This document shows, piece by piece, positions 1-64,000 of a stretch of DNA of 64,000 bases. Under the pieces are notes generated by a model, which searched no databases, was not told where the DNA came from, and worked only from the letters and a program-made list of their open reading frames with translations. Where the stretch lies: positions 1 through 64,000 of the forward strand of contig JAJDUM010000035.1 in NCBI GenBank assembly GCA_022826645.1, written 5' to 3'. Position 1 is the stretch's first letter. Each line of letters begins with the position of its first letter. Position numbers and translations under genes: made by a program. Origin of the DNA: Candidatus Poribacteria bacterium (GTDB lineage Bacteria; Poribacteria; WGA-4E; PCPOR2b).

Positions 1-941
1 GACGCTGTTATCACAGTTAAATCATCCGGGCGAATTGAAATTATGCCTTCATCAAATGCCCAATGATGCGTTTTACACAAAGATATTCCATTACGCGGGT
101 CGTCAACCCCATTTTTGTGCTTCGGGATAATGTGTGCGGCTTCCACCTCATAGCGACCTCTTGGTGTTTTGAGACGAAATCCACATGCGGCACAGCAATG
201 TTCATATTGGGCGGTCACTATCCTACGAAAGGCACTGTTTCGCACAAATACCTTATGCGAAGATCTTCCCCGTTGAACCGAATGGTCAAATAACTGAAAT
301 TCCCCTAAAACCAGTTCGCTTAATTGCGTTTCTTGCTGGCTAATTTCTTGATGTTGAATGGTACTCATTTCGGGCGAATTTATTAGTATAAATTCCCAGC
401 CACTCTCTGATAAAGTATATCGTCCATCTACAACCGTAATTAAACCCATCGCACGTAACCAGTTTATGCGATGACGACATTGATTACCCAGAGTAAGTTT
501 ACTCCAATTCTGCACTTGCGGAAATTGTTCTTTAACTGCTTCAAACCATATCGTCCGTAATGTTTCAAAATCTGCATTGTTATGAATGCCCAGAGCTTGC
601 AGACAGGCGAACATTCCCACGAAGCGTCCCTCAAAAATCTCAAGTAGCGTTACTGGAGAAGCAGAATCTAAAACAGATTGTCCATCAGAGGTTAGATAAC
701 ACCGTCCATTGCAAATACTGACCAGCCCACCGCTTGTCAGGATGACAGTGTATACATTACGTGCAAAATAGTTACTTAACACAAATGTTGTTTGAAGCCA
801 TTCAATAGTTTCTTTAGGAGTGGGTTTGAGTGTTTCCAACCATCTAAGCGTCTGAAGCAAATTATCAAATTGCTCTGGCACGCTACCGGCCATTGGATAG
901 AATGTCAATTTTACTGTGCTCGAATCTTCTAACCGACGCAT
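1..941 (-). CDS. HNH endonuclease domain protein (C-terminus cut by window edge)
   Basis: Translating the minus strand from the ATG at 941 gives 313 open codons running off the left edge. A GGTAGG Shine-Dalgarno lies upstream of the ATG. The first ~240 residues are not recognised. The end holds an HNH fold: a Cys cluster (HCCAACG, about residue 250), EAAHIIP with the motif His at residue 270, then NGISLCKTHHWAFDEG. This is the pattern of HNH domains in putative restriction-type nucleases, which use a His-Me finger to cut DNA. It lies 20 bp after a small Cys-rich gene and is probably co-transcribed with it. No methyltransferase partner is visible. The target, and any role in restriction or mobile DNA, are unknown. 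Confidence 0.8.
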   Translation of the reverse strand, partial: MRRLEDSSTVKLTFYPMAGSVPEQFDNLLQTLRWLETLKPTPKETIEWLQTTFVLSNYFARNVYTVILTSGGLVSICNGRCYLTSDGQSVLDSASPVTLLEIFEGRFVGMFACLQALGIHNNADFETLRTIWFEAVKEQFPQVQNWSKLTLGNQCRHRINWLRAMGLITVVDGRYTLSESGWEFILINSPEMSTIQHQEISQQETQLSELVLGEFQLFDHSVQRGRSSHKVFVRNSAFRRIVTAQYEHCCAACGFRLKTPRGRYEVEAAHIIPKHKNGVDDPRNGISLCKTHHWAFDEGIISIRPDDLTVITA

Positions 942-961
942 TGTCCTACCTTTCCTCAAAC

Positions 962-1282
962 TTATAGGACTTCTATCAGCCAATTATGGTCCTGTTCTTG
1001 TCCAAATAAATCGTCACAGTTTTTTTCGCATGAAACACATCGAATTCCTTCTGTTATTTTCCTATCCCAAGTATAGGGATCATCATCAGTGATATTTCCA
1101 TCCTCATCTATTGATTGATACAGTTCATATTTGACCGATCGAACAAACTGTTTACCATTACAATTCGGACAGCGGGCTTTTCTTTGTTCAGGTATAAGTC
1201 GCGACACGGTAGTTTCCCATTCTCCTTGTGGCCATATGCACTTGTATGGCTTATCCTCACTGTTACTTAGCAAACATTTCAC
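962..1282 (-). CDS. Small Cys-rich, zinc-ribbon-like hypothetical protein
   Basis: This is a 106-residue protein I do not recognise. It has a CPNC knuckle near residue 38 and a CVSCEKNC cluster near residue 80, consistent with one split zinc-binding site, between which lies an acidic stretch (DEDGNITDDD). It has no signal peptide or membrane segment. It sits between a lipoprotein gene (14 bp upstream) and the HNH nuclease gene (20 bp downstream) on the same strand, so it is probably part of that transcript. No strong Shine-Dalgarno precedes the ATG. A role as partner of the nuclease is conceivable only from position. Confidence 0.55.
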   Translation of the reverse strand: MKCLLSNSEDKPYKCIWPQGEWETTVSRLIPEQRKARCPNCNGKQFVRSVKYELYQSIDEDGNITDDDPYTWDRKITEGIRCVSCEKNCDDLFGQEQDHNWLIEVL

Positions 1283-1296
1283 CGGCTTACGCTGAA

Positions 1297-2301
1297 TCAG
1301 CGCTTCGTTTCCAAGTGCTCCAGATAAATATCATAGGCGGTTTTCGCTTCTGACTCAGTTTCATAGCGCAGAACAAATGCTATCATCGTATCGATCCAGT
1401 CAGTGGAGGATTTCTTATGCAGATACGCAGCAGAGCCTCCCGTTACGTTCGGACTGAACTGTAGTAAGCGTTCAGGCAGGAAGCGGTGAATTTCCTTCAT
1501 GGCGGCACCGGATGGAAAGTATTTTTCGCTGTGAGGCACTTTGTTTTCTGATGGAAGGAGGTTCAGCAGATGTGGTGTTGTCAATGGATCTTTGATGTGG
1601 TCAGCAGTTGCTCGGGCAAGTTCAGCCATACCCTGTTTAATCTGACTTGCAAATTCGTATCCCTCAATCTGTATGAAGTATCTGCCTTTCCAGAAGTTAA
1701 GTTCTCGTCCAGAAATGATTGCCCTACTACCGACCCACTCAAATTCGTCCTGTGGATAGCGATTGCGGCTATAGATACCGAAAGCGTTCTCTGGAGACCC
1801 CATGTCAAAAACTTCCAGAAGAATCAGCGGTTGGGATCCGAGCTGGGGAGTTTGATACTGGACGGAGGCTCCCTCAATAAAGCCGTAGCTGTGATATAAT
1901 TCGGGATTTCCACCAATCACATTTTTATACAGATCTTTCCCAACATCACTACTTGGTTCCCCTGCCCTGACCCAGTGAGATGCCTCTCCATCTGTAGGCA
2001 ATAGACTCACCGGTTTTTCAGTCGTGATTGAGCGGAGTGAATCAACCTGGGGAATCCCCTCTACTGACGTTTGCTCCATTTGACCTGATAGGTCTTTCGC
2101 TGCCTTAGCGGTTCGAGCTTTCCAAACGCCGTAGATATATTGCCCGTTCTGGCTTGCAATTGTGTAATCGCCTTGTTCAGTCTGACATGCAAGCAACGGC
2201 AGCGCACAAGACACATAAACGATCCAGAGATACTGGCACCACCGATGAAAATTCTGAAAACGTAGAGTGTCAAAAATGAAACGGGCTATGTGATAAGTCA
2301 C
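1297..2301 (-). CDS. DUF6599-like lipoprotein
   Basis: The 334-residue frame starts at a GTG with only a weak Shine-Dalgarno, so the start is uncertain. A hydrophobic segment ends in a lipobox-like LLAC near residues 36-39, suggesting an exported lipoprotein. The core matches what I recall of DUF6599 proteins: an ELYHSYGF segment, then LLEVFDMGSPENAFGIYS and a C-terminal half of similar fold. The biochemical function of this family is not known. The gene follows lptE by 34 bp on the same strand, which suggests an envelope role. Confidence 0.6.
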   Translation of the reverse strand: MTYHIARFIFDTLRFQNFHRWCQYLWIVYVSCALPLLACQTEQGDYTIASQNGQYIYGVWKARTAKAAKDLSGQMEQTSVEGIPQVDSLRSITTEKPVSLLPTDGEASHWVRAGEPSSDVGKDLYKNVIGGNPELYHSYGFIEGASVQYQTPQLGSQPLILLEVFDMGSPENAFGIYSRNRYPQDEFEWVGSRAIISGRELNFWKGRYFIQIEGYEFASQIKQGMAELARATADHIKDPLTTPHLLNLLPSENKVPHSEKYFPSGAAMKEIHRFLPERLLQFSPNVTGGSAAYLHKKSSTDWIDTMIAFVLRYETESEAKTAYDIYLEHLETKR

Positions 2302-2335
2302 AGTCCTATGGTCTCACAAACTTACGTCTATCAGC

Positions 2336-2851
2336 CTACCATTGTTCAGCAAGCGTACTGTAAAAATCATCGACTAATTCTTGAATAAGTCGTTTCTGTG
2401 CTTCTTCCCGCGTTTCTGGTGGTTCCCCTTGCCCCGCAACAATATAGAAGTCGTGAATTTGGAAATAGTTATCCCTGCGATCAATGACTTTATTCTGGAC
2501 CTGATCCCTAAATTCATACTCAATTTCTAAGCTCATGCGAAGTTGCTCAGGCTGATTATTCGCATCATAGCGATAGGGTTCAAGATGGTAATCTAAAATA
2601 ATCACATCGAGTTGTGAATCGTTACCATCGCGCCATTTCTGGTTAAAGCGATCAATGAGCGCCTCCCGAATAATCTCATCGTGTGGATTACCAGAGGTAT
2701 CAAATGTGAAGTCTGGATCCTGGATCTCAATCGGTGAAATCGTAATTGTCTTTATGTGATTGAGATAGTCCGAGGTAGACACATACCCGCACCCCGAAAC
2801 GAAAAGAATCAGCATTAAAACGGTAGCTGAGGAAAGCAAAGGAAGTTTCAT
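2336..2851 (-). CDS. lptE: LptE-like LPS assembly lipoprotein
   Basis: The 171-residue protein has a short signal peptide ending in the lipobox VSGC (Cys about residue 21), followed by GYVSTSDYLNHIKTI. This is the usual LptE opening, where a lipidated Cys-Gly-Tyr start leads into an alpha/beta domain. Length fits the family. LptE plugs the LptD barrel and helps insert lipopolysaccharide at the outer-membrane surface; lptD is not in the window. Its presence supports an outer membrane. LptE sequences diverge strongly, so the call rests on lipobox, length and overall pattern. Confidence 0.7.
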   Translation of the reverse strand: MKLPLLSSATVLMLILFVSGCGYVSTSDYLNHIKTITISPIEIQDPDFTFDTSGNPHDEIIREALIDRFNQKWRDGNDSQLDVIILDYHLEPYRYDANNQPEQLRMSLEIEYEFRDQVQNKVIDRRDNYFQIHDFYIVAGQGEPPETREEAQKRLIQELVDDFYSTLAEQW

Positions 2852-2910
2852 CCCGAACCTCTGGAGTGAATATTTACCGTATATAGCGCGTTGGATAGGG
2901 GAGGAAAGGA

Positions 2911-3120
2911 CTATTCTAAGCCAAATCCCAGTATCACGGATTTAACGATCCACTTCGCTTGGTGGATTAGCCAATCTCGGCGGGTCACAGCAAGCACAAA
3001 AACAGCTCCCAGCAGAACCAAAATAAATGTCAACAGGTAGGTCAACCATTTCTTATCAAGGAGATCTCTTTCCCTGTTGACTATCCCTCGTGTCCTCCGG
3101 TTGGGGTCCTTGGTCTGCAT
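2911..3120 (-). CDS. Small membrane protein, unknown
   Basis: I place the start at the ATG at 3120 because a strong GGGGAGGT Shine-Dalgarno precedes it. A longer frame from 3207 has none. The 69-residue product has a charged N-terminus (DPNRRTRGIVNRERD), one clear membrane helix (about residues 26-46) and an amphipathic tail. No family is recognised. It lies between pnp and lptE on the same strand. A Sec/Tat-accessory or envelope role cannot be inferred. Confidence 0.5.
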   Translation of the reverse strand: MQTKDPNRRTRGIVNRERDLLDKKWLTYLLTFILVLLGAVFVLAVTRRDWLIHQAKWIVKSVILGFGLE

Positions 3121-3223
3121 TTGAAACCTCCCCAAAAGTGTGCTGCGACTAAATATTGCAAAATTTGTCCGGTGGCTCTCACCGATCAATGAAAAAAGGT
3201 ACTTCAAACACTAAGAGCAGTCC

Positions 3224-3253
3224 GTGAGATGTGAAAAATTCCTCACACCTCAC
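3224..3253. repeat. Inverted repeat downstream of pnp
   Basis: An 11-bp imperfect stem (GTGAGATGTGA pairing with TCACACCTCAC) has an 8-nt loop and no T-run. It lies 60 bp after the pnp stop codon. It could stabilise the 3' end of the pnp operon transcript or act as a weak terminator. Confidence 0.4.
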
Positions 3254-3314
3254 ATGATGGCTAGTATTCGACCAGTAGTGACGAACCTTCTCAGCTACTT
3301 GGCACTATAGTGTA

Positions 3315-5555
3315 CTAAAATCTGCCTTTGGGGATTCTTGGCGCTCGACGATCTCGTGAATCGTTACCACGATTGTTACGAGAGTTCCGATTATCGCGTT
3401 GCCCCCTGCTTTGACGATTATCTCTTGAGCGTGAGTCCCCTCGATCCCGCTGGGATGCAGCCGCATCTTCACTGGCCGGGTTGCTTGCAAGCGTCAGATC
3501 AACACGCCCCTGGTCATCAATCTCAATGACGCGCACAGCCACCTCATCGCCGATATTCATCACATCTTCAACCTGTCGAACGTATCCATCTCCCATCTGA
3601 GAGATATGCAGCAATCCGTCCTGGCCGGGTATAATTTCAACAAAAGCACCAAATCCTGTTATACGGGTAACCTTTCCGGCGTATTCTTTGCCGACTTCAG
3701 GAATCGCAGTAATAGAGAGAATCATTTCCTCGGCTTTGTTTGCAGCTTCAGCATTGAATGATGAAAGTTCAACTCTTCCATCGTCCTCAATGTCGATCGT
3801 TACACCGGTTTCCTCTTGAATAGACTGAACGGTTTTGCCGCGGGGACCGATCAGGTCTTTGATTTTAGATGGGGAAATTTGAATCTCATAGATCCGCGGC
3901 GCGTGCGGGGAAATCTCATCGCGTGGTTTCTCAATAACTTGATTCATCTTATCCAGAACAACCATGCGCGCGTCTTTTGCCTGATGGATGGCTCTTCGCA
4001 TCAAATCCGGTGTTACACCATCAATTTTAATATCCATCTGAAGAGCGGTAATACCATCGGGGGTGCCGGCAACTTTAAAGTCCATATCACCGAGAAAATC
4101 TTCCGTACCGAGCATATCGGTCAGGATAACCTCACGATCACCATCCTTAATCAAACCAACACCAACTCCCGCCACCGGCTTCTTAATGGGCACACCTGCG
4201 TCTAACAACGAAAGGGTTACGCCACATACACTCGCCATGGAGGAAGATGCGTTGGACTCAAGAATCTCCGAGACTGCACGAATCGTGTATCGGAACTCTT
4301 CCCGATCGGGGATGACCGGTTGAATCGCCCTCTCAGCGAGCGCACCGTGACCGATTTCTCTTCGTCCGGGTCCCATAATTCTTTTGACCTCGCCGGTGCT
4401 GTAGGGTGGAAAATTGTAGTGAAGGAAGAAGTACTTTCTCACTTCTCCCGTGAGGGTTCGGTTTACATCTTCGTCACCTTTGGTCCCGAGCGTCGTCACA
4501 CAGAGGGCTTGGGTTTGTCCGCGAGTGAAGAGCGATGAACCGTGTACGCGAGGCAGGACACCTACTTCACCTGAAATTTCGCGAACATCTGTGACACCTC
4601 GTCCATCAACACGCTTTCCATCGGTCAAGATTGACTGACGCATTTCTTCTTTCTCGATGTCACCTAATATCGACACGGCATCTTTTGTAACGTCCGGACC
4701 ATCTTCTTCTACATCAACATCTTCAAGAATCTCCGCCAGCACATCAGCCTGTACCTGTTCAAGATAGCCTGCGCGGTCTTGCTTTTCATCCATGCCGATG
4801 GACTCACGAATTCTCTCCGTAGCAAGGTTTCGGATGCGCGAACTGAGTCCCTCATCGATCTCTTTCATCGTGTACTCGCGCGTAGGGTTCCCACAAAGCG
4901 CAACTAAACCATCCTGAAGTTTGGTGATTTCTTTAACCTCCTGATGCGCTGCTACGATCGCATCAATCACTTCATCTTCTGGTGCTTCGTGTGCTCCACC
5001 TTCAACAGACATGACTGCATCATGCGTTCCACTAACAAAAAATTCTAATTCACACTCTTCCAGTTGTTCATAAGTCGGATTAACGCAGAGTTCTCCATTG
5101 AGTTTTCCAATCGTAACGGCACCGACGGGCCCGTTAAACGGTATATCAGAGATACTTAGCGCTGCTGAGGTTCCGATTAGGGCAGGAACATCAGCGGGAT
5201 GGATCTGATCTGAAGCAAGGACTGTGCACATGACCTGTACTTCAACCTGGAAATCCTTAGGGAAAAGGGGGCGAATACAATGATCAATTAGACGTGCTGT
5301 TAAGAGCTCGCCTCCGCCTGGACGCGGTTCCCGTCTACCATAGACGCCGGGGATACGCCCCGCCGCATAAGATTTTTCACGATAGTCTACGGTTAACGGA
5401 AAGAAGTCTAGATTCGATTCTCTCTTCTCAGCGACGACTGCTACCAAAACAACCGTTCCACCGTATTGTACCCAAACAGCACCATCTGCTTGTTTGGCAA
5501 CTTTTCCTGTTTCAATTGAGAGATTTTCACTCCCAAGCTGCATTTCAACTTTCAA
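3315..5555 (-). CDS. pnp: Polyribonucleotide nucleotidyltransferase (PNPase)
   Basis: PNPase degrades RNA 3' to 5' with phosphate and can add tails; it is a trimer and a degradosome core. The start is the TTG at 5555, chosen because GAGGAGG sits 7 nt upstream. The 746 residues show two RNase PH domains joined by a helical linker, a KH domain with the GPRG loop (about 565-620) and an S1 domain (about 630-700, GKVTRITGFGAFVEI). Family length is near 700. The extra length is a roughly 50-residue tail rich in Arg, Asn, Asp, Ser and Gly (QRDRGDSRSRDNRQSRG and similar), which should be disordered and basic. It lies 35 bp after rpsO, the common rpsO-pnp arrangement. Confidence 0.98.
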   Translation of the reverse strand: MKVEMQLGSENLSIETGKVAKQADGAVWVQYGGTVVLVAVVAEKRESNLDFFPLTVDYREKSYAAGRIPGVYGRREPRPGGGELLTARLIDHCIRPLFPKDFQVEVQVMCTVLASDQIHPADVPALIGTSAALSISDIPFNGPVGAVTIGKLNGELCVNPTYEQLEECELEFFVSGTHDAVMSVEGGAHEAPEDEVIDAIVAAHQEVKEITKLQDGLVALCGNPTREYTMKEIDEGLSSRIRNLATERIRESIGMDEKQDRAGYLEQVQADVLAEILEDVDVEEDGPDVTKDAVSILGDIEKEEMRQSILTDGKRVDGRGVTDVREISGEVGVLPRVHGSSLFTRGQTQALCVTTLGTKGDEDVNRTLTGEVRKYFFLHYNFPPYSTGEVKRIMGPGRREIGHGALAERAIQPVIPDREEFRYTIRAVSEILESNASSSMASVCGVTLSLLDAGVPIKKPVAGVGVGLIKDGDREVILTDMLGTEDFLGDMDFKVAGTPDGITALQMDIKIDGVTPDLMRRAIHQAKDARMVVLDKMNQVIEKPRDEISPHAPRIYEIQISPSKIKDLIGPRGKTVQSIQEETGVTIDIEDDGRVELSSFNAEAANKAEEMILSITAIPEVGKEYAGKVTRITGFGAFVEIIPGQDGLLHISQMGDGYVRQVEDVMNIGDEVAVRVIEIDDQGRVDLTLASNPASEDAAASQRDRGDSRSRDNRQSRGQRDNRNSRNNRGNDSRDRRAPRIPKGRF

Positions 5556-5590
5556 TATCTTTCCTCCTCACAACGTTCTACGGTGGTCTA

Positions 5591-5881
5591 TTAGCCTCTC
5601 CTGCCTGAAATTGTGTCTCGAATTCCAAGTTGAGTAATCAAATCACGATACCGTTGAACATCTTGCCTGTGCAGATAACGCAATAAACGGCGTTGTTTAC
5701 TTACAAGTCTAAACAGTCCCTGTCTCGAATGATGGTCTTTTCTATGTGTCCGAAAATGTTCCGTCAACTCCCGGATGCGAGTCTGGATAATTGCCACCTG
5801 GACTTCTGGTGATCCGGTATCGCTATCATGAGTTTTATGTGCTTCGACCAATTCTTTTTTCTGTTCAACTGCGAGTGCCAT
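5591..5881 (-). CDS. rpsO: 30S ribosomal protein S15
   Basis: The 96-residue protein has the S15 signature, with DTGSPEVQVA near residues 20-29 and LTEHFRTHRKDHHSRQGL after it. S15 binds 16S rRNA in the central domain and nucleates platform assembly. A strong AAGGAGGTG Shine-Dalgarno precedes the ATG. The gene has its own promoter candidate just upstream (5952-5981), as well as read-through from ribF. In many bacteria S15 represses its own translation through the leader; no such leader fold was established here. Confidence 0.98.
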   Translation of the reverse strand: MALAVEQKKELVEAHKTHDSDTGSPEVQVAIIQTRIRELTEHFRTHRKDHHSRQGLFRLVSKQRRLLRYLHRQDVQRYRDLITQLGIRDTISGRRG

Positions 5882-5951
5882 ATAAATTCACCTCCTTATT
5901 TTATACTTGCTTTTTCATACGCTATGCATTTTTCACATACATATAGCGGTT

Positions 5952-5981
5952 AATATACCATAAATCAGAACGTTTTGTAAA
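5952..5981 (-). promoter_or_regulatory. Candidate promoter of rpsO-pnp
   Basis: Reading the minus strand, TTTACA (5981-5976) and TATATT (5957-5952) are separated by 18 nt and lie about 70 bp before rpsO. It sits immediately after the ribF stop codon. This would allow rpsO-pnp expression independent of the long rimP operon. Confidence 0.45.
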
Positions 5982-6959
5982 TCAAATTCTCTCTTGATCC
6001 AAGCAGGACTCGGCGGTAATGGGTGTTTCCGTCCTGACTCGATTCAAAGTTGCTTTAGCCTCAACAACGTCCTGATTAATCTGAGCAACCAACATCTCTG
6101 GGTTTGGAAATCTCTGCTCAGCCCGAATCTTTTCGATAAAAAAAACCTCTATTTTTTTTCCATATATCATCTTCTCAAAGTTGAACAGGTGGGTTTCAAC
6201 CTGGAATTTTTCTCCGCCAAACGTAGGTCTAGTCCCCATATTCAGCACGCCATCAAACATATCTCCATCTGACTTGACCCGCACGGCGTAGACCCCACTC
6301 GGTGGTAACATCTGATTTCCTGCCTCAATGTTAGCGGTAGGAAACCCGATCTGTCGCCCACGCCCCTCGCCCTCTACTACCTCACCCATAATTGAGTATC
6401 GGCGTCTTAGGAGCTCAGATGCGATATTTAGGTTACCCTCTGCAATGGCTTCGCGAACACGTGTGCTATGAACAGGTTCGCCGTGAAGCTGCACGGGCCC
6501 GACAATCGTCACATCAAATTGGTGCTGATTTCCAAGCTGCTTGAGGGCTTCGGCATTACCGGATCGTCCCTTGCCAAACTGCCAATCGTAGCCGACGATA
6601 ATTTGTCTAGCGCCCAATCGACGCAGTAGTACTTGCTGAACAAAGGCGTCAGGAGACATCTGCTGGAGATACGCGTCAAAGCGTGCGAAGACGACAGCAT
6701 CAACGCCGAGTTGTTCTAATATCTCAATTTTCTTTGGAAGGGTTGTCAAGGCTGGGGGACATCTTTCAGGAGCGAGGAAAGCCAAGGGCGGTGGCTCAAA
6801 GGTCAGCACAAAGCTCGGTAGCTTGGTCTTTTTCGTTTGGGTCAACACCTGTTGGATGACCGCTTGATGTCCAACATGCAGTCCATCAAACACACCAACA
6901 GTAACAATAGACTCCTGAAACGATTTAGAAGGGGCGTCTAGATCATAGTAAATCTGCAA
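5982..6959 (-). CDS. ribF: Bifunctional riboflavin kinase / FAD synthetase
   Basis: RibF phosphorylates riboflavin to FMN and adenylylates FMN to FAD in the cytoplasm. The TTG start at 6959 has GGAG 7 nt upstream. The N-terminal nucleotidyltransferase domain shows GVFDGLHVGHQAVI (about residues 22-35) and the STRVREAI segment. The C-terminal kinase domain shows GRGRQIGFPTANI (about 200-212) and GVYAV. At 325 residues its length is typical. It lies 31 bp after truB in the usual rbfA-truB-ribF-rpsO order. Confidence 0.97.
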   Translation of the reverse strand: MQIYYDLDAPSKSFQESIVTVGVFDGLHVGHQAVIQQVLTQTKKTKLPSFVLTFEPPPLAFLAPERCPPALTTLPKKIEILEQLGVDAVVFARFDAYLQQMSPDAFVQQVLLRRLGARQIIVGYDWQFGKGRSGNAEALKQLGNQHQFDVTIVGPVQLHGEPVHSTRVREAIAEGNLNIASELLRRRYSIMGEVVEGEGRGRQIGFPTANIEAGNQMLPPSGVYAVRVKSDGDMFDGVLNMGTRPTFGGEKFQVETHLFNFEKMIYGKKIEVFFIEKIRAEQRFPNPEMLVAQINQDVVEAKATLNRVRTETPITAESCLDQERI

Positions 6960-6990
6960 ATTTAGTCTCCAAAGACTAATAACTGGAAAG

Positions 6991-7716
6991 TCATCGAGTA
7001 AGCACCAACTGCTGCTTTAGCATATTATCAACGACCTCAATTGGAATCACGGCCTGACCAGCAGATTCGGAGGTACGTTCAAGAGCATCGAATGTGTGTG
7101 CACTCTCGATGTCGAATATGCCAGAGCGTGTCCGAATAAGGTTTGAAAGATGAGCACCGCAGCCCAATGCCGTTCCTATATCTGAAGCGAGGGTTCGAAT
7201 ATACGTTCCTTTAGAGCAAACAACCCGGAAACGGACTTCAGGAGGGCTAAACAGTAGTAATTCGATAGATTCGATAGAAACGCGCCTCGGGCGACGCTCG
7301 ACCTTAATCCCTCGACGCGCCAACTTGTAAAGAGGTTTGCCTTTATGCTTTACCGCAGAAAACATCGGTGGTATTTGCTCGATTTCGCCAATAAACTGCT
7401 GACAGACGGATAGGGTTTGGTCGAGAGTTATCTGGCTGGCATCCAGAGTCTTGGTAATTTGTCCGTTGGCATCAAGGGTATCAGTTGTAATTCCCAGCGT
7501 AAGCGTACCTTCATATTCTTTTGTGCCAGCCTGCAGCGCTTCAAATAGCTTTGTTCCCTTTCCCAGACAGATGAGTAGGACACCCGTAGCAGCCGGATCA
7601 AGCGTGCCCCCATGTCCCGCCTTTTTCACACTTAGTAGGCGTTTCACGTAATCCACAGCCTGTCTTGAGGTAATTTTGGGGGGTTTATTGAGATTGAGAA
7701 CGCCGTGAATTCCCAT
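6991..7716 (-). CDS. truB: tRNA pseudouridine(55) synthase TruB
   Basis: TruB makes pseudouridine 55 in the T-loop of tRNAs. The 241-residue protein carries the catalytic motif GHGGTLDPAATGVL (about residues 35-48, nucleophilic Asp42), the FIGEIEQIPPMFSAVKHKG segment and the RVVCSKGTYIRTLASDIG motif. It is somewhat shorter than the E. coli enzyme, as in forms lacking a full C-terminal PUA domain. No strong Shine-Dalgarno is visible; translation may depend on upstream genes of the operon. Confidence 0.97.
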   Translation of the reverse strand: MGIHGVLNLNKPPKITSRQAVDYVKRLLSVKKAGHGGTLDPAATGVLLICLGKGTKLFEALQAGTKEYEGTLTLGITTDTLDANGQITKTLDASQITLDQTLSVCQQFIGEIEQIPPMFSAVKHKGKPLYKLARRGIKVERRPRRVSIESIELLLFSPPEVRFRVVCSKGTYIRTLASDIGTALGCGAHLSNLIRTRSGIFDIESAHTFDALERTSESAGQAVIPIEVVDNMLKQQLVLTR

Positions 7717-7834
7717 TGTCTATCAAGCGGGGCTTACTGTAAAATCAACTTCATGCCTGACGGTGATCCCTGACCAATGTCCCAACGAATCGCCGTATAA
7801 CTACACTTCTTGTCGTCTAATTCCAGCCTTCACC

Positions 7835-8806
7835 CTATTTGCTCATCTGTCGTTGTGCTACTATCACTAGTTGTGCAATTGCCTCTTCACAGGGTATATC
7901 GATCTCACAGCCAGCGGCGCGCTGATGTCCACCTCCGCCAAATTCGGAAGCAATCTCGCCGACATCAACAGACGATTTGCTCCGTAGACTCACCTTCGAT
8001 TCACCATGTTTCTGCTCACTTGCCAGGATTGCCACCTCAACGGTGTCAATAGAGCGGATATGATTAATAAACCCGTCAACATTATCGCGGGTCGTTCCAG
8101 TTTTACGAAACATCTCCTGCGTTGCATATAACCATCCGATTTTGCCATCCGGTGTGGTGCCAATAGTCTGAAAAACTTCACTCAGTAACAGAATCGTTCC
8201 AATAGGCAAAGTCTCGTACACAGCACGGTACACTTCGTCAACAGCGATCCCCTCCCGAATCAGATCTGCTGCGACACGGTGAGACGCCGGTGTCGAATTG
8301 GAATATCGAAAACAACCGGTATCGAACATAAGCCCTGTATAGAGGCAAAGCGCTCGTTCGCTTCCTATTGGGGTTCCGTGATGTCGAATCAGCCGGTAGA
8401 CGATCTCCGACGTCGATGAGGCATCGGTTTCGACAAGATTATAATCACCAAAGTGCTCAGCAGCAGTATGGTGGTCAATGTTGACGATTGCCTTAGTCGG
8501 GACGAGAGAGCGAGACAGATATTCACCAATACGCTTCAACACGCCTGCGTCTAGTACGACGAGAATTTCGGGCGGGTTATTGCGAAAGGCTTTAGCAGGC
8601 AAGATGGCGTCGTAGAAGGGAAGAAATCTGTAATTCTTTGGTGCGACATCGGTGTTGAAAATGTTGACCTGTTTTCCGAGGTCCTTAAGGAAGGAGTAGA
8701 GTGCTAATTCAGATCCGAGCGCATCGCCATCCGGATTGACATGTGTAGAGAGCGCAAAAGATTGATGTTGGTCAAAGACCCGCAAAATTGCTTGATAATC
8801 TTCCAT
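7835..8806 (-). CDS. nrnA: Oligoribonuclease / pAp phosphatase NrnA (DHH family)
   Basis: NrnA removes nucleotides from very short RNAs and dephosphorylates pAp. The 323-residue protein has the DHH metal motifs HVNPDGDALGSELA (about residues 21-34) and NIDHHTAA (about 113-120). The DHHA1 substrate motif GGGGHQRAAG lies near residue 292. The position 10 bp after rbfA and upstream of truB matches the conserved order in Firmicutes and many other phyla. Confidence 0.93.
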   Translation of the reverse strand: MEDYQAILRVFDQHQSFALSTHVNPDGDALGSELALYSFLKDLGKQVNIFNTDVAPKNYRFLPFYDAILPAKAFRNNPPEILVVLDAGVLKRIGEYLSRSLVPTKAIVNIDHHTAAEHFGDYNLVETDASSTSEIVYRLIRHHGTPIGSERALCLYTGLMFDTGCFRYSNSTPASHRVAADLIREGIAVDEVYRAVYETLPIGTILLLSEVFQTIGTTPDGKIGWLYATQEMFRKTGTTRDNVDGFINHIRSIDTVEVAILASEQKHGESKVSLRSKSSVDVGEIASEFGGGGHQRAAGCEIDIPCEEAIAQLVIVAQRQMSK

Positions 8807-8816
8807 AGCGGATTAA

Positions 8817-9206
8817 CTAATTGGGCCGGGTTGGCTCATTGTCGGAAGGGGACGTATTTTCTTCTTCGGTATGAATTTGCTTGAGCAGGCGATCTATCTG
8901 CATCAATTGATCGACAGAATCGTCTAATTCAAAACGCAGTTCAGGGGCATGGCGTAAGCCGATACGCTGCACAACCTCACGCCGCAGGAAGCCAGCGGCA
9001 CTTTTAAGCCCCGTTATGGAATTCCTTTTCTGCTTCTTATCACCAACGACGCTTACCTTGATATCTGCATACTTCAGATCAGTAGAAACTTGAACTTGGG
9101 AAATAGTACAAAGGCCGACTCGCGGATCTTTCAGCTCTCGTTGAATGATTTCACTTAATTCTCTTTGTATGAGTACGCCAACACGGTCTGTACGTCTTCC
9201 TGGCAT
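8817..9206 (-). CDS. rbfA: 30S ribosome-binding factor A
   Basis: RbfA is a small KH-like protein that assists late 16S rRNA maturation in the 30S subunit. I start it at the ATG at 9206 (MPGRRTDRVG, 129 residues) because AGGGAG is directly upstream; an ATG at 9230 adds eight residues but has no such site. Typical RbfA features are the QRELSEIIQRELKDPRVG segment, the VSTDLKYADIKVSV strand and the RLGLRHAPELRFELDDS-like C-terminus. Confidence 0.95.
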   Translation of the reverse strand: MPGRRTDRVGVLIQRELSEIIQRELKDPRVGLCTISQVQVSTDLKYADIKVSVVGDKKQKRNSITGLKSAAGFLRREVVQRIGLRHAPELRFELDDSVDQLMQIDRLLKQIHTEEENTSPSDNEPTRPN

Positions 9207-9229
9207 TATCTCCCTCAGATCCCATCTCA

Positions 9230-9514
9230 TCAGGACAGAATTTCAATCTGGTAGTCCGTTAATTCTGCCAACAGGGTATCTTCAATAAAGTTGACAACAT
9301 AAGACAAAACACGATTGAGATGCTTCGTATCGTTTGAAACAGATACTATCCCAAGTACAGCTTGTTGATGCCTGTCAAGCGGGTCCACCTCAGCGACAGC
9401 GATGTTAAAGCGATTTTTCAAACGATCGGTGATGCTTTTAACTACCTGCCGTTTCTGTTTGAGTGAATGGCTGTCTGGAATTGTTAACCAGATTGTACAG
9501 AGTCCAATATGCAT
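9230..9514 (-). CDS. ylxP: DUF503 / YlxP-like protein
   Basis: The 94-residue protein matches the DUF503 family, with SHSLKQKRQVVKSITDRLKNRFNI near residues 15-38 and a ferredoxin-like fold expected. Members sit between infB and rbfA in many genomes, as here, and are thought to contribute to translation or ribosome assembly. The exact activity is not established. Its stop codon falls directly beside the alternative rbfA start, so the two are probably translationally coupled. Confidence 0.9.
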   Translation of the reverse strand: MHIGLCTIWLTIPDSHSLKQKRQVVKSITDRLKNRFNIAVAEVDPLDRHQQAVLGIVSVSNDTKHLNRVLSYVVNFIEDTLLAELTDYQIEILS

Positions 9515-9570
9515 AAGCGTAACGCAGCTGATACGGGGGTTTTAACCACTAGTTGCCACCATCTTCGCTT

Positions 9571-11694
9571 CTATCTCAATGAGCGCGGTATACGCTCGTG
9601 GGTATAGCACTCTAACACATCATCCACTTTGAAATCGTCAAAAGCACTAACACCGATACCGCACTCGTAGTTCGCCTGAACTTCAGTGACATCGTCCTTA
9701 AAATGTCGTAACGAATCAACCTTCCCCTCATAGATGAGGCGATTGTCTCGTAGGACGCGGAGGTCATAGTTACGGATGATGCGCCCCCAATTAACATAGC
9801 TGCCTGCAATCGTGCCCATGCGTGGTGTCCTGAATAGCTCTCGAACAATTCCCCTACCAACGACAACTTCTCTCACTTCAGGATCAAGCAGCCCTTCCAT
9901 CGCCGATTTAATATCCGAGATAAGGTCGTAAATTACGCTGTACGTCCGGACATCAATGTCTTCATTCTCTTTCGCGATGAGGGCACCGGTGGTGGGATGG
10001 ACATTAAAGCCAACCACAATTGCGTTGGAGGCAGAGGCTAGTAAAACGTCCGTTTCAGTAATTCCACCAACGGCTTGATGAATGATGTTAATCTTGACTT
10101 CTTCTGTGCTCAAGTCCCGCAAGGAATCAAGGACAGCTTCGACGGAACCTTGTACGTCACCTTTAACGATGACGTTTAACTCTTTAATATCCCCTTCCCG
10201 AATCTGTTGGAAAAGATCATCTAAATTTACGCGACTCTGGGGTCCCAATTGTGTAGCGCGATGCTGTTCCTGTCGGGATTCACTAATGGCTTTCGCATCT
10301 CTTTCGGAGTCAACTGCCAGAAATTGGTCTCCAGCCTCCGGCACTCCTGTGAAACCAAGCACTTCAACCGGGGTTGAAGGAGGTGCACTCTTTACACGAT
10401 GTCCCCGGTCATTTATCATAGCACGCACCTTTCCATAGTAGCGCCCAGCAACGAATGCATCACCAACATGCAAGGTTCCATTTTGGACAAGCACGGTTGC
10501 GACAGGCCCTCGTCCTTTATCTAATTCAGCTTCGGCGACCGTTCCGCGAGCATGCCTATTCGGATTGGCACTGAGTTCAAGCAATTCTGCTTCAAGGAGT
10601 AACATCTCTAACAGTTCTTCAATCCCAATTCGTTCCTTTGCTGAGATTTCAACAAAAATCGTTTGTCCGCCCCATTCTTCGGGAACAAGGTCATGTGTTG
10701 CTAACTGCTGTTTGACATGATCCGGTCTAGCATTTTCGACATCAATTTTGTTGAGTGCAACGAGGATTGGAACCTCCGCTGCTCTTGCATGGCTGAGCGC
10801 TTCGACGGTTTGAGGCATCACGCCGTCATCTGCCGCAACAACAAGAACAACGATATCAGTCACTTGTGCGCCACGAGCCCGCATCGCGGTAAATGCTGCG
10901 TGTCCAGGCGTATCGAGAAAAACAACACTACCACTCTCCAATTCCACATGGTAAGCACCGATATGCTGGGTAATCTGGCCCGCCTCTGTGTCCATGACAT
11001 TTGACTGTCGAATAGCGTCTAACAGGGATGTTTTACCGTGATCGACATGGCCCATAATCGTAATAACGGGAGAACGGGACACAAGGTTTGTTGTATCATC
11101 TGGTTCGTCCTGAAGGATTTGTTCTTCCAGTGTCAACCTGCGCACTGCTTCAAACCCAAACTGGTCGCTTATAGCTCGTAGTGTCTCATAATCCAGGCGT
11201 TGATTAATATTCGCCATGATCCCCAATTTCATCAACCGCATAATCATCTCGGTTCCCTTAAATCCTAATTCGGAACCAAGGAGTCCAACAGTGACTCCTT
11301 CTTGAATCTGCGGAATAGTTGCGACTGTCTCTTCCTCACTGACTGCTGTATCTTCTTTGGGGTCTTCTGTTTTTGCCTCAACAACTTGCACTTCGTCGAC
11401 GGTAGAAACGGATGCGACTTTTTTTGTTTTCTCTTTTGTGTTAGGCGGCTCAACTTTGGCTTCAGGAGGTTCAGCGAGCGGTGGCTTTGTAGCGTTTCGT
11501 TCGGTTTCGACTAACTTAATAGTTTCCGAATCCAGCGTACTCATGTGGTTTTTGACAGGAATTCCATACCCCTGCAGCTCTTCAACAAAATCCTTGCTGC
11601 TCACCCCATATTGTTTTGCCAGTTCATAAACCCTAATCTTTTTATTTTTAGCTTGAGTACTTTCGTTCTGCTTGGTTTGACTACTTTTCACCAT
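9571..11694 (-). CDS. infB: Translation initiation factor IF-2
   Basis: IF-2 is the GTPase that brings initiator tRNA to the 30S subunit and promotes subunit joining. I prefer the ATG at 11694 (707 residues), since AAGGAGG lies 7 nt upstream; an ATG at 11700 would be too close. The protein has an N-terminal IF2N segment ([19 protein letters not shown]), an acidic/Pro/Lys linker, and a second IF2N domain. The G domain shows [19 protein letters not shown] and NKID, followed by domains II-IV. The linker is short compared with E. coli. Confidence 0.98.
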
Positions 11695-11696
11695 TT

Positions 11697-11984
11697 TCAT
11701 ACCTCCTTCACGTTTCTATGACTCACCAGACTCAGGAGTTCTTGTTTGAAAGAATCAACAACCTGGTTTGAAAGATTGCTTCGCAAGTGGGCATTGATTC
11801 TCTGCGACTTGAAAGTAACATTAATGCACACTTGTGATTGGCATACATAGGCGCCGCGTCCTGGCAATTTACCCGTTAGATCTGCTTGGAGCTTTCCAGT
11901 TGCAGCCTGTACAAATCGCAGTAGATCTTTCTTAGGAAATTTACCCCGGCATCCAATACAGGTACGGACAGGCATCGCAGCCAT
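11697..11984 (-). CDS. ylxR: YlxR/DUF448 RNA-binding protein
   Basis: The real start is the ATG at 11984, which has AAGGAG 6 nt upstream; the same frame is open further 5' only because it overlaps nusA. The 95-residue product begins MAAMPVRTCIGCRGKFPKKDLLRF, followed by the KLPGRGAYVC motif, both diagnostic of DUF448. The family lies between nusA and infB in many bacteria and is associated with nucleoid/RNA binding and, in some species, RNase P interaction. Its stop lies 2 bp before the infB start. Confidence 0.92.
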   Translation of the reverse strand: MAAMPVRTCIGCRGKFPKKDLLRFVQAATGKLQADLTGKLPGRGAYVCQSQVCINVTFKSQRINAHLRSNLSNQVVDSFKQELLSLVSHRNVKEV

Positions 11985-12030
11985 GTAAAACTCCTTAAAC
12001 GATGAGCAATCACAACCCCTTGGATTAAAT

Positions 12031-13362
12031 CTAAGCCGAAAGCATTTTCGATGCGGCGTGATGAATCTTCTCAGCAGTTTTCGCACCAATTCCCGGTAAT
12101 GATGAGAGTTCTTCCAACGTTGCCTGGGCAATTGATTCAACCGTCGAAAAATCGGAATCCCTAAGGAGTTCAGCAGTCTTAGCACCGACACCTTCCAACT
12201 CGGTCAAATCAGTTCCGATCGTGTGAGACTGATCGGCGGTTTCCTCAGAATCCGATTCATCGGTTGACTGAAATGAACCGGTTTCAATGGGCTTGAACAA
12301 CTCTTCTGCAATTTCTTCTTTAAATTGCGTGTCCGCTTCAGATTCGCTTTTTATGTCGATTTTCCAACCAGTTAGTTTCGCAGCAAGACGTGCATTTTGT
12401 CCACGCCGACCAATGGCTAGGGATAATTGGTCATCCGGCACGATTACCTCTGCACCCGTATCTTCATCATTAATGTTCACACGCACAACATTAGCAGGTT
12501 GCAAGGCATTTGCAATGAAAAGTGCGGGATCCTGATTCCACGGAAGTAGATCTATTTTCTCTCCCTCTAACTCCCTTACGACTGTTTGCACTCGTGAACC
12601 TTTTACACCAACACAAGTACCAACCGCGTCAATACTTTCATCAGTCGCGACAACAGCGACCTTTGCCCGATCTCCCGGATCGCGCGCAATTGCCATAATC
12701 CGAACCAAGCCATCGTAGACCTCGGGGACCTCTATTTCAAACAGGCGGGCAATCAGACCATTATGTGTACGCGACAGGATAATTTGCGGTCCTTTTTGGT
12801 CTGTATTTACCTCTACGATCAAGCATTTTAGTGGATCGCCTCGTCGATAGTTGTGTGGGCGAGGCACCTCATTATAAGGGAGGAGACCTTCTGTCCGCTC
12901 CAAGTCGAGGATGAGGTTACCACGTTCGGTTCGTTGGAAGTACCCAGTGATAACTTCGCCTTCTTGTTCTTTGTATTCCTGATAGATCTGCTCGCGTTCT
13001 GCTTCTTTTATTTTTTGGACAAGGATCTGACGTGCCGTTTGGGCCTCAATCCTTCCAAATTCGCTTGGATCAATTTCAACCTCAATGACCTCATCCAGTT
13101 GAGCATCAGGTTTTATTTTTAGTGCCTCCTCAATGGGAATTTCCGTAGCAAAGTGGTGCATAATCTCAACCACTTTTTTCGGGACATAACACCTAATATT
13201 CGCCAACTCGGGATCAATTTTAATTGACACACCTCGTGTCGATCCATAGCGCCGCTTGGCTGCTGAGTATAGTGCTGCTTCGATCGCCTCAATAAAGATC
13301 GTCTGTGGCAGCTCCGTCTGATCCATAATTTGACGCATGGTCATGACTAAATCGTTATTCAT
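12031..13362 (-). CDS. nusA: Transcription termination/antitermination protein NusA
   Basis: NusA binds RNA polymerase and nascent RNA and modulates pausing and termination. I choose the ATG at 13362 (GGAG 8 nt upstream, 443 residues). The domains in order are an N-terminal polymerase-binding domain, S1 (about 135-195, [20 protein letters not shown]), KH1 and KH2 ([18 protein letters not shown]). The C-terminus carries two helix-hairpin-helix repeats ([10 protein letters not shown] and [10 protein letters not shown]). Such HhH tails resemble the acidic repeat domains of E. coli NusA in fold. It follows rimP by 29 bp. Confidence 0.97.
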
Positions 13363-13391
13363 TGTATGAACTCCACCCTCCATCCAAGATT

Positions 13392-13859
13392 TTACCACAT
13401 CAGTTGGATCTGGGCTTGAATTACATCGGAAATTGCAATTTGAACTGTCTTTCCAGACAAAAGGGTCAGAAAGACTTTTCCATCGCTGACTTGATTTAGG
13501 GTGCCGTTGATCTGTGAAAGCTTTCCAGCTGCGGTGGACACCTCTACTTGGACTTTTTGGCCTAAATTTCTGTGGAAATCGGCTTCTGAAACAAGCGGTC
13601 GATTCAGTCCTGGCGAAGCGACCTCAAGATTGTATGTTCCTAGCATGACATCATGCACATCAAGGATCGGGTTCGCGATCCGGCTTACCTGTTGGCAATC
13701 TTGAACAGTGATACCACCGGGCTTATGAATCAGAAGTTTTAACGTTTGAGCATCAACTTGATATTCTACATCAACCAATTCGATTCCTTCATCAGCCAGA
13801 ACGGGTGATAATAAGTCGGCAACAGCGGCCGCTAATGAAGATGTCATAGTGTATAACAC
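13392..13859 (-). CDS. rimP: Ribosome maturation factor RimP
   Basis: RimP assists assembly of the 30S head. The 155-residue frame starts at a GTG (13859), with an ATG four codons in as the alternative; neither has a strong Shine-Dalgarno. Family features are GIELVDVEYQ, the VEVASPGL-type motif (here NLEVASPGLNRPL) and a C-terminal SH3-like half. It is the first gene of the rimP-nusA-infB operon. A hairpin with a T-rich tail lies upstream at 13930-13970. Confidence 0.95.
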   Translation of the reverse strand: MLYTMTSSLAAAVADLLSPVLADEGIELVDVEYQVDAQTLKLLIHKPGGITVQDCQQVSRIANPILDVHDVMLGTYNLEVASPGLNRPLVSEADFHRNLGQKVQVEVSTAAGKLSQINGTLNQVSDGKVFLTLLSGKTVQIAISDVIQAQIQLMW

Positions 13860-13929
13860 CCGTGCGAAGTTGGGTAAAAAAAATCAAAGTAACTGGGTTT
13901 CCTTTAGTCCCACTCAACCGGAATCTCTA

Positions 13930-13970
13930 AATAAAAAATAATAAAGAGCGGGAAACTGCACCCCACTCTT
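13930..13970 (-). terminator. Hairpin with T-rich tract in front of rimP
   Basis: On the minus strand AAGAGTGGG pairs with CCCGCTCTT (one G-U wobble, roughly 9-nt loop), followed by a T-rich stretch. It either ends transcription arriving from the IS relic side or lies in the rimP leader as an attenuator. In E. coli the nusA operon leader is terminated and NusA autoregulates, so an attenuator is plausible, but the rimP promoter could not be located. Confidence 0.5.
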
Positions 13971-13995
13971 AAAAGGATAGAAGAGTAAAACTGTA

Positions 13996-14400
13996 TTGAC
14001 ATACTCCCACACCCTGAAGGGTGGGGATTCCCATCCGTTCAAGATGTTGAATTGTGCTATCAACACGGATTGGACGGTGAACCGCCACCTACATCCGCTC
14101 CTTCATGGGACAATGCCCTGCCCCGTTTTTGGCTGCCCAGCCCGCACAAGTAACGCAAAAGAATGACAGTAGACGGACTGCCCGCTACAAGTGCATAGTG
14201 AATCCAAAAGGGATTGAAACGTCATGAATCAGGAATCTCATTGCCAGTAAAATTGACGGTGGAAGATTTTACCCTGCCTGCTTGTCCACCTGGACTCAAA
14301 CCGTCACCGAATCAATATTTTGGAAGTAAAGTTGTTTAGCATACTTTTAGTCGTTTGGCTGACTACATCCCCTCCCTAAAGGGAAGGGGGCTTGTCAGCA
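13996..14400 (-). mobile_element. Decayed or non-autonomous IS200/IS605-type element without tnpA or tnpB
   Basis: Two GC-rich imperfect hairpins bracket about 400 bp. One, at 14004-14030, has ACCCT/AGGGT arms and on the minus strand ends in GGGAGTATGTCAA. The other, at 14367-14391, pairs CCCCTCCC with GGGAAGGGG and is followed by CTTGTCAGC. Subterminal hairpins like these are typical of IS200/IS605 ends, the first resembling right ends downstream of tnpB genes. No transposase or TnpB frame remains. The orientation (right end at the low coordinate) is inferred from resemblance only. Confidence 0.6.
14191..14220 (+). repeat. Single CRISPR-repeat-like 30-mer inside the IS relic
   Basis: The 30 nt end in AAAGGGATTGAAAC, like many type I-B or cyanobacterial CRISPR repeats, and contain a small AATCC/GGATT palindrome. 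No second copy exists within the window, so this is not an array. The resemblance may be chance. Confidence 0.2.
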
Positions 14401-14493
14401 AGATTAGATAAAACAATCACACTGGAGACAATATCTTTAGCTTCGCATCTTTAGTATTTCAATTGTCCGGGTGAAACACTAAAAGGTGGCACA

Positions 14494-14540
14494 CAAAAAA
14501 ACCGCGATTGGTTGTCCTCCTGAGAAGGATTTCTCGCGGT
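14494..14540 (-). terminator. Second terminator after the anti-sigma gene
   Basis: On the minus strand ACCGCGA pairs with TCGCGGT around a long loop that has its own TCCT/AGGA pairing, followed by seven T residues. It lies downstream of the anti-sigma gene and of a stronger terminator at 14616-14665. Confidence 0.6.
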
Positions 14541-14615
14541 GGGTTAAATAGTATCATAAGGGACGGAAATATGCAAGTAAAAACAGAACTTTGCAAATAT
14601 CCCACTCGATTGTCC

Positions 14616-14665
14616 AAAAAAAACGCCGTGCTGCCAAACTTGAATCTTTGAGGCTCACGGCGTCT
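14616..14665 (-). terminator. Rho-independent terminator of the sigma/anti-sigma operon
   Basis: On the minus strand ACGCCGTG pairs with CACGGCGT (with further GCC/GGC pairing inside), followed by eight T residues. It lies 40 bp after the anti-sigma stop codon. Confidence 0.8.
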
Positions 14666-14705
14666 TTTGGGTTTTAGGTTTGGAGGTTATACGATGTTAC
14701 TGAAG

Positions 14706-15245
14706 TTATTGAAAATCACTCGGAGTAGATTGAATTGGAATTTCGTTAGGTTTTTCCTTCTCAACCTTGACAGCCTCAAGCGAAGCATGTTTCACATCAC
14801 CTAAGCGGACAATACGAACGTGAGGCGATGGGGAACGAGTCAACTGAACAGGCGGTGGCTCTGTTGAGTTAAAGAACGTCAGCTTGACCATAAAAATTGT
14901 CAACATTAGGTAAAAGAGCATCGCGGTGTAGTTGACAAAAGTGGGATGGGGACCCAATTTCATCGCAACAAGGATACGTGCAATTGGATTCACCAAAAAA
15001 TCTAAGATGGAACGACGGTTAGTTTGGCGGATTTGGGTCTGAATGCGCTCGACAAGTTCTGGTGGAGGCACAGGATCCGGAATGCTGTCGAGCACAGCTG
15101 CTGTATGTAACATCTCCTCATATTCGCTTTGGCAAGTCTTACATTCGATGAGATGTCGTCTACATTCAATCTTCTCTTGGTATGTGAGGTCCGGCTGTTG
15201 ATGAAGACTAAATTTTTCGATAACTTGCTTACAGTCGAGACTCAT
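14706..15245 (-). CDS. Zinc-finger anti-sigma factor
   Basis: The start at 15245 is preceded by AAAGGGA; a further ATG at 15284 has no ribosome site. The 179-residue protein has an N-terminal putative zinc finger with the H-x3-C-x2-C pattern (HLIECKTC, about residues 31-38). A single membrane helix follows near residues 105-125, then a roughly 50-residue exported tail rich in Pro, Glu and Lys. This is the layout of ZAS-type anti-sigma factors, which hold an ECF sigma factor at the membrane until a signal releases it. It lies 111 bp after the sigma gene. Confidence 0.82.
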   Translation of the reverse strand: MSLDCKQVIEKFSLHQQPDLTYQEKIECRRHLIECKTCQSEYEEMLHTAAVLDSIPDPVPPPELVERIQTQIRQTNRRSILDFLVNPIARILVAMKLGPHPTFVNYTAMLFYLMLTIFMVKLTFFNSTEPPPVQLTRSPSPHVRIVRLGDVKHASLEAVKVEKEKPNEIPIQSTPSDFQ

Positions 15246-15356
15246 AGCTGTCCCTTTTCTATCTTTTTCAATTGGAATGAACATTCGTACAAATTTTGCT
15301 CAACCCCAATCGCTACATAGCTGAGTTGGTTCTGTAGAACTCTTTGCATTGCGGGT

Positions 15357-15917
15357 TTAGTGGAGGTTTAAACCTTCAAGTTTTGACTTGAGATTCCTCA
15401 CGGCTGTATTCAAGCGTGAGGCGACCGTACCCTCAGAACAATCGAGCAATTCGGCAATTTCACGATATTTCATCTGCTGCATATAGAAAAGCGTGATAAC
15501 CATCCGCTGTTTCGACGGTAATTGATCAATCGCCTGTTGTATCAATTGGTCACGCTCTGTTTTCAGCAAAACACGATCGGGATATTCGCCCGTATATTGC
15601 GCGTCTCTTTCCTGGACATCCTTTGTATAGGATGTTAATGCGCGCTGACGGGATTCTGACCGCCGTTTGTATTGCTGGCAAACATTGATTCCAACCCGGT
15701 ACATCCACGTCAAAAACTTTGACTGAAATTGGAAGGATTGGATGGATTTGTAGGCTTCAAGAAACGCTTCTTGTGTCGCATCCGAAGCATCATCGGGATT
15801 GCCAAGCATCCGATAAGCAAGTCCATAAATCCGGGCATGGTGACGTTGCACCAATTCGTTGAACGCTTCGGGATCACCCTCAATTGTTTTCTGGACGTAG
15901 ATTTCGTCGGGAATCAT
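15357..15917 (-). CDS. ECF RNA polymerase sigma factor (RpoE-like)
   Basis: The 186-residue protein has the sigma-70 region 2 (FNELVQRHHARIYGLAYRMLG to FLTWMYRVGINVC, about residues 18-80). Region 4 (LPSKQRMVITLFYMQQMKYREIAELLDCSEGTVASRL, about 135-172) includes the helix-turn-helix. It has no regions 1.1 or 3, as expected for group 4 (ECF) sigmas. The linked anti-sigma factor downstream should control it. Its own promoter motif was not identified in the upstream gap, and no strong Shine-Dalgarno precedes the ATG. Confidence 0.93.
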   Translation of the reverse strand: MIPDEIYVQKTIEGDPEAFNELVQRHHARIYGLAYRMLGNPDDASDATQEAFLEAYKSIQSFQFQSKFLTWMYRVGINVCQQYKRRSESRQRALTSYTKDVQERDAQYTGEYPDRVLLKTERDQLIQQAIDQLPSKQRMVITLFYMQQMKYREIAELLDCSEGTVASRLNTAVRNLKSKLEGLNLH

Positions 15918-16219
15918 AGGTATGCCTACTTGTAACGCTCAAGTCAGCACCACATATTACGTTGGTTAGGACAGTTTAGGAATTTCTTCAAATAAAATAT
16001 TGGAACGTATTCTGCAAGATCTTGGTTACACTGTAGGTCGGACTGCTACTCCAATGGTATGACACGATTGCAGGGGATTTTCCTATTGACTTTCTAACCC
16101 GACTTTGTATAATGGAGGCCATTCAGAGGATCTTGCATCCAATATTTCAGACCTCGGTCAATGATTCGATTGAATTGGATTCTCTGAAAAAATGATGATG
16201 CTGAAAGCGAAGGATTCTG
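15918..16219. other. Divergent intergenic region between sigma gene and catabolic cluster
   Basis: This roughly 300-bp gap separates divergent genes. Its one clear element is the sigma-70-type promoter at 16086-16113 pointing right. No gene, repeat or RNA was recognised in the remainder. Confidence 0.6.
16086..16113 (+). promoter_or_regulatory. Sigma-70-type promoter of the catabolic cluster
   Basis: TTGACT (16086-16091) and TATAAT (16108-16113) are spaced by 16 nt. A start near 16120 would leave a leader of about 100 nt before the amidohydrolase gene. Confidence 0.65.
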
Positions 16220-17293
16220 ATGCGGATTGACTGCCAAAGCCACATATTTCCTCGAGCGTATATTGATGTGCTTGCCCAAAACCCCCATCCACCGCAGATT
16301 GAACTTCTATACACAGCGGGAGATGACTCCAATGGAATTGGTTCCAATTCCTCGACGAGGGAACGAAGAAGTCGGCGCGACACCTCAAGCACTTCGAGTG
16401 CGCAGCATGCCGATGAGTTCGTTATCACTTACGGTGATGTTCAGCAATTTCGCTTGCGAGAGGAGATGTATCTCCCCAAGCGCAAACTCCGGGACATGGA
16501 CAAGGCAGGTATTGACATGGCGCTTATCAGTACGAATATCCCGGGGCCCTGTATGCTCGCACCCGATTTGGCAGTCAAAGGTGCGCAAGTAATCAACGAT
16601 GCCATCGGAGAAATGATGCATCAACACCCAGACCGATTTGCGGGACTTGCCAGCCTCCCCTGGCAGGATGTGGACGCCACCATTGATGAGATGGACCGCG
16701 TACACAGCCTCGGTTTCTGCGGCGTGATGCTGTACTCACACATCGGCGGACGACCGGTGGATGACCCGACTTTTGATCCCATCTACAAGCAAGCGGAGGC
16801 AAAGGAATTGCCGATTGTCTTGCACCCCACAGTCCCAACATGGGGTGAGACAATTAAAGACCACTCGATGATTCCCATGATGGGGCTTCAGGTAGACACC
16901 AGTTTCGCGCTTTTACGGCTAATACTCGGCGGTGTACTTGAGCGGCATCCCAAGTTGAAAGTTGTTATGCCTCATGTTGGCGGCGTTTTGCCGTACATGA
17001 TGGGACGCATCGAGCATCAAACCGAGGTTATGGGGCGTGGGCGGGAGCATATTAAACAGCCCCCGAGTGCCTACATGCGCCACATTTATTTAGACACCGT
17101 TTCTCCGTCTGCACAAGCGTTGCGCTACGCTTACGAGTTTTCTGGACCAGATCATCTGGTGTTTGGCACCGATCACCCTTGGGTTGATCCGCAACTTTTT
17201 GTGACGCTTGTGGAGACGATGGATATTCCTAACAGCGAGAAAGCACAAATCTTCGGTGGCAATGCAAGGAAACTGTTTGACTTGGGCACGTAA
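16220..17293 (+). CDS. Amidohydrolase-2 family protein (ACMSD-like)
   Basis: The 357-residue protein belongs to the TIM-barrel amidohydrolase family that includes aminocarboxymuconate-semialdehyde decarboxylase. Later metal and active-site elements are present: IVLHPT (about residue 195), VMPHVGGVLP (about 252) and VFGTDHPW (about 314). The N-terminal HxH motif, normally the first two zinc ligands, reads DCQSH, so the first His is Gln. Residues 38-65 are a Ser/Arg/Thr-rich insertion. It opens a plus-strand cluster for sugar-acid-like compounds. Substrate and reaction (decarboxylation or hydrolysis) are unknown. Confidence 0.8.
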   Translation: MRIDCQSHIFPRAYIDVLAQNPHPPQIELLYTAGDDSNGIGSNSSTRERRSRRDTSSTSSAQHADEFVITYGDVQQFRLREEMYLPKRKLRDMDKAGIDMALISTNIPGPCMLAPDLAVKGAQVINDAIGEMMHQHPDRFAGLASLPWQDVDATIDEMDRVHSLGFCGVMLYSHIGGRPVDDPTFDPIYKQAEAKELPIVLHPTVPTWGETIKDHSMIPMMGLQVDTSFALLRLILGGVLERHPKLKVVMPHVGGVLPYMMGRIEHQTEVMGRGREHIKQPPSAYMRHIYLDTVSPSAQALRYAYEFSGPDHLVFGTDHPWVDPQLFVTLVETMDIPNSEKAQIFGGNARKLFDLGT

Positions 17294-17405
17294 TACTCTA
17301 TACAGTATCCTTTTCCAAATTCCCAACTTCTGATTTCAAGGATTAACGATAGCACAGTTAGATGAACCGTGTCAAGATTGAATCTAAAAATTGAAAGGAG
17401 ACATC

Positions 17406-18350
17406 ATGAACCGGCAAGAAGATCAACCCTGGGCAGGCGTGTTTCCCGCAACCCTCTGTCCATTCCACGAAGATGAGTCGATTGATGAAGAAGGTTTGCG
17501 ATCATATATGCGCGAACTTGCAGCTGTCGATGGCGTTAAAGGGCTTGTCTGCAACGGGCACACAGGCGAGATTACATCGTTGCGTCCGAGCGAGCGTGCA
17601 CGTGTGACGACACTCGTGGCTGAAGAAACCAAAGGTAAGGTGAAGGTTGTCTCTGGTGTGAGCGCCGAGGGCAGCTTAGAAGCCACTGACTATGCTATCG
17701 CCGCGAAGGAAGCTGGTGCCGACGCGATTTTGCTGATGCCACCACATCACTGGTTGCGTTTTGGCCGTGCGAGCGAAACGGCAATCGGTTTCTTTCAAGA
17801 TGTTGCGGAGGGGGCAAACATTCCGATCATCGTCCATCAGTACCCAGCCTGGACGAAGGCAAGCTACAGCCTCGTGGAGATGTTGGAATTTGTAAAAATC
17901 CCACAGGTGATCTGCATCAAGATGGGAACGCGTGATATGGCACGCTGGCGCTGGGATTATGAGCAACTGAAAGAAGCAGCGCCCCACGTCCCTATCTTGA
18001 CTTGTCACGATGAATATCTGCTGGCTTCACTATTGGAAGGCTGTGACGGTGCACTAATCGGCTTTGCCGGATTTGTGCCTGAACTGATGGTAGAGGTCGT
18101 GCGCTGCGCTCTTAGCGGCGATCTGATAGGTGCCCGCAAAGCGCGAAAGCTGGTGGATCCACTATCCCGGATTGTGTACAACTTCGGTGAGCCGAGTGGT
18201 GATGCACACCAACGGATGAAATGTGCACGCTGGTTGATGGGTAAGTTCCCTTCCATGACAATGCGTCGCCCTCTCCGTCCACTCCCGAAGGCTGAAGTCG
18301 CTAAGATCCGTAGGAATCTTGAGATGATTGGCTACGAATGCGTACATTAA
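17406..18350 (+). CDS. DapA-family class I aldolase/lyase
   Basis: The ATG at 17406 has GAAAGGAG 5 nt upstream; a TTG at 17391 is less likely. The 314-residue protein has the family signature CNGHTGEITSL (about residues 48-58), the tyrosine-bearing HQYPAW segment (about 138-143) and the Schiff-base lysine in VICIKMGT (about 161-168). The family includes dihydrodipicolinate synthase, N-acetylneuraminate lyase and 2-keto-3-deoxy-sugar-acid aldolases. Since a biosynthetic dapA would be out of place in this cluster, cleavage of a 2-keto-3-deoxy sugar acid is my inference. Confidence 0.85.
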   Translation: MNRQEDQPWAGVFPATLCPFHEDESIDEEGLRSYMRELAAVDGVKGLVCNGHTGEITSLRPSERARVTTLVAEETKGKVKVVSGVSAEGSLEATDYAIAAKEAGADAILLMPPHHWLRFGRASETAIGFFQDVAEGANIPIIVHQYPAWTKASYSLVEMLEFVKIPQVICIKMGTRDMARWRWDYEQLKEAAPHVPILTCHDEYLLASLLEGCDGALIGFAGFVPELMVEVVRCALSGDLIGARKARKLVDPLSRIVYNFGEPSGDAHQRMKCARWLMGKFPSMTMRRPLRPLPKAEVAKIRRNLEMIGYECVH

Positions 18351-18396
18351 AAATTTGTGAAAAAAGAAGGTGAAATCCAGTATTAAAGGAAGAAAC

Positions 18397-19140
18397 ATGT
18401 CCAATCTGAAGCAGGAATTATTTGAAATTGATGTCTACGGCTTCACAATCCTTGAGAACGTCCTCACTTCTGATGAAGTAGCGGAGATGAAAGAGGTTCT
18501 GATTCGATTGGTGGAGGAAAAGGGAGTCGATCGGGGAGACTGTATACACATCTCGAACCTGCCGACAATGGATCCGGTCTTCTTCAAGACGATAGACCAT
18601 CCGAGAATTTTGCCATTGTTGGAAGAGACAATGACCAATCGTGTGCCTCTGATTCTCGGCAGCCTCAACGCCCGTATCGTCCGTCCCGGCGACCCAGTAC
18701 AACGGTTACATGGGGATATCCTTGAGGACCTAATGAAGAAAGATGGGAAGAACCCCGTCATGATGAACACTGTTTGGATGCTAGACGATTTTACGCCGGA
18801 GATTGGAGCGACGCGAATCGTTCCCGGCACACATAAGAGCGGGATAAACCCGCCACCTGAGAATGTGGAGATGAAACATGTGCTTACAGCAACCGCACCG
18901 GCGGGCAGCGTCCTTGTCTTTAACGGTCAATGCTGGCACGGTGGTGGTGGGAATACCAGCGATCGGAATCGTCATGCTATTTTTGGGCACTATCGCATCG
19001 GTCCAATGATGCGCTTTCAACTTGACCCACATCACCGCTTCCCAGCGGAGTGGTTAGATTTGCTCACAGATCGCCAGAAGCAGCTGCTGCGCATGGAGGA
19101 AGGAGTAGGTGTGCTGCACGGTGCAGACCACTATGAGTAA
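18397..19140 (+). CDS. Phytanoyl-CoA dioxygenase (PhyH) family protein
   Basis: The ATG at 18397 follows AAAGGAAG. The 247-residue protein has the double-stranded beta-helix of Fe(II)/2-oxoglutarate oxygenases. The HxD motif reads LHGD (about residues 105-108), GATRIVPGTHKSG follows near 140, and the distal His is in CWHGGG (about 182) with a downstream Arg for 2-oxoglutarate. All three iron ligands are therefore present. PhyH enzymes hydroxylate small molecules; the substrate here is unknown. It lies 46 bp after the DapA-like gene, so it probably belongs to that transcript. Confidence 0.88.
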   Translation: MSNLKQELFEIDVYGFTILENVLTSDEVAEMKEVLIRLVEEKGVDRGDCIHISNLPTMDPVFFKTIDHPRILPLLEETMTNRVPLILGSLNARIVRPGDPVQRLHGDILEDLMKKDGKNPVMMNTVWMLDDFTPEIGATRIVPGTHKSGINPPPENVEMKHVLTATAPAGSVLVFNGQCWHGGGGNTSDRNRHAIFGHYRIGPMMRFQLDPHHRFPAEWLDLLTDRQKQLLRMEEGVGVLHGADHYE

Positions 19141-19225
19141 TGTAATTTGTGACCTTTTCTGTAGATGCAGCGGCAGGGCGTCATTTCGTTGCTATCCAAG
19201 GTTATCTTTTTTTGAGGGGTAATTT

Positions 19226-20440
19226 ATGTCACGTTTGAAGTATGCCCTCATTGGTTATGGTCGCCGCGGCAGATCACATATCGAAACGGCTGCAGCATTG
19301 AAAGAGACTTTTAAAATTGTAGCGGTTTGCGATGCGCATCCGGCGTCAGCAGAGGATGGGGCAGCACAGTTTAATGTAAATGCTTACACCGACGTTCGCG
19401 AGATGGTTGACCGTGAGAAACCGGATGTCTGCGATGTTGTCGTGCCCGCGGAACTTCATCATGTAGTTTCTTGTTACCTATCGCGTTGTGGCATCCACCA
19501 CAATGTTGAAACACCTCTCGCACCGACACTGGGATTGATGGACCTGATGATTAAGACCGCAGCCAAACATAGCGTCAAATTGCAAACTTCCGAAAACTTC
19601 CCGTTTGTCCCGGTTGAACAGTTTGTTTGCAAACTCCTCCGCGCAAATGTCATTGGACCCGTCCATAAGTGTTACCGTCTCTTTTCAACAACAGGATATC
19701 ACGGTTTGGCTGCGATACGGTGCCGCTTGGACGCCACGCCTGTTGCCGTCAGCAGCATTAGCCACACGATGCCGGTCGTTTCCTACGTCGACCATGCCAA
19801 ACGTGACTTCAAAGCCGAAAGCCTTGAATTTTACGCTGTCGATTTCGATAACGGCGCCTTGGGCATTGCAATGGTCGGCAACAAGAACAATAGGCTTGGT
19901 CGGAATTCCTTGGTCGGTTTCGAAACCTGCGGGGAACGCGGCACAGTTGTGACCAACGGCAATCAGGGGGCATCGGGCGGGGAAATGGTTAACGTCTGCA
20001 CTGCCGAAGATCTCGCCGAGCATACAGCCACGGCGCAGGTTTACGAATTTCAGCGTGAATATACTCCGTCAAAGGTCATCAAACGAATCTTTGTCGAGCT
20101 TCCAACAGAATTGGGCAGCACAATCGAATGGAAGAACCCGTACCTGGAGGTGGGGATCCAAGAACGCAACATCTCATTAGCAACAATGCTTGACGGAATT
20201 GGGCGCGCTGTGCGGGAGGATATCGATCCGCTTTGGACAGGCGAAATGGGACGGGGAGATCAGGAGATGGTCTTGGCTGCCCGCAGATCGATTCAGATGG
20301 ATCGGCAGCCGGTTGCGCTGCCGTTACCGCCAGATCCGTCGGAGGAGCAGGTATTTGATCGGATTTTTGAGGAGCGATTTGGTGTCCATCCCTACGAGGA
20401 TTTGGAGGCAGCATTAGCAGTCAACTTCAAGGCAAGGTGA
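19226..20440 (+). CDS. Gfo/Idh/MocA family oxidoreductase
   Basis: The 404-residue protein has an N-terminal Rossmann fold with GYGRRGR (about residues 9-15) and the VVPAELHH strand-loop. The usual catalytic EKP motif (about residue 94) reads ETP, so the lysine that normally assists hydride transfer is absent. The C-terminal half is the usual alpha/beta substrate domain. Members oxidise or reduce sugars, inositols and related polyols with NAD(P). A moderate Shine-Dalgarno (GAGGGG) precedes the ATG. Confidence 0.85.
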   Translation: MSRLKYALIGYGRRGRSHIETAAALKETFKIVAVCDAHPASAEDGAAQFNVNAYTDVREMVDREKPDVCDVVVPAELHHVVSCYLSRCGIHHNVETPLAPTLGLMDLMIKTAAKHSVKLQTSENFPFVPVEQFVCKLLRANVIGPVHKCYRLFSTTGYHGLAAIRCRLDATPVAVSSISHTMPVVSYVDHAKRDFKAESLEFYAVDFDNGALGIAMVGNKNNRLGRNSLVGFETCGERGTVVTNGNQGASGGEMVNVCTAEDLAEHTATAQVYEFQREYTPSKVIKRIFVELPTELGSTIEWKNPYLEVGIQERNISLATMLDGIGRAVREDIDPLWTGEMGRGDQEMVLAARRSIQMDRQPVALPLPPDPSEEQVFDRIFEERFGVHPYEDLEAALAVNFKAR

Positions 20441-20461
20441 ATTAAGGTATAAATTGATACG

Positions 20462-20485
20462 CCTGTCGCCCTAAGACAGGTTTAT
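20462..20485 (+). terminator. Weak hairpin after the Gfo/Idh/MocA gene
   Basis: CCTGTC pairs with GACAGG around a 7-nt loop, followed by only TTTAT. It may attenuate transcription between 20440 and the next gene, or it may be part of the adjacent repeat element. Confidence 0.3.
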
Positions 20486-20612
20486 GGTAAATTTTAGAAC
20501 TACTTAGACGCTCCAAATGCACGACCAACCCCCTCTTATCAGGAGAACTTTGCAAACCTTGTGAAGGTCGGAGTTACTGGTAAATGTCTGCTGATTTCTC
20601 TAATTCACCAGA
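20481..20612. repeat. MITE-like dispersed element, copy A
   Basis: This roughly 132-bp segment is clearly related to 34436-34575. Both begin TTATGGT(A/G)(A/G)ATTTTAGAA, contain ACCAACCCCCT and a GACTTTG-like block, and end in TCTAATTCACCA. The two ends are imperfect inverted repeats of each other (TATGGT and ACCATA type). No coding capacity is present. It lies just upstream of a PhyH gene. Confidence 0.65.
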
Positions 20613-20707
20613 GTTCATTACGGATCTACGCGCTGAAGATAGTACGAACCCCTTGATAAGGCTCCATCACCATTCCGTAATTTTGAAAAAGAGGAGAATA
20701 TTAATTT

Positions 20708-21508
20708 ATGAACAATGCTGAAAAATATCTGTTTGATCTCAACGGCTATCTGGTTATCGAGGACGTACTGACACCTGATGAGGTTGCTTTTGCCAACGAA
20801 GCTATTGACCGTCACCGAGACCAAGGACGCACCCGTCCCCGCGATCAGGCTTTGGATGGTGGTTCCCCTGCGCTCAGAGGTGATAAGGGACGTGGGGAAA
20901 TGGGCAATATGCTCAATTGGGAAGAACCGTGGTGTAATCCCTTCCGAGAGATGTTGGCACATCCACGAATTGTTCCCTATCTCAACCAAATCCTCGGCAA
21001 AGGTTTTCGGATGGATCACCACATGTTCCTGTTATCGATGGAGAAAGGGGCGGAAGGGTTCATCTTTCATGGATCTTCGGGACCGGGCTTTGATCCAAAC
21101 CAATATTATATCTTCCGCGATGGTCAGATGCACTGTGGACTGACAGTTCTTGCATTTCAACTCACGGATGTCAATCCGGGGGATGGTGGATTGATAGTTA
21201 TTCCCGGCAGCCACAAGAGTAATTTTCCATGTCCCCAAGAGATACGCCGTTATGAGAATTATCAGGAGCACGTTCGGCAGGTGGTGTGCAAAGCAGGTGG
21301 GGTTATCATCTTCACGGAAGCGGTTACGCATGGAACGTTGCCTTGGACATCGGATGAACCCCGTCGGTCGATACTCACACGCTACACGGCGGGCAATCTG
21401 GCGTATGTTCCGGCTTATCCCGTCCCTGAATGGGCGAATGAGAGACAACGGGCGGTTATGGAGCCGCCATACCATACACGGTTAGACAGGCCAGTGTTAG
21501 ATGAATAG
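20708..21508 (+). CDS. PhyH family protein with HxS in place of HxD
   Basis: The 266-residue protein matches the PhyH fold: AFQLTDVNPGDGGLIVIPGSHKSNF at about 149-173, and a distal His in VTHGTLPW (His208) with Arg219/220 after it. Where the iron-binding HxD is expected, the sequence reads IFHGSSGPGF (His121-Gly122-Ser123), so the carboxylate ligand is missing. In 2-oxoglutarate halogenases of this superfamily (SyrB2 type) the Asp is Gly or Ala, leaving room for halide. Whether this protein is a halogenase, uses another ligand, or belongs to a non-oxygenase subfamily is open. It is 29 bp upstream of the lyase-like gene. Confidence 0.8.
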   Translation: MNNAEKYLFDLNGYLVIEDVLTPDEVAFANEAIDRHRDQGRTRPRDQALDGGSPALRGDKGRGEMGNMLNWEEPWCNPFREMLAHPRIVPYLNQILGKGFRMDHHMFLLSMEKGAEGFIFHGSSGPGFDPNQYYIFRDGQMHCGLTVLAFQLTDVNPGDGGLIVIPGSHKSNFPCPQEIRRYENYQEHVRQVVCKAGGVIIFTEAVTHGTLPWTSDEPRRSILTRYTAGNLAYVPAYPVPEWANERQRAVMEPPYHTRLDRPVLDE

Positions 21509-21537
21509 TAGGTCAGACAGTCGAGGCTGCTGAAAAA

Positions 21538-22629
21538 ATGTCCAAAGGTAGAATTTACCCATCGGAAACTAAGATATTTCAGGAGGCCCACACGGGTGCA
21601 AATATCCGGCAGGTAACTGACCATCCATCAATCCATCATCAGCCCTTCTTTTTTATCCCCGCTTATGATGATGCCATGCGCTGGCTGATTTTTATTTCAT
21701 GCCGCCCCGGCTCTCCCCAGATTTTTGCTGAAGAGCGGTCCACTGGCTCGCTCATCCAACTGACAGATCGCGTGGATCTGAGCGAGTGGTCTGTTTACCC
21801 CTCACACAATGGATGTGCTGTTTTCTTTACAGCGGGAACCAGTGCTTGGCGGTTAGATCTTGAGACGCTTGAAGAACAGGAACTGGTGAATTTTGCCGCG
21901 AAAAAGAGCGGACTGGAGAACATGGTCAACTTCGTCACGGGAACAACGGGGTTGAGTTACGATGATTGCTGGTGGGCTGTGCGCCTCAGCGTTGGTGAGG
22001 GCTCTGCATTGACTATTATTGACACTGAGACCGGTGAACACGAAATCATACTTCACCGCGACAGTGTTGGCCATTTACAATTCTGTCCAGACGATTCAGA
22101 TCTGCTTTATTATGCGGGTCCCCTAACCGACCGGGTCTGGGTAGTTCGGCGGGATGGGAGTGACAATCGGCGGCTATATACTCGTAACGTCGAAAAAAAT
22201 GAGTGGATCACGCATGAATCGTGGATTCCGGGCACACGTGAGTTAGCATTTGTTGATTGGCCTCACGGCATCCGTTGCGTCCACGCAGATACCGGTATGG
22301 AACGGCGTGTTACGTCATGCAATGCTTGGCACGCGATCTGTAACCACCAAGGGACGCTCATGGTTGCTGATACAAACTTTCCCGACATTGGTTTACAGCT
22401 TTTTGATCCCCGCGATGGGATTGGTGAACCTGTGACGCTGTGCTATCCGGAAGCGTCATCTATCGGCGCGCACTGGAATGGTCCGTTTCCGTATGCGGAG
22501 GGTCCGGTTCAGGTACATGCCCCACAATATACCCATCCGCATCCCTCTTTCAGTCCTGATGGGAAGCTAGTTGTCTACACATCAGATCGAACAGGCTACA
22601 GTCAGGTATACGAGGTTGAGGTTCCATAA
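21538..22629 (+). CDS. Oligogalacturonate-lyase-like beta-propeller
   Basis: The 363-residue protein matches the oligogalacturonide lyase family, a seven-bladed propeller that cleaves short pectin fragments using Mn(II). It opens with IRQVTDHPSIHHQPFFF and ends with QYTHPHPSFSPDGK, where Gln-x2-His-x-His reproduces the metal-ligand spacing of the Yersinia enzyme. A further candidate His is in NAWHAIC. No signal peptide is seen, so it is cytoplasmic. Relation to TolB-like propellers without lyase activity remains an alternative. It is coupled to the upstream PhyH gene by a 29-bp gap. Confidence 0.75.
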   Translation: MSKGRIYPSETKIFQEAHTGANIRQVTDHPSIHHQPFFFIPAYDDAMRWLIFISCRPGSPQIFAEERSTGSLIQLTDRVDLSEWSVYPSHNGCAVFFTAGTSAWRLDLETLEEQELVNFAAKKSGLENMVNFVTGTTGLSYDDCWWAVRLSVGEGSALTIIDTETGEHEIILHRDSVGHLQFCPDDSDLLYYAGPLTDRVWVVRRDGSDNRRLYTRNVEKNEWITHESWIPGTRELAFVDWPHGIRCVHADTGMERRVTSCNAWHAICNHQGTLMVADTNFPDIGLQLFDPRDGIGEPVTLCYPEASSIGAHWNGPFPYAEGPVQVHAPQYTHPHPSFSPDGKLVVYTSDRTGYSQVYEVEVP

Positions 22630-22965
22630 GGAGTCAGCAGTTTTTCCACATCACACTCTGAAGGCGGTCAGCTACCGATTGGTTTGAAGTAGTGATGTGA
22701 TCCCGACAAGACGCTTGTTCATGAGAAAATGTGTATGTTAGAATAACGCAAGTTGTGAGACGTCCCCTTAGTATCAAGAGTTGGGTTTCACTCCATGTGG
22801 GGATTTCAAATTGAATCAGACATCACGGTCGGACGAAATCAACTTAGCATGTTTTACCGGTGCCGTTCAAGCCAACCTACGCACTTTTCAAATGTTTACA
22901 TACCATCGACAGACTGTCGAACAAGAATCCAAAATCGATGTATTATGATAGAATTATGGTGAAAG
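22630..22965. other. Intergenic region before dtd
   Basis: There is no gene in these 336 bp. A perfect 7-bp inverted repeat with a 1-nt centre (TCGACAGACTGTCGA, 22906-22920) lies about 45 bp before dtd and could be an operator. No good -35/-10 pair was identified. Confidence 0.4.
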
Positions 22966-23415
22966 ATGAGAGCTGTTATTCAACGTGTTAAATCTGCGAG
23001 TGTAACCGTCGAAGGAAGGGTTGTTTCGGAAATCAACAAGGGACTGCTCGTTTTTCTCGGTGTCGCGCAAGGGGATACCCCTGATGCTGTCAATTATATG
23101 GCAAGCAAAATCGCCAATCTCCGAATCTTTGAAGATGATGAAGGCTTAATGAATCTATCTGTTTTGGATGTGGGAGGTGAAGCCCTTGTCGTCTCTCAAT
23201 TCACGCTCTACGGCGACTGCCGCAAAGGAAGGCGTCCCAGCTTCATCGACGCTGCCCGACCTGAAAAAGCGGATCCGCTTTACCAAGCGTTTATGGATGA
23301 GATCTCGCGGTTGGGTGTTCCGGTTAAAGCCGGTATTTTTCAAGCGATGATGGACGTCGAACTGATTAACGACGGTCCTGTTACAATACTGCTGGATAGC
23401 GATAAGTTGTTTTGA
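22966..23415 (+). CDS. dtd: D-aminoacyl-tRNA deacylase
   Basis: Dtd hydrolyses D-amino acids (and glycine) mischarged on tRNA. The 149-residue protein has both family motifs, [17 protein letters not shown] (about residues 77-93, the SQFTL motif) and the C-terminal NDGPVTI (Gly-Pro motif, about 136-142). Length is typical. It is an ordinary housekeeping gene placed between members of the catabolic cluster, with its own upstream gap and candidate operator. Confidence 0.97.
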
Positions 23416-23451
23416 TGCACAGATGCCTCAACCTTCAAAAAGGAAGCTACT

Positions 23452-24420
23452 ATGGAACGTAAAATGGAACTTGGCTTGTACCTATTCGGCGAAGTGGACG
23501 AAGAGTGGCTGACATTTGTCAACCAACTGGGCGTTGAGGCCGTCGTCATGGCGAATCCTCGACTGCCAGGCGATGGGCGATGGGAATTTATGGATCTGCT
23601 CCAGATGCGAACCGCAATTGAAAATGTGGGGACCCGACTTGCCGCTATTGAGAATGTGCCTCCCTCTTTTTACGATAAGATTATGCTTGGGTTGCCCGGG
23701 CGGGATGAACAGATTGAGAATATGGCAGCCACCATCCGTAATATGGGGGCGGCAGGCATCGATACTTTCGGCTACCATTGGATGCCCAATAGTGTGTGGA
23801 GAACTTCCAACACAACGCCTACCAGAGGCGGGGCAACAGTTACCAGTTTCGATATGGATCTCGTTAAAGATGCACCACTTACCCACGGACGGACCTTCAC
23901 CGAGGAAGAGATGTGGGACTATTACGAATACTATATGAAGGCGATTCTTCCGGTCGCGGAAGAGGCTGGTGTGAGGCTGGCTCTCCATCCGGACGATCCG
24001 CCGGTTGAATCCCTCGGAGGGATCCCCCGTCTGTTCCGTAGCTTTGAGGGGTTCAAGCACGGCATATCGCTTGTTGACAGCCCTATGCACGGGCTCGACT
24101 TCTGTGTAGGATCTTGGTCTGAGATGGGACCGGGTGTCATTAATGCTGTCCGATACTTTGGGGAACGCGCTCGGATATTTTATGTCCATTTTCGGGATGT
24201 GCAGGGGTATGTCCCCAAGTTTGCTGAATCTTTTGTAAATGATGGGAATTGTAATATGTTTGAAGTGATGAGGGCACTAAAAGAAAGTGGATTCACCGGT
24301 TGGATGATTACGGACCATGTGCCAAACATGATAAACGATACATCGCAGGGGCACCGTGCACGCGCTTATACAATTGGGTATATGGCAGCATGCTTGGAGA
24401 GATTGAACACAACCGAGTAG
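23452..24420 (+). CDS. Mannonate dehydratase (UxuA)-like TIM-barrel protein
   Basis: UxuA dehydrates D-mannonate to 2-keto-3-deoxygluconate in glucuronate breakdown. The 322-residue protein is shorter than E. coli UxuA (394). It keeps the family metal-site segments LALHPDDPP (about residues 178-186), LDFCVGSW (about 212-219), YVHFRDVQG (about 243-251) and a late WMITDHVP. A good AGGAAG site precedes the ATG. The shorter length and divergence mean a related sugar-acid dehydratase or isomerase is possible. Confidence 0.75.
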   Translation: MERKMELGLYLFGEVDEEWLTFVNQLGVEAVVMANPRLPGDGRWEFMDLLQMRTAIENVGTRLAAIENVPPSFYDKIMLGLPGRDEQIENMAATIRNMGAAGIDTFGYHWMPNSVWRTSNTTPTRGGATVTSFDMDLVKDAPLTHGRTFTEEEMWDYYEYYMKAILPVAEEAGVRLALHPDDPPVESLGGIPRLFRSFEGFKHGISLVDSPMHGLDFCVGSWSEMGPGVINAVRYFGERARIFYVHFRDVQGYVPKFAESFVNDGNCNMFEVMRALKESGFTGWMITDHVPNMINDTSQGHRARAYTIGYMAACLERLNTTE

Positions 24421-24438
24421 TGCATACGGGAGCGCGCT

Positions 24439-25617
24439 TTGAATCGGACTCGAATTCTCTACGTTATCGATTCTATGGGCAGGGGCGGGGCTGAGACGCA
24501 GTTGCTCAAGACCTTAGCGCGACTACCGCAAGATAGATTTGAAGCCTTTGTCGTGTTGAGCCGTGAGCCCGGCACTTTCTATGAGAAGTTGGCAGCCCTC
24601 CCGGTTGTCCAAGAGGTTATTGGTCTCTATGACCCGAGCCGTCTTGCCTCGCAATCCTATCAAGTCAGATCTCGCATACTCTCTTTGGCCAGAAAGGCTT
24701 TCAGGTTAGCAGAGATTATAGAATCGGTGGTGCCATCAATTATCCACAGTTGGCTCTGGTATTCCAATCTCCTCTGCGGTCTTGTCCGCCAATTCTCTCT
24801 AGCTCCGTCGTGGGAAAGTGGATCATGTCCCTTAATTGTTTCACAGCGCGGTGACTACTATGCAAGATACAGCTGTCCAAGGTTGTGGCTGACCGAGAAA
24901 ATCATCTACCATCACGCCGACGTTCTCTTAACCAATTCGGATAGTATCGGAGATAACCTCCGGCACCGTTATCCTGACAAACGCATCCTTGCGATACGGA
25001 ATCTCCTTGATCTGCCCGATGTAGCATTACGCTCTCCTTCCGACGTGCCACCGCTGTGGCACATTGTAAGTGTCGGCCGATTGACCCCGGAAAAGGGACA
25101 TCAATATCTCATTGAAGCATTACATATACTCAACACAAGATTTAACCGAAAAAACTTCACAGCGACAATTCTCGGCGATGGCGCGTTGCAGGCAGCGTTG
25201 GTAGAGTCTGTCAATCACTATGAGCTGGCGGGCCGGATACAGCTGCCTGGTTTCTGTGACGATATTTTTCCTGTACTATCTGCTGCACACCTTTTCGTCT
25301 TACCCTCGCTCCACGAAAGTTCACCAAACGCTCTCATTGAGGCAATGGGGGTTGGGTTACCGTGCATCGCGTCCAGCGTTGGGGGTGTTCTCGATCTCAT
25401 TGACGACCAAAAAAATGGGCTACTTGTCCAACCTCAATCGAGCGAGGTATTGGCGGAAGCGATTGACCGCCTCTTAACCAATTGGAGATTTGCAGTATGT
25501 TTGGGGCAAAACGCCAGGCAAACAATCGAGAGCGTGTTTGATAGCAACAGATCTATTCAACAGTTAGAGACGGTTTATCGGGATTCTCTCTGTATGATAT
25601 CCCAGAGGCATCCTTAA
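24439..25617 (+). CDS. Family 4 glycosyltransferase
   Basis: The TTG start at 24439 follows GGGAG and lies 18 bp after the UxuA-like gene. The 392-residue GT-B enzyme opens with VIDSMGRGGAETQLLKTL (glycine-rich acceptor loop). Its C-terminal donor domain has VSVGRLTPEKGHQYLIEAL and LPSLHESSPNALIEAMGVG, where the E-x7-E motif contacts the nucleotide sugar. Such enzymes build cell-surface glycans. Donor and acceptor are unknown. Its place in a catabolic cluster may simply reflect co-transcription. Confidence 0.9.
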   Translation: MNRTRILYVIDSMGRGGAETQLLKTLARLPQDRFEAFVVLSREPGTFYEKLAALPVVQEVIGLYDPSRLASQSYQVRSRILSLARKAFRLAEIIESVVPSIIHSWLWYSNLLCGLVRQFSLAPSWESGSCPLIVSQRGDYYARYSCPRLWLTEKIIYHHADVLLTNSDSIGDNLRHRYPDKRILAIRNLLDLPDVALRSPSDVPPLWHIVSVGRLTPEKGHQYLIEALHILNTRFNRKNFTATILGDGALQAALVESVNHYELAGRIQLPGFCDDIFPVLSAAHLFVLPSLHESSPNALIEAMGVGLPCIASSVGGVLDLIDDQKNGLLVQPQSSEVLAEAIDRLLTNWRFAVCLGQNARQTIESVFDSNRSIQQLETVYRDSLCMISQRHP

Positions 25618-25639
25618 TGCGTATAAGGGAGGACGATTC

Positions 25640-26677
25640 ATGACCAGTCAGCCGATCAAACTTGGTGTCGTTGGCTGCGGGTTCACAGGCAGACAAACGA
25701 TTTTCGCAACTACTGTGATGTCACGCATGACCACCATTGCGCTGGCAGACCTTGATTCCGCTCGGCGCGAAGAGGTAGCCGGGGAATACTCTGTACCACA
25801 AACCTATGCAGACTACCGCGAACTTCTTGAAGGCAGCGATATTGACGCAGTATATCTCGGCACTGCCCCCGATGTTCGCTTGCCAATGGTGCTTGAGGCA
25901 CTTGCTGCGGGCAAGCATGTATTAGTTCAGAAACCTCATGCGATTCGGGCGCACGAGATCACGGAAATGGCGAACGCAGCGGAAGCGACAGATAGGACGC
26001 TGCAGTTCTGCTATTTCATGCGGCACTTTCCTAACAACCGTCAGATTCGTCGCGCAGTGCTTAGTGGTAAAATTGGAGACCCGTACCATGCTCGAATCTT
26101 TGGAAAATACAACCATATCCCGCCCCCGAATGATAATTACCGTTGGCTGCACGTCTACGGTCAGAAAGGGGGATCGTTAGGTCAACACTATTCCCATGAG
26201 TTGGACCTAGCGTGGTGGTGGATGGGGTGTCCGAAGCCAGAATGGGCCTTTGGTGCCAAGCACGTGATCTATCCGGCATACGACGGTCCCGAAGGTGCCG
26301 CAGACGATTACTTCACGGGGTTAGTCGGTTTGGAGGGAGGAAAAACGATTCAGATCGACTGCTCACGAATGGTGCATACCCCGACACCAACCATCATCGA
26401 ACTTTACGGCAGTACCGGAGCAATTACAGGAGGCGGGATTTCGAGACACAAAGATGGCGAGTTTATCCGCGAGGAGATTGATGAACCGGTAGATATCAAG
26501 CACAGTGAGCCGCCTGAGCCCCGACCTGTTTTTTTCTACGAGGTCGAGCATTTCGCAATGGCAATCGCCGGCGAGGTGGAGCCTGATGTTTCTGCCACAG
26601 ATGCTTACACGTTTATGACGATCCTTGATGCTCTTTACGATAGTGCAAAAACAGGTGTGAAAGTTTTAATTGAGTAG
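25640..26677 (+). CDS. Gfo/Idh/MocA family oxidoreductase
   Basis: The 345-residue protein has the Rossmann motif GCGFTGR (about residues 12-18) and the canonical catalytic QKPHA segment (about 96-100), so Lys is present here, unlike the paralogue at 19226. The C-terminal domain contains QHYSHELDLAWWWMG, with a conserved His in the active site. GGGAGG lies upstream of the ATG. It most likely oxidises a sugar or polyol with NAD(P). It is 22 bp after the glycosyltransferase gene and 18 bp before the hydroxyacid dehydrogenase gene. Confidence 0.9.
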   Translation: MTSQPIKLGVVGCGFTGRQTIFATTVMSRMTTIALADLDSARREEVAGEYSVPQTYADYRELLEGSDIDAVYLGTAPDVRLPMVLEALAAGKHVLVQKPHAIRAHEITEMANAAEATDRTLQFCYFMRHFPNNRQIRRAVLSGKIGDPYHARIFGKYNHIPPPNDNYRWLHVYGQKGGSLGQHYSHELDLAWWWMGCPKPEWAFGAKHVIYPAYDGPEGAADDYFTGLVGLEGGKTIQIDCSRMVHTPTPTIIELYGSTGAITGGGISRHKDGEFIREEIDEPVDIKHSEPPEPRPVFFYEVEHFAMAIAGEVEPDVSATDAYTFMTILDALYDSAKTGVKVLIE

Positions 26678-26695
26678 ACCCAAAAGGAGACTATT

Positions 26696-27643
26696 ATGTC
26701 CAAACACAAAGTGTTGATGGCAAGGCGTGAAGATCCCGAAGTTGAAGCGATCCTTAAAGATGCTCCGTCAGAGGTAGATATTTACTTCCCAGCACCGGGC
26801 GAGGCATTGGACGATCACCTCGCAGATGCCGAGATTATTTACGGTGGGATTCGTGAAGCCGACCTGCCCAAAGCCAAATCGTTGCGCTGGGTGCAGCAAC
26901 CTTCAGCAGGGGTTGAAGGTACGATGTATCCCGCCTTCAAAGCAAGCGATGTCATTTTGACCAACTGTCAGAAACTGTATGGTCTCCAAATTTCTGAACA
27001 CGCCTTTGCACTCCTGCTTTCTCTGACCCGTAGTATTCCGACACAGTTGGAATTTATGAAGGAGAAACACTGGGAGCGGGTCCCGTGCGTTGAATTGGCG
27101 GGGATGACCATGGGAATTCTGGGGCTTGGCGGCATTGGTCGGGCAATCGCAGCGCGGGCAAAGGCATTCGAGTTGAAGGTGATTGCAGTTGATCCGGAAC
27201 CGATGGACAAACCGGATTGTGTCGATGAACTTGGGGGGCTGGATTGGCTTTCAGAATTCATGACGCAATCGAACCTCGTGATGGTCTGCTGTCCAAGCAC
27301 TCCACAAACCCACAAACTTCTATCGCACGATCAGTTTAATCTTCTACCGGATGGGAGTTATCTTGTCAACGTCAGTAGAGGTAAAGTGATTGATGAGGAA
27401 GCTATGATTGCAGCACTCCGGAGTGGCAAACTCGCGGGCGCGGGCTTAGATGTTACTTACACCGAACCGTGCCCACCGGATAGCCCACTATGGACAGAGC
27501 CAAATGTGATTTTGACCTCCCATAGCGCGGGTGCATCGCAGCACATGCGCGCCCGTGCGATGCGCTTGTTTGTTGATAATCTGCACCGTTACGTCAAAGG
27601 TGAAGCATTGGTCAACCTTGTGGACAAACAGAAGGGATATTAA
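26696..27643 (+). CDS. D-2-hydroxyacid dehydrogenase
   Basis: The 315-residue protein has the NAD-binding motif GILGLGGIGRAIA (about residues 138-150). The catalytic residues are in NVSRGKVIDEEAM (Arg, about 224), DVTYTEPCPPDSPLW (Glu, about 254) and ILTSHSAG (His, about 272). Members interconvert 2-keto acids and D-2-hydroxy acids. In this cluster it could reduce a keto acid released from sugar-acid breakdown. It ends the tightly spaced run starting at 23452. Confidence 0.92.
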   Translation: MSKHKVLMARREDPEVEAILKDAPSEVDIYFPAPGEALDDHLADAEIIYGGIREADLPKAKSLRWVQQPSAGVEGTMYPAFKASDVILTNCQKLYGLQISEHAFALLLSLTRSIPTQLEFMKEKHWERVPCVELAGMTMGILGLGGIGRAIAARAKAFELKVIAVDPEPMDKPDCVDELGGLDWLSEFMTQSNLVMVCCPSTPQTHKLLSHDQFNLLPDGSYLVNVSRGKVIDEEAMIAALRSGKLAGAGLDVTYTEPCPPDSPLWTEPNVILTSHSAGASQHMRARAMRLFVDNLHRYVKGEALVNLVDKQKGY

Positions 27644-27653
27644 AAGAGATTAG

Positions 27654-27680
27654 GTTCATTAGTTCATTGGTTCATTAGTT
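27654..27680. repeat. Short tandem repeat (GTTCATTRG)
   Basis: Three imperfect copies of a 9-mer (GTTCATTAG/GTTCATTGG) follow the hydroxyacid dehydrogenase gene. A related GGTTCATC...ATGAAC arrangement occurs at 62564-62590, so this may be a dispersed intergenic repeat family. Confidence 0.4.
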
Positions 27681-27787
27681 TGCGATATCCCTATATTGGC
27701 ACAGCGGTTACGACTTATAGCGTATGCCTACCACTATTAACTTGGGTGTAAGTCAATAAAATAGTGATGGATTTTATGATTGAGCCG

Positions 27788-27796
27788 TGCTATAAT
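27788..27796 (+). promoter_or_regulatory. Extended -10 promoter of the kinase gene
   Basis: TGC-TATAAT is an extended -10 element, with TATAAT at 27791-27796. No good -35 is visible, as is common for extended -10 promoters. A start near 27803 gives a leader of about 140 nt. Confidence 0.5.
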
Positions 27797-27944
27797 CGCT
27801 CGCTATAGAACCGCAGATTTAGTAGGACTTCGCGGATACTTTATTGTGTCCTTACGGATGTCGGATTCTCATACGAGCAGTTCCTATAACAACGATAAAA
27901 CCGTCACCACAGAACTGACGGAGCGAAAGAGAGGAGTTTTCATT

Positions 27945-28661
27945 ATGCGATGTGTCTTTGTTGGTATTGAATATGCTGGAAAATCAACCATAATTAAGCT
28001 GCTGGACGCCTATTATCGACAGCGCAGATTACCCGTCCACGGAGACGATCATTTTACTTTGCCGGATGCCTCTTTGAGTCCAGAATCACGGGCGTTGATG
28101 GTGAACTTTCCCGACGATGTAAAAGAACGTTCACAACGGATGCAGATTCAGTACCATGTTGAGGTAATTAAGAATTATCCGAATACGTTGATTGCGGGGT
28201 GGCATATCGAAGAATCGGTTTATTCAGATATGTATGGTGATGATCCGGACAGCCCTTACTATAAGAATTACTCATACAGAGCACAGCGGATTTATGAGGC
28301 GCAGGTGTTTGAAGCCCGCTTGCCCAACGTGGTTATGATTCATGTAACTGCTAGCGATGAAGCAATCCGGGAGCGGATGCACGCTGATCCACACGAATAC
28401 CAGATTATTAAAGAGGGAGATATTGCGGAGGTCAAACAGCGTTTCGAGGAGGAGATCGAGAAATCTCTCTTTACCCAGAACGGGCGCAAAATTGTGGTTG
28501 ACACTACAGGAAAAACCCCCGAACAATCCTTGGATGACCTGCTGATGCTTTCCGAACCTTTGATTACCCAAGAAGAGCTGGCTATCCGCTCTATACCGGT
28601 ACCTAACGGGGAATATGAGGTTCGATATGAAAACGGTGTGCGAAAGACGATACCAGTATAG
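27945..28661 (+). CDS. P-loop kinase, thymidylate-kinase-like
   Basis: The ATG at 27945 follows GAGGAG; the same frame is open 165 bp further upstream but that stretch includes the promoter. The 238-residue protein starts MRCVFVGIEYAGKSTIIKLL, with Walker A G-x4-GKST (about residues 7-15), and has the DDHF acidic loop and a lid-like RERMHAD segment. The fold suggests a nucleotide or small-molecule kinase. It is not a clear Tmk because the thymidine-binding DRY motif was not seen. The C-terminal 30 residues (IPVPNGEYEVRYENGVRK) form an unusual extension. Confidence 0.65.
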   Translation: MRCVFVGIEYAGKSTIIKLLDAYYRQRRLPVHGDDHFTLPDASLSPESRALMVNFPDDVKERSQRMQIQYHVEVIKNYPNTLIAGWHIEESVYSDMYGDDPDSPYYKNYSYRAQRIYEAQVFEARLPNVVMIHVTASDEAIRERMHADPHEYQIIKEGDIAEVKQRFEEEIEKSLFTQNGRKIVVDTTGKTPEQSLDDLLMLSEPLITQEELAIRSIPVPNGEYEVRYENGVRKTIPV

Positions 28662-28751
28662 CAACCTGAGTGCTATCCTTCATCTGATCTACTGTTTCTT
28701 CACGCCTTTTAATCTGATGCCCAAGTCAGTAGCAGAAGCGTAAGGTTGTAT

Positions 28752-28794
28752 AGGAAGGAAAAAGGACCTTCTCACGGTACTTTTCCTTCCTTTT
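28752..28794. terminator. Bidirectional terminator between convergent genes
   Basis: AGGAAGGAAAA (28752-28762) pairs with TTTTCCTTCCT (28781-28791), with a smaller AAGG/CCTT hairpin inside. It serves the kinase gene on the left and the BatD-like gene on the right, which converge here. Confidence 0.75.
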
Positions 28795-28823
28795 CTCATC
28801 TCTGCAAATCTCAAATGCAGCAG

Positions 28824-29855
28824 CTATAGATTCTCATCAATCTTGCCTTCCTGCTCCCTCTCCTGTCCTATCCTCGACTGTTTCGTCTCATCGACAATTC
28901 GACGTGCCTCCTCCATTCGCTCATGAGCCTCCGGTTTTGTGGGACCATAGCGGGCAAATTTAACAAGGTCACAGTTGGTGAAAAATTGCTGCACTCGTTC
29001 TCTCGGCGTATCTTCGGTCTGTAAACGGTCGAGCAGCTCTTCGGTGGTCAATTCAAGTGCCGGGATATGATATCGCGCGGCGATATATTGACGGAGGACG
29101 TGAGAAATTTCTGTGTGGTACACCTTCATTTTCCCCTGTGCAATCCAATTCATTCCCTCAATCCAACCCAGCCGTTCATAAGCAATCTCGTGCGGTTGGC
29201 GTTGGGATACTACTTCTGACTGGAGATCTACAGGCTTAGCCCGTTTGCGAAGGTATAGGAGACCAACCGCCCCAACGATTATGATTAGTAGAAGCACTAC
29301 TGAAATGTACAGAAACCAGTTTGGAGGCGCAGACCAAGGTCCCTTAATTCCTTTCAGTTCTGTGGTGCCAGGGGATTTGACAGACCGAACTTCAAACAGG
29401 TAGGCAGGTGTTTGGATACTTCCGGTATCTCCATCAGCACCGGTGTATTTGATTGTGATGGGAGGAAGGGTGTGCGTACCAGTAGTAAAGGCACGTAGTG
29501 GATATATGGCCTCATAGCGTACCTTTCCTATCGGCACGTCCTCGGATCTGATATGTTTTACTTGAGGTTTATCCCCTTCTAGATGTTCTTGCTCGCTGAC
29601 CGTCATTGGATCTAAGTAGATATGCAAACTTTCATCGGCTTCAATTTGCAGGCGCAGCTGAACTGGAGTTCCGATTGTAATATCGTCCGGATCAAATCGG
29701 TGCGAAAGGATCCGAATGGCTTCTTGAGCAAATACTGCTTCAGGGACCGCAAGAAATAGAATGGGAACAACAATAAGCCAGAGAAGGAAGGAAGGAAAAG
29801 ATGGGAGATCTGGGGGATTCGGATGAGATGATCGCGAGAAGAGCCTTAGACACAT
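28824..29855 (-). CDS. BatD-like membrane-anchored protein
   Basis: The 343-residue protein has an N-terminal signal/anchor helix ending near AVFAQEA (about residue 44). A periplasmic beta-sandwich follows (FTTGTHTLPPITIKYTG is typical of BatD), then a membrane helix (about 186-207) and a charged cytoplasmic C-terminal domain of about 130 residues. BatD proteins accompany MoxR ATPases and VWA proteins in envelope-associated complexes. The rest of such a system is not adjacent. Related VWA, DUF4159 and DUF4175 genes occur at 51053-57519. Confidence 0.65.
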   Translation of the reverse strand: MCLRLFSRSSHPNPPDLPSFPSFLLWLIVVPILFLAVPEAVFAQEAIRILSHRFDPDDITIGTPVQLRLQIEADESLHIYLDPMTVSEQEHLEGDKPQVKHIRSEDVPIGKVRYEAIYPLRAFTTGTHTLPPITIKYTGADGDTGSIQTPAYLFEVRSVKSPGTTELKGIKGPWSAPPNWFLYISVVLLLIIIVGAVGLLYLRKRAKPVDLQSEVVSQRQPHEIAYERLGWIEGMNWIAQGKMKVYHTEISHVLRQYIAARYHIPALELTTEELLDRLQTEDTPRERVQQFFTNCDLVKFARYGPTKPEAHERMEEARRIVDETKQSRIGQEREQEGKIDENL

Positions 29856-29933
29856 TTTCAGTTTAGAAATTTAGAACACACCAATCTGTGATAGGTTCAA
29901 ACCGCACCAAATTCTACATTCAAACATCCGTAG

Positions 29934-30548
29934 TCAACCCGTTTGTTCTTCCGCGTACTCTTGAATGGGTCGAACAACAATAGATTTTGGAGTTGTTGGG
30001 CATTGATACTGGCACACGCCGCAACCGACACAATCAACAGGAAGAACTTCGACCCGTTTTTCGGAATCGATCCGAATTGCCTTTTCGCCAATTGGGCAGC
30101 TATCAACACAATCACGGCAATCGACCCCGTTGGAGCGCAAACAGATATCATAATTGACTTCGGCTAAACCGATCTGAATTTCATGGACAGATAGCTGCTG
30201 CAAAGCACCGCTTGGGCATACTTGCATACATTCAAGTGTATCACAGACAACGCACGGTTGATCGTCTGGATCGATGTAGGGCGTCTCTGCCAGATTGGGT
30301 TGGTCGCTCTGCAAGGACTGAATGGCATCTGCGGGACAGCTATCAACACAGTGTCCACATCGCAAACAGGTCTCCAAAAACAGCGGTTCCGGGAGTGCGC
30401 CCGGCGGTCGCAATAGGGTTTTCTCGGCGGGAAGATGTTCCCCAATCTGTGTATCCAGATATTCAGCGACCGGCTGAACGAGTTTTGTAAATGCCTCTTG
30501 GAAGAAGGCACGCCTACCTTGCGGTCTCTCATCGTCAGATTCTGCCAT
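29934..30548 (-). CDS. 4Fe-4S ferredoxin-type protein (NapF/MauM-like)
   Basis: I prefer the ATG at 30548, since AAGGGGTG is upstream, over a GTG at 30557. The 204-residue protein has several Cys clusters: CLRCGHCVDSCP (about 63-74), CVVCDTLECMQVCP (about 99-112), CRDCVDSCP and CVGCGVCQYQCP, enough for four [4Fe-4S] clusters. The N-terminus (GRRAFFQEAF) resembles the twin-arginine-adjacent start of NapF/NapG/MauM ferredoxins, but no clear Tat peptide is seen. It should carry electrons for an unidentified oxidoreductase. Confidence 0.85.
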   Translation of the reverse strand: MAESDDERPQGRRAFFQEAFTKLVQPVAEYLDTQIGEHLPAEKTLLRPPGALPEPLFLETCLRCGHCVDSCPADAIQSLQSDQPNLAETPYIDPDDQPCVVCDTLECMQVCPSGALQQLSVHEIQIGLAEVNYDICLRSNGVDCRDCVDSCPIGEKAIRIDSEKRVEVLPVDCVGCGVCQYQCPTTPKSIVVRPIQEYAEEQTG

Positions 30549-30616
30549 TTGACACACCCCTTACGTGCACCGCGAAAGTAAGTGGAAACTACCTCTTCAC
30601 CCGCTCGTACCAGAAG

Positions 30617-31774
30617 TTATTGTGACAGCGGATAATCGTAGAGGCGGTAGCGTTTATAAAGTGTCGCCCCCATGTTTTCGAGCGCACGATTCATCAGCGT
30701 ATTGTCTTCCAAAACCCACGACATTTCCCCTCGGCGATATCCTTTTGCGACCCCAATATTATACACTTCGTAGTACATCAGCGCATCAATTCCTTTTTCG
30801 CGGTATTCTTCCTTGATCCCAAACGTTATCGCCCGAGCGGTGTCAATTTTACGCTTGTGCCAGAGAAGTTTGAGAAGCCCGAAGGGAAACAGGCGGCCGT
30901 TGATGTGCTTTAGCGCAACATAAAGATCAGGCAACGCAAGGATAAAGGCGACAGGTTCCTCTTCAACTTCGGCAAACAGGAGCAGATCAGGGTCGATGAT
31001 CTGGATTAGCTCGTGTGCGATGTAATCGATCTCTCTGTCCGTCATTGGGACAAACCCCCAATTCTGCTTCCACGCAGCATTATAGATCTCTTTGAAATGC
31101 TGAATTTCCTGATGGATCTGTTTTTTGACGAGAGGCCGTATTGTGATTTTTTTACGCTTTTTTATCCATTGTACTGTCCGTTCAAGACGTTCAGGCACCT
31201 GTACATCATCAGTTATCTCGTACGCGAGCAGATCCTTTGCCTTCTTGAAGCCGAATCCATCAATGAGATCGGAGTAGTAGGGTGGATTGTAGGACATCAA
31301 AATCATGGGAGAGGAATCAAATCCATCAATAAGCAATCCACAATCATCGTTTGTTGAGTAGTTCACGGGACCGCGCATTACTTCGAGTTTGCGTTCCCGC
31401 AACCATTGAGCGGCGTAGGAAAACAGTGCCGCTGCGACGTCGGCATCTTCGATAGACTCAAAAAACCCAAAAAAGCCAACCTGTTCTTGGTGGAAATCGA
31501 TATGGGCATCATTTTTGATGGCAACAATTCGCCCTACAACCCGTCCTTCCCGTCGCGCTATCAGAAATTCGGCTTCGGCATGGTCAAAGAAGGGATGCCG
31601 GGATTTATCAAGGCGTTTCTTGAGATCGCTGCGTAGCGGGGGCACCCAGTAGGGATCGTTGCGATAGATTGTCCAGGACAGGTTGATGAATGCTCTTAGA
31701 TCGGCGGGGGACTGGACAGGAGTAACATCAATCTCAGGAGATTGTCTACTGGAACGCATTTTGTGACAGTTCAC
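30617..31774 (-). CDS. GNAT-like N-acyltransferase, possible bacterial ceramide synthase
   Basis: The 385-residue protein starts at a GTG; an ATG at 31759 is an alternative. It has a two-part acyl-CoA N-acyltransferase pattern, with RGPVNYSTNDDCGLLIDGF (about residues 135-153) and NPPYYSDLIDGFGFKKAKDLLAY following. A C-terminal acetyltransferase-like end contains GIKEEYREKGIDALMYYE. This protein type occurs beside serine-palmitoyltransferase genes in several bacterial groups, and bacterial ceramide synthase has been described as an acyltransferase of this superfamily. The 22-bp gap to a serine-palmitoyltransferase-like gene upstream therefore suggests N-acylation of a sphingoid base. That is inference. 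Confidence 0.55.
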   Translation of the reverse strand: MNCHKMRSSRQSPEIDVTPVQSPADLRAFINLSWTIYRNDPYWVPPLRSDLKKRLDKSRHPFFDHAEAEFLIARREGRVVGRIVAIKNDAHIDFHQEQVGFFGFFESIEDADVAAALFSYAAQWLRERKLEVMRGPVNYSTNDDCGLLIDGFDSSPMILMSYNPPYYSDLIDGFGFKKAKDLLAYEITDDVQVPERLERTVQWIKKRKKITIRPLVKKQIHQEIQHFKEIYNAAWKQNWGFVPMTDREIDYIAHELIQIIDPDLLLFAEVEEEPVAFILALPDLYVALKHINGRLFPFGLLKLLWHKRKIDTARAITFGIKEEYREKGIDALMYYEVYNIGVAKGYRRGEMSWVLEDNTLMNRALENMGATLYKRYRLYDYPLSQ

Positions 31775-31796
31775 CTACTTTTAGATAATACTGCTT

Positions 31797-33002
31797 TTAG
31801 ATTAATCCCAATTTTCTGCCCACTTTATCAAATTTTTCAAGGACAAAATCGAGCTGTTTATCGGTGTGGCTTGCCATATAACTGGTGCGTAGGCGTGAAC
31901 CACTGGGAGGTACCGCTGGACTGACCACGGGATTCGTGAAAACACCTTCATCGAACAGGTGCTTCCATAGCAAAAAGGTATTCATATCATCACCAACTAT
32001 CACTGGAACAACTGGGGTTTGTGTGTCCCCGATGTCATAGCCCATCAATCGGAGAGTTTCCTGCATCTTTCGTGCATTTTCCCATAATCGCTTGCGTCGT
32101 TCCGGCTCACCTTTGATAATTTCTAGGGCGGCATGGACGGTTGCAACCGCTGATGGTGGCATACTTGCGCTGAAAAGGAAGGTGTTTGCGTGGTGTTTCA
32201 AGTAATCGATGACAGCGGCTTCTGCAGCGATAAATCCACCAATACACGCAAAAGACTTGCTGAACGTCCCCATAATCAGATCAACGTCCTCCTCGACCCC
32301 AAAGTGTTCAGCGGTTCCGGCACCGGTTGGACCGAGGACACCAACGCCGTGTGCGTCGTCAACCATTAAGCGACACCGATGTTTCCGAGCCACTTCTATA
32401 ACGCCTGGAAGGTCACCAATATCGCCTTCCATACTGTAAACCCCCTCAACGATAATCAGTTTTTCTCGCTCAGGAACAGCATTTTCCAATTTGCTATCTA
32501 GATCCTCCATGTCGTTGTGTCGGAACCTAATCATCTCGCCCCACGAGAGGCGGCACCCATCAACAACACACGCATGACTCAATGAATCGATGAAAGCGAT
32601 GTTTCTACGTCCTACGAGGGTATCAATAACGCCTAAGTTAACTTGAAATCCGGTGCTAAAGACCAGTGCGGCTTCCTTGTGAACAAACTCTGCAAGTGCT
32701 TCTTCAAGCGCAATATGGATATCGAGAGTTCCGTTCAAAAACCGGCTGCCTGTACAGCCAGAACCATACTTTCTGCCAGCTATCTCTGCAGCTTCAAGGA
32801 CTTTAGGGTGATGTGTCAGTCCGAGGTAGTTATTCGATCCGATCATCACCTTTTTCTCGCCATTGATTACGATTTCTGTATCTGCGGAAGATTCGATTGG
32901 AATGAAATAAGGATAGATACCTGCTTCGACTACTGCTTTATATTCTTGTCCGCGTGTGCTAATGCCATTGCTGAAATCGTAGCATTTCTCAAATATATCC
33001 AT
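31797..33002 (-). CDS. Alpha-oxoamine synthase, serine-palmitoyltransferase-like
   Basis: The 401-residue PLP enzyme condenses an amino acid with an acyl-CoA. Key elements are GSNNYLGLTHHPKV (about residues 55-68), GSGCTGSRFLNGTLDIH (about 79-95), DDAHGVGVLGPTG (about 215-227) and the PLP-lysine motif GTFSKSFACIGGF (about 247-259). The family contains BioF, Kbl, HemA and serine palmitoyltransferase. The extended N-terminus with INGEKKVMIGSNNYLGL resembles Bacteroidetes serine palmitoyltransferases. The neighbouring acyltransferase gene supports sphingolipid synthesis. A BioF or Kbl role cannot be excluded; no bio or tdh genes are nearby. GGAGAG precedes the ATG. Confidence 0.75.
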   Translation of the reverse strand: MDIFEKCYDFSNGISTRGQEYKAVVEAGIYPYFIPIESSADTEIVINGEKKVMIGSNNYLGLTHHPKVLEAAEIAGRKYGSGCTGSRFLNGTLDIHIALEEALAEFVHKEAALVFSTGFQVNLGVIDTLVGRRNIAFIDSLSHACVVDGCRLSWGEMIRFRHNDMEDLDSKLENAVPEREKLIIVEGVYSMEGDIGDLPGVIEVARKHRCRLMVDDAHGVGVLGPTGAGTAEHFGVEEDVDLIMGTFSKSFACIGGFIAAEAAVIDYLKHHANTFLFSASMPPSAVATVHAALEIIKGEPERRKRLWENARKMQETLRLMGYDIGDTQTPVVPVIVGDDMNTFLLWKHLFDEGVFTNPVVSPAVPPSGSRLRTSYMASHTDKQLDFVLEKFDKVGRKLGLI

Positions 33003-33215
33003 TCATCGACTCTCCTGATATGCTATGCGCCGAACATGTAAGAGGTACACAGTTCTGCCGACGTTTCTAAATCAAGGTTCCAACGCGGTCAGTTGCAATG
33101 CGTATGCCCGGAATTGAGGAACTGTTTTCTTGTCGTTGGTGAGGAGGGAATACTCGAATGCACCTGAGGGCGGTATAAAAGGGAAAGTGGTCGAATTTTC
33201 ACATTCCATGCCCAG

Positions 33216-34067
33216 TCATTGTAATTGGAACAGGAGTTTAGCGTAGACGATATTCTTGGTGAAAAGCAGTGGATCCATTTTTTTTCTGTAGTAACTATAA
33301 ATTTGTAGGGTCTTATTTATCTGCTTCCGAAAGACGAATTTAATGACCGACGTTTTTAGAGGCGAGGTTGATGACACAAAATGATTTAACATCTTTACTC
33401 CCGGCTCCACATAATTCTGCATTGATTCGCACATAAAATTGATAGTCGGGAGTATGTTTCGAGTTATATCAACCTTTTCGAGTAACAACAGACTGTGCTT
33501 CTCAGCAATTTTAATATAACCCTCGATGGTATTGGGAATCTCCGCAATTTGACTGCTATCGTCTTTTCTAAACATCCCCGCGACAAGCAAATATCCCTCA
33601 GGTAATAGGTATGAAGCGCATCGACGGAAACCGATTTCAGTTGGAAAATAGTTCTGAGATTCGCTCATGAGAATCAAGTTGAACTTATCATCGATGTCGA
33701 GATCTTCAAATTTTGTCTGCAAGAAGGTTAATCTTGGAATATGGTTCCCGAAATATTTTGCATGATTACTATCCGGCGAAATCGCAGTTACATCATATCC
33801 CAATTTTGCGAGTGCTCTCGCCACATCACCAATGCCACAGCCGACATCCAGAATACTCTTCACATTCTCAGGAATCGTCGCCATGAGCATATCTGTATAT
33901 TTTTGCTGCCCGTCTCGCAAACATTCGAGGGTTAATTTACCACTTTGTGTTCGTTCTTCGCTGTCCTCCCAATATCCGTAGTGCAACGAGTTCAATTTCA
34001 AGATTTCTGTGCAAAAAAACAGTTCCAAGTCTAAGCCATCAAATTCAGTGATGTTCTGCTTACCCAT
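33216..34067 (-). CDS. Class I SAM-dependent methyltransferase
   Basis: The 283-residue protein has the SAM-binding motif I ILDVGCGIGDVARAL (about residues 71-85), an acidic loop (ISPDSNH) and motif LILMSES (about 130), followed by YLLPEGYLLVAG. The start region (LFFCTEILKLNSLHYGYWED) resembles UbiE/cyclopropane-synthase-type methyltransferases. The C-terminal third is basic and aromatic-rich. The substrate is unknown. It lies 213 bp upstream of the serine-palmitoyltransferase-like gene, so a lipid-related role is possible but unsupported. Confidence 0.8.
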   Translation of the reverse strand: MGKQNITEFDGLDLELFFCTEILKLNSLHYGYWEDSEERTQSGKLTLECLRDGQQKYTDMLMATIPENVKSILDVGCGIGDVARALAKLGYDVTAISPDSNHAKYFGNHIPRLTFLQTKFEDLDIDDKFNLILMSESQNYFPTEIGFRRCASYLLPEGYLLVAGMFRKDDSSQIAEIPNTIEGYIKIAEKHSLLLLEKVDITRNILPTINFMCESMQNYVEPGVKMLNHFVSSTSPLKTSVIKFVFRKQINKTLQIYSYYRKKMDPLLFTKNIVYAKLLFQLQ

Positions 34068-34631
34068 ACGATCTTCCGCTTTAGGTTCTTTGACATTGCA
34101 ACGAAATCAGATAGGATCTAACGCAAATCGCTACCAAATGAAATTCATTCGGTTCATAGACCACAAGCGTTTTGGATGCCTCAATCAACGTGAAAAATCT
34201 AAAGGGATTGCACCCAACTCTGAGTTTATCAGTAACGCCCGTTCTGGACGACTTAGCATGTACTTGTAATATAGGCAGGAATCTCAGAGGAGGCATCGTA
34301 ATTACAAAAGAACGCCTGAAACGGTGCCACATCGTCCTAAACATGTCACACCGGTAATGTGATGCCTCTCTATCTGAGTGTAGGTCGGATATTTTGAGTT
34401 CTGTTGGATAAGATCTGTACAACCCTGATTGACGGTTATGGTAGATTTTAGAATTACTTGAACACTCTCAATGCACAACCAACCCCCTAAATCCCCCTTG
34501 TCAGGGGGACTTTGAAAACTTCTCGAAGGTTGGAGTTATTGATAGTGTCTACTTATTTGTCTAATTCACCATAAATTACCGTTGTTATTGTAGCGCACCG
34601 TCACCACTGATCTGGCTAGACCATTGCTGGA
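34068..34631. other. Intergenic region with a MITE-like repeat
   Basis: There is no supported gene in these 564 bp. The segment 34436-34575 is a dispersed repeat copy (see separate entry). The part at 34081-34430 holds an unsupported 113-codon open frame on the minus strand with no recognisable domain or ribosome site. Confidence 0.5.
34436..34575. repeat. MITE-like dispersed element, copy B
   Basis: This roughly 140-bp relative of 20481-20612 has the longer internal hairpin, CCCCCTTGTCAGGGGG, preceded by CCCCCTAAAT. It ends TCTAATTCACCATAAA, which is an imperfect inverse of its left end TTATGGTAGATTTTAGA. It carries no coding sequence. Confidence 0.65.
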
Positions 34632-36767
34632 CTACTGCTCAAATAACGATTCATCTACCTCAGCGTTGATTGTGGCTTCGCTGAACGTAATCTCGGCAGA
34701 TTTCTCACCATTATCGAATAAAATGGTATGGAAGGCAACCATCACGCCGGAAACGTCTCGATAGTCATCTAAGAACTCTTCTCGATCCGCGGGACCTTGC
34801 TCCGTGAACGCCCGAAACTGCTTTTTAATAATGTATTTCGTTTCTTGGTCGATAAAGAGCTTAATGGAACCGCCGGGGGTATCGCTGATAAGTACGACAT
34901 CTGCCATTTTGCCTTTTACATCCTCGGCACCCAGATATTGAGCAGATGTCCCCTCATTAGAAACATAGCTTAACAGAGGGATATTGTCTCGAAAAATCTC
35001 TTTTTTCCCTTCTTCAACATAAGCTGGAGGAAGGGGTTGAACCCCTTGAGGCATCACCATCCATGCAGATTGACCATTAAAAATTCGGCTCATCCGCATA
35101 CCCATTGCTGGCATACTTAGATCAGCGCGCGCCTTGTTCGGTAATACTATTGTGACTTCTCCATCAAGTTCCATCATCCCACCGGGAGTATTTACAACCA
35201 TTTTCCCTTTGGTGATAATGTTATTTACTCCCTTGAGGGTATCAAGTCCACCGTATGCTTCGACGACATCAGCAAGGATGGCCCTTGCTTTTACAACGTC
35301 CGCTTCACCCGCTTCGGGAGTAGGTTCGGGCGACGGGGGTGGAATGGTGATATCGACTTCTGCGACATCCCCGAGGGTGTCCAGCGGTTTATCAAAATCG
35401 CTGGCTTTGCCGACAGCGATGAGTGTAAATTTGTCGGGATTCAGGTATTCAGCTGCAACACGCTTGACATCTGCCTTTGAAACTTCACGAATCCCCGCCA
35501 TGAGTTGTTCAACGAAATCCTGTGGATATTCATGGTATTCATATCGAAGGGCTCTAGACAGGATTTCTCCCTTGGTATCATAATCAAACACAGAGGAGTT
35601 CATGAAGCCATCAATTGCTTGTTTTAATTCGTCATCGGTAACCTCTTCGGCTCGCATCTTTTCAACTTCAATCAGAATCGCTTCGATTGCTGTCACAGTG
35701 GCTTCCGATTTGGTTCCGCATGCAATGAAAAACACGCCAGGCACATCGTAACCTGCACCGTAATTGTTTCCGACCGAATATGCTAGTCCCTTTTCAACTC
35801 GGATGCTGTTTATCAACCGACTGGAAAACCCAATTCCCAAAATTTGGGACATCACAACCAGAGCGGGATAATCTTCATTTTTGCGCAACCAACCGATGTG
35901 TCCCATACGAATATTGGTTTGGTTCACGTCGTCCTTGTTCACGAGCGCAATTCTCTTTCCATACGCTTCAGGGATTTTGGGTTTTGGGGGCAGGTTAATC
36001 TCCGCAGGTTCCCATCCCTTGAAAACCTCCTGAATCTTTGCCAACATAGTCTCGGAATCAAAGTCTCCAAGCACACCCAAAATGATATTGTTTGGGCGGA
36101 AGAATTTTTGATAGAATGCAACGAGATCATCGCGGGTGATATTGTTAATCGTATCATACTCGGTTGTGCGTGCGTAGGGACTGTCCGCACCATAGATAAG
36201 TTTACTGAATTCTCGTCTTGTGATCGCCCCTGGATTGTCATTTCGCCGCGCTATGCCACTGCGATGTTGCACTTTTTCTAGCTCAATTTTATCCTCTCGA
36301 AATGCGGGATTCATGAGAATATCCGCGAGAATGGACAACCCTACATCAAGGTCTTCTTTCAAAACCGACACCGACGCTGAACCCGCATCATCACCGATGC
36401 CTGTTTCAACGGACGCCGCTAAATTCTCCAGAATTTCATCAAGTTCGTCTCCGGTTTTACTCGTGGTACCGCCCGTGCGCATCACTGCTCCAGTGATTGA
36501 TGCAAGCCCCACTTTGTCTGCGGGTTCGTAGATGGAACCAGTACGAATCCGCACGGAAATATCAATAATTGGGAGTTCATGGTCTTCAAGGAGATAAACA
36601 ATCATCCCATTACCTAATTCAAACCTATCAGGGACGGGTGGCTGCGGTTGATTCAGTGGTGGGTAAACGAGTCCTTCGTGGGGCTTGGTTTGTGCCTCCC
36701 CAGTAGCAGTAATTAAAACAGTTAAGACGAGACTCCATATTATCCAAGACAACAGGTGCTTTCTCAC
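34632..36767 (-). CDS. M16-family peptidase, non-catalytic-type subunit with C-terminal LolA-like domain
   Basis: The 711-residue exported protein has a signal peptide (about residues 1-25, ending ITATGEAQT) and two M16 halves spanning about residues 45-470 (FELGNGMIVYLLEDHELPIIDISVRI is the usual start). The zinc motif HxxEH is missing, as in regulatory partners of two-subunit M16 enzymes. Residues from about 495 onward form a separate domain (GGLDTLKGVNNIITKGKM, MMELDGEVTIVLPNKARAD) resembling LolA/outer-membrane lipoprotein-sorting folds. Its ATG overlaps the stop of the catalytic subunit gene (ATGA), so the two are translationally coupled. Confidence 0.85.
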   Translation of the reverse strand: MRKHLLSWIIWSLVLTVLITATGEAQTKPHEGLVYPPLNQPQPPVPDRFELGNGMIVYLLEDHELPIIDISVRIRTGSIYEPADKVGLASITGAVMRTGGTTSKTGDELDEILENLAASVETGIGDDAGSASVSVLKEDLDVGLSILADILMNPAFREDKIELEKVQHRSGIARRNDNPGAITRREFSKLIYGADSPYARTTEYDTINNITRDDLVAFYQKFFRPNNIILGVLGDFDSETMLAKIQEVFKGWEPAEINLPPKPKIPEAYGKRIALVNKDDVNQTNIRMGHIGWLRKNEDYPALVVMSQILGIGFSSRLINSIRVEKGLAYSVGNNYGAGYDVPGVFFIACGTKSEATVTAIEAILIEVEKMRAEEVTDDELKQAIDGFMNSSVFDYDTKGEILSRALRYEYHEYPQDFVEQLMAGIREVSKADVKRVAAEYLNPDKFTLIAVGKASDFDKPLDTLGDVAEVDITIPPPSPEPTPEAGEADVVKARAILADVVEAYGGLDTLKGVNNIITKGKMVVNTPGGMMELDGEVTIVLPNKARADLSMPAMGMRMSRIFNGQSAWMVMPQGVQPLPPAYVEEGKKEIFRDNIPLLSYVSNEGTSAQYLGAEDVKGKMADVVLISDTPGGSIKLFIDQETKYIIKKQFRAFTEQGPADREEFLDDYRDVSGVMVAFHTILFDNGEKSAEITFSEATINAEVDESLFEQ

Positions 36768-38314
36768 TTACTTTCCTCCTTTGCTTCATCATCTGTCGAT
36801 GTCACGATTTCTCCCACGGATCTGTTGGCATCCACGAAATATTCATTTGCAACCCGTTTGATATCTTCGCTCGTCACCTTTTCGATACGTTCAAGCGACT
36901 TAAACAATTCCCGCCAGTCGCCCAGAAGGAACTCAGCGCTGCATAACATCCCAGCTAACCCGCTGTTGGATCGAAGGGATCGGATTTGTGTCGCCTTGGC
37001 AAGCGTTTTGACTTTTTTCAGTTCCGCTTCTGACACTAACTCCGTTTTGAGGCGCTCAATTTCAGCCAGAATCATCTCTTCATTTTTCGCGTTCGTGTGT
37101 CCTTGTGCGGGAAAAGAGTAGAAGAGGAAAAGATTTGAGTATTTGTCGCCCGGAAATCCGGGGAAAGCACCGGCGGAGATCGAAACCTTTTCATCCCGAA
37201 TTAACTTTTTATAAAGACGTGATGTCCGTCCCGAAGCCAGAATATCTGTTATTGCACCAAATACAGCGTTGTCCGGGTGTCTGACCTCTGGTTTGTGGTA
37301 GGCAATAGCGATAAATGGCTGCGTTTGTTCTACAATTTTTATGCGTCGTTCCCCTAACTGTTTGGGTTCAGCGGTCTCAACCCGTGATGGATTGGGACGA
37401 GATGGCATTCTACCGAAGTATTTTTCCGCCATCTGGATAACTTCGTCGGCATTTACGTCACCGACGATCGCGGCAACCATATTACCGGGGGTATAGTACT
37501 CTTTAAAAAACTGAAGGGCTTCCGCTCGCGTTGTCGTGTTGATATCCGACATGTGTCCGATGATTGGATGACCATAGGGATGCGCCAGATATGCGAGTCC
37601 TTGGAGTTCCTCAATCAGCCTACCAATTGGGCTGCTTTCGGTCCTCATCCGCCGTTCCTCTTTGATAACGTCTTTCTCTTTGAAAAACTCTCGCATCACG
37701 GGATCGATAAATCGTTCCGACTCAAGTGCCATCCACAATTCAATCCTATTTGAAGGAAGACTATAGAAATACGCAGTCCAATCCGCGGATGTGCCTGCGT
37801 TTACGCCGACAGCTCCCTCCTGTTCTAAGATTTTCGTATATTCTTCGCCATCAGAGTATTGAGAGGCTTCCTCCTGCAGACGCTTGAATTCTGTCTCTAA
37901 TTCGCCTAGCTTTTCCACATCTGCGTGATTTCCTTCCGCCCATTCAGCTCTGAGCTGATCAAACACCTCATCCATTTTGTCCATAATGGCTTTTTCTTGA
38001 TCATACCCTTTCGTTCCGAGGGTCGTCGTTCCTTTGAATGCCATGTGTTCAAAGACATGGGCAATTCCAGTGTTTCCATATACCTCGTCAGCGCTGCCGA
38101 CATTGACATAGATATATCCGGAAAACACCGGGGCGTCATGCCGCTCAAGGATGATAAATTTCATGCCGTTGGACAAAACATGTTCTCTGATTTTCTGCTC
38201 GACATCTTCAAATCCAGCTGCATATAACGTTGCTGTACACATAGTCAACAGCACATAAACGAGGCAGCACAGTCCTTTTGGCACCTTAGTTCCAGTTTTT
38301 CTGGACCATTGCAT
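36764..38314 (-). CDS. M16-family zinc metallopeptidase, catalytic subunit
   Basis: The ATG at 38314 has AAGGAG 7 nt upstream; the longer frame runs back over the previous gene and a terminator. The 516-residue protein has a signal peptide (ending near TLYAAGF, about residue 34) and the inverted zinc motif HVFEH (His86, Glu89, His90), with KEERR further on as candidate for the third-ligand region. It is typical of periplasmic or outer-membrane-associated processing peptidases related to PqqL and MPP-beta. It is paired with a non-catalytic subunit downstream (4-bp overlap), implying a heterodimer. Confidence 0.92.
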   Translation of the reverse strand: MQWSRKTGTKVPKGLCCLVYVLLTMCTATLYAAGFEDVEQKIREHVLSNGMKFIILERHDAPVFSGYIYVNVGSADEVYGNTGIAHVFEHMAFKGTTTLGTKGYDQEKAIMDKMDEVFDQLRAEWAEGNHADVEKLGELETEFKRLQEEASQYSDGEEYTKILEQEGAVGVNAGTSADWTAYFYSLPSNRIELWMALESERFIDPVMREFFKEKDVIKEERRMRTESSPIGRLIEELQGLAYLAHPYGHPIIGHMSDINTTTRAEALQFFKEYYTPGNMVAAIVGDVNADEVIQMAEKYFGRMPSRPNPSRVETAEPKQLGERRIKIVEQTQPFIAIAYHKPEVRHPDNAVFGAITDILASGRTSRLYKKLIRDEKVSISAGAFPGFPGDKYSNLFLFYSFPAQGHTNAKNEEMILAEIERLKTELVSEAELKKVKTLAKATQIRSLRSNSGLAGMLCSAEFLLGDWRELFKSLERIEKVTSEDIKRVANEYFVDANRSVGEIVTSTDDEAKEESK

Positions 38315-38351
38315 TCCAGTTCTCCTTAGATATTGAAAACTTACCCATCGT

Positions 38352-38380
38352 AAAAAAAGCCCAGGGACAAGGCCCCTGAG
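38352..38380 (-). terminator. Terminator after the small FAD protein gene
   Basis: On the minus strand CTCAGGGGCC-TTG-TCCCTGGG forms a GC-rich stem followed by seven T residues. It separates the FAD protein gene from the M16 pair, which must therefore have its own promoter or rely on read-through. Confidence 0.65.
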
Positions 38381-38408
38381 CATTGTAATTGCCAACGAGT
38401 TGTGCTTT

Positions 38409-38981
38409 TTACTCGTCGTCCCCGTCCTCTTTGACGACATCAAAGTCGTGAAAGTCCCTACCAATTTCGCTCGATAGGATGCTTAACGCCGCTGCGGCAC
38501 CTTCACCAGCGGAAATAATCGCTTGGGTTCGCTGACCACGAGTCAGCCAACCGATAACATAGAGATTTTCAATGGTTGTTTTGCCCTCTCGGTCAGCAAC
38601 GATAGCGTCATCGTTATCGCTGTCCGTGCTGAGTCCAAGCGTTGCTGCCAATGCTTCCTCAAGGCCGGTTGCGACGATTAGGTATTTACCCTGATGCTTA
38701 TCACCTGCTGCGGTAGTCACAGAAAATTCAGCACCACCAGTTTCGATCTCGGTTACTTCGACTTCAAGAATTTTAGCACCGAAATTCTCGACCTGTTTGC
38801 GGGAAATTTCTTGAAATTCAGTTCCAGTAATCTGAGGAATACCTAAGTAGTTATAGAGCATCGCGTCGTGCATCAAAGTTTTATTCTGACCAAAAACGGT
38901 TACGTCTAGGTCGTTTTTGGCTAGGAAAAGCGCAGCACTTAAACCACCGGGGCCATCACCAATAATTAGCACATCTGCCAT
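38409..38981 (-). CDS. Short FAD-dependent oxidoreductase (thioredoxin-reductase-like, no CxxC)
   Basis: The ATG at 38981 follows AAGGAAA. The 190-residue protein begins MADVLIIGDGPGGLSAALFLAKNDLDV (dinucleotide-binding GxGxxG). It keeps LIVATGLEE (about residue 107) and the FAD-end motif VIGWLTRGQRTQAIISAGEG (about 147-166). It lacks the NAD(P)-binding insert and the redox CxxC of thioredoxin reductase, which is about 310 residues, so it is a single-domain form. Its C-terminus is acidic (EDGDDE). The partner reductant is unknown. Confidence 0.75.
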   Translation of the reverse strand: MADVLIIGDGPGGLSAALFLAKNDLDVTVFGQNKTLMHDAMLYNYLGIPQITGTEFQEISRKQVENFGAKILEVEVTEIETGGAEFSVTTAAGDKHQGKYLIVATGLEEALAATLGLSTDSDNDDAIVADREGKTTIENLYVIGWLTRGQRTQAIISAGEGAAAALSILSSEIGRDFHDFDVVKEDGDDE

Positions 38982-39271
38982 TGTCTTTTTCCTTACCATA
39001 TAGTTTTAGAATTGAGTGTTAGTTCGCGTTTATACGCGCGCCCATAGTAGACTTTGTCTTCCCTTGCTCTTGTTAAACTCGTTTAGAAGTAGGGAACTGA
39101 TTTTAGCACACCTCATTCAGAAATGCAAGCACTAAATTGGTTAGACGCAGACTACCTTATCGCCTGTAATATTAGCATTTAGCATAGCAGAAACCCGGCA
39201 TTCTGTTATACAATCATTTCTGGTATTTGCATGGAGAATTCAACTATGTAAGGTCTAACTGAAATGACGAT

Positions 39272-39784
39272 CTAAAAATAGGCATGTACACCCGTTCCGA
39301 TATAAACACCGGCAAGATCCTTGGTTTGAAAATCGGATTTTTCCCTGCCGAACCCTTGACCGATCTGGGCGTTCAAGCCGAGAGGGATTCCTCCAAGCGA
39401 AAACACAAGTTCGCCTCCAAACGCGAGTCCAGCAGCGAGAGTTGTTGTATCAAGCGCTTCCTCCTTATTATAGCGCCAACCACCTTCTAGCGCAAAATAG
39501 AGTCGAGCAATATTCAGTCTGTTTTGATGTTCGGCTATGGCGTACGAAACACTAGCCCCCAACATGTGGTCACTGTTCTGATCGTTAAGAATAAAGCGAC
39601 CAACGGTTTGAAGATAGACCGGTGCCAGTCCGCTATAACGAAAACTGATTCCGCCAAATGCGGGTGTAGCCGCCTGAAGTCCAATACCAAAATTCTTGGT
39701 GAGGTCGGTTTCTTGCGCCTGAACCGAAGCACTCAAGGTTAGTCCCAAAAGAACACAGATTAAGCAACAAATTGAACGTATCAT
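39272..39784 (-). CDS. Putative outer-membrane beta-barrel protein
   Basis: The ATG follows AAAGGAG. The 170-residue protein has a signal peptide ending near SVQAQE (about residue 23). The mature part alternates hydrophobic and polar residues (FGIGLQAATPAFGGISFRYSG, GASVSYAIAEH), consistent with beta strands, and ends in an aromatic residue (HAYF), as many outer-membrane barrels do. No family was recognised. At this length it could form an eight-stranded barrel. Confidence 0.55.
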   Translation of the reverse strand: MIRSICCLICVLLGLTLSASVQAQETDLTKNFGIGLQAATPAFGGISFRYSGLAPVYLQTVGRFILNDQNSDHMLGASVSYAIAEHQNRLNIARLYFALEGGWRYNKEEALDTTTLAAGLAFGGELVFSLGGIPLGLNAQIGQGFGREKSDFQTKDLAGVYIGTGVHAYF

Positions 39785-39915
39785 TGTTTTTCTCCTTTTT
39801 GAAATGTGAAACGTAGAACGCTGCGATAACTCACGTTCTTAACTCTATGGATCCACAATCGCGTGGACTCATGCAGTAGTGTGCATATATGTCTCTGTTG
39901 ACACTCATTTTTCAC

Positions 39916-41577
39916 TTATTGAGCGATCAGCATTGTCAGCCGATGTGATTCGGTGGTGGCTGGGTGGTGCATAAGGACGTCCTGTACTCCATCCTTGTTG
40001 AGATCCACCAGCCAAGTATATTCCTCATAGGGCATGTTGACTGCCACCTTTTGAGGCTTCCGTACAAACAGATTCGGTCCCGGCACACCGATAAAGACGC
40101 GAAGTTCTTTCTGCCCATGCTGTACCAGTAGATCTGATCGTCCGTCGCCGTTCACATCCCCGAACAGTAGCGATGGGAAGTGCATGGCTTTTTTCCCTGA
40201 GTCGCCGGGAGAGTATGTTTTAATCTTGCGGGCGGCGTCGGGCTCGTCCGGATAGGATCCCCCTGCCATGCGGTAGAAATGGAGATCCAGCACTGCGGAC
40301 TTTGTCAGGATCCCTCTAGCCAACATACCCACGACTTTGAAGATGCCGGGATCAATAATCGCAAAGCTCATGTCGATCTGACCGTCGTGGTCGAAGTCCT
40401 GTTGCCCCAAATCAAAAGGAATGCCATCTGATTGGATCGTAGTACTCGCTTCCGTTGCGAATATAGTGCCATCGGTGATCGGTGCACCGAAATGTACCTC
40501 GTAGGTAGATTGCATACCCCAAAGCTCCGATGTCTGCCCAAGGAATCTGCCGTTCCCCGCCTGCAATGAGAAGATTGAGAGATCGGCTATGCCATCATGG
40601 TTCATGTCGGTGAACGCATGCAGCACTCTTCCTGTCATAGCTCCGGGTGCTCCGTGATCAAAACGTCTGCCACGGACCCCATCGGGAGCGACAAGCGATC
40701 CGAGGTCGTCGGAGTCGAAGGACACCTCTGTCGTGAACACCTCAACTTCTGAGGAGAACAACCCACGCTCATCTTGGCGATGAATCACGAAATGATCTTC
40801 GTTCCAATACACTAGGTCGCTGCGACCATCCCGATTATAGTCAATTTCGTGGATGGCCCCCTTTTCCCAAGGGTTGTATCGATATCCATCAGCCGCGTAG
40901 AACCTACCTATTTCAATGGAGGATCCAATCTTCACTGGATCGGCGAACACACCGCTGTCCATTTGCATGAGTACCCAGAAGCCATCGGAGTCCGGCACGA
41001 CCAGATCATCGCGGTCGTCGCCGTTGAGATCGTGAGTGACATCGACGTGGGGGATTTCGCCTTTGGGAGGAGGAGTGTTGGAAGCAACTGCTACCAGCGG
41101 GTGCTCCGTTGCCAAGTCGGGATCGAACCAGTTCAGGTAACCGTTCTCGTACGTAATCAAGCGGTCACGTCCGCCGATGTTAGCCACGTCGACGAACAGC
41201 ACTTCGGGACGCAGCATTACGTCCAGTCTCAGTACCCAGCTGCCATCGTCAAACGCGTAGATGTGCAAGCGGCGGTCGTCGTTATCGTCAATGCTCACCA
41301 CGACAAGTTCCGCGATAGTACCACCGAGAAGAAATCCCGTTAAAACAGTCTGGTGTTTTGCGACGCCTGTGACGATCTCGTACTGCTCAAAGGTAAATTC
41401 CCTAGCGGTAGGCGATGTCGGATCGACATCTTTACCGAACAAACCTGAACAGCCCGACAGGAATACTCCGAAAACCAGTATGGAGAGCAAACTCTGTCGA
41501 TAATGCCGTGTGCAGTCGGTTGTGGAACTCGGTTTTGCGGAAAGAAAGTGTTTGTAGGCTGGGTTTCGCGCTTTCAT
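39916..41577 (-). CDS. FG-GAP/VCBS-repeat lipoprotein
   Basis: The ATG at 41577 (GGAGG 9 nt upstream) is preferred over one at 41604. The 553-residue protein has a signal peptide with lipobox LSGC (about residues 40-43). Repeated calcium-loop motifs of FG-GAP/VCBS propellers follow: DLNGDDRDDLVVPD, DYNRDGRSDLVYW, DMNHDGIADLSIF, DFDHDGQIDMSF, DVNGDGRSDLLV and DLNKDGVQDVLM, six clear copies. Such proteins act in surface adhesion or ligand binding. A TetR-type palindrome (41626-41638) lies 49 bp upstream of the start. Confidence 0.82.
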   Translation of the reverse strand: MKARNPAYKHFLSAKPSSTTDCTRHYRQSLLSILVFGVFLSGCSGLFGKDVDPTSPTAREFTFEQYEIVTGVAKHQTVLTGFLLGGTIAELVVVSIDDNDDRRLHIYAFDDGSWVLRLDVMLRPEVLFVDVANIGGRDRLITYENGYLNWFDPDLATEHPLVAVASNTPPPKGEIPHVDVTHDLNGDDRDDLVVPDSDGFWVLMQMDSGVFADPVKIGSSIEIGRFYAADGYRYNPWEKGAIHEIDYNRDGRSDLVYWNEDHFVIHRQDERGLFSSEVEVFTTEVSFDSDDLGSLVAPDGVRGRRFDHGAPGAMTGRVLHAFTDMNHDGIADLSIFSLQAGNGRFLGQTSELWGMQSTYEVHFGAPITDGTIFATEASTTIQSDGIPFDLGQQDFDHDGQIDMSFAIIDPGIFKVVGMLARGILTKSAVLDLHFYRMAGGSYPDEPDAARKIKTYSPGDSGKKAMHFPSLLFGDVNGDGRSDLLVQHGQKELRVFIGVPGPNLFVRKPQKVAVNMPYEEYTWLVDLNKDGVQDVLMHHPATTESHRLTMLIAQ

Positions 41578-41625
41578 TCTTACTTTTCCTCCAAGGTTAT
41601 TCATATGTTAGCATAGATAAATAAC

Positions 41626-41638
41626 TTAACAGTGTTAA
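41626..41638 (-). promoter_or_regulatory. TetR operator in front of the FG-GAP lipoprotein gene
   Basis: The perfect palindrome TTAACAGTGTTAA (6-bp arms, 1-nt centre) lies between the tetR terminator and the lipoprotein start. The same 13-mer, in the other orientation, overlaps the tetR promoter at 42325-42337, which argues strongly for a shared repressor. Confidence 0.75.
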
Positions 41639-41647
41639 TGTGATAAC

Positions 41648-41671
41648 AAAAAAAATATGGCGACCTGCGCC
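41648..41671 (-). terminator. Terminator of tetR
   Basis: On the minus strand GGCG-CAGGT-CGCC is a short stem followed by ATA and eight T residues, starting 15 bp after the tetR stop. Confidence 0.6.
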
Positions 41672-41685
41672 AAAAAATTTGAAAT

Positions 41686-42291
41686 CTATGCCTTCAAGCC
41701 ATCGATCATTGTGTCAATTACCATGTCAATCAATTTGTCTTTCTCAGTCCAAGGGAAATCGGAAAAATCAATCAGGAGCAATGTAACACCATGAACAGCC
41801 GACCACAGTGCCTGACCGGTAGTTTCGAGGTCCACCTGGCGAAATGCCTTCTGTCGAATACATTCAGAGACCATTGCACGCAGGTAATCGAATACCTTTT
41901 CGCCAACTGATCCTTGTTGCAAACCTAACCCCTTCTGGAACTGAGGACGTATGACAAACGTCAGCTTGTAGTCTTGCGGATATTTTAGACCGAATTCGAC
42001 ATAAGCTTTTCCACTCTTTCTCAGAGCCTCGACAGGATCGCTGGTATCCTCTTTTAACCGTTCAAGCGTGTTCAACAGGTCCAAGAGGGTTTCCTTGCAA
42101 ACGGAGTCTAAAAGATCCGCCTTATCTTCAAAATAGAGATAGATCGTCGTCGGTGAATATTCGATCTTATTGGCAATCTTCCGCATAGAGACACTCTCAT
42201 AGCCCTCATTGACGAACAGCTCTCGCGCCGCAGAAAGAATTTGACGCCGTAACTGCTCTTTTTCCCTGGTTCTCCGTTCTTTAACACCCAT
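41686..42291 (-). CDS. TetR/AcrR family transcriptional repressor
   Basis: The 201-residue protein has the TetR N-terminal helix-turn-helix (ILSAARELFVNEGYESVSMRKIANKIEYSPTTIYLYFEDKADLL, about residues 19-62). A C-terminal ligand domain follows, with TGQALWSAVHGVTLL, a pattern common in this family. It is preceded by a strong promoter whose -10 region is overlapped by a TTAACACTGTTAA palindrome, and the same palindrome precedes the lipoprotein gene downstream. Autorepression and control of that lipoprotein are the natural inference. The ligand is unknown. Confidence 0.93.
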   Translation of the reverse strand: MGVKERRTREKEQLRRQILSAARELFVNEGYESVSMRKIANKIEYSPTTIYLYFEDKADLLDSVCKETLLDLLNTLERLKEDTSDPVEALRKSGKAYVEFGLKYPQDYKLTFVIRPQFQKGLGLQQGSVGEKVFDYLRAMVSECIRQKAFRQVDLETTGQALWSAVHGVTLLLIDFSDFPWTEKDKLIDMVIDTMIDGLKA

Positions 42292-42324
42292 GGTCCTTCC
42301 CCTCGATTTACATAGTAATTTAAC

Positions 42325-42337
42325 TTAACACTGTTAA
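42325..42337 (-). promoter_or_regulatory. TetR operator overlapping the tetR promoter
   Basis: TTAACACTGTTAA is the same 13-bp palindrome as at 41626-41638. It begins inside the -10 hexamer and extends across the expected transcription start, ideal for autorepression. Confidence 0.8.
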
Positions 42338-42365
42338 TTTTATCAGACACATTTTCATTTGTCAA
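42337..42365 (-). promoter_or_regulatory. tetR promoter
   Basis: On the minus strand TTGACA (42365-42360) and TAAAAT (42342-42337) are spaced by 17 nt. The operator palindrome overlaps the end of the -10 hexamer. Confidence 0.75.
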
Positions 42366-42437
42366 GGATTTTTTTGCATCCGTGTGTTTTTTAAAAGCGA
42401 CCAGAAACAGGCGTAATGATTTAGCCATGGATGTGTG

Positions 42438-44501
42438 TCACTGGTATAGATAGGCTTGGCGCAAGTGTTTTGGCATTCGGAAGAACAGACCGCCGGTCTG
42501 TTTCGTCAACTGCCATTGAAAGTCACCTTTTCCCGGCACACCGATGACGTACGCCCGCACACCCAGTGATTGGCAAACCGCTATTGCGCGTTCTGGTGGG
42601 ACAACACCAGTGGTTGGCTCATCGGTCAAGACAAGGATAAAACGACTGGCATCGCGACGAAAGCGGATCTGTGGTAGTCCCTTCACAATGGCATCCGTAA
42701 GATGTTCATCTCCACCGAAGGGATCTGCAAGCAGGTCCCGTATCCCAGTTTCTCCGAGCGGCATCTGGATGACATCTGCACCGTCAACCAATTTGATTGC
42801 ATCCTTTGCCTTTGCAAAACGGATGAGTCCTATTTGATAGTCAATCGGCAAAAGCTGTAACCTCCCAATTAAGGCGCTGATTCCGAGCATTAGTGCTTCA
42901 GACTTGCCGCCCATGCTACGACTATAATCAAGGATGATGACAATGTCCGCTATCTGGTGTGCAGAAGCTTCTGGATGGATACCGCGGTAAACGTTGAGCT
43001 TCCCTCCCTCTTTCCGAATTGTATAGACCCGTCCGCTGCCATGATCGGTGATTACCCATATCTCACCTGGCGACCTTACTAAGGTAGTAGCACTTTCAGA
43101 GAGTTGCCAAGCTTCGGAAAGAACAACGTTATTCTTTTGAAATTCTCGACGAAGTTTTTGAGTGAGAATATCCCCATGGTCGTCCAAAGCTGCTTGGAAT
43201 TCGAGCTCAAGGCTGAATAACAGTGCACCGGCGTTTCGGCGGATATCGGTGGCAATTGTACGGAAGGTTTCAACGAGACCGCCCTTGCTGGTAGGTGAAG
43301 CCTGCAAACTCGTTCTCTGTTTGAGCCCGCCGGGAATCTCTTGCCATAGCCCGCCGGTTTCTTCCGCAAGACGTGTTTGATACTTTTCCGTATGTCCCAG
43401 CACGTTGACACGCAATTCATTCAACTCGCAACTGTCGATCACTTTCTGACGCATCTCATCCAATTCTACCCCCGACTGGGTCGTGGCGGATTCGTCTGTA
43501 ACGAGCACGAGAAACTTATCGGCATTTGAACGGAATTCCATGGAGTTGAAGGTGTCCATCATCGCATCGAGCGCGTGCTCATCCCCGCTCAGTCGGATTT
43601 TTCTCATCTGATACCGAAGCAGCCCGACATCTGGTACAAGCGGTCGCCGTTTCAGCATCTGCCCCTCGTGTCTAACACTAAACTCTATCATGCCAAGAAA
43701 ATATTCGATATTGATCTCATCAAACGCATCAGTCATACTGAACAGATTATCCGCAACCTGCTGAATGTTATCCCGCATACTCGCACTCGTATCCAATACA
43801 AAGACAACATCAACCTGATCTCTTGTACGTGTGGCTATGATGTGCTCAGCGATGCGACGTAAAGCCTCAGCAAAGGGGCTCTCGGCGGAACTGTCTGACG
43901 TGCCGGAGCCATCTTGCTGACCTGAACCACGTTTCCCGGGACGATCGCCAACTGTACCGATGTCTGATGTGCCGGTAGATTCGAGTCTATGGATGCCGTC
44001 CTTACCGTCCCCTTTTGCCCGCTGGCGATGGCTTTTCACACCCTCCCCATCGCGTGTTTGAAAGCGTGTTGCAACCGCCTCACTAATTCGTGTTTCACGG
44101 CTATTAAGTTGTTCCGCCGCCGTTGTGACATCAGGAAGTTGATCTTGGGGATTGAGTTGATCGGGGGAGGCACTGTGGAGCAGGGGTTGGTCGGAGGGTT
44201 GGAGAGTCTCACTAATCGGATTTGACGAGGGTGTTAGCTTGACTGTTTGAGGCTGATGGGCAATTGACGATTGAACCTGTCTCGGAACCATGATGCGTTT
44301 CGGCGGAGGCGGTTTAAGCGTCTCGCGGCGAGACTTGAGAAGGTCTTTCTGGTTGAGGAGTGCAACTTCTACTACCTCCTCAAACTCGGCTCCATCTTGC
44401 TCATAGTACATAAATGTCCACACTATAGCAATCAAGAGATAGACAATCAGCGAAATGAGTAAGGCATGAATGGATCTGCGGCGACGATTCTGAGGCAGCA
44501 T
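42438..44501 (-). CDS. Membrane-anchored protein with two VWA domains
   Basis: The ATG follows GGAGGAACGGAACT. The 687-residue protein starts with a basic cap and one membrane helix (about residues 10-30), then a Pro/Ser-rich stretch of about 150 residues (PPPPKR), reminiscent of TonB/periplasmic spacer regions. Two VWA domains follow: the first (about 225-400) with DVVFVLDTSASM and VTDESATT, the second (about 520-680) with DIVIILDYSRSM and VLTDEP. Each carries the metal-ion-dependent adhesion site D-x-S-x-S. It probably scaffolds an extracytoplasmic complex. Partners are unknown. Confidence 0.8.
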   Translation of the reverse strand: MLPQNRRRRSIHALLISLIVYLLIAIVWTFMYYEQDGAEFEEVVEVALLNQKDLLKSRRETLKPPPPKRIMVPRQVQSSIAHQPQTVKLTPSSNPISETLQPSDQPLLHSASPDQLNPQDQLPDVTTAAEQLNSRETRISEAVATRFQTRDGEGVKSHRQRAKGDGKDGIHRLESTGTSDIGTVGDRPGKRGSGQQDGSGTSDSSAESPFAEALRRIAEHIIATRTRDQVDVVFVLDTSASMRDNIQQVADNLFSMTDAFDEINIEYFLGMIEFSVRHEGQMLKRRPLVPDVGLLRYQMRKIRLSGDEHALDAMMDTFNSMEFRSNADKFLVLVTDESATTQSGVELDEMRQKVIDSCELNELRVNVLGHTEKYQTRLAEETGGLWQEIPGGLKQRTSLQASPTSKGGLVETFRTIATDIRRNAGALLFSLELEFQAALDDHGDILTQKLRREFQKNNVVLSEAWQLSESATTLVRSPGEIWVITDHGSGRVYTIRKEGGKLNVYRGIHPEASAHQIADIVIILDYSRSMGGKSEALMLGISALIGRLQLLPIDYQIGLIRFAKAKDAIKLVDGADVIQMPLGETGIRDLLADPFGGDEHLTDAIVKGLPQIRFRRDASRFILVLTDEPTTGVVPPERAIAVCQSLGVRAYVIGVPGKGDFQWQLTKQTGGLFFRMPKHLRQAYLYQ

Positions 44502-44632
44502 AGTTCCGTTCCTCCAACAACTTTATGAACTACCTATTGTTTCACGCAGCATATTTGTGACAACAACAGTCGTCCTAAAGGCTGGCAACCAACAGCGTTG
44601 ATTAGAAACAGATATCCGTGCTAGTGTAACGG

Positions 44633-45673
44633 CTAATGTGATGCGGCTGCCTGCCCAATTCGCTCTTGGACCCGTTTAGATACGTCATAATCCGCTTCTC
44701 CGCACGGTCCCTCGAGGCGCATGGTCTCCCAGATTTTTTCATATACCCCTGTTTTCACGCCTAGTTCATCTAAAGATTTAAAAATTGCGCCAAAGTATTC
44801 CGAGGATTCAGCCATGGGAGTGTGGGATTCCCAGTTCGTCTGGGTGCCTTTTCGCTGATACCTGAAATCGGTAGAGATCCTCACTCTATCCGAGGTATTT
44901 GCGACGCCTATATGCATCATCAATGGATGAAAAATAAGGACATCCCCGAGTTGGTAATCGGATCGAAGCCAGATGCGATCGGCGTTCTTAGGTTTTGTTG
45001 TGCCGGCAACAACGACCCCTCCTTCCTCACGCCAGGCTCTGGCTTGTTCCGTATTTTCAGCCACACCCAGATAATCTTTGCCCTTCCACCACACTTCATG
45101 TAAACCCTCTTTGTGCGAATCACGCTCAATCGCTAGTCCACCAATGACCGCATCAATGTCCATCAGCGGGATCCAAGCAGTACAGAATTCTACCGGTCGG
45201 AAAAAATAGTAGTCTTGATGGGGCGGTGTTGTAAAAGAAAACTTGGGGCCATCTGCGACCTGGATACTCTTTTCGCCACTGAGCATTAGTCGCAGTCTAC
45301 CTTTGTTATCTGCCCAGCAGAAGATTGGTCCACCGAACACCCGTTCCAGCGTTTCGATAAGCTCTGGTGCTACGGACAAGGTTTCGAGTATCCCGAGATT
45401 AACAACGGCTTTTGTCACCACCCCATCGGGTGAAAACTCATTGGTCTCTGGCCATTGACCTGACCAAATTGGATCTGAGTTCGCGTCTCTATTTACAAAC
45501 CCATGTTCCTTGAGGACGTCAATAATGCCATCTCTGACGGTCTCTACCCGCTTTTTATCGAGCAGATTTCTGAAGAAAAGATATCCGTCATCCACAAATG
45601 CTGAAGACAAGATATGGGGCTCCTCTACATGAGGATCTGCCTCCTTAAGCGGAACAAATTTTGAATTGGACAT
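44633..45673 (-). CDS. PhyH family dioxygenase
   Basis: The 346-residue protein has the iron motif PPHQDYYFFRP (HxD, about residues 166-176), GGLAIERDSHKEGL, and the distal His in HPLMMHIGVANTSDRVRISTDFRYQ, whose Arg should hold 2-oxoglutarate. All three iron ligands are therefore present. GGGAGGAGAT lies 6 nt before the ATG. It is the longest of the five PhyH proteins here. It is unlinked to the other four and lies next to an ABC transporter. The substrate is unknown. Confidence 0.88.
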   Translation of the reverse strand: MSNSKFVPLKEADPHVEEPHILSSAFVDDGYLFFRNLLDKKRVETVRDGIIDVLKEHGFVNRDANSDPIWSGQWPETNEFSPDGVVTKAVVNLGILETLSVAPELIETLERVFGGPIFCWADNKGRLRLMLSGEKSIQVADGPKFSFTTPPHQDYYFFRPVEFCTAWIPLMDIDAVIGGLAIERDSHKEGLHEVWWKGKDYLGVAENTEQARAWREEGGVVVAGTTKPKNADRIWLRSDYQLGDVLIFHPLMMHIGVANTSDRVRISTDFRYQRKGTQTNWESHTPMAESSEYFGAIFKSLDELGVKTGVYEKIWETMRLEGPCGEADYDVSKRVQERIGQAAASH

Positions 45674-45772
45674 GGGTTATCTCCTCCCGTCACCAAATCT
45701 TACTTAGTCGGTGCATTGGTTCCGCATGAACCATGTTTACAGCTTGATATTGTTACAATGAATCCTACGGTA

Positions 45773-46447
45773 TTATACTGACACAATCTGTCCATCTTTC
45801 ATCTGGATCACGCGATCCGCATCTTTCTTCAAGCCCTCGTGATGCGTTACAATTGCAATGGTAGTCTGGTGCTCTTGGCGAAGTTCACTAACAAGGTTCA
45901 TCAGATTCGCGCTCTGGCGGCTATCAAGATTCGCGGTGGGTTCATCAGCAAAGATAATTTTAGGCTGGTTGGCAAGGGCTCGTGCAAAGGAGACACGCTG
46001 CTTTTCACCCCCTGAGAGCTGTGCGGGTCGATGGTCTAAGCGTTCTGCCAATCCAACCTGAGTGAGAAGTTCCGTCGCGCGCTTCTCTGCCTCATCGCCC
46101 TTCTGTCCAGCGATGTTCATGGCAACCATCACATTTTCCAGCGCCGTTAGGTATGGGATGAGGTTGAACAGTTGAAACACAAAGCCAATCTTCTCGCTGC
46201 GAAGTTGGGATAAATCGCGACTTTCATAATCGATCTGTTCACCATCAATCCAAACATCTCCTTCACTTGGTGTGAGGATACAACCGAGCAGGCTGATTAG
46301 CGTTGTCTTACCGCAACCGCTATCGCCCATGAACATCACCAGTTCGCTCTCTTCGATGGCGATATCAACTTGGTCGACAGCGACAACCCTCGCATCTCCT
46401 TCGCCAAAATGTTTTGTTAATCCTTTTCCCTCGACAACCATTCCCAT
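45773..46447 (-). CDS. ABC transporter ATP-binding protein (LolD/MacB type)
   Basis: The ATG at 46447 follows GGGAGGAACTTA and gives 224 residues, typical of the LolD/MacB/FtsE subfamily; the longer frame has no ribosome site. It has Walker A GDSGCGKTTL (about residues 41-50), signature LSGGEKQR (about 141-148), Walker B IIFADEP (about 163-169) and the switch His in IVTHH. It pairs with the permease gene upstream (138-bp gap). Such pairs move lipoproteins, peptides or other envelope molecules without crossing the inner membrane bilayer in the usual way. Confidence 0.93.
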   Translation of the reverse strand: MGMVVEGKGLTKHFGEGDARVVAVDQVDIAIEESELVMFMGDSGCGKTTLISLLGCILTPSEGDVWIDGEQIDYESRDLSQLRSEKIGFVFQLFNLIPYLTALENVMVAMNIAGQKGDEAEKRATELLTQVGLAERLDHRPAQLSGGEKQRVSFARALANQPKIIFADEPTANLDSRQSANLMNLVSELRQEHQTTIAIVTHHEGLKKDADRVIQMKDGQIVSV

Positions 46448-46585
46448 TAAGTTCCTCCCTATCCGTATAGCAATTCGTGTGTCGCCACTCTTGAGACAGG
46501 GCGAGAGAAGCGACGGTTCCTGGCACATCTAAGTCGGAAATTTATATCGTCGATTTATTCACCTTCCGCACGTAACCTTCGCAGA

Positions 46586-47734
46586 TTAGACCTCTCCTCT
46601 GAATGCGACCATTGGGTCCACGCCGATCGCTTTTCTCGCCGCGAGGTAACCACCGGCACAACACACAACAAAACTGATTAGCGCGACGATGCCTGATTCG
46701 ATTGGATGAATTGACACAAAGATTGGTGCAGCAGCGGCAAAGATGTAGGACAAAATCAACCCACAGATTACACCGACCACCGACATCAGAACAACCTGTT
46801 TAATGATCAACCCTGAGATATAAAGATTAGACGCACCAATTGCTTTGAGGACACCAATCTCTTGAGTTTTTTCGAGCGTTGTAACGTAGGTAATCATTCC
46901 GACGATAAGCCCCGCGGCAATCCAGAGCATTACGCGCAGGAATTGAACAGCTTTCATCGGTTCATCGACATAGGTAGCAATAATATCACCGAGTGTCTGC
47001 TTAAGGGTGCGTACATCAATCGTTTTAAGTTGTTCATCGAAGTTTTCAAGCTCCTTTGCGGCTTTTTCCGGCGTATATCCGTCCGCTGCCTGAGCTATCA
47101 TCATATTGACGTGAAGCGAGTTTTTTAGAAGTACTTCTTGTGCAGTCCGAAGATCCATAAACAGTAGCGGCGTGTCGAGCACAAACATCAAGCTTCTTGC
47201 CTTTCCAACTACCTTGAGGTCCTTATTCCCGATCAAGATTCGTTCCCCGATTTCGAGATTCATCTTTTCATCAACAACAACCTCACGCGGTGGAATATCC
47301 GCTTCCGCCCATCCTTCATATTCGCTGGCAGTAACCAGTCGTCCTTCGGTTAATTCAAACTGTGTAGGTCCTCCCAATTTGCCAGACTTATATCCCACAA
47401 CAACGGCTTTACCTAATTTTCCACGGATTACAGGGCGCGCATGTGCGAAAACGAGCGGTGACACCGACTGCGGCTTCAGCGGTTGTGCACCATCGAGGTA
47501 GGCAAGATGCTCTGGCACGAGTAGTGAAAAGCCGATAAAGGCACTGCCAGAACCTTCTGCAGAGATCCAAATGTCGGCTCCCGTGAATTTAGGGTATTGC
47601 TGCGCTTGGATGCGCATACCGTTCATGATTCCCCCTAACATCAGAATAAGGGCGATTAGCACAGTGATACCAATCGTGGTTAAGATGACCCTTGCTTTGC
47701 GATAGGACATATCTTTCAGAAACATGCGGTTCAA
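46586..47734 (-). CDS. ABC transporter permease (MacB/FtsX/LolCE type)
   Basis: The TTG start at 47734 has AAAGGAG 8 nt upstream and fits better than the ATG three codons in. The 382-residue protein has one N-terminal membrane helix (about residues 17-38). A periplasmic domain of about 210 residues follows, then three C-terminal helices (about 268-290, 315-340, 350-372) with EIGVLKAIGASNLYISGLII, the FtsX-domain hallmark. It should form a dimer with two copies of the downstream ATPase. No membrane-fusion protein is adjacent, so substrate and export route are unknown. Confidence 0.88.
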   Translation of the reverse strand: MNRMFLKDMSYRKARVILTTIGITVLIALILMLGGIMNGMRIQAQQYPKFTGADIWISAEGSGSAFIGFSLLVPEHLAYLDGAQPLKPQSVSPLVFAHARPVIRGKLGKAVVVGYKSGKLGGPTQFELTEGRLVTASEYEGWAEADIPPREVVVDEKMNLEIGERILIGNKDLKVVGKARSLMFVLDTPLLFMDLRTAQEVLLKNSLHVNMMIAQAADGYTPEKAAKELENFDEQLKTIDVRTLKQTLGDIIATYVDEPMKAVQFLRVMLWIAAGLIVGMITYVTTLEKTQEIGVLKAIGASNLYISGLIIKQVVLMSVVGVICGLILSYIFAAAAPIFVSIHPIESGIVALISFVVCCAGGYLAARKAIGVDPMVAFRGEV

Positions 47735-48211
47735 TTTTCATTCTCCTTTCCATGCTCGTCTGCGCACAAAGGAACACATCATGAGATCTTGGATCGATAT
47801 GAAACGATTGAAACAGGGCGATAGGACGAAGTGTTATCAACTTGAATCAACAGCCTATTATTTGTATCAAGAGATGCATCACTATTATCTTGGAAGCAAA
47901 GATTATACCATTGAGTAGGCAAATGATCGGGTAGATAAATTTTTCCAGTATCTTGAGTTTTTTGGAATTGCTTCACATTGAATGAACAATCCAACCTTTA
48001 CGCCTATCGGGCAATGTATCGGTTCGGTTGAGGCAATATCAGACGATTATCGAATTATCTCATGAATCTTATACCTAGTTGCAAACAAAAACTGCCCAAT
48101 CTGTGGCATACGCAAGGGTTGATGCACCGGGTTGTGCAATTTGACGGAATCATTTTATCACGCATTACTGGCTGCAGCAAGCGAGAAACCTGAATCCGGT
48201 TGAGATTCGGG
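47735..48211. other. Intergenic region before the groEL promoter
   Basis: In these roughly 480 bp between divergent genes no gene, RNA or repeat was recognised. Short open frames on both strands lack ribosome sites and domain signatures. There is no groES here. Confidence 0.5.
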
Positions 48212-48240
48212 TTGACTTTGGGAAACAGTAATGATATAAT
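48212..48240 (+). promoter_or_regulatory. groEL promoter
   Basis: TTGACT (48212-48217), 17 nt spacer, TATAAT (48235-48240). The start is expected near 48247, placing the CIRCE element just inside the transcript. Confidence 0.85.
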
Positions 48241-48251
48241 TTCGCCTGCTT

Positions 48252-48278
48252 TTAGCACTCACCCTATGAGAGTGCTAA
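48252..48278 (+). promoter_or_regulatory. CIRCE element (HrcA operator)
   Basis: TTAGCACTC, 9-nt spacer, GAGTGCTAA is an exact consensus CIRCE. The heat-shock repressor HrcA binds it, so groEL here is expected to be HrcA-controlled. hrcA itself is not in the window. Confidence 0.95.
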
Positions 48279-48451
48279 AAGTTTCGGATTTTGAAATTGT
48301 TATATCATGGATCTGTTCGTAGGATTTACCGAGAGTCTCTCTACAGTTGGACTCTTACCAACAGAGGATACAGATCCTGTCTCAAGATGAGGCGAAACGA
48401 AGGCTTATCTCTTAAAATTGATTACAGTACCGCCAGCTAAGGAGGAACACT

Positions 48452-50095
48452 ATGGCAGCAAAACAGCTGATCTTTGATGTAGAAGCGAGAAACGCCCTTA
48501 AGGGGGGCGCGGACGCACTAGCAAACGCTGTGAAAGTTACGTTGGGTCCCCGTGGGAGAAACGTTGTTCTTCAGAAATCCTTTGGAGCACCCGTGATCAC
48601 CAGCGACGGTGTAACGGTAGCGAAAGAAATCGATCTTCCAGATCACTATGAGAATATGGGTGCCCAATTACTGAAATCGGTCGCAACCAAGACCAATGAC
48701 GCGGTGGGAGATGGCACAACTACAGCAACCGTATTGGCACAAGAAATCGTTAACGAAGGTCTCAAAAACGTTGCCGCCGGTGCGGATCCGATGCAGTTGA
48801 AAATCGGGATTGATAAGGCCGCCGAAGTCATTGTTGGAGAACTCCAAAACCAGAGCAAATCGGTTAATACAAGCGATGAGATCGCACAGGTCGCGTCAAT
48901 TGCCGCCAATGATAACGCAAATCGCAGCGATATTGGACAGACCGTTGCCGATGCAATGGATAAAGTTGGAAAAGATGGCGTAATTACAATTGAAGACGGT
49001 AAGAGCGCCGAAACAGAAGTCGATATTGTTGAAGGTATGCAATTTGATCGGGGTTATCTCTCGCCACATTTTGCGACAGATCCCGAGAGTATGGTCGCTG
49101 AATTGGAGGATCCGCTCATCCTGATCAATACCAGCAAAATTAGCACGGTTACGGATCTCGTTCCAGTTTTGGAGAAGGTGGGTCAACTTGGACGCCCGTT
49201 GCTTATCATTGCTGAAGATATTGAGGGAGAAGCTTTAGCGGTGTTGGTTGTGAACAAGCTTCGTGGTGGCCTTAAGGTTGTTGCAGTGAAAGCCCCCGGC
49301 TTCGGAGATCGTCGTAAGGAAATGCTTGAAGATATTGGCATCCTCACTGGTGGTCAGGTAATTTCAGAAGATGTCGGCATCCGTTTGGAAAACGTAGTAG
49401 CCGGTATGATGGGCAGTGCACGGCGTGTGATCGTTGACAAAGATAACACAACGATTGTAGGCGGAGCGGGTGCGACGGAGGATGTCCAAGCACGTATTGG
49501 ACAGATCCGACAACAGATCGAGGTGACAACTTCTGATTATGACCGGGAGAAGTTAGAAGAACGCCTTGCAAAACTCGCAGGTGGAGTCGCTGTCGTCAAT
49601 GTGGGTGCCGCAACGGAAGTCGAAATGAAGGAGAAAAAGGCGCGATTTGAAGACGCTCTGTCTGCGACCCGTGCAGCCGTTGAAGAGGGCATTGTGACGG
49701 GCGGTGGCATCGCACTGCTAAGAGCGGGCGCAGCACTTGAAGACTTTCAGCTTGAGGGCGACCAAGAGACCGGTGTGAACATTGTCCGCCGCGTTCTGGA
49801 ATCGCCCATCCGAACCATTGCCGAAAACGCAGGCTTGGAAGGATCTGTCGTTGCTGCTCAGGTCAAAAACGGTGAGGGCAGCTACGGCTTGAACGCCGCA
49901 ACCGGTGAGTATGGAGATCTGCTTGAGGCAGGAGTCGTTGACCCAACGAAGGTAGTAAGATCCGCGATTCAAAACGGCGCGAGCGTCGCAGGATTGCTGC
50001 TTACAACCGAGACGTTAATTACAGAGGTGGAGGAAGAACCGGATGACCATGGACATCATCATCATGGACATGGACATGGGCACCATCACCATTAA
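48452..50095 (+). CDS. groEL: Chaperonin GroEL with a histidine-rich C-terminus
   Basis: The 60-kDa chaperonin folds proteins in a double-ring cavity. The 547-residue sequence is canonical ([24 protein letters not shown] nucleotide site at about 86-98, [13 protein letters not shown]). TAAGGAGG precedes the ATG. The end is unusual: the usual Gly-Gly-Met tail is replaced by [17 protein letters not shown], which holds 11 His in 17 residues and would lie inside the cavity and could bind metal. No groES is upstream. Expression is from a CIRCE-controlled promoter, and a terminator follows. Confidence 0.98.
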
Positions 50096-50150
50096 TCACC
50101 GCAAGGTAACAACACAAACCTGTCCCCGTAACCTACTATCGGGGCACGAA

Positions 50151-50190
50151 AAAGCCATGCTGTCAGAAATCGTGCAGCATGGCTTTTTTA
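50151..50190 (+). terminator. groEL terminator
   Basis: AAAGCCATGCTG pairs perfectly with CAGCATGGCTTT, with a 12-nt loop, followed by more T residues. The reverse strand has A-run/T-run symmetry, so it may also end the convergent zinc-ribbon gene's transcript. Confidence 0.88.
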
Positions 50191-50257
50191 TTTGCATGTT
50201 CAGTTGGAGCAACGTCCTTCTACTATTGTGCTTTGAGTATCCTTTCCAGCACACGCG

Positions 50258-50803
50258 CTAAGAGTCGTGAATATGTTTCAGATTGTCCCATTCGCAATCT
50301 AGGCAGAAGATATCCGTTTGGCTTAACTTCTGTACATTTTCACTCCCACATTGTGGACACACTTGAACTGCTTCGGGTTCTGATTGGTTTTCCTGAAAGA
50401 TATTCAGGTAGTAGACTTTGATTTCCCCCTCGTAGCGGTGCCCCAATGGACAGCGGATGCGTTTAACAGATCGGGATTCAATACGCTCAATCATCTCTCG
50501 CAAGAATGGAATGCGGCGCCCACAAACCGGGCAAAGGTTTGGATATAGTCCTTTTACAACGATAATGTCTGTATTCTCTTCTCGAATTGTGATTGGAATT
50601 GAGAAAGCTCCTTTAAGCGCAGAGACCGGATCTTTTTTTGACTCAAGTCCCTGCAGCAAGTTCGATTGCTCCACAATCTTTTGATGTGTTTCGGGACTCA
50701 AGACAATCTCTGCTGGAATCATTTCTCCTCGGAAACTGAGTGTTATCGCGTAAATTCTGTCTAATATGGGTGATGATTGGATTGACTCCACCCCCTTGCT
50801 CAT
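50258..50803 (-). CDS. Zinc-ribbon hypothetical protein
   Basis: The start is uncertain (ATG at 50803, TTG at 50812; neither has a strong ribosome site). The 181-residue protein has two Cys-rich sections, CPVCGRRIPF with CPLGH (about residues 91-125) and CPQCGSENVQ with CLDCEWDN (about 149-175), likely two zinc ribbons. The N-terminal half has no recognised fold. Proteins with such ribbons often bind nucleic acids or RNA polymerase, but there is no direct support. It converges on groEL. Confidence 0.6.
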   Translation of the reverse strand: MSKGVESIQSSPILDRIYAITLSFRGEMIPAEIVLSPETHQKIVEQSNLLQGLESKKDPVSALKGAFSIPITIREENTDIIVVKGLYPNLCPVCGRRIPFLREMIERIESRSVKRIRCPLGHRYEGEIKVYYLNIFQENQSEPEAVQVCPQCGSENVQKLSQTDIFCLDCEWDNLKHIHDS

Positions 50804-50990
50804 GTGTTTCAAGGCAACGGTTTAACCCTAAAAAGTTAAGTACAGATGCAGTCGGCTGAATGAGACAACGCTAATTCTACAGAAGATGGATTTCCTTGTC
50901 AACCCCCAAAAAGTAAAATTTCCGAGTTGATTAGTGGATGCAGGGATAGACTGGCATTCTATCGAACCGCAAGCCGCACTGGTATTTAAG

Positions 50991-51019
50991 TTGACGGGGT
51001 TTTCGGTATAAGGTATAAT
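50991..51019 (+). promoter_or_regulatory. Promoter of the VWA-DUF4159-DUF4175 operon
   Basis: TTGACG (50991-50996), 17-nt spacer, TATAAT (51014-51019). The start is expected near 51026, about 27 nt before the ATG. Confidence 0.8.
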
Positions 51020-51052
51020 TCACCATAAATTGGAAATGAAGAAGGAACTTTG

Positions 51053-53314
51053 ATGCGATTTACTTACCTGTGGCCATGGTGGGCGGTTGCGCTTGGACTA
51101 GCTATCATGGCTAGTATTACAGTGTATGGGTATCTCCGCTTGAATCGTCCGCTGAGTCGAAGGTTTAGGGTGCTTCTCATCGGTCTGCGAATTTTCGCAG
51201 CACTTGTGTTGCTAATCTGTCTGCTTGAACCGGTGCTGATTGAACGAAAAGATATTACCCCACCAACAAACCTATTGATTCTTGCCGATACCTCCCAGAG
51301 CATGCAGCTTCAAGATGTAGAATCAGCAGGTCAATCCTCAACAAGATTAGATCTTGTGAACCGCATTTTATTCCACCCAGCCAGTCGTTTTCTTCCAACC
51401 CTAACTGACCGATTTGATGTTCACCTGTACCGCTTTGATAAACGGTCTCACCAAATTCCTCGTGAGATCGGCTCACTTGATGCGGTGGGCGGATTAACTG
51501 ATATCGCAACCTCAATTCATGATGCCTCTAACGAGTGGCGTGGTCAACTGCTTGCGGGGATAGTTCTGCTCACCGATGGGGCTCATAACGCCTCAACGTC
51601 CGTGGTTGGTAGGATGACTGAAACAGAGATTCCCATCTATGCGGTCGGTGTCGGCGACCCTACCCCGCCAAGAGATCTTAAACTCTCTCGAGTTGAAGTC
51701 AGTCCTATTGTTTACACGGAGCACAATGTGCCGATTCGCGTTACCGTAGATCACACAGGCTACTCAGGGAGTCAGACACGTGTTTCACTCATGATGGATA
51801 ATCAGGTTGTGGACAGTGTGCCAATTACACTAACGGATGAACCGACGCAGATGATTGAGTTTGGTTTGAATCCTCAAAAGGAAGGTACTTTTCAATACGT
51901 CGTTTCTGTTCCCACGCTTGAAGGTGAACTGACTGCCGAAAACAACACACGGGCGTTTCCGTTGAAGGTAGTCAAGACAAAGTTACACCTGCTTTACATT
52001 GAAGGACAACCTGGCTGGGAATACGCTTTCCTTAAGCGGATAGTTGAGCGTGATCCAAACATCGATTCGACCTGTGTTATCCTATCAAGCAAAACACCAA
52101 ACCAGCTCCGTGGAACGTTGTTAGCCCGTTACGACGGCTATTATCCACAGACAACCCAGACAACTCGAATGTCTCGTGTTCCGGAAACGCTTGAGGAGTT
52201 ACTATTTTACGATATACTCATCATCGGCGACCTCCGTTCCGACACTTTAACTCCACAACAGCGTACGGCGATTGTCGATTTCGTTGAAAGAGAGGGGAAA
52301 GCCGTCATATTCCTCGGCGGTCGGCACTCACTTGGTCGTAATGGCTTTAGGAAAACCGAGCTTGCCTCCCTTTTGCCTATTGTCATTCCACCCAACGGTT
52401 GCTACGTGCAGGATGAAGATTTTAGTCTACAATTGACGCAACAGGGTATGTACCATCCAATTACTCGATTGGCAGAAACGCAAGCAAAAGTGGAAGCCTT
52501 ATGGCGTGATTTGCCGCCGCTATCGCGTCGGTTGGGCGGATTTGAACTTAAGAGTGGGGCAACAACACTCGCCGAGTTTCAGTCAGAAAAAAATCAGACG
52601 ACGCTGCCAATCATGATTTTTCAACGCTCAGGGTTAGGCAAGAGCCTGCTAATCGCCGCCGAAGGGCTGTGGAATTGGGGGTTTGGTGTATGGAATTTCA
52701 AAGATGAGGACGACACTTATCCCCGTTTCTGGGGGCAGACGATTCGCTGGATGTCAACACGGATAGATACGAAGCGGATTAACGTTACGACAGATTTGAC
52801 AACCTATTCAGTTGGCGAGGAGGTCCAGATCATCGCATACACCTATAATGAGAGCTATCAACCGATGGTTGCTGCAAATCTCAAAATCGAGGTTACTCCA
52901 CCAGACGAAAAACATTTTCAGGTCAGAATTAGCGCATATTCACAGGACCCGGGCACCTATCGTGCTCAGTTCCGTGCCAACCAAAAGGGAGCGTACAGCA
53001 TTCGCGCTACAGGCGTAGATCGTTCAGCCACGCTCGGTGAGGACTTAACGGAAGTTTTTGTGGAATCTCCGTTGGCGGAGTTTGACCATCCGCAGCTCAA
53101 CGAGGATCTGCTTAAACAGCTTGCCTCCAAGACCGGCGGTCATTACACCTCGATTGTTGAGGTTGGATCGCTACCTGAAAAGATAAAGCCTATTCAAGAA
53201 TCGGTCTTCGCGGTCCAAGAACGTGAACTTTGGGATAACCCAATCGTCCTGATCCTTGCAGTTGGATTCTTAGGAACAGAATGGTTTTTACGCATGCGGA
53301 GAGGACTGGTCTGA
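51053..53314 (+). CDS. VWA-domain membrane protein (BatA-like, with amidotransferase-like domain)
   Basis: The ATG at 51053 follows GAAGGA. The 753-residue protein has two N-terminal membrane helices (about residues 7-30 and 42-62). A VWA domain follows (about 78-215; MIDAS DTSQSM, later LLTDGAHNAS), then beta-sandwich segments, a class I glutamine-amidotransferase-like fold (about 320-460, LLYIEGQPGWEYAFLKRI) and a C-terminal membrane helix. Planctomycetes and related bacteria carry such proteins with MoxR ATPases. It is the first gene of a three-gene operon. Confidence 0.82.
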   Translation: MRFTYLWPWWAVALGLAIMASITVYGYLRLNRPLSRRFRVLLIGLRIFAALVLLICLLEPVLIERKDITPPTNLLILADTSQSMQLQDVESAGQSSTRLDLVNRILFHPASRFLPTLTDRFDVHLYRFDKRSHQIPREIGSLDAVGGLTDIATSIHDASNEWRGQLLAGIVLLTDGAHNASTSVVGRMTETEIPIYAVGVGDPTPPRDLKLSRVEVSPIVYTEHNVPIRVTVDHTGYSGSQTRVSLMMDNQVVDSVPITLTDEPTQMIEFGLNPQKEGTFQYVVSVPTLEGELTAENNTRAFPLKVVKTKLHLLYIEGQPGWEYAFLKRIVERDPNIDSTCVILSSKTPNQLRGTLLARYDGYYPQTTQTTRMSRVPETLEELLFYDILIIGDLRSDTLTPQQRTAIVDFVEREGKAVIFLGGRHSLGRNGFRKTELASLLPIVIPPNGCYVQDEDFSLQLTQQGMYHPITRLAETQAKVEALWRDLPPLSRRLGGFELKSGATTLAEFQSEKNQTTLPIMIFQRSGLGKSLLIAAEGLWNWGFGVWNFKDEDDTYPRFWGQTIRWMSTRIDTKRINVTTDLTTYSVGEEVQIIAYTYNESYQPMVAANLKIEVTPPDEKHFQVRISAYSQDPGTYRAQFRANQKGAYSIRATGVDRSATLGEDLTEVFVESPLAEFDHPQLNEDLLKQLASKTGGHYTSIVEVGSLPEKIKPIQESVFAVQERELWDNPIVLILAVGFLGTEWFLRMRRGLV

Positions 53315-53324
53315 TTTGTAGGAT

Positions 53325-54026
53325 ATGAGAAAAAAAACAGCTGGGTGTCAAATAAATCACGCGTTACGCTTTACACTCTACATCGTGCTGAGTGTGGCAC
53401 TCGTGATCGGATCTGCTCACAGTGCTGGTGAGAAGTTTGTCATCGCTCAAGTTCAATACAGTGGTGGCGGCGACTGGTATGGCGATCAGACTACAATTTC
53501 TAACTGGCTGAATATCCTTCGCGCTAGGACAGATATTGAAGCAGCAAAAGAGCGTGTGATTGTGAAGTTGACAGATCGGAACCTGTATCAATACCCAATG
53601 CTCTATATTGTGGGCCATGGCAACATTCGCCTCACTAAGGAAGAGGTCGAGGCGCTGCGCTTTTATTTGACACATGGCGGTTTCCTTTTTGTGAATGATG
53701 ACTATGGATTAGATGAGAGCTTCCGTCGTGAAATACGTCGTGTGTTTCCCAATCAGTCACTGCAACCTATACCGGATTCACACCTCATCTACCACTGCTT
53801 CTACGATTTGCCTAACGGACTTCCAAAGATCCACGAACACGATGGGAAACCTGCACAGGGCTTCGGGTTGTTCCACGAAGGCAGAATGGTTGTTTACTAT
53901 GTCTATAGCTCGGACATTGGGGATGGGTTGGAAGATCCGCAAGTGCATCCCAAGGATACACCACAGGTTCGCGAGCTTGCAGCAAAGATGGCGGTCAACG
54001 TTGCGGTGTATGTGCTAACACACTAA
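53325..54026 (+). CDS. DUF4159 domain protein, exported
   Basis: The 233-residue protein has an N-terminal signal peptide (about residues 16-34, ending SAHSAGEKF). The DUF4159 core follows, with VQYSGGGDWYGDQTTISNWLNIL, MLYIVGHGNIRLT, and GGFLFVNDDYGLDESFRREI, a class I glutamine-amidotransferase-like fold without an obvious nucleophile. It is 10 bp after the VWA gene, and the conserved linkage of DUF4159 with VWA/MoxR genes supports a shared envelope complex. The biochemical function is unknown. Confidence 0.85.
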   Translation: MRKKTAGCQINHALRFTLYIVLSVALVIGSAHSAGEKFVIAQVQYSGGGDWYGDQTTISNWLNILRARTDIEAAKERVIVKLTDRNLYQYPMLYIVGHGNIRLTKEEVEALRFYLTHGGFLFVNDDYGLDESFRREIRRVFPNQSLQPIPDSHLIYHCFYDLPNGLPKIHEHDGKPAQGFGLFHEGRMVVYYVYSSDIGDGLEDPQVHPKDTPQVRELAAKMAVNVAVYVLTH

Positions 54027-54054
54027 GCGGGAAGAGGACAATGGAGGTTACGCT

Positions 54055-57000
54055 GTGTCAAACACGGAACAGAGTTATCAAGAGATAATTGATCGGCTTC
54101 ACGCACTGCGAAGACAGTGGCGATTATTACTATTCTCCCACAGTTTACTCCGGTGGTTAGGTGCCCTTGCCCTCGCACTTGTCCCTGCACTTGTCATTGA
54201 TCAGATCTTACCGCTGCCGCGCTTCCTTCGCATGGGACTGGTGTTGTTATGGTTAGGAGTTGGTGTGTATGCAGCGTTTCGCTATTTGATTCGCCCTGTG
54301 GTCCAGAAACTTACCGATGCTCGTGTGGCGGCATACGTTGAAGCTCATTATCCCGGATTTGAAAACCGTATTTTGAGCGCTGTCCAACTGAAGCCGGAAA
54401 TGGAGAACAACCGCTTCGGATACGCTTCGGTATTCATTGAGAGATTGATTGAAGGGACGCATCAATTGATGGCTGAGATCGAAAGCAAAAAAGTCTTCTC
54501 ACAAGAGTTTCTGAAGCTTAGACAGTACGGTGGTTTTGCGCTCGTCGCTTTCGCGCTGCTGTTTATCACCTTTTTCATCTTTCCGTCTGCGGCAAAGGAC
54601 TTTGCACAAGCGTTCGACGAACTACCTAAAACACCACAGGATATCCTCATCGTCCAGATTGATGAGGTTCAGCCGGGAAGTGCGCTAATTGAATCCGGGG
54701 CAGATGTCACAATCACCGCAAAAGTGAGGGGCCACTTGGGGGCACCCGTGTATCTCTACTATCGCGTGGGGAGTAGCGGCGAAACGACCGTATCAGTGAG
54801 CGCGTGGCGCAATCTGTTGATGACCAGGAACGAGACCGAAATCGCTTATCGACTCACATTCAAGAATGTCAAGCAATCAATGGAATACTACATTGCGGTG
54901 AAGGCAGAAAGATCAGAACACTTTCACATTACTGTTGCTCGTGCACCAATTTTAAGTCGCTTCCAGCTTAAACTCAACTATCCGAAATATACGCAGCTTT
55001 CGCCGCAAGTACTCGAAGAGAATCTTGGCAATGTTACCACCCTCATTGGAACAACGATTAATTTTGAGGGAGCGGGAAACAAGCCCATCGCTTCAGCACG
55101 GCTGGTCTTTGAAGAATCGGACCCAGTCAAACTTTCCGTTTCAGAAGGAACGCTGTTGTCCGGTAGCTTTATTGTCCAGCGTAGCGAAAAGTATCATATC
55201 GAACTAATCGACACGAATAGCCTCCCAAACGCACAACCGATTGTGTACACGATTCACGCAATTGAGGACACCGAACCACAAATCGAAATCGTTGCACCGG
55301 GCAAAGATGTTGTGCTTGATGACTCAATGATTGTTTCCCTACAACTCGACGCGAAAGACGATTACGGTGTAGAGAGGATTCAACTTGTTTATCGAGTTGA
55401 AGGGGCAGATGATGCCATAGCAGTGCCTCTGAAAGAGTGGAATCCAGCAGACACACCAGTTTTTATTGAATTCCCTTGGGACATCGATCCGATTGGACTG
55501 TATCCTGGGGATGTGGTCTCTTACCATGCGGAGGCAGTTGATGCGGACAATGTTTCTGGACCGAACGTCGGCAAATCCAACATCTATTCGATCCGTGTTC
55601 CGACTTTGGCTGAACTTTACCATGAGGTCGAAGTTGAACAGGAAATTGGGATGCAGGGGCTTGAAGCGTTATACGATGAGCAGGCAGAGCAGACCGCGAT
55701 AACCGATGAACTGCTTGACAAAATACGGAAGAGCCAAGAGCTGACTCTGAAAGATAAGAAACTGATGGAGCGCGTCCTTGAGAACCAGAAAGAGATTGAC
55801 AAAACAGCGAAGGATCTGTTCGAAGAGATGAAGCAGACCACCGAGCAGATGCAGAAGCAACAACTGTTTGATATGCAGACGGTTGAGAAGTTTCAAGAGT
55901 TACAGGAACTGATGCAGCAAGCCCTATCGGAAGAGTATAAGGAGTTGCTACGCAAGCTGGCTGAGGCATTGGAGCAGCAGGAGCTATCCGAGCAGGAGCA
56001 AAAGTTGATGGAAGCAAACTTTAACCAAGAAAGGTTTCTTCAGCAGCTCGATCGGCTCAAGGATCTTTATAAGCAGATGATCATCCAGCAGAAGTTGGAA
56101 GCAGCGGTAAATCAGACGAAGGAACTCGCAGAACGCCAAGGGCGTCTAATGGACCAGTTAAGCGATCTCGCTGAACAAGCCAATCAGAACAGCCAGAGTA
56201 ACCCACAAGATGCAGATCAGCGTCTCAACGGACTTGCCAATCAGGAGGAGCGTATCGCAGACGAGATGGACAACCTCCATCAGACACTCGATGAACTCGG
56301 TGAAGAGATGTCAGAATTGGAAAACCTCAAACGGGTTGCTGATGAAATCATACGGCTCAATCAATTCGCGCGGGATGTGCGGATTGCGCAAGATCTCCGA
56401 TCCGCTACTCAACAGATGCGTGGAAATCAGATGCAGAATGCAATGGAATCGGGGCAGGAAGCACAACAAGGACTCACCGAGCTGCATCAAGGACTGGATA
56501 ACGCGCTCGAGTTTATGGAGGGCGGCAATGCAGAGGAGACGTTGACTGCAATACGCGAGGCGGTGCGGAGTGGTCTCTATATCTCAAGAACCCATGAGGA
56601 AGTGATTGATGGTACTGACGAGATTCTGGGATCTGGACATGGACGATATCTACCAGGTGAAGTTAAGCAGTTGCAGGGATTGGCAGCAAGCGAATTAGGA
56701 CTTGCGGCAGGGCTAAATCTGCTCGCGGATCGGCTCTGGGAGCTAGGCAGCAATCAGATGCAGATTGACCCTAAAACTGTCTGGCGGCTTAACGCTGCCG
56801 CGGATGCCTTTGAACGTTCAGCGCGAGCATTGGAAGACAGAAAGCCGAACCTCGCAGTCCCGATTCAGAAGCAGGGGTTGGCAGACCTTAACCAGGCGGT
56901 CGCTGATCTGCTCGAAGCAATGGACCAGATGAACCAACAGATGGGTCAAGCTGGGATGCAAAATATGCTGGAGCAACTTGAGCAATTGGCACAAAGCCAG

Positions 57001-57519
57001 GGGCAATTGAACGAAATGGCACAGCAGTTGAACCAACAGATGTGCCAACAAGGACGAACGCCAAGTAACGAACAATTGCTCAGACGGATGGCGTACGAGC
57101 AGCAGATGATTCGGGAAGCCACAGAACGACTTGCTGATATGATGGAAAGGATGTCAGAGGTAATTGGAGATCTGAACAGTGTTTCAGAAGAGATGCGGGA
57201 GGTAGAAGGTGAACTTCAGAGGGGTAATCTGAATCAGCAGGTGCTAAACAAGCAGCGGAAAATCTTGACACGGCTTCTCGAAAGTTCCAAATCGTTGCAG
57301 AAGCGAGAGGTCAGCAAAAGACGAAAGGGTGAGGTCGCCAAAACACCAACTGCTATCGGAAACGATGCACCTCCACTTGACCCTAAGTTGCTGGAAAGCA
57401 TACAGCAAATTGAATCGAATCTCCGGTCGGGCGAGCAGGAAAGTTTGCCCCCGCAGTATCGGGAGCTGATTCAGCAGTATTTCAAAGCGTTATCCGAACA
57501 GACACAGAAAAAACTGTAG
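54055..57519 (+). CDS. DUF4175-like giant membrane protein with long coiled coils
   Basis: The GTG start follows GGAGGTTACGCT. The 1154-residue protein has three membrane helices in the first ~180 residues (about 35-55, 58-80, 160-182). Ig-like beta segments follow (about 200-510), then about 550 residues of helix rich in Gln, Glu, Met and Leu (EMKQTTEQMQKQQ, QQEQKLMEANFNQERF, EQLEQLAQSQGQL). The layout matches DUF4175 proteins that accompany VWA and DUF4159 genes. A structural or scaffolding role in a periplasmic assembly is likely but unproven. It is 28 bp after the DUF4159 gene. Confidence 0.8.
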   Translation: MSNTEQSYQEIIDRLHALRRQWRLLLFSHSLLRWLGALALALVPALVIDQILPLPRFLRMGLVLLWLGVGVYAAFRYLIRPVVQKLTDARVAAYVEAHYPGFENRILSAVQLKPEMENNRFGYASVFIERLIEGTHQLMAEIESKKVFSQEFLKLRQYGGFALVAFALLFITFFIFPSAAKDFAQAFDELPKTPQDILIVQIDEVQPGSALIESGADVTITAKVRGHLGAPVYLYYRVGSSGETTVSVSAWRNLLMTRNETEIAYRLTFKNVKQSMEYYIAVKAERSEHFHITVARAPILSRFQLKLNYPKYTQLSPQVLEENLGNVTTLIGTTINFEGAGNKPIASARLVFEESDPVKLSVSEGTLLSGSFIVQRSEKYHIELIDTNSLPNAQPIVYTIHAIEDTEPQIEIVAPGKDVVLDDSMIVSLQLDAKDDYGVERIQLVYRVEGADDAIAVPLKEWNPADTPVFIEFPWDIDPIGLYPGDVVSYHAEAVDADNVSGPNVGKSNIYSIRVPTLAELYHEVEVEQEIGMQGLEALYDEQAEQTAITDELLDKIRKSQELTLKDKKLMERVLENQKEIDKTAKDLFEEMKQTTEQMQKQQLFDMQTVEKFQELQELMQQALSEEYKELLRKLAEALEQQELSEQEQKLMEANFNQERFLQQLDRLKDLYKQMIIQQKLEAAVNQTKELAERQGRLMDQLSDLAEQANQNSQSNPQDADQRLNGLANQEERIADEMDNLHQTLDELGEEMSELENLKRVADEIIRLNQFARDVRIAQDLRSATQQMRGNQMQNAMESGQEAQQGLTELHQGLDNALEFMEGGNAEETLTAIREAVRSGLYISRTHEEVIDGTDEILGSGHGRYLPGEVKQLQGLAASELGLAAGLNLLADRLWELGSNQMQIDPKTVWRLNAAADAFERSARALEDRKPNLAVPIQKQGLADLNQAVADLLEAMDQMNQQMGQAGMQNMLEQLEQLAQSQGQLNEMAQQLNQQMCQQGRTPSNEQLLRRMAYEQQMIREATERLADMMERMSEVIGDLNSVSEEMREVEGELQRGNLNQQVLNKQRKILTRLLESSKSLQKREVSKRRKGEVAKTPTAIGNDAPPLDPKLLESIQQIESNLRSGEQESLPPQYRELIQQYFKALSEQTQKKL

Positions 57520-57573
57520 CGGGTTTCACCCGTTTAAGTCTTTTGGGGAGACCTGGTAGTTCCTACAATTTGG

Positions 57574-58335
57574 TTAGTCAGTTGTTTTGGGGACTTTTCG
57601 CAGCAGTTCTTGTTCCCGATCCGACAGCGTTTGGTAGAACGACTCTGTAAGCATGGGGGTGTCTTCATTTGCCTCCAGCCGCTCACGACTGATGTTGTAC
57701 CAGTGGCGGTTGTGGACAATCACAGCGAAGGGACGCGACATATCGGTGCGGTTGGGCGTACCACGGTGAACGGTACGCGGATCGGAGATTAGCACGTCTC
57801 CGGCTTTAAGCAGCAAAGGCTTGAGAGAGATTTTTCCTGCATTGGCTCTCTCCAGTATTTCGGTGCGGGGTAGATGTTGGGTACGCTCTGCGACTTCAAA
57901 AGGTCCATTCTCCAGTGTCATATCGACGAACGTAAATCGCACGGACAGCAGTGCTGGCGGGTGGCGATGCCCCGGATCCTCTTTGAACAGAAAAGGTAGA
58001 TCCGCGTGGACGTGTTGATATTCTGATCCCGATATCGGTGTGTCGGTTCCATAGTAGGAGATGTGCATGTCTTCGCCCAAGATTCGGCTGATGATCTCGA
58101 TAACCGTATCGTCGTTGAAGAAAACGGAGTGATAGAATGGCGGCGCAAAAGGCAATCCGATCGCCCATCGATTTGGACCGCGGTTGCCTTCGGGAATACG
58201 GGCGGCGACATCTTCCAGCAATAGCTGAAATGCCTGGCGACATTCTTCAAGTGCCGTCCGCGGAAAATGATCTGGTAGGATACAATGTCCGATGTCCAGA
58301 ATTTCTGCTACGCACTCATCAATATCAGTTGGCAT
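57574..58335 (-). CDS. PhyH family dioxygenase
   Basis: The 253-residue protein has YQHVHADLPFLF (HxD, about residues 107-118), ENGPFEVAERTQHL near 155 and the distal His-Arg in TVHRGTPNRTDMSRPFAV (about 208-225). All three iron ligands are therefore present. GGAGATCGGA precedes the ATG. It converges on the DUF4175 gene and is divergent from the Asp-box propeller gene at 58518. A hydroxylase for a small metabolite is the family expectation. The substrate is unknown. Confidence 0.86.
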   Translation of the reverse strand: MPTDIDECVAEILDIGHCILPDHFPRTALEECRQAFQLLLEDVAARIPEGNRGPNRWAIGLPFAPPFYHSVFFNDDTVIEIISRILGEDMHISYYGTDTPISGSEYQHVHADLPFLFKEDPGHRHPPALLSVRFTFVDMTLENGPFEVAERTQHLPRTEILERANAGKISLKPLLLKAGDVLISDPRTVHRGTPNRTDMSRPFAVIVHNRHWYNISRERLEANEDTPMLTESFYQTLSDREQELLRKVPKTTD

Positions 58336-58517
58336 TCCGATCTCCTGCCCGGTTTTGAACCTTGGTTAAAATTAATATCGACTGCGGATTCTCGATTATT
58401 CGCGGATCAATATCGTAACATACCCGCACAGACAATTCAATCGCAAAATAGTTGTGTTTCGCACCTGCCACAGTCTTTACAACCCATCCTAATTCTGCAT
58501 TAATGGGAGCGTTTCTT

Positions 58518-59681
58518 ATGATTGAGAAAGCTGACGATAACCTTGAAACATTCTCTTGGAAGGAACACCGAGTACTTGTAGGAAATGGTGAGGACGGCTA
58601 TCTGTCCCAACCGGCGGAATATCAATTTCTGCCACGATTTGGGGAAGCCAAGGTCGTTCCCTTCGGCTTGGCGAAGATGGATAATGGCGAGATTCTGTTG
58701 CTGGGAGCAGCAAAGACTGACCGCATAGCCTTCCAAAACGGTGAAGAAACCGTTGCTGCGATTAGTGCAGATGGTGGGGCGACATGGGGCGATTATCAGG
58801 CGATCGGCTATGGCCGCCCCGTCATGTTGACCGATCTGGGCGGCGGCATCCTCAGCTACAATGACGGTGGACTGATGGCGGAATCGGGTTCGTCGCTCTG
58901 TTTCAGCCACGACTATGGTCGCACATGGTCGGAACGGATTCCGTTGGCAAAGGCACCGGACGGGAAAGATTTCTGTTCTGAGGGGAATCCACTTGTAGAT
59001 CGCGATGCTCAAGGGCACGCCACACGGATTGGGTGGACGGGGCAGACGTTTCCGGACAACTTCAGCTTTGATAAAGCAATTTGTGGCTGTGTGCGGTGGT
59101 CAAACGATGGTGGGCGGACATGGGAAAACCACAGTTGGCCCGACGCGTGGAAATGGCAGGACCCTTATGAGGGGGTAACGTATGAGCGCGGCTGTGGGGA
59201 AGGTGCGATGGTTCGTGCTGCGAACGGTTGGATTGTCGCTGCGATACGCACTGATATGCTCGGTAAATACATCAAGTATCACTATGATAACTTCGAGGGA
59301 ACAGGCATCTCGATCTCTAAGGATGATGGGGCAACATGGTCACCGGTTGAGCATCTGTTGGAAGCGGGTCGGATGCACGCGAATCTTCTCCGCCTCCCGA
59401 ACGATGATCTCGTAATGACCGTTATCCGGCGGTTGGATATACGTGGAGGAAAATTTGCAAGTTATCGGCGCGGTTGTGATGCTTTCGTCAGTCATGATCA
59501 TGGTGAGACGTGGAACTTAGACCGGATGTACATCCTTGACGATTGGTCGTACAATAATCCGGCTCAATGGTATGAGTGTGTCTCTAGACACCTATATTCA
59601 ACTTCGCAGGACGATGGCTCGGTGTTGACAGCATACGGTCATTACCCGAATGGCGGTGTCCTTATCAAATGGAAACCGTAA
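58518..59681 (+). CDS. Asp-box beta-propeller, sialidase/BNR family
   Basis: The ATG at 58518 has GGGAG 8 nt upstream; the upstream extension lacks a ribosome site. The 387-residue protein has five Asp boxes (S-x-D-x-G-x-T-W): SADGGATW, SHDYGRTW, SNDGGRTW, SKDDGATW and SHDHGETW. These are the hallmark of the six-bladed sialidase-type propeller. There is no signal peptide, so it should be cytoplasmic, which is unusual for a secreted glycosidase. Asp boxes also occur in non-sialidase propellers. The gene is flanked by two PhyH genes. Confidence 0.8.
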   Translation: MIEKADDNLETFSWKEHRVLVGNGEDGYLSQPAEYQFLPRFGEAKVVPFGLAKMDNGEILLLGAAKTDRIAFQNGEETVAAISADGGATWGDYQAIGYGRPVMLTDLGGGILSYNDGGLMAESGSSLCFSHDYGRTWSERIPLAKAPDGKDFCSEGNPLVDRDAQGHATRIGWTGQTFPDNFSFDKAICGCVRWSNDGGRTWENHSWPDAWKWQDPYEGVTYERGCGEGAMVRAANGWIVAAIRTDMLGKYIKYHYDNFEGTGISISKDDGATWSPVEHLLEAGRMHANLLRLPNDDLVMTVIRRLDIRGGKFASYRRGCDAFVSHDHGETWNLDRMYILDDWSYNNPAQWYECVSRHLYSTSQDDGSVLTAYGHYPNGGVLIKWKP

Positions 59682-59697
59682 TGTACGCCTATCGTCT

Positions 59698-60543
59698 TTA
59701 CCAATCCCCCGGCGGTGCAGACGGTGCGCCGTATGGCTTGTAGTTAGGTCCTCTACCGTAACGTAGTGGCCACCCTTGCCCCCCAACCCAGCGAAATTCC
59801 TCCTTCTTCCCACAAAGCCAGTAGAACATATGCGCACTTTGGAAACGGTTGGGACCGTAATCCGCAGCTTCAAAGTCGAAGTCGGGTTCAAGTATCCAAT
59901 CCCGTTTCGGCGGTACGGTTCGCCAGTAGTTGTATTTCAACATGTGACGCATCCCTTCCGCTGTTGACGCGGCGCGGCGGTGCCATATCGAGTAAACTGT
60001 GATGAAGATTGAACCCGCTGGGGCGGTTGTTTTCACCGTGCCCCGAATGTTGCCGTAGTGACTCATATAACGTGCGGACGCGTTGAAAAGGTGTGACCCG
60101 GGCAGGACCTCGGTAGGACCGAACCCTTCTGGTGTATCTTGCGGATAGTAGAACACTTGCAGATAATTCAGTTCAGGTCCCCATTTGGAGCCCGCATCTC
60201 GATGCCATGATTGACCGGACATCGGGCACTCGACCCGATGCTGACTCATCATGATTGGTAAACCGAAGTTTTTACCGAGTAACGATCTGACTGCACCGGC
60301 TGCCTGTGGATTGAGGATCACGTTATTAACGAACCAATCCTCTTTAAGGATTTCTGCCGGTTCAAAATAGGTGTTCTCTTCGAGATACGCGAATGCCCGG
60401 TGGTTAATTTCGTCTGGCACAACCCCTTCCAACACGAGAAACCCCTGTTGGCAGAACTCCAGCACCTGACTGTCTGTCAGGGTTGGGGGACAATCATACG
60501 TCCTGCGTTCTAAGTTAAACCGCTCTTCCTCTGTCAGTTCCAT
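59698..60543 (-). CDS. PhyH family dioxygenase
   Basis: The 281-residue protein has SWHRDAGSKWGPELN (HxD, about residues 113-127), FGPTEVLPGSHLF near 142 and the distal His/Arg in SIWHRRAASTAEGMRHMLKYNYWR (about 187-211). All iron ligands are present. AGGAGGAGGATCTCC leads to the ATG. It converges on the propeller gene, ending 16 bp after it, and its start lies 26 bp beyond the 3' end of the RNase P RNA gene on the same strand with no terminator visible between. Confidence 0.88.
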   Translation of the reverse strand: MELTEEERFNLERRTYDCPPTLTDSQVLEFCQQGFLVLEGVVPDEINHRAFAYLEENTYFEPAEILKEDWFVNNVILNPQAAGAVRSLLGKNFGLPIMMSQHRVECPMSGQSWHRDAGSKWGPELNYLQVFYYPQDTPEGFGPTEVLPGSHLFNASARYMSHYGNIRGTVKTTAPAGSIFITVYSIWHRRAASTAEGMRHMLKYNYWRTVPPKRDWILEPDFDFEAADYGPNRFQSAHMFYWLCGKKEEFRWVGGQGWPLRYGRGPNYKPYGAPSAPPGDW

Positions 60544-60569
60544 TGGAGATCCTCCTCCTGATGAAGGGG

Positions 60570-60940
60570 CTTGAGTTGGGAATAAGCCGGTTTCTGTTCC
60601 CTGAATTGCTCTCGCGCATCAAGGTGATGATCATTCATCTGGGATTGATGTTACCATCAACCTCAAGCAGTCATACCCGAGGATTAGGCGGGCGCACCCA
60701 ATACATCCTCCTATTCGACCTTGCTCCAAACGGGGTTTACCAAGCTTCCGATGTCACCATCGGAACTGGTGCGCTTTTACCGCACCGTTTCACCTGTACA
60801 ACGCCGAGGCGTTGTAGTCTACTTTCTGTTGCACTTTCCATAGCGTCACCGCTCCTGGGGGTTACCCAGCATCCCGCCCTGCGGAGTCCGGACTTTCCTC
60901 ATCCCGATCTCTCGGAACGCGATCACCTACCCAACTCAAG
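60570..60940 (-). ncRNA. rnpB: RNase P RNA (class A)
   Basis: The minus strand carries the bacterial RNase P RNA, the ribozyme that trims pre-tRNA 5' ends. P1 is formed by CTTGAGTTGGG at the 5' end and CCCAACTCAAG at the 3' end. Core motifs are GAGGAAAGTCCGGACTCC near the 5' end, then AGGGCGGGATGCTGGGTAA, GACATCGGAAGCTTGG in the specificity region, GATGAATGATCATC, and ACAGAAACCGGCTTA near the 3' end. The length, about 371 nt, is typical for class A. A plausible promoter lies at 60950-60978. Confidence 0.95.
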
Positions 60941-60949
60941 CGTTTGAGT

Positions 60950-60978
60950 ATGATACCATATTGGACGTGAAACGTGAA
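60950..60978 (-). promoter_or_regulatory. Candidate rnpB promoter
   Basis: On the minus strand TTCACG (60978-60973), 17-nt spacer, TATCAT (60955-60950), starting about 9 nt before P1. The -35 is embedded in a GTGAAAC-type direct repeat, so the match could be partly fortuitous. Confidence 0.5.
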
Positions 60979-60993
60979 ACGTAAAACGTAAGG
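60967..60993. repeat. Short direct repeat, GTGAAAC/GTAAAAC family
   Basis: Three near-identical 7-8-mers (GTGAAAC, GTGAAAC, GTAAAAC) occur in tandem. A related set (GTGAAACGTGAGGCGTGAAACG) is at 62530-62556, between other genes, so this is a dispersed simple-repeat family. Confidence 0.5.
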
Positions 60994-61013
60994 TGCTGTA
61001 CTCCTATGATTAC

Positions 61014-61030
61014 GGCATACGGAGTATGCC
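61014..61030. repeat. Intergenic palindrome GGCATAC-GGA-GTATGCC
   Basis: This is a perfect 7-bp inverted repeat with a 3-nt loop. A partial relative (GTATGCCTACCAC) is at 27720-27733. It may be a small interspersed palindrome or an RNA hairpin. Confidence 0.4.
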
Positions 61031-61111
61031 TACTACTTTTCTCAAAAAATCTCGTCTTTTTCCCGTCTCAACCGTTTATATCTATTGAAACCAGCCAAAT
61101 TGAGGGTAAGT

Positions 61112-61681
61112 ATGGAGAAATCGGATGAGGCTTTGATGCTCCAACTCCAGACAGGCGATTTGCTTTCGTTTGATACATTGGTCAAGCGGTGGGAGAAACC
61201 GCTGCTGAATTACTGCTATCGAATGGTCAACGACGTAGCGTTAGCGGAAGATCTTCGGCAGGAGGTCTTTCTGCGCATCTATCGTTCTACCAAGACCTAT
61301 CGTCCAACGGCACAATTTTCCACATGGATGTACCGAATCGCGACAAACCTTTGTCTGGACATACTTGCCAAACAACGGCGTCGAAAAGAAACGCCGATAG
61401 ATGCTTATCTGGAGTCAGAATCTGACGGTTTCGACGAAAGACTCATCGATCCATCGGGGGCACCTGATGCGGTCGTGCTGAAGAAAGAGATTAAAGACCG
61501 GGTACGCTCAGCGTTGGCGCGTTTGCCGGAAAATCAGCGAGTTGTAGTAACACTACGACATTATAACGACATGAAATTTCACGAGATTGCCGAAATCTTG
61601 GAGTGTCCCATCAGTACAGTGAAGTCACGGATGGCAGCTGGTCTGGAACGTCTCAGTAAAATGTTATCAGAACAGGAATAG
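61112..61681 (+). CDS. ECF RNA polymerase sigma factor
   Basis: The ATG at 61112 follows GAGGG; a TTG at 61085 is less likely. The 189-residue protein has region 2 (FDTLVKRWEKPLLNYCYRMVND, QFSTWMYRIATNLCLD, about residues 20-88) and region 4 (LPENQRVVVTLRHYNDMKFHEIAEILECPISTVKSRM, about 135-172). It is the second ECF sigma in the window and is followed by its own anti-sigma gene (133 bp). The target promoters are unknown. Confidence 0.93.
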   Translation: MEKSDEALMLQLQTGDLLSFDTLVKRWEKPLLNYCYRMVNDVALAEDLRQEVFLRIYRSTKTYRPTAQFSTWMYRIATNLCLDILAKQRRRKETPIDAYLESESDGFDERLIDPSGAPDAVVLKKEIKDRVRSALARLPENQRVVVTLRHYNDMKFHEIAEILECPISTVKSRMAAGLERLSKMLSEQE

Positions 61682-61707
61682 CTGATTGGGGATAAAGCCA
61701 CCCGGTA

Positions 61708-61728
61708 GGTGCGGTTTCCAACCGCACC
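61708..61728. repeat. Intergenic palindrome GGTGCGGTT-TCC-AACCGCACC
   Basis: This is a perfect 9-bp inverted repeat with a 3-nt loop between sigma and anti-sigma genes. A half-copy (AACCGCACC-like, CAAACCGCACC) is at 29899-29909. It has the look of a dispersed palindromic unit and could also reduce transcription into the anti-sigma gene. Confidence 0.5.
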
Positions 61729-61814
61729 AGTTTTGGAGTGTCTCACTGATTCTAAGATCCACTATAAATCTCTCAGCGTTCACGGCTGATTCACATATAA
61801 AGGAGGTGTTTTCA

Positions 61815-62522
61815 TTGGATTGCAGATTTTTTAGAGAGCAGATCGTGTCTGAAAGCTACGATCAATTGGACGCGGATGCGAAAAAATCACTAAAAGCACA
61901 CTTACAGACTTGTCGTGAGTGTGAGCAATTTCAGGTGAGTCTAAATGAGACGCAACAAACCCTTGACCAATGGGAGGAGGTAGATAGTCCAATCGATATA
62001 GAAGCGTTGCATGATGTCATACAACCTAAACCTTTGTCATTGCCCCCCCAATTACCCGCATGGCGATGGCTCGCTTGGGGTGTGGCGGCTTGTTTGATTT
62101 TGACCCTCAGTCTTTCTGTGCTGGCATGGATCGGCGTCGATGTGAAATGGGCAGACCGTGGTTTGACACTTAGGATTGGGCAGGAGTCGGTCCCGGAGAT
62201 TACAGAACAGGAACTGGTCCGGTTGCTTCAGGCGGAACGTCACGCCACCCAAGTAGAGATTGTAAAACAACTTCAAGGGGCGTTGGACGAATTCAGCAAA
62301 CAACTCCAAGTCCATCTGGAGGAACGGCAGAAACAGGCGGATGCACAATTAGTGTTGATCTATCAGGGATTACAATCACAACGGGTACAGGACCTGGGAT
62401 TTATCCGTCAAGAACTTCAGCACCTTGCCGGTGCAACAGAAGCTGAATTTCTTGAGACTCAGCGCGCCTTCGAGTTCATCCTTGCTTCCCATGTGTCTGA
62501 AATACAAAAGAATATGAAATGA
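61815..62522 (+). CDS. Anti-sigma factor with long exported coiled coil
   Basis: The start is a TTG at 61815, justified by AGGAGG 8 nt upstream; upstream ATGs lack such a site. The 235-residue protein has an N-terminal zinc-finger (HLQTCRECEQF; H-x3-C-x2-C, about residue 29-36), a membrane helix (about 84-106) and a long exported segment (about 107-235) rich in Gln, Glu and Leu. The latter is predicted to be a coiled coil (QLQGALDEFSKQLQVHLEERQ). It probably sequesters the sigma factor encoded upstream. Its sensor part is far longer than that of the anti-sigma at 14706. Confidence 0.82.
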   Translation: MDCRFFREQIVSESYDQLDADAKKSLKAHLQTCRECEQFQVSLNETQQTLDQWEEVDSPIDIEALHDVIQPKPLSLPPQLPAWRWLAWGVAACLILTLSLSVLAWIGVDVKWADRGLTLRIGQESVPEITEQELVRLLQAERHATQVEIVKQLQGALDEFSKQLQVHLEERQKQADAQLVLIYQGLQSQRVQDLGFIRQELQHLAGATEAEFLETQRAFEFILASHVSEIQKNMK

Positions 62523-62660
62523 CATTATAGTGAAACGTGAGGCGTGAAACGTAAAAACAATGGGTTCATCAATGAACTTCTGAACCAATGAACTGTTGAA
62601 CGATGTGAAAACGACAACCTCACCAACTCACACCAAAGATTATTAAAGGAGAATACAATT

Positions 62661-63665
62661 ATGAAATTCTATATGACTCTTATCATAGCTATGCTTGGCA
62701 TCGGCTTGGTTACCGGCACCGTGTCTGCACAAGATGAAATTGACTACACCGAGATGGTCGAAGATCTCAAGGTGATGTGTCAGATTATTGACGAAACAAT
62801 GCACGAGACATTTGAGCACGATTATGTTAAGGGCGGATTTTTCCGTAGAGGTGGCTGTCAACACCTATATCTCAAAGGCTATGGTGCTGTGTTCCTGCTT
62901 GATGTACGGTTTCCTGTGACGGAAAACGAGATGAGGATTGTTAAAACAGAGAAGAAGACAAATCTGTGGGAAAAATATGAGCGAGAAGTTCGGCATCAAA
63001 GCCAACCAGAAGTAGCGGTATGGGTGGTAGGCAAAAACGAATCGTATAGTACGGAAAAAGTTGATAAACTCAAGGAGCAACTCGCCTATCTCGTCGGCGA
63101 ATATGGGTCCCGTATCAGTCAACTGGGGTTTGATGATACGATCTCGTTTGTGGTCTTCGGTTATCCTGATTATACCATTGACCTTGAGACAGATTTTTTG
63201 GATTTTGAATGGCGTGTCGTCGACCACATCGAAGATGCAATGCTTCACCCACGGGAAACCATTGAAGATATGAGAAAGAAGATCCACGAGCTAAAAGAGA
63301 AACAGCAACTCCTCGAAGAATCGAAACGAGAACTAGAAGGAACCACAGAGCAGAAAAGCCAAAACAATAACAAAAAAATTATCAATCGGCAGGATGAAAC
63401 AATAATTGTAGAGAAAGAGATAGACGAAGAAATGGAAGATTCACAACCCCAAAATGGCAAACGGTTCCGCAAGTTTATTCTGAGGGTTCCGAAACCTCTA
63501 GTTCCTCCTCTTCCGACTCCTCTTGCTGTATCAAGTCTTCCCCACGGATTCCACGGCAAACCGGCAACAACGCTGATTCTCACTTTCAAACGGAGTCAGC
63601 TTGAGGGCAAAAATGGAACAGATTGGGAGGCCTTGCTGGAAGCAGCGGAGGTTGTGGAGTATTGA
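62661..63665 (+). CDS. Exported protein of unknown function
   Basis: AAAGGAG precedes the ATG. The 334-residue protein has a signal peptide (about residues 1-23, ending TVSAQDE). A roughly 180-residue domain follows (YTEMVEDLKVMCQIIDETM, HLYLKGYGAVFLLDVRFPV), then a Lys/Glu-rich coiled coil (about 195-265) and a Pro-rich stretch (VPPLPTPL). No family was recognised. Its place after an anti-sigma gene (139 bp) suggests it belongs to the sigma regulon or sensing system. Confidence 0.65.
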   Translation: MKFYMTLIIAMLGIGLVTGTVSAQDEIDYTEMVEDLKVMCQIIDETMHETFEHDYVKGGFFRRGGCQHLYLKGYGAVFLLDVRFPVTENEMRIVKTEKKTNLWEKYEREVRHQSQPEVAVWVVGKNESYSTEKVDKLKEQLAYLVGEYGSRISQLGFDDTISFVVFGYPDYTIDLETDFLDFEWRVVDHIEDAMLHPRETIEDMRKKIHELKEKQQLLEESKRELEGTTEQKSQNNNKKIINRQDETIIVEKEIDEEMEDSQPQNGKRFRKFILRVPKPLVPPLPTPLAVSSLPHGFHGKPATTLILTFKRSQLEGKNGTDWEALLEAAEVVEY

Positions 63666-63685
63666 ACCGTAAGGGAACGGGTCGC

Positions 63686-64000
63686 TCAATCGAAGAAAAC
63701 AAACCCGACATACATGAGGGCAGAAATGAGGTTTATAAAGACCAATACACCCTTCATGAGTCGGGATTGGAGCCGGGGAAAGAGATAGATCGACGCGGCA
63801 ATTGTGACCAATATTTCGATAGCTGATGCAATCCCGCCGTAATGTCTGGGATCCCAGTAGGAGATTGGGCTATGGAAGCGGTATTGGAGGAGCGGGAAGA
63901 AATGCCGATGTCCGTCGTCTTGGTGGAGGAAGAAATCACCGGCAGCGTGTAACAGCAGACTCAAGCAGCAGATGATCAGGGGAGTGGATTTACGCCAGTA
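63686..64000 (-). CDS. Integral membrane protein, C-terminal part (continues past window edge)
   Basis: The minus-strand frame is open to the window end with no stop, so the start lies outside. The visible 104 residues include a His-rich motif (HAAGDFFLHQDDGHRHFFPL), then RFHSPISYWDPRHYG and two membrane helices at the C-terminus. I recall RFHSPxSYWDPRYYG-type sequences in YdjM/DUF457-like membrane proteins. The His/Asp residues could bind a metal. A TTG at 63964 is a possible internal start but lacks a ribosome site. Confidence 0.55.
   Translation of the reverse strand, partial: YWRKSTPLIICCLSLLLHAAGDFFLHQDDGHRHFFPLLQYRFHSPISYWDPRHYGGIASAIEILVTIAASIYLFPRLQSRLMKGVLVFINLISALMYVGFVFFD

Follow-up and report, generated by a model that had tools for sequence, protein, structure and literature searches.

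The nearest structurally solved relative of the protein analyzed here is HygX, an enzyme of hygromycin B biosynthesis in Streptomyces hygroscopicus that adopts the PhyH fold. The titles of its PDB entries (4XC9, 4XCA, 4XCB, 4ZPI) report complexes with iron, with nickel and 2-oxoglutarate, and with hygromycin B, and the abstract of the 2015 structure paper reportedly speaks of variation in the metal coordination of HygX. Its sequence reads LHGG at the proximal iron-ligand histidine and NEALMHGT around the distal one, aligned to a family consensus of LHGG and TEALTHGT; His102, Glu202, and His206 are the corresponding residues of its chain. As HygX carries HGG and was solved with metal and 2-oxoglutarate, at least this member of its clade binds both without an HxD motif. 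A plasmid of Streptomyces sp. SAT1 carries a homologue of HygX (96% identity across the stretch compared), located near sugar genes and ~6 kb away from an APH(7'')-Ia gene. More classical members of the superfamily, human phytanoyl-CoA hydroxylase and EctD, share with the protein described below the fold, both histidines, and the arginine, but possess the HxD triad and no glutamate four residues before the distal histidine (hereafter H-4), EctD having a glutamate at H-5 instead. The Fe/2-oxoglutarate halogenases SyrB2 and CytC3 belong to the same superfamily and are far more distant than HygX. SyrB2 has a serine, not an acid, at H-4. Like the protein analyzed here it is devoid of the HxD carboxylate, the place of which is taken by chloride, and restoring an aspartate or a glutamate at this site is reported to abolish halogenation (PMC4019311).

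The window, a 64,000-nucleotide stretch of a Candidatus Poribacteria genome, contains a PhyH gene (Table 1) that differs from these classical members. Profile analysis assigns its product to PhyH (PF05721; E 1.4e-18, 68.4 bits for a cut-off of 22), and Foldseek analysis of its AlphaFold2 model (mean pLDDT 88.7) returns Fe/2-oxoglutarate oxygenases with a best E of 1.6e-17, profile and fold thus agreeing on its membership. The HxD...H facial triad is absent from this protein, which reads HGS...H, Gly122 (codon GGA) lying between His121 and Ser123. The original prediction had pointed to this substitution, to the retention of His208 and Arg219/220, and to the HGD, HQD, HAD and HRD motifs in the window's remaining four PhyH proteins, all of which are confirmed when the codons and ORFs are read. 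A sequencing error was considered as the origin of Ser123 and ruled out: its TCT codon is at least two base changes away from any Asp codon, so that a single miscalled base does not suffice, and HGS is found at all 29 orthologous loci read. The HGS of this gene is therefore a real, conserved, and informative deviation. What had been overlooked is that a glutamate, Glu204, accompanies the loss of the aspartate.

Table 1. Features of the window, with the fused PhyH-PhyH loci of the same genome (G000); conservation counts refer to the window gene and the best 79 of 563 matches
Feature	Position	Strand	Remarks
PhyH-family Fe/2-oxoglutarate oxygenase of the HygX-containing clade, HGS for HxD	20708..21508	+	ATG start, 266 aa
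His121, proximal iron-ligand His	21068..21070	+	CAT; kept 80/80
Ser123, place of the usual iron-binding Asp	21074..21076	+	TCT
Glu204, H-4, proposed relocated metal carboxylate	21317..21319	+	GAA; kept 80/80
His208, distal iron-ligand His	21329..21331	+	CAT; kept 80/80
Arg219-Arg220, expected 2-oxoglutarate-binding Arg	21362..21367	+	kept 80/80
Oligogalacturonate-lyase-like protein	21538..22629	+	PF14583; neighbour only within genus
UxuA-like D-mannonate dehydratase	23452-24420		PF03786, E 1.7e-62; two genes downstream of the lyase-like gene
Other PhyH, HGD	18370-19140
Other PhyH, HQD	44633-45673
Other PhyH, HAD	57574-58335
Other PhyH, HRD	59698-60543
Fused PhyH-PhyH, L042	G000:C43 near 87008-88600
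Fused PhyH-PhyH, L044/L054	G000:C61 near 33654-35177

HygX is the best solved relative of the window protein by sequence (phmmer 1.6e-9; profile search 1.6e-27 vs 4.2e-15 for the next protein), and it also holds Foldseek ranks 1-15, SyrB2 appearing at ranks 37-38. Besides the PhyH fold, the two proteins have in common a glycine or serine at the HxD aspartate position, a glutamate at H-4, an HGT motif at the distal histidine, and an arginine 11 residues later; with both histidines retained, they also fall in one clade (see below). They differ by their low identity (~22%), by Gly in HygX for the Ser of the window protein, and by their context, HygX being an antibiotic enzyme of Streptomyces whereas the window gene is a conserved gene of Poribacteria. 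With regard to the orthoester-forming (oxidative cyclization) activity of the HygX type, inspection of the window ORFs did not lead us to recognize an aminoglycoside cluster. As a control, the same comparison was made with the window's four PhyH proteins that have HxD. HygX is the best PDB match of none of them and is present in the results of only one (E 0.013), for which the best solved match is DhiD; for the three others it is pentalenic acid hydroxylase, kanamycin B dioxygenase, and none. Of these, kanamycin B dioxygenase is the relative of the HAD protein (E 4.3e-13).

The substitution extends well beyond this gene. Orthologues are the best match in 54 of the 58 genomes searched, own genome included (E at most 2.9e-135, identity at least 75%), the remaining four (G008, G009, G012, and G023) having more distant matches only. 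In other genera the gene is often present as tandem copies, and among the matches listed most of the nearest loci with a name come from Candidatus Poribacteria MAGs, the top identity being 86%. The homologue alignment that had been suggested as a check comprises 80 rows, namely the window gene and the best 79 of 563 matches, hence its closest relatives rather than a wide sample; the titles name Poribacteria, Latescibacterota, Gemmatimonadota, and Caldilineaceae. In these 80 rows His121, Glu204, His208, Arg219, and Arg220 are all invariant, while the residue two past the proximal histidine is Ser in 46, Gly in 24 (16 of which stand as a gap in the alignment display), Asp in 5, Ala in 3, and Tyr in 2; HGD is found together with the glutamate in five. 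A further alignment (A1) holds 29 of 34 non-redundant sequences, L045, L050, L057, L058, and L060 being left out. The window gene is under strong purifying selection, with dN/dS values of 0.013-0.045 against seven orthologues. These values bear on the idea that the protein is not an enzyme and employs its fold solely for binding. The loss of a canonical ligand and the existence of degenerate PhyH domains in the same genome, such as the N-domains of the fused proteins described below, could be taken in its favor, but the invariance of both histidines, Glu204, and both arginines over the 80 rows, the low dN/dS, and the metal and 2-oxoglutarate named in the HygX PDB titles make it highly improbable.

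An earlier study of Poribacteria genomes found no domain family more abundant than PhyH (PMC3909097), and the 6.04 Mb genome that contains the window has at least 151 PF05721 matches; it may hold more, since 150 of 251 first-look candidates were scored. The motifs were surveyed in 150 unique domains from 160 loci, of which 138 were usable and 12 dropped. Among the 100 HxD domains, H-4 mostly holds residues such as Ser and Gly, Glu being found there in one and Asp in two. Among the 38 non-HxD domains, Glu is found at H-4 in 31 and Asp in three, amounting to an acid in 34 of 38 (Fisher p 5.5e-23, which is overstated since related genes are counted as independent). Of the four non-HxD domains devoid of an acid exactly at H-4, L040 (the same domain also being L041) reads HGQ with an Asp at H-5, L050 has an Asp at H-3, and the last two, the fused C-domains of L042 and L044, have no acid anywhere in the motif stretch read. 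Glu at H-4 also occurs in four of the 12 dropped domains: both fused-protein N-domains, L037, which has a distal Tyr, and L172, which has no proximal His. L037 (G000:C8:70000-70776) itself combines HGD with this Glu, and its relatives L255, L261, L263, and L268 keep the distal His. The Caldilineaceae genome G086, a single chromosome, was surveyed likewise, 120 of its 121 domains being usable and one dropped. There, Glu is found at H-4 in two and Asp in two of the 110 HxD domains, and the ten non-HxD domains comprise six with Glu, two with Asp, and two with HxH. The latter, L387 (WHLHR) and L384 (WHHHQ), have Ser or Gly at H-4 and are possible three-histidine sites. Lastly, 30 best-match loci were read in four genomes of other phyla (two Latescibacterota/Latescibacteria, one Gemmatimonadota, and one Caldilineaceae): in the matched domain, all 30 carry an acidic residue at either H-4 or H-5, and 29 are non-HxD. 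The Latescibacterota genomes return 50 and 74 profile matches, which were read in part.

Two trees place these domains with respect to each other. The first, calculated with a simpler model and a short search from all 138 own-genome domains and HygX after removal of the motif columns, brings the non-HxD rows together with a single HxD row among them and implies two changes. The second contains 69 rows, namely the 38 non-HxD own-genome domains, HygX, a Cupriavidus protein, the HxD domain L047, and 28 of the 99 other HxD domains taken at random. Without the motif columns, it reports a group of 41 rows (support 99/89) made up of 40 non-HxD proteins and L047; HygX and the Cupriavidus protein lie inside this group. 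A 38-row subgroup that contains HygX has a support of 99/84, the exact place of HygX being unsure because of its long branch. L047 (G000:C67:27306-27965) combines the HAD motif with a Glu at H-4 and so has both acids, and the two also occur together in two proteins of G086, the clade member L325 (HAD) and L380 (HQD). The Cupriavidus protein, L280, is encoded by an unannotated gene of a Cupriavidus necator plasmid; with LHHGA and SEALAHG, it is a clade member from beyond the sponge-symbiont phyla. Under the assumption that HxD, the rule across the superfamily, is the older state, these unrooted trees suggest about one loss of the aspartate and one regain. With about one change on the tree, the association between the missing Asp and the acid at H-4 reflects one event rather than many independent ones.

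Considered together, these data suggest that the window protein is an active HygX-type Fe(II)/2-oxoglutarate oxygenase, the metal carboxylate of which has probably moved to Glu204. In the deep PhyH clade that includes HygX, the facial triad would have been re-made by losing the HxD aspartate and gaining an acid, mostly Glu, on the turn that lies four positions ahead of the distal histidine. In the AlphaFold2 model, strands 199-203 and 207-211 are interrupted at residues 204-206, which would place Glu204 at a bend ahead of the distal histidine; the model is weakest at residues 121-140 (pLDDT 60-66), the region of His121 and Ser123. The iron ligands would thus be His121, His208, and most likely Glu204, which would supply the carboxylate from another strand. 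The 2-oxoglutarate would chelate the iron and be anchored by Arg219 or Arg220, a role that we presume from the family. The reaction with O2 would then yield a ferryl species oxidizing a C-H bond of a possibly saccharide-type substrate, by hydroxylation, oxidative demethylation, or cyclization. Alternatively, Glu204 might belong to the second sphere, orienting water or substrate around an iron held by the two histidines and water, in what would still be a HygX-clade oxygenase. The co-occurrence of Asp and Glu in some proteins indeed means that a Glu at H-4 does not have to bind the metal, and conservation by itself does not separate the first from the second sphere. However, Glu at H-4 is rare where the Asp is kept (1 of 100 domains in the own genome, 2 of 110 in G086), which fits a replacement better than an added role, and we consider the second-sphere arrangement unlikely.

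The subfamily with a different ligand, one of the options raised by the original prediction, is what fits a clade devoid of the HxD aspartate that keeps an acid near the distal histidine. Another option was a halogenase-like enzyme. In a SyrB2-type version of this reading, Ser123 would open a halide site for the chlorination or bromination of a free substrate in the halide-rich habitat of a sponge. As in SyrB2, the HxS motif provides no carboxylate (PMC4019311), and SyrB2 does appear in the fold search, although at the low ranks given above. Yet a Glu is present at H-4, and its occurrence in all 80 rows, the window gene and the best 79 of 563 matches, should disfavor a halide. HygX is far closer both by sequence and by fold, and the window protein reaches 18.2 bits with the TIGR01762 model of chlorinating enzymes, the cut-off of which is 226.3. 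The same model returned no protein above its cut-off in 84 genomes of the phylum, at most 24 candidates being scored per genome. Moreover, position 123 accepts Ala, Asp, and Tyr in close relatives, and the occurrence of the gene in 54 of 58 related genomes is unlike that of a sporadic biosynthetic gene. The window protein is therefore probably not a halogenase, and the specific SyrB2-type chemistry is very hard to reconcile with these data. It looks likely that Glu204 is the different carboxylate at the metal site which the original prediction had named as speaking against its proposal.

Better candidates for a two-histidine, halide-type site are found among the fused PhyH-PhyH proteins. Their N-domain lacks the proximal histidine in all 30 loci read, while their C-domain keeps both histidines in the 29 with a readable distal motif. 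In 21 of these, the C-domain has an Asp in an MDG/ADG motif; the other eight, seven of which come from the genus of the window, have no acid there, and these are better candidates than the window gene.

The genomic neighborhood says less about the substrate. The lyase-like gene starts after a gap of 29 bases (21509-21537), as previously described, and in five of the six genomes that represent the genus it adjoins the PhyH gene. The sixth genome has no lyase-like gene within 1.5 kb; what follows there instead is a homologue of another gene of the window, the one at 22966-23415. No such neighbor lies beside any of the 79 loci (best 79 of 563), up to 4 kb on each side. The carbohydrate link that had been drawn from this neighborhood is thus weak, and a carbohydrate operon was rejected as functional evidence, the lyase-like neighbor being conserved in the genus only. 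Two GFO/IDH/MocA genes also lie nearby in the window and, together with the UxuA-like and PF14583 neighbors, make uronate or other sugar metabolism possible. PhyH-family enzymes have been reported to demethylate 2'-O-methyl nucleosides (PMC12709175).

Taken alone, the window gene is an ordinary member of its clade, and it is the clade-wide swap that is of interest. We favor, with reasonable though not high confidence, a natural second layout of the facial triad across a whole PhyH clade, a single relocation having carried the carboxylate out of the HxD loop and onto the turn that precedes the distal histidine. This clade would then have expanded to dozens of paralogues (38) in a single Poribacteria genome, and probably in Latescibacterota as well; Gemmatimonadota, Caldilineaceae, Cupriavidus, and Streptomyces (HygX) also have members. 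Some of its fused PhyH-PhyH proteins, mostly in the genus of the window, would then have lost the acid to become true two-histidine sites. A literature search lacking most subscription papers did not return a published description of such a clade or of a PhyH protein with HxG. In prolyl 4-hydroxylase, a designed rearrangement of the triad is reported to have destroyed activity (PMC2767507), which speaks against Glu204 as a direct ligand; if Glu204 is a ligand, the 2-His-1-carboxylate triad would have been rewired in nature where this design failed. In practice, PhyH proteins without HxD should not be called halogenases on that ground, and an acid at H-4, as found in 34 of the 38 non-HxD domains of the own genome, offers a simple sequence filter. 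Of the 138 PhyH domains read in this genome, 38, over a quarter, belong to this group, whose closest relative of solved structure is a single enzyme, HygX.
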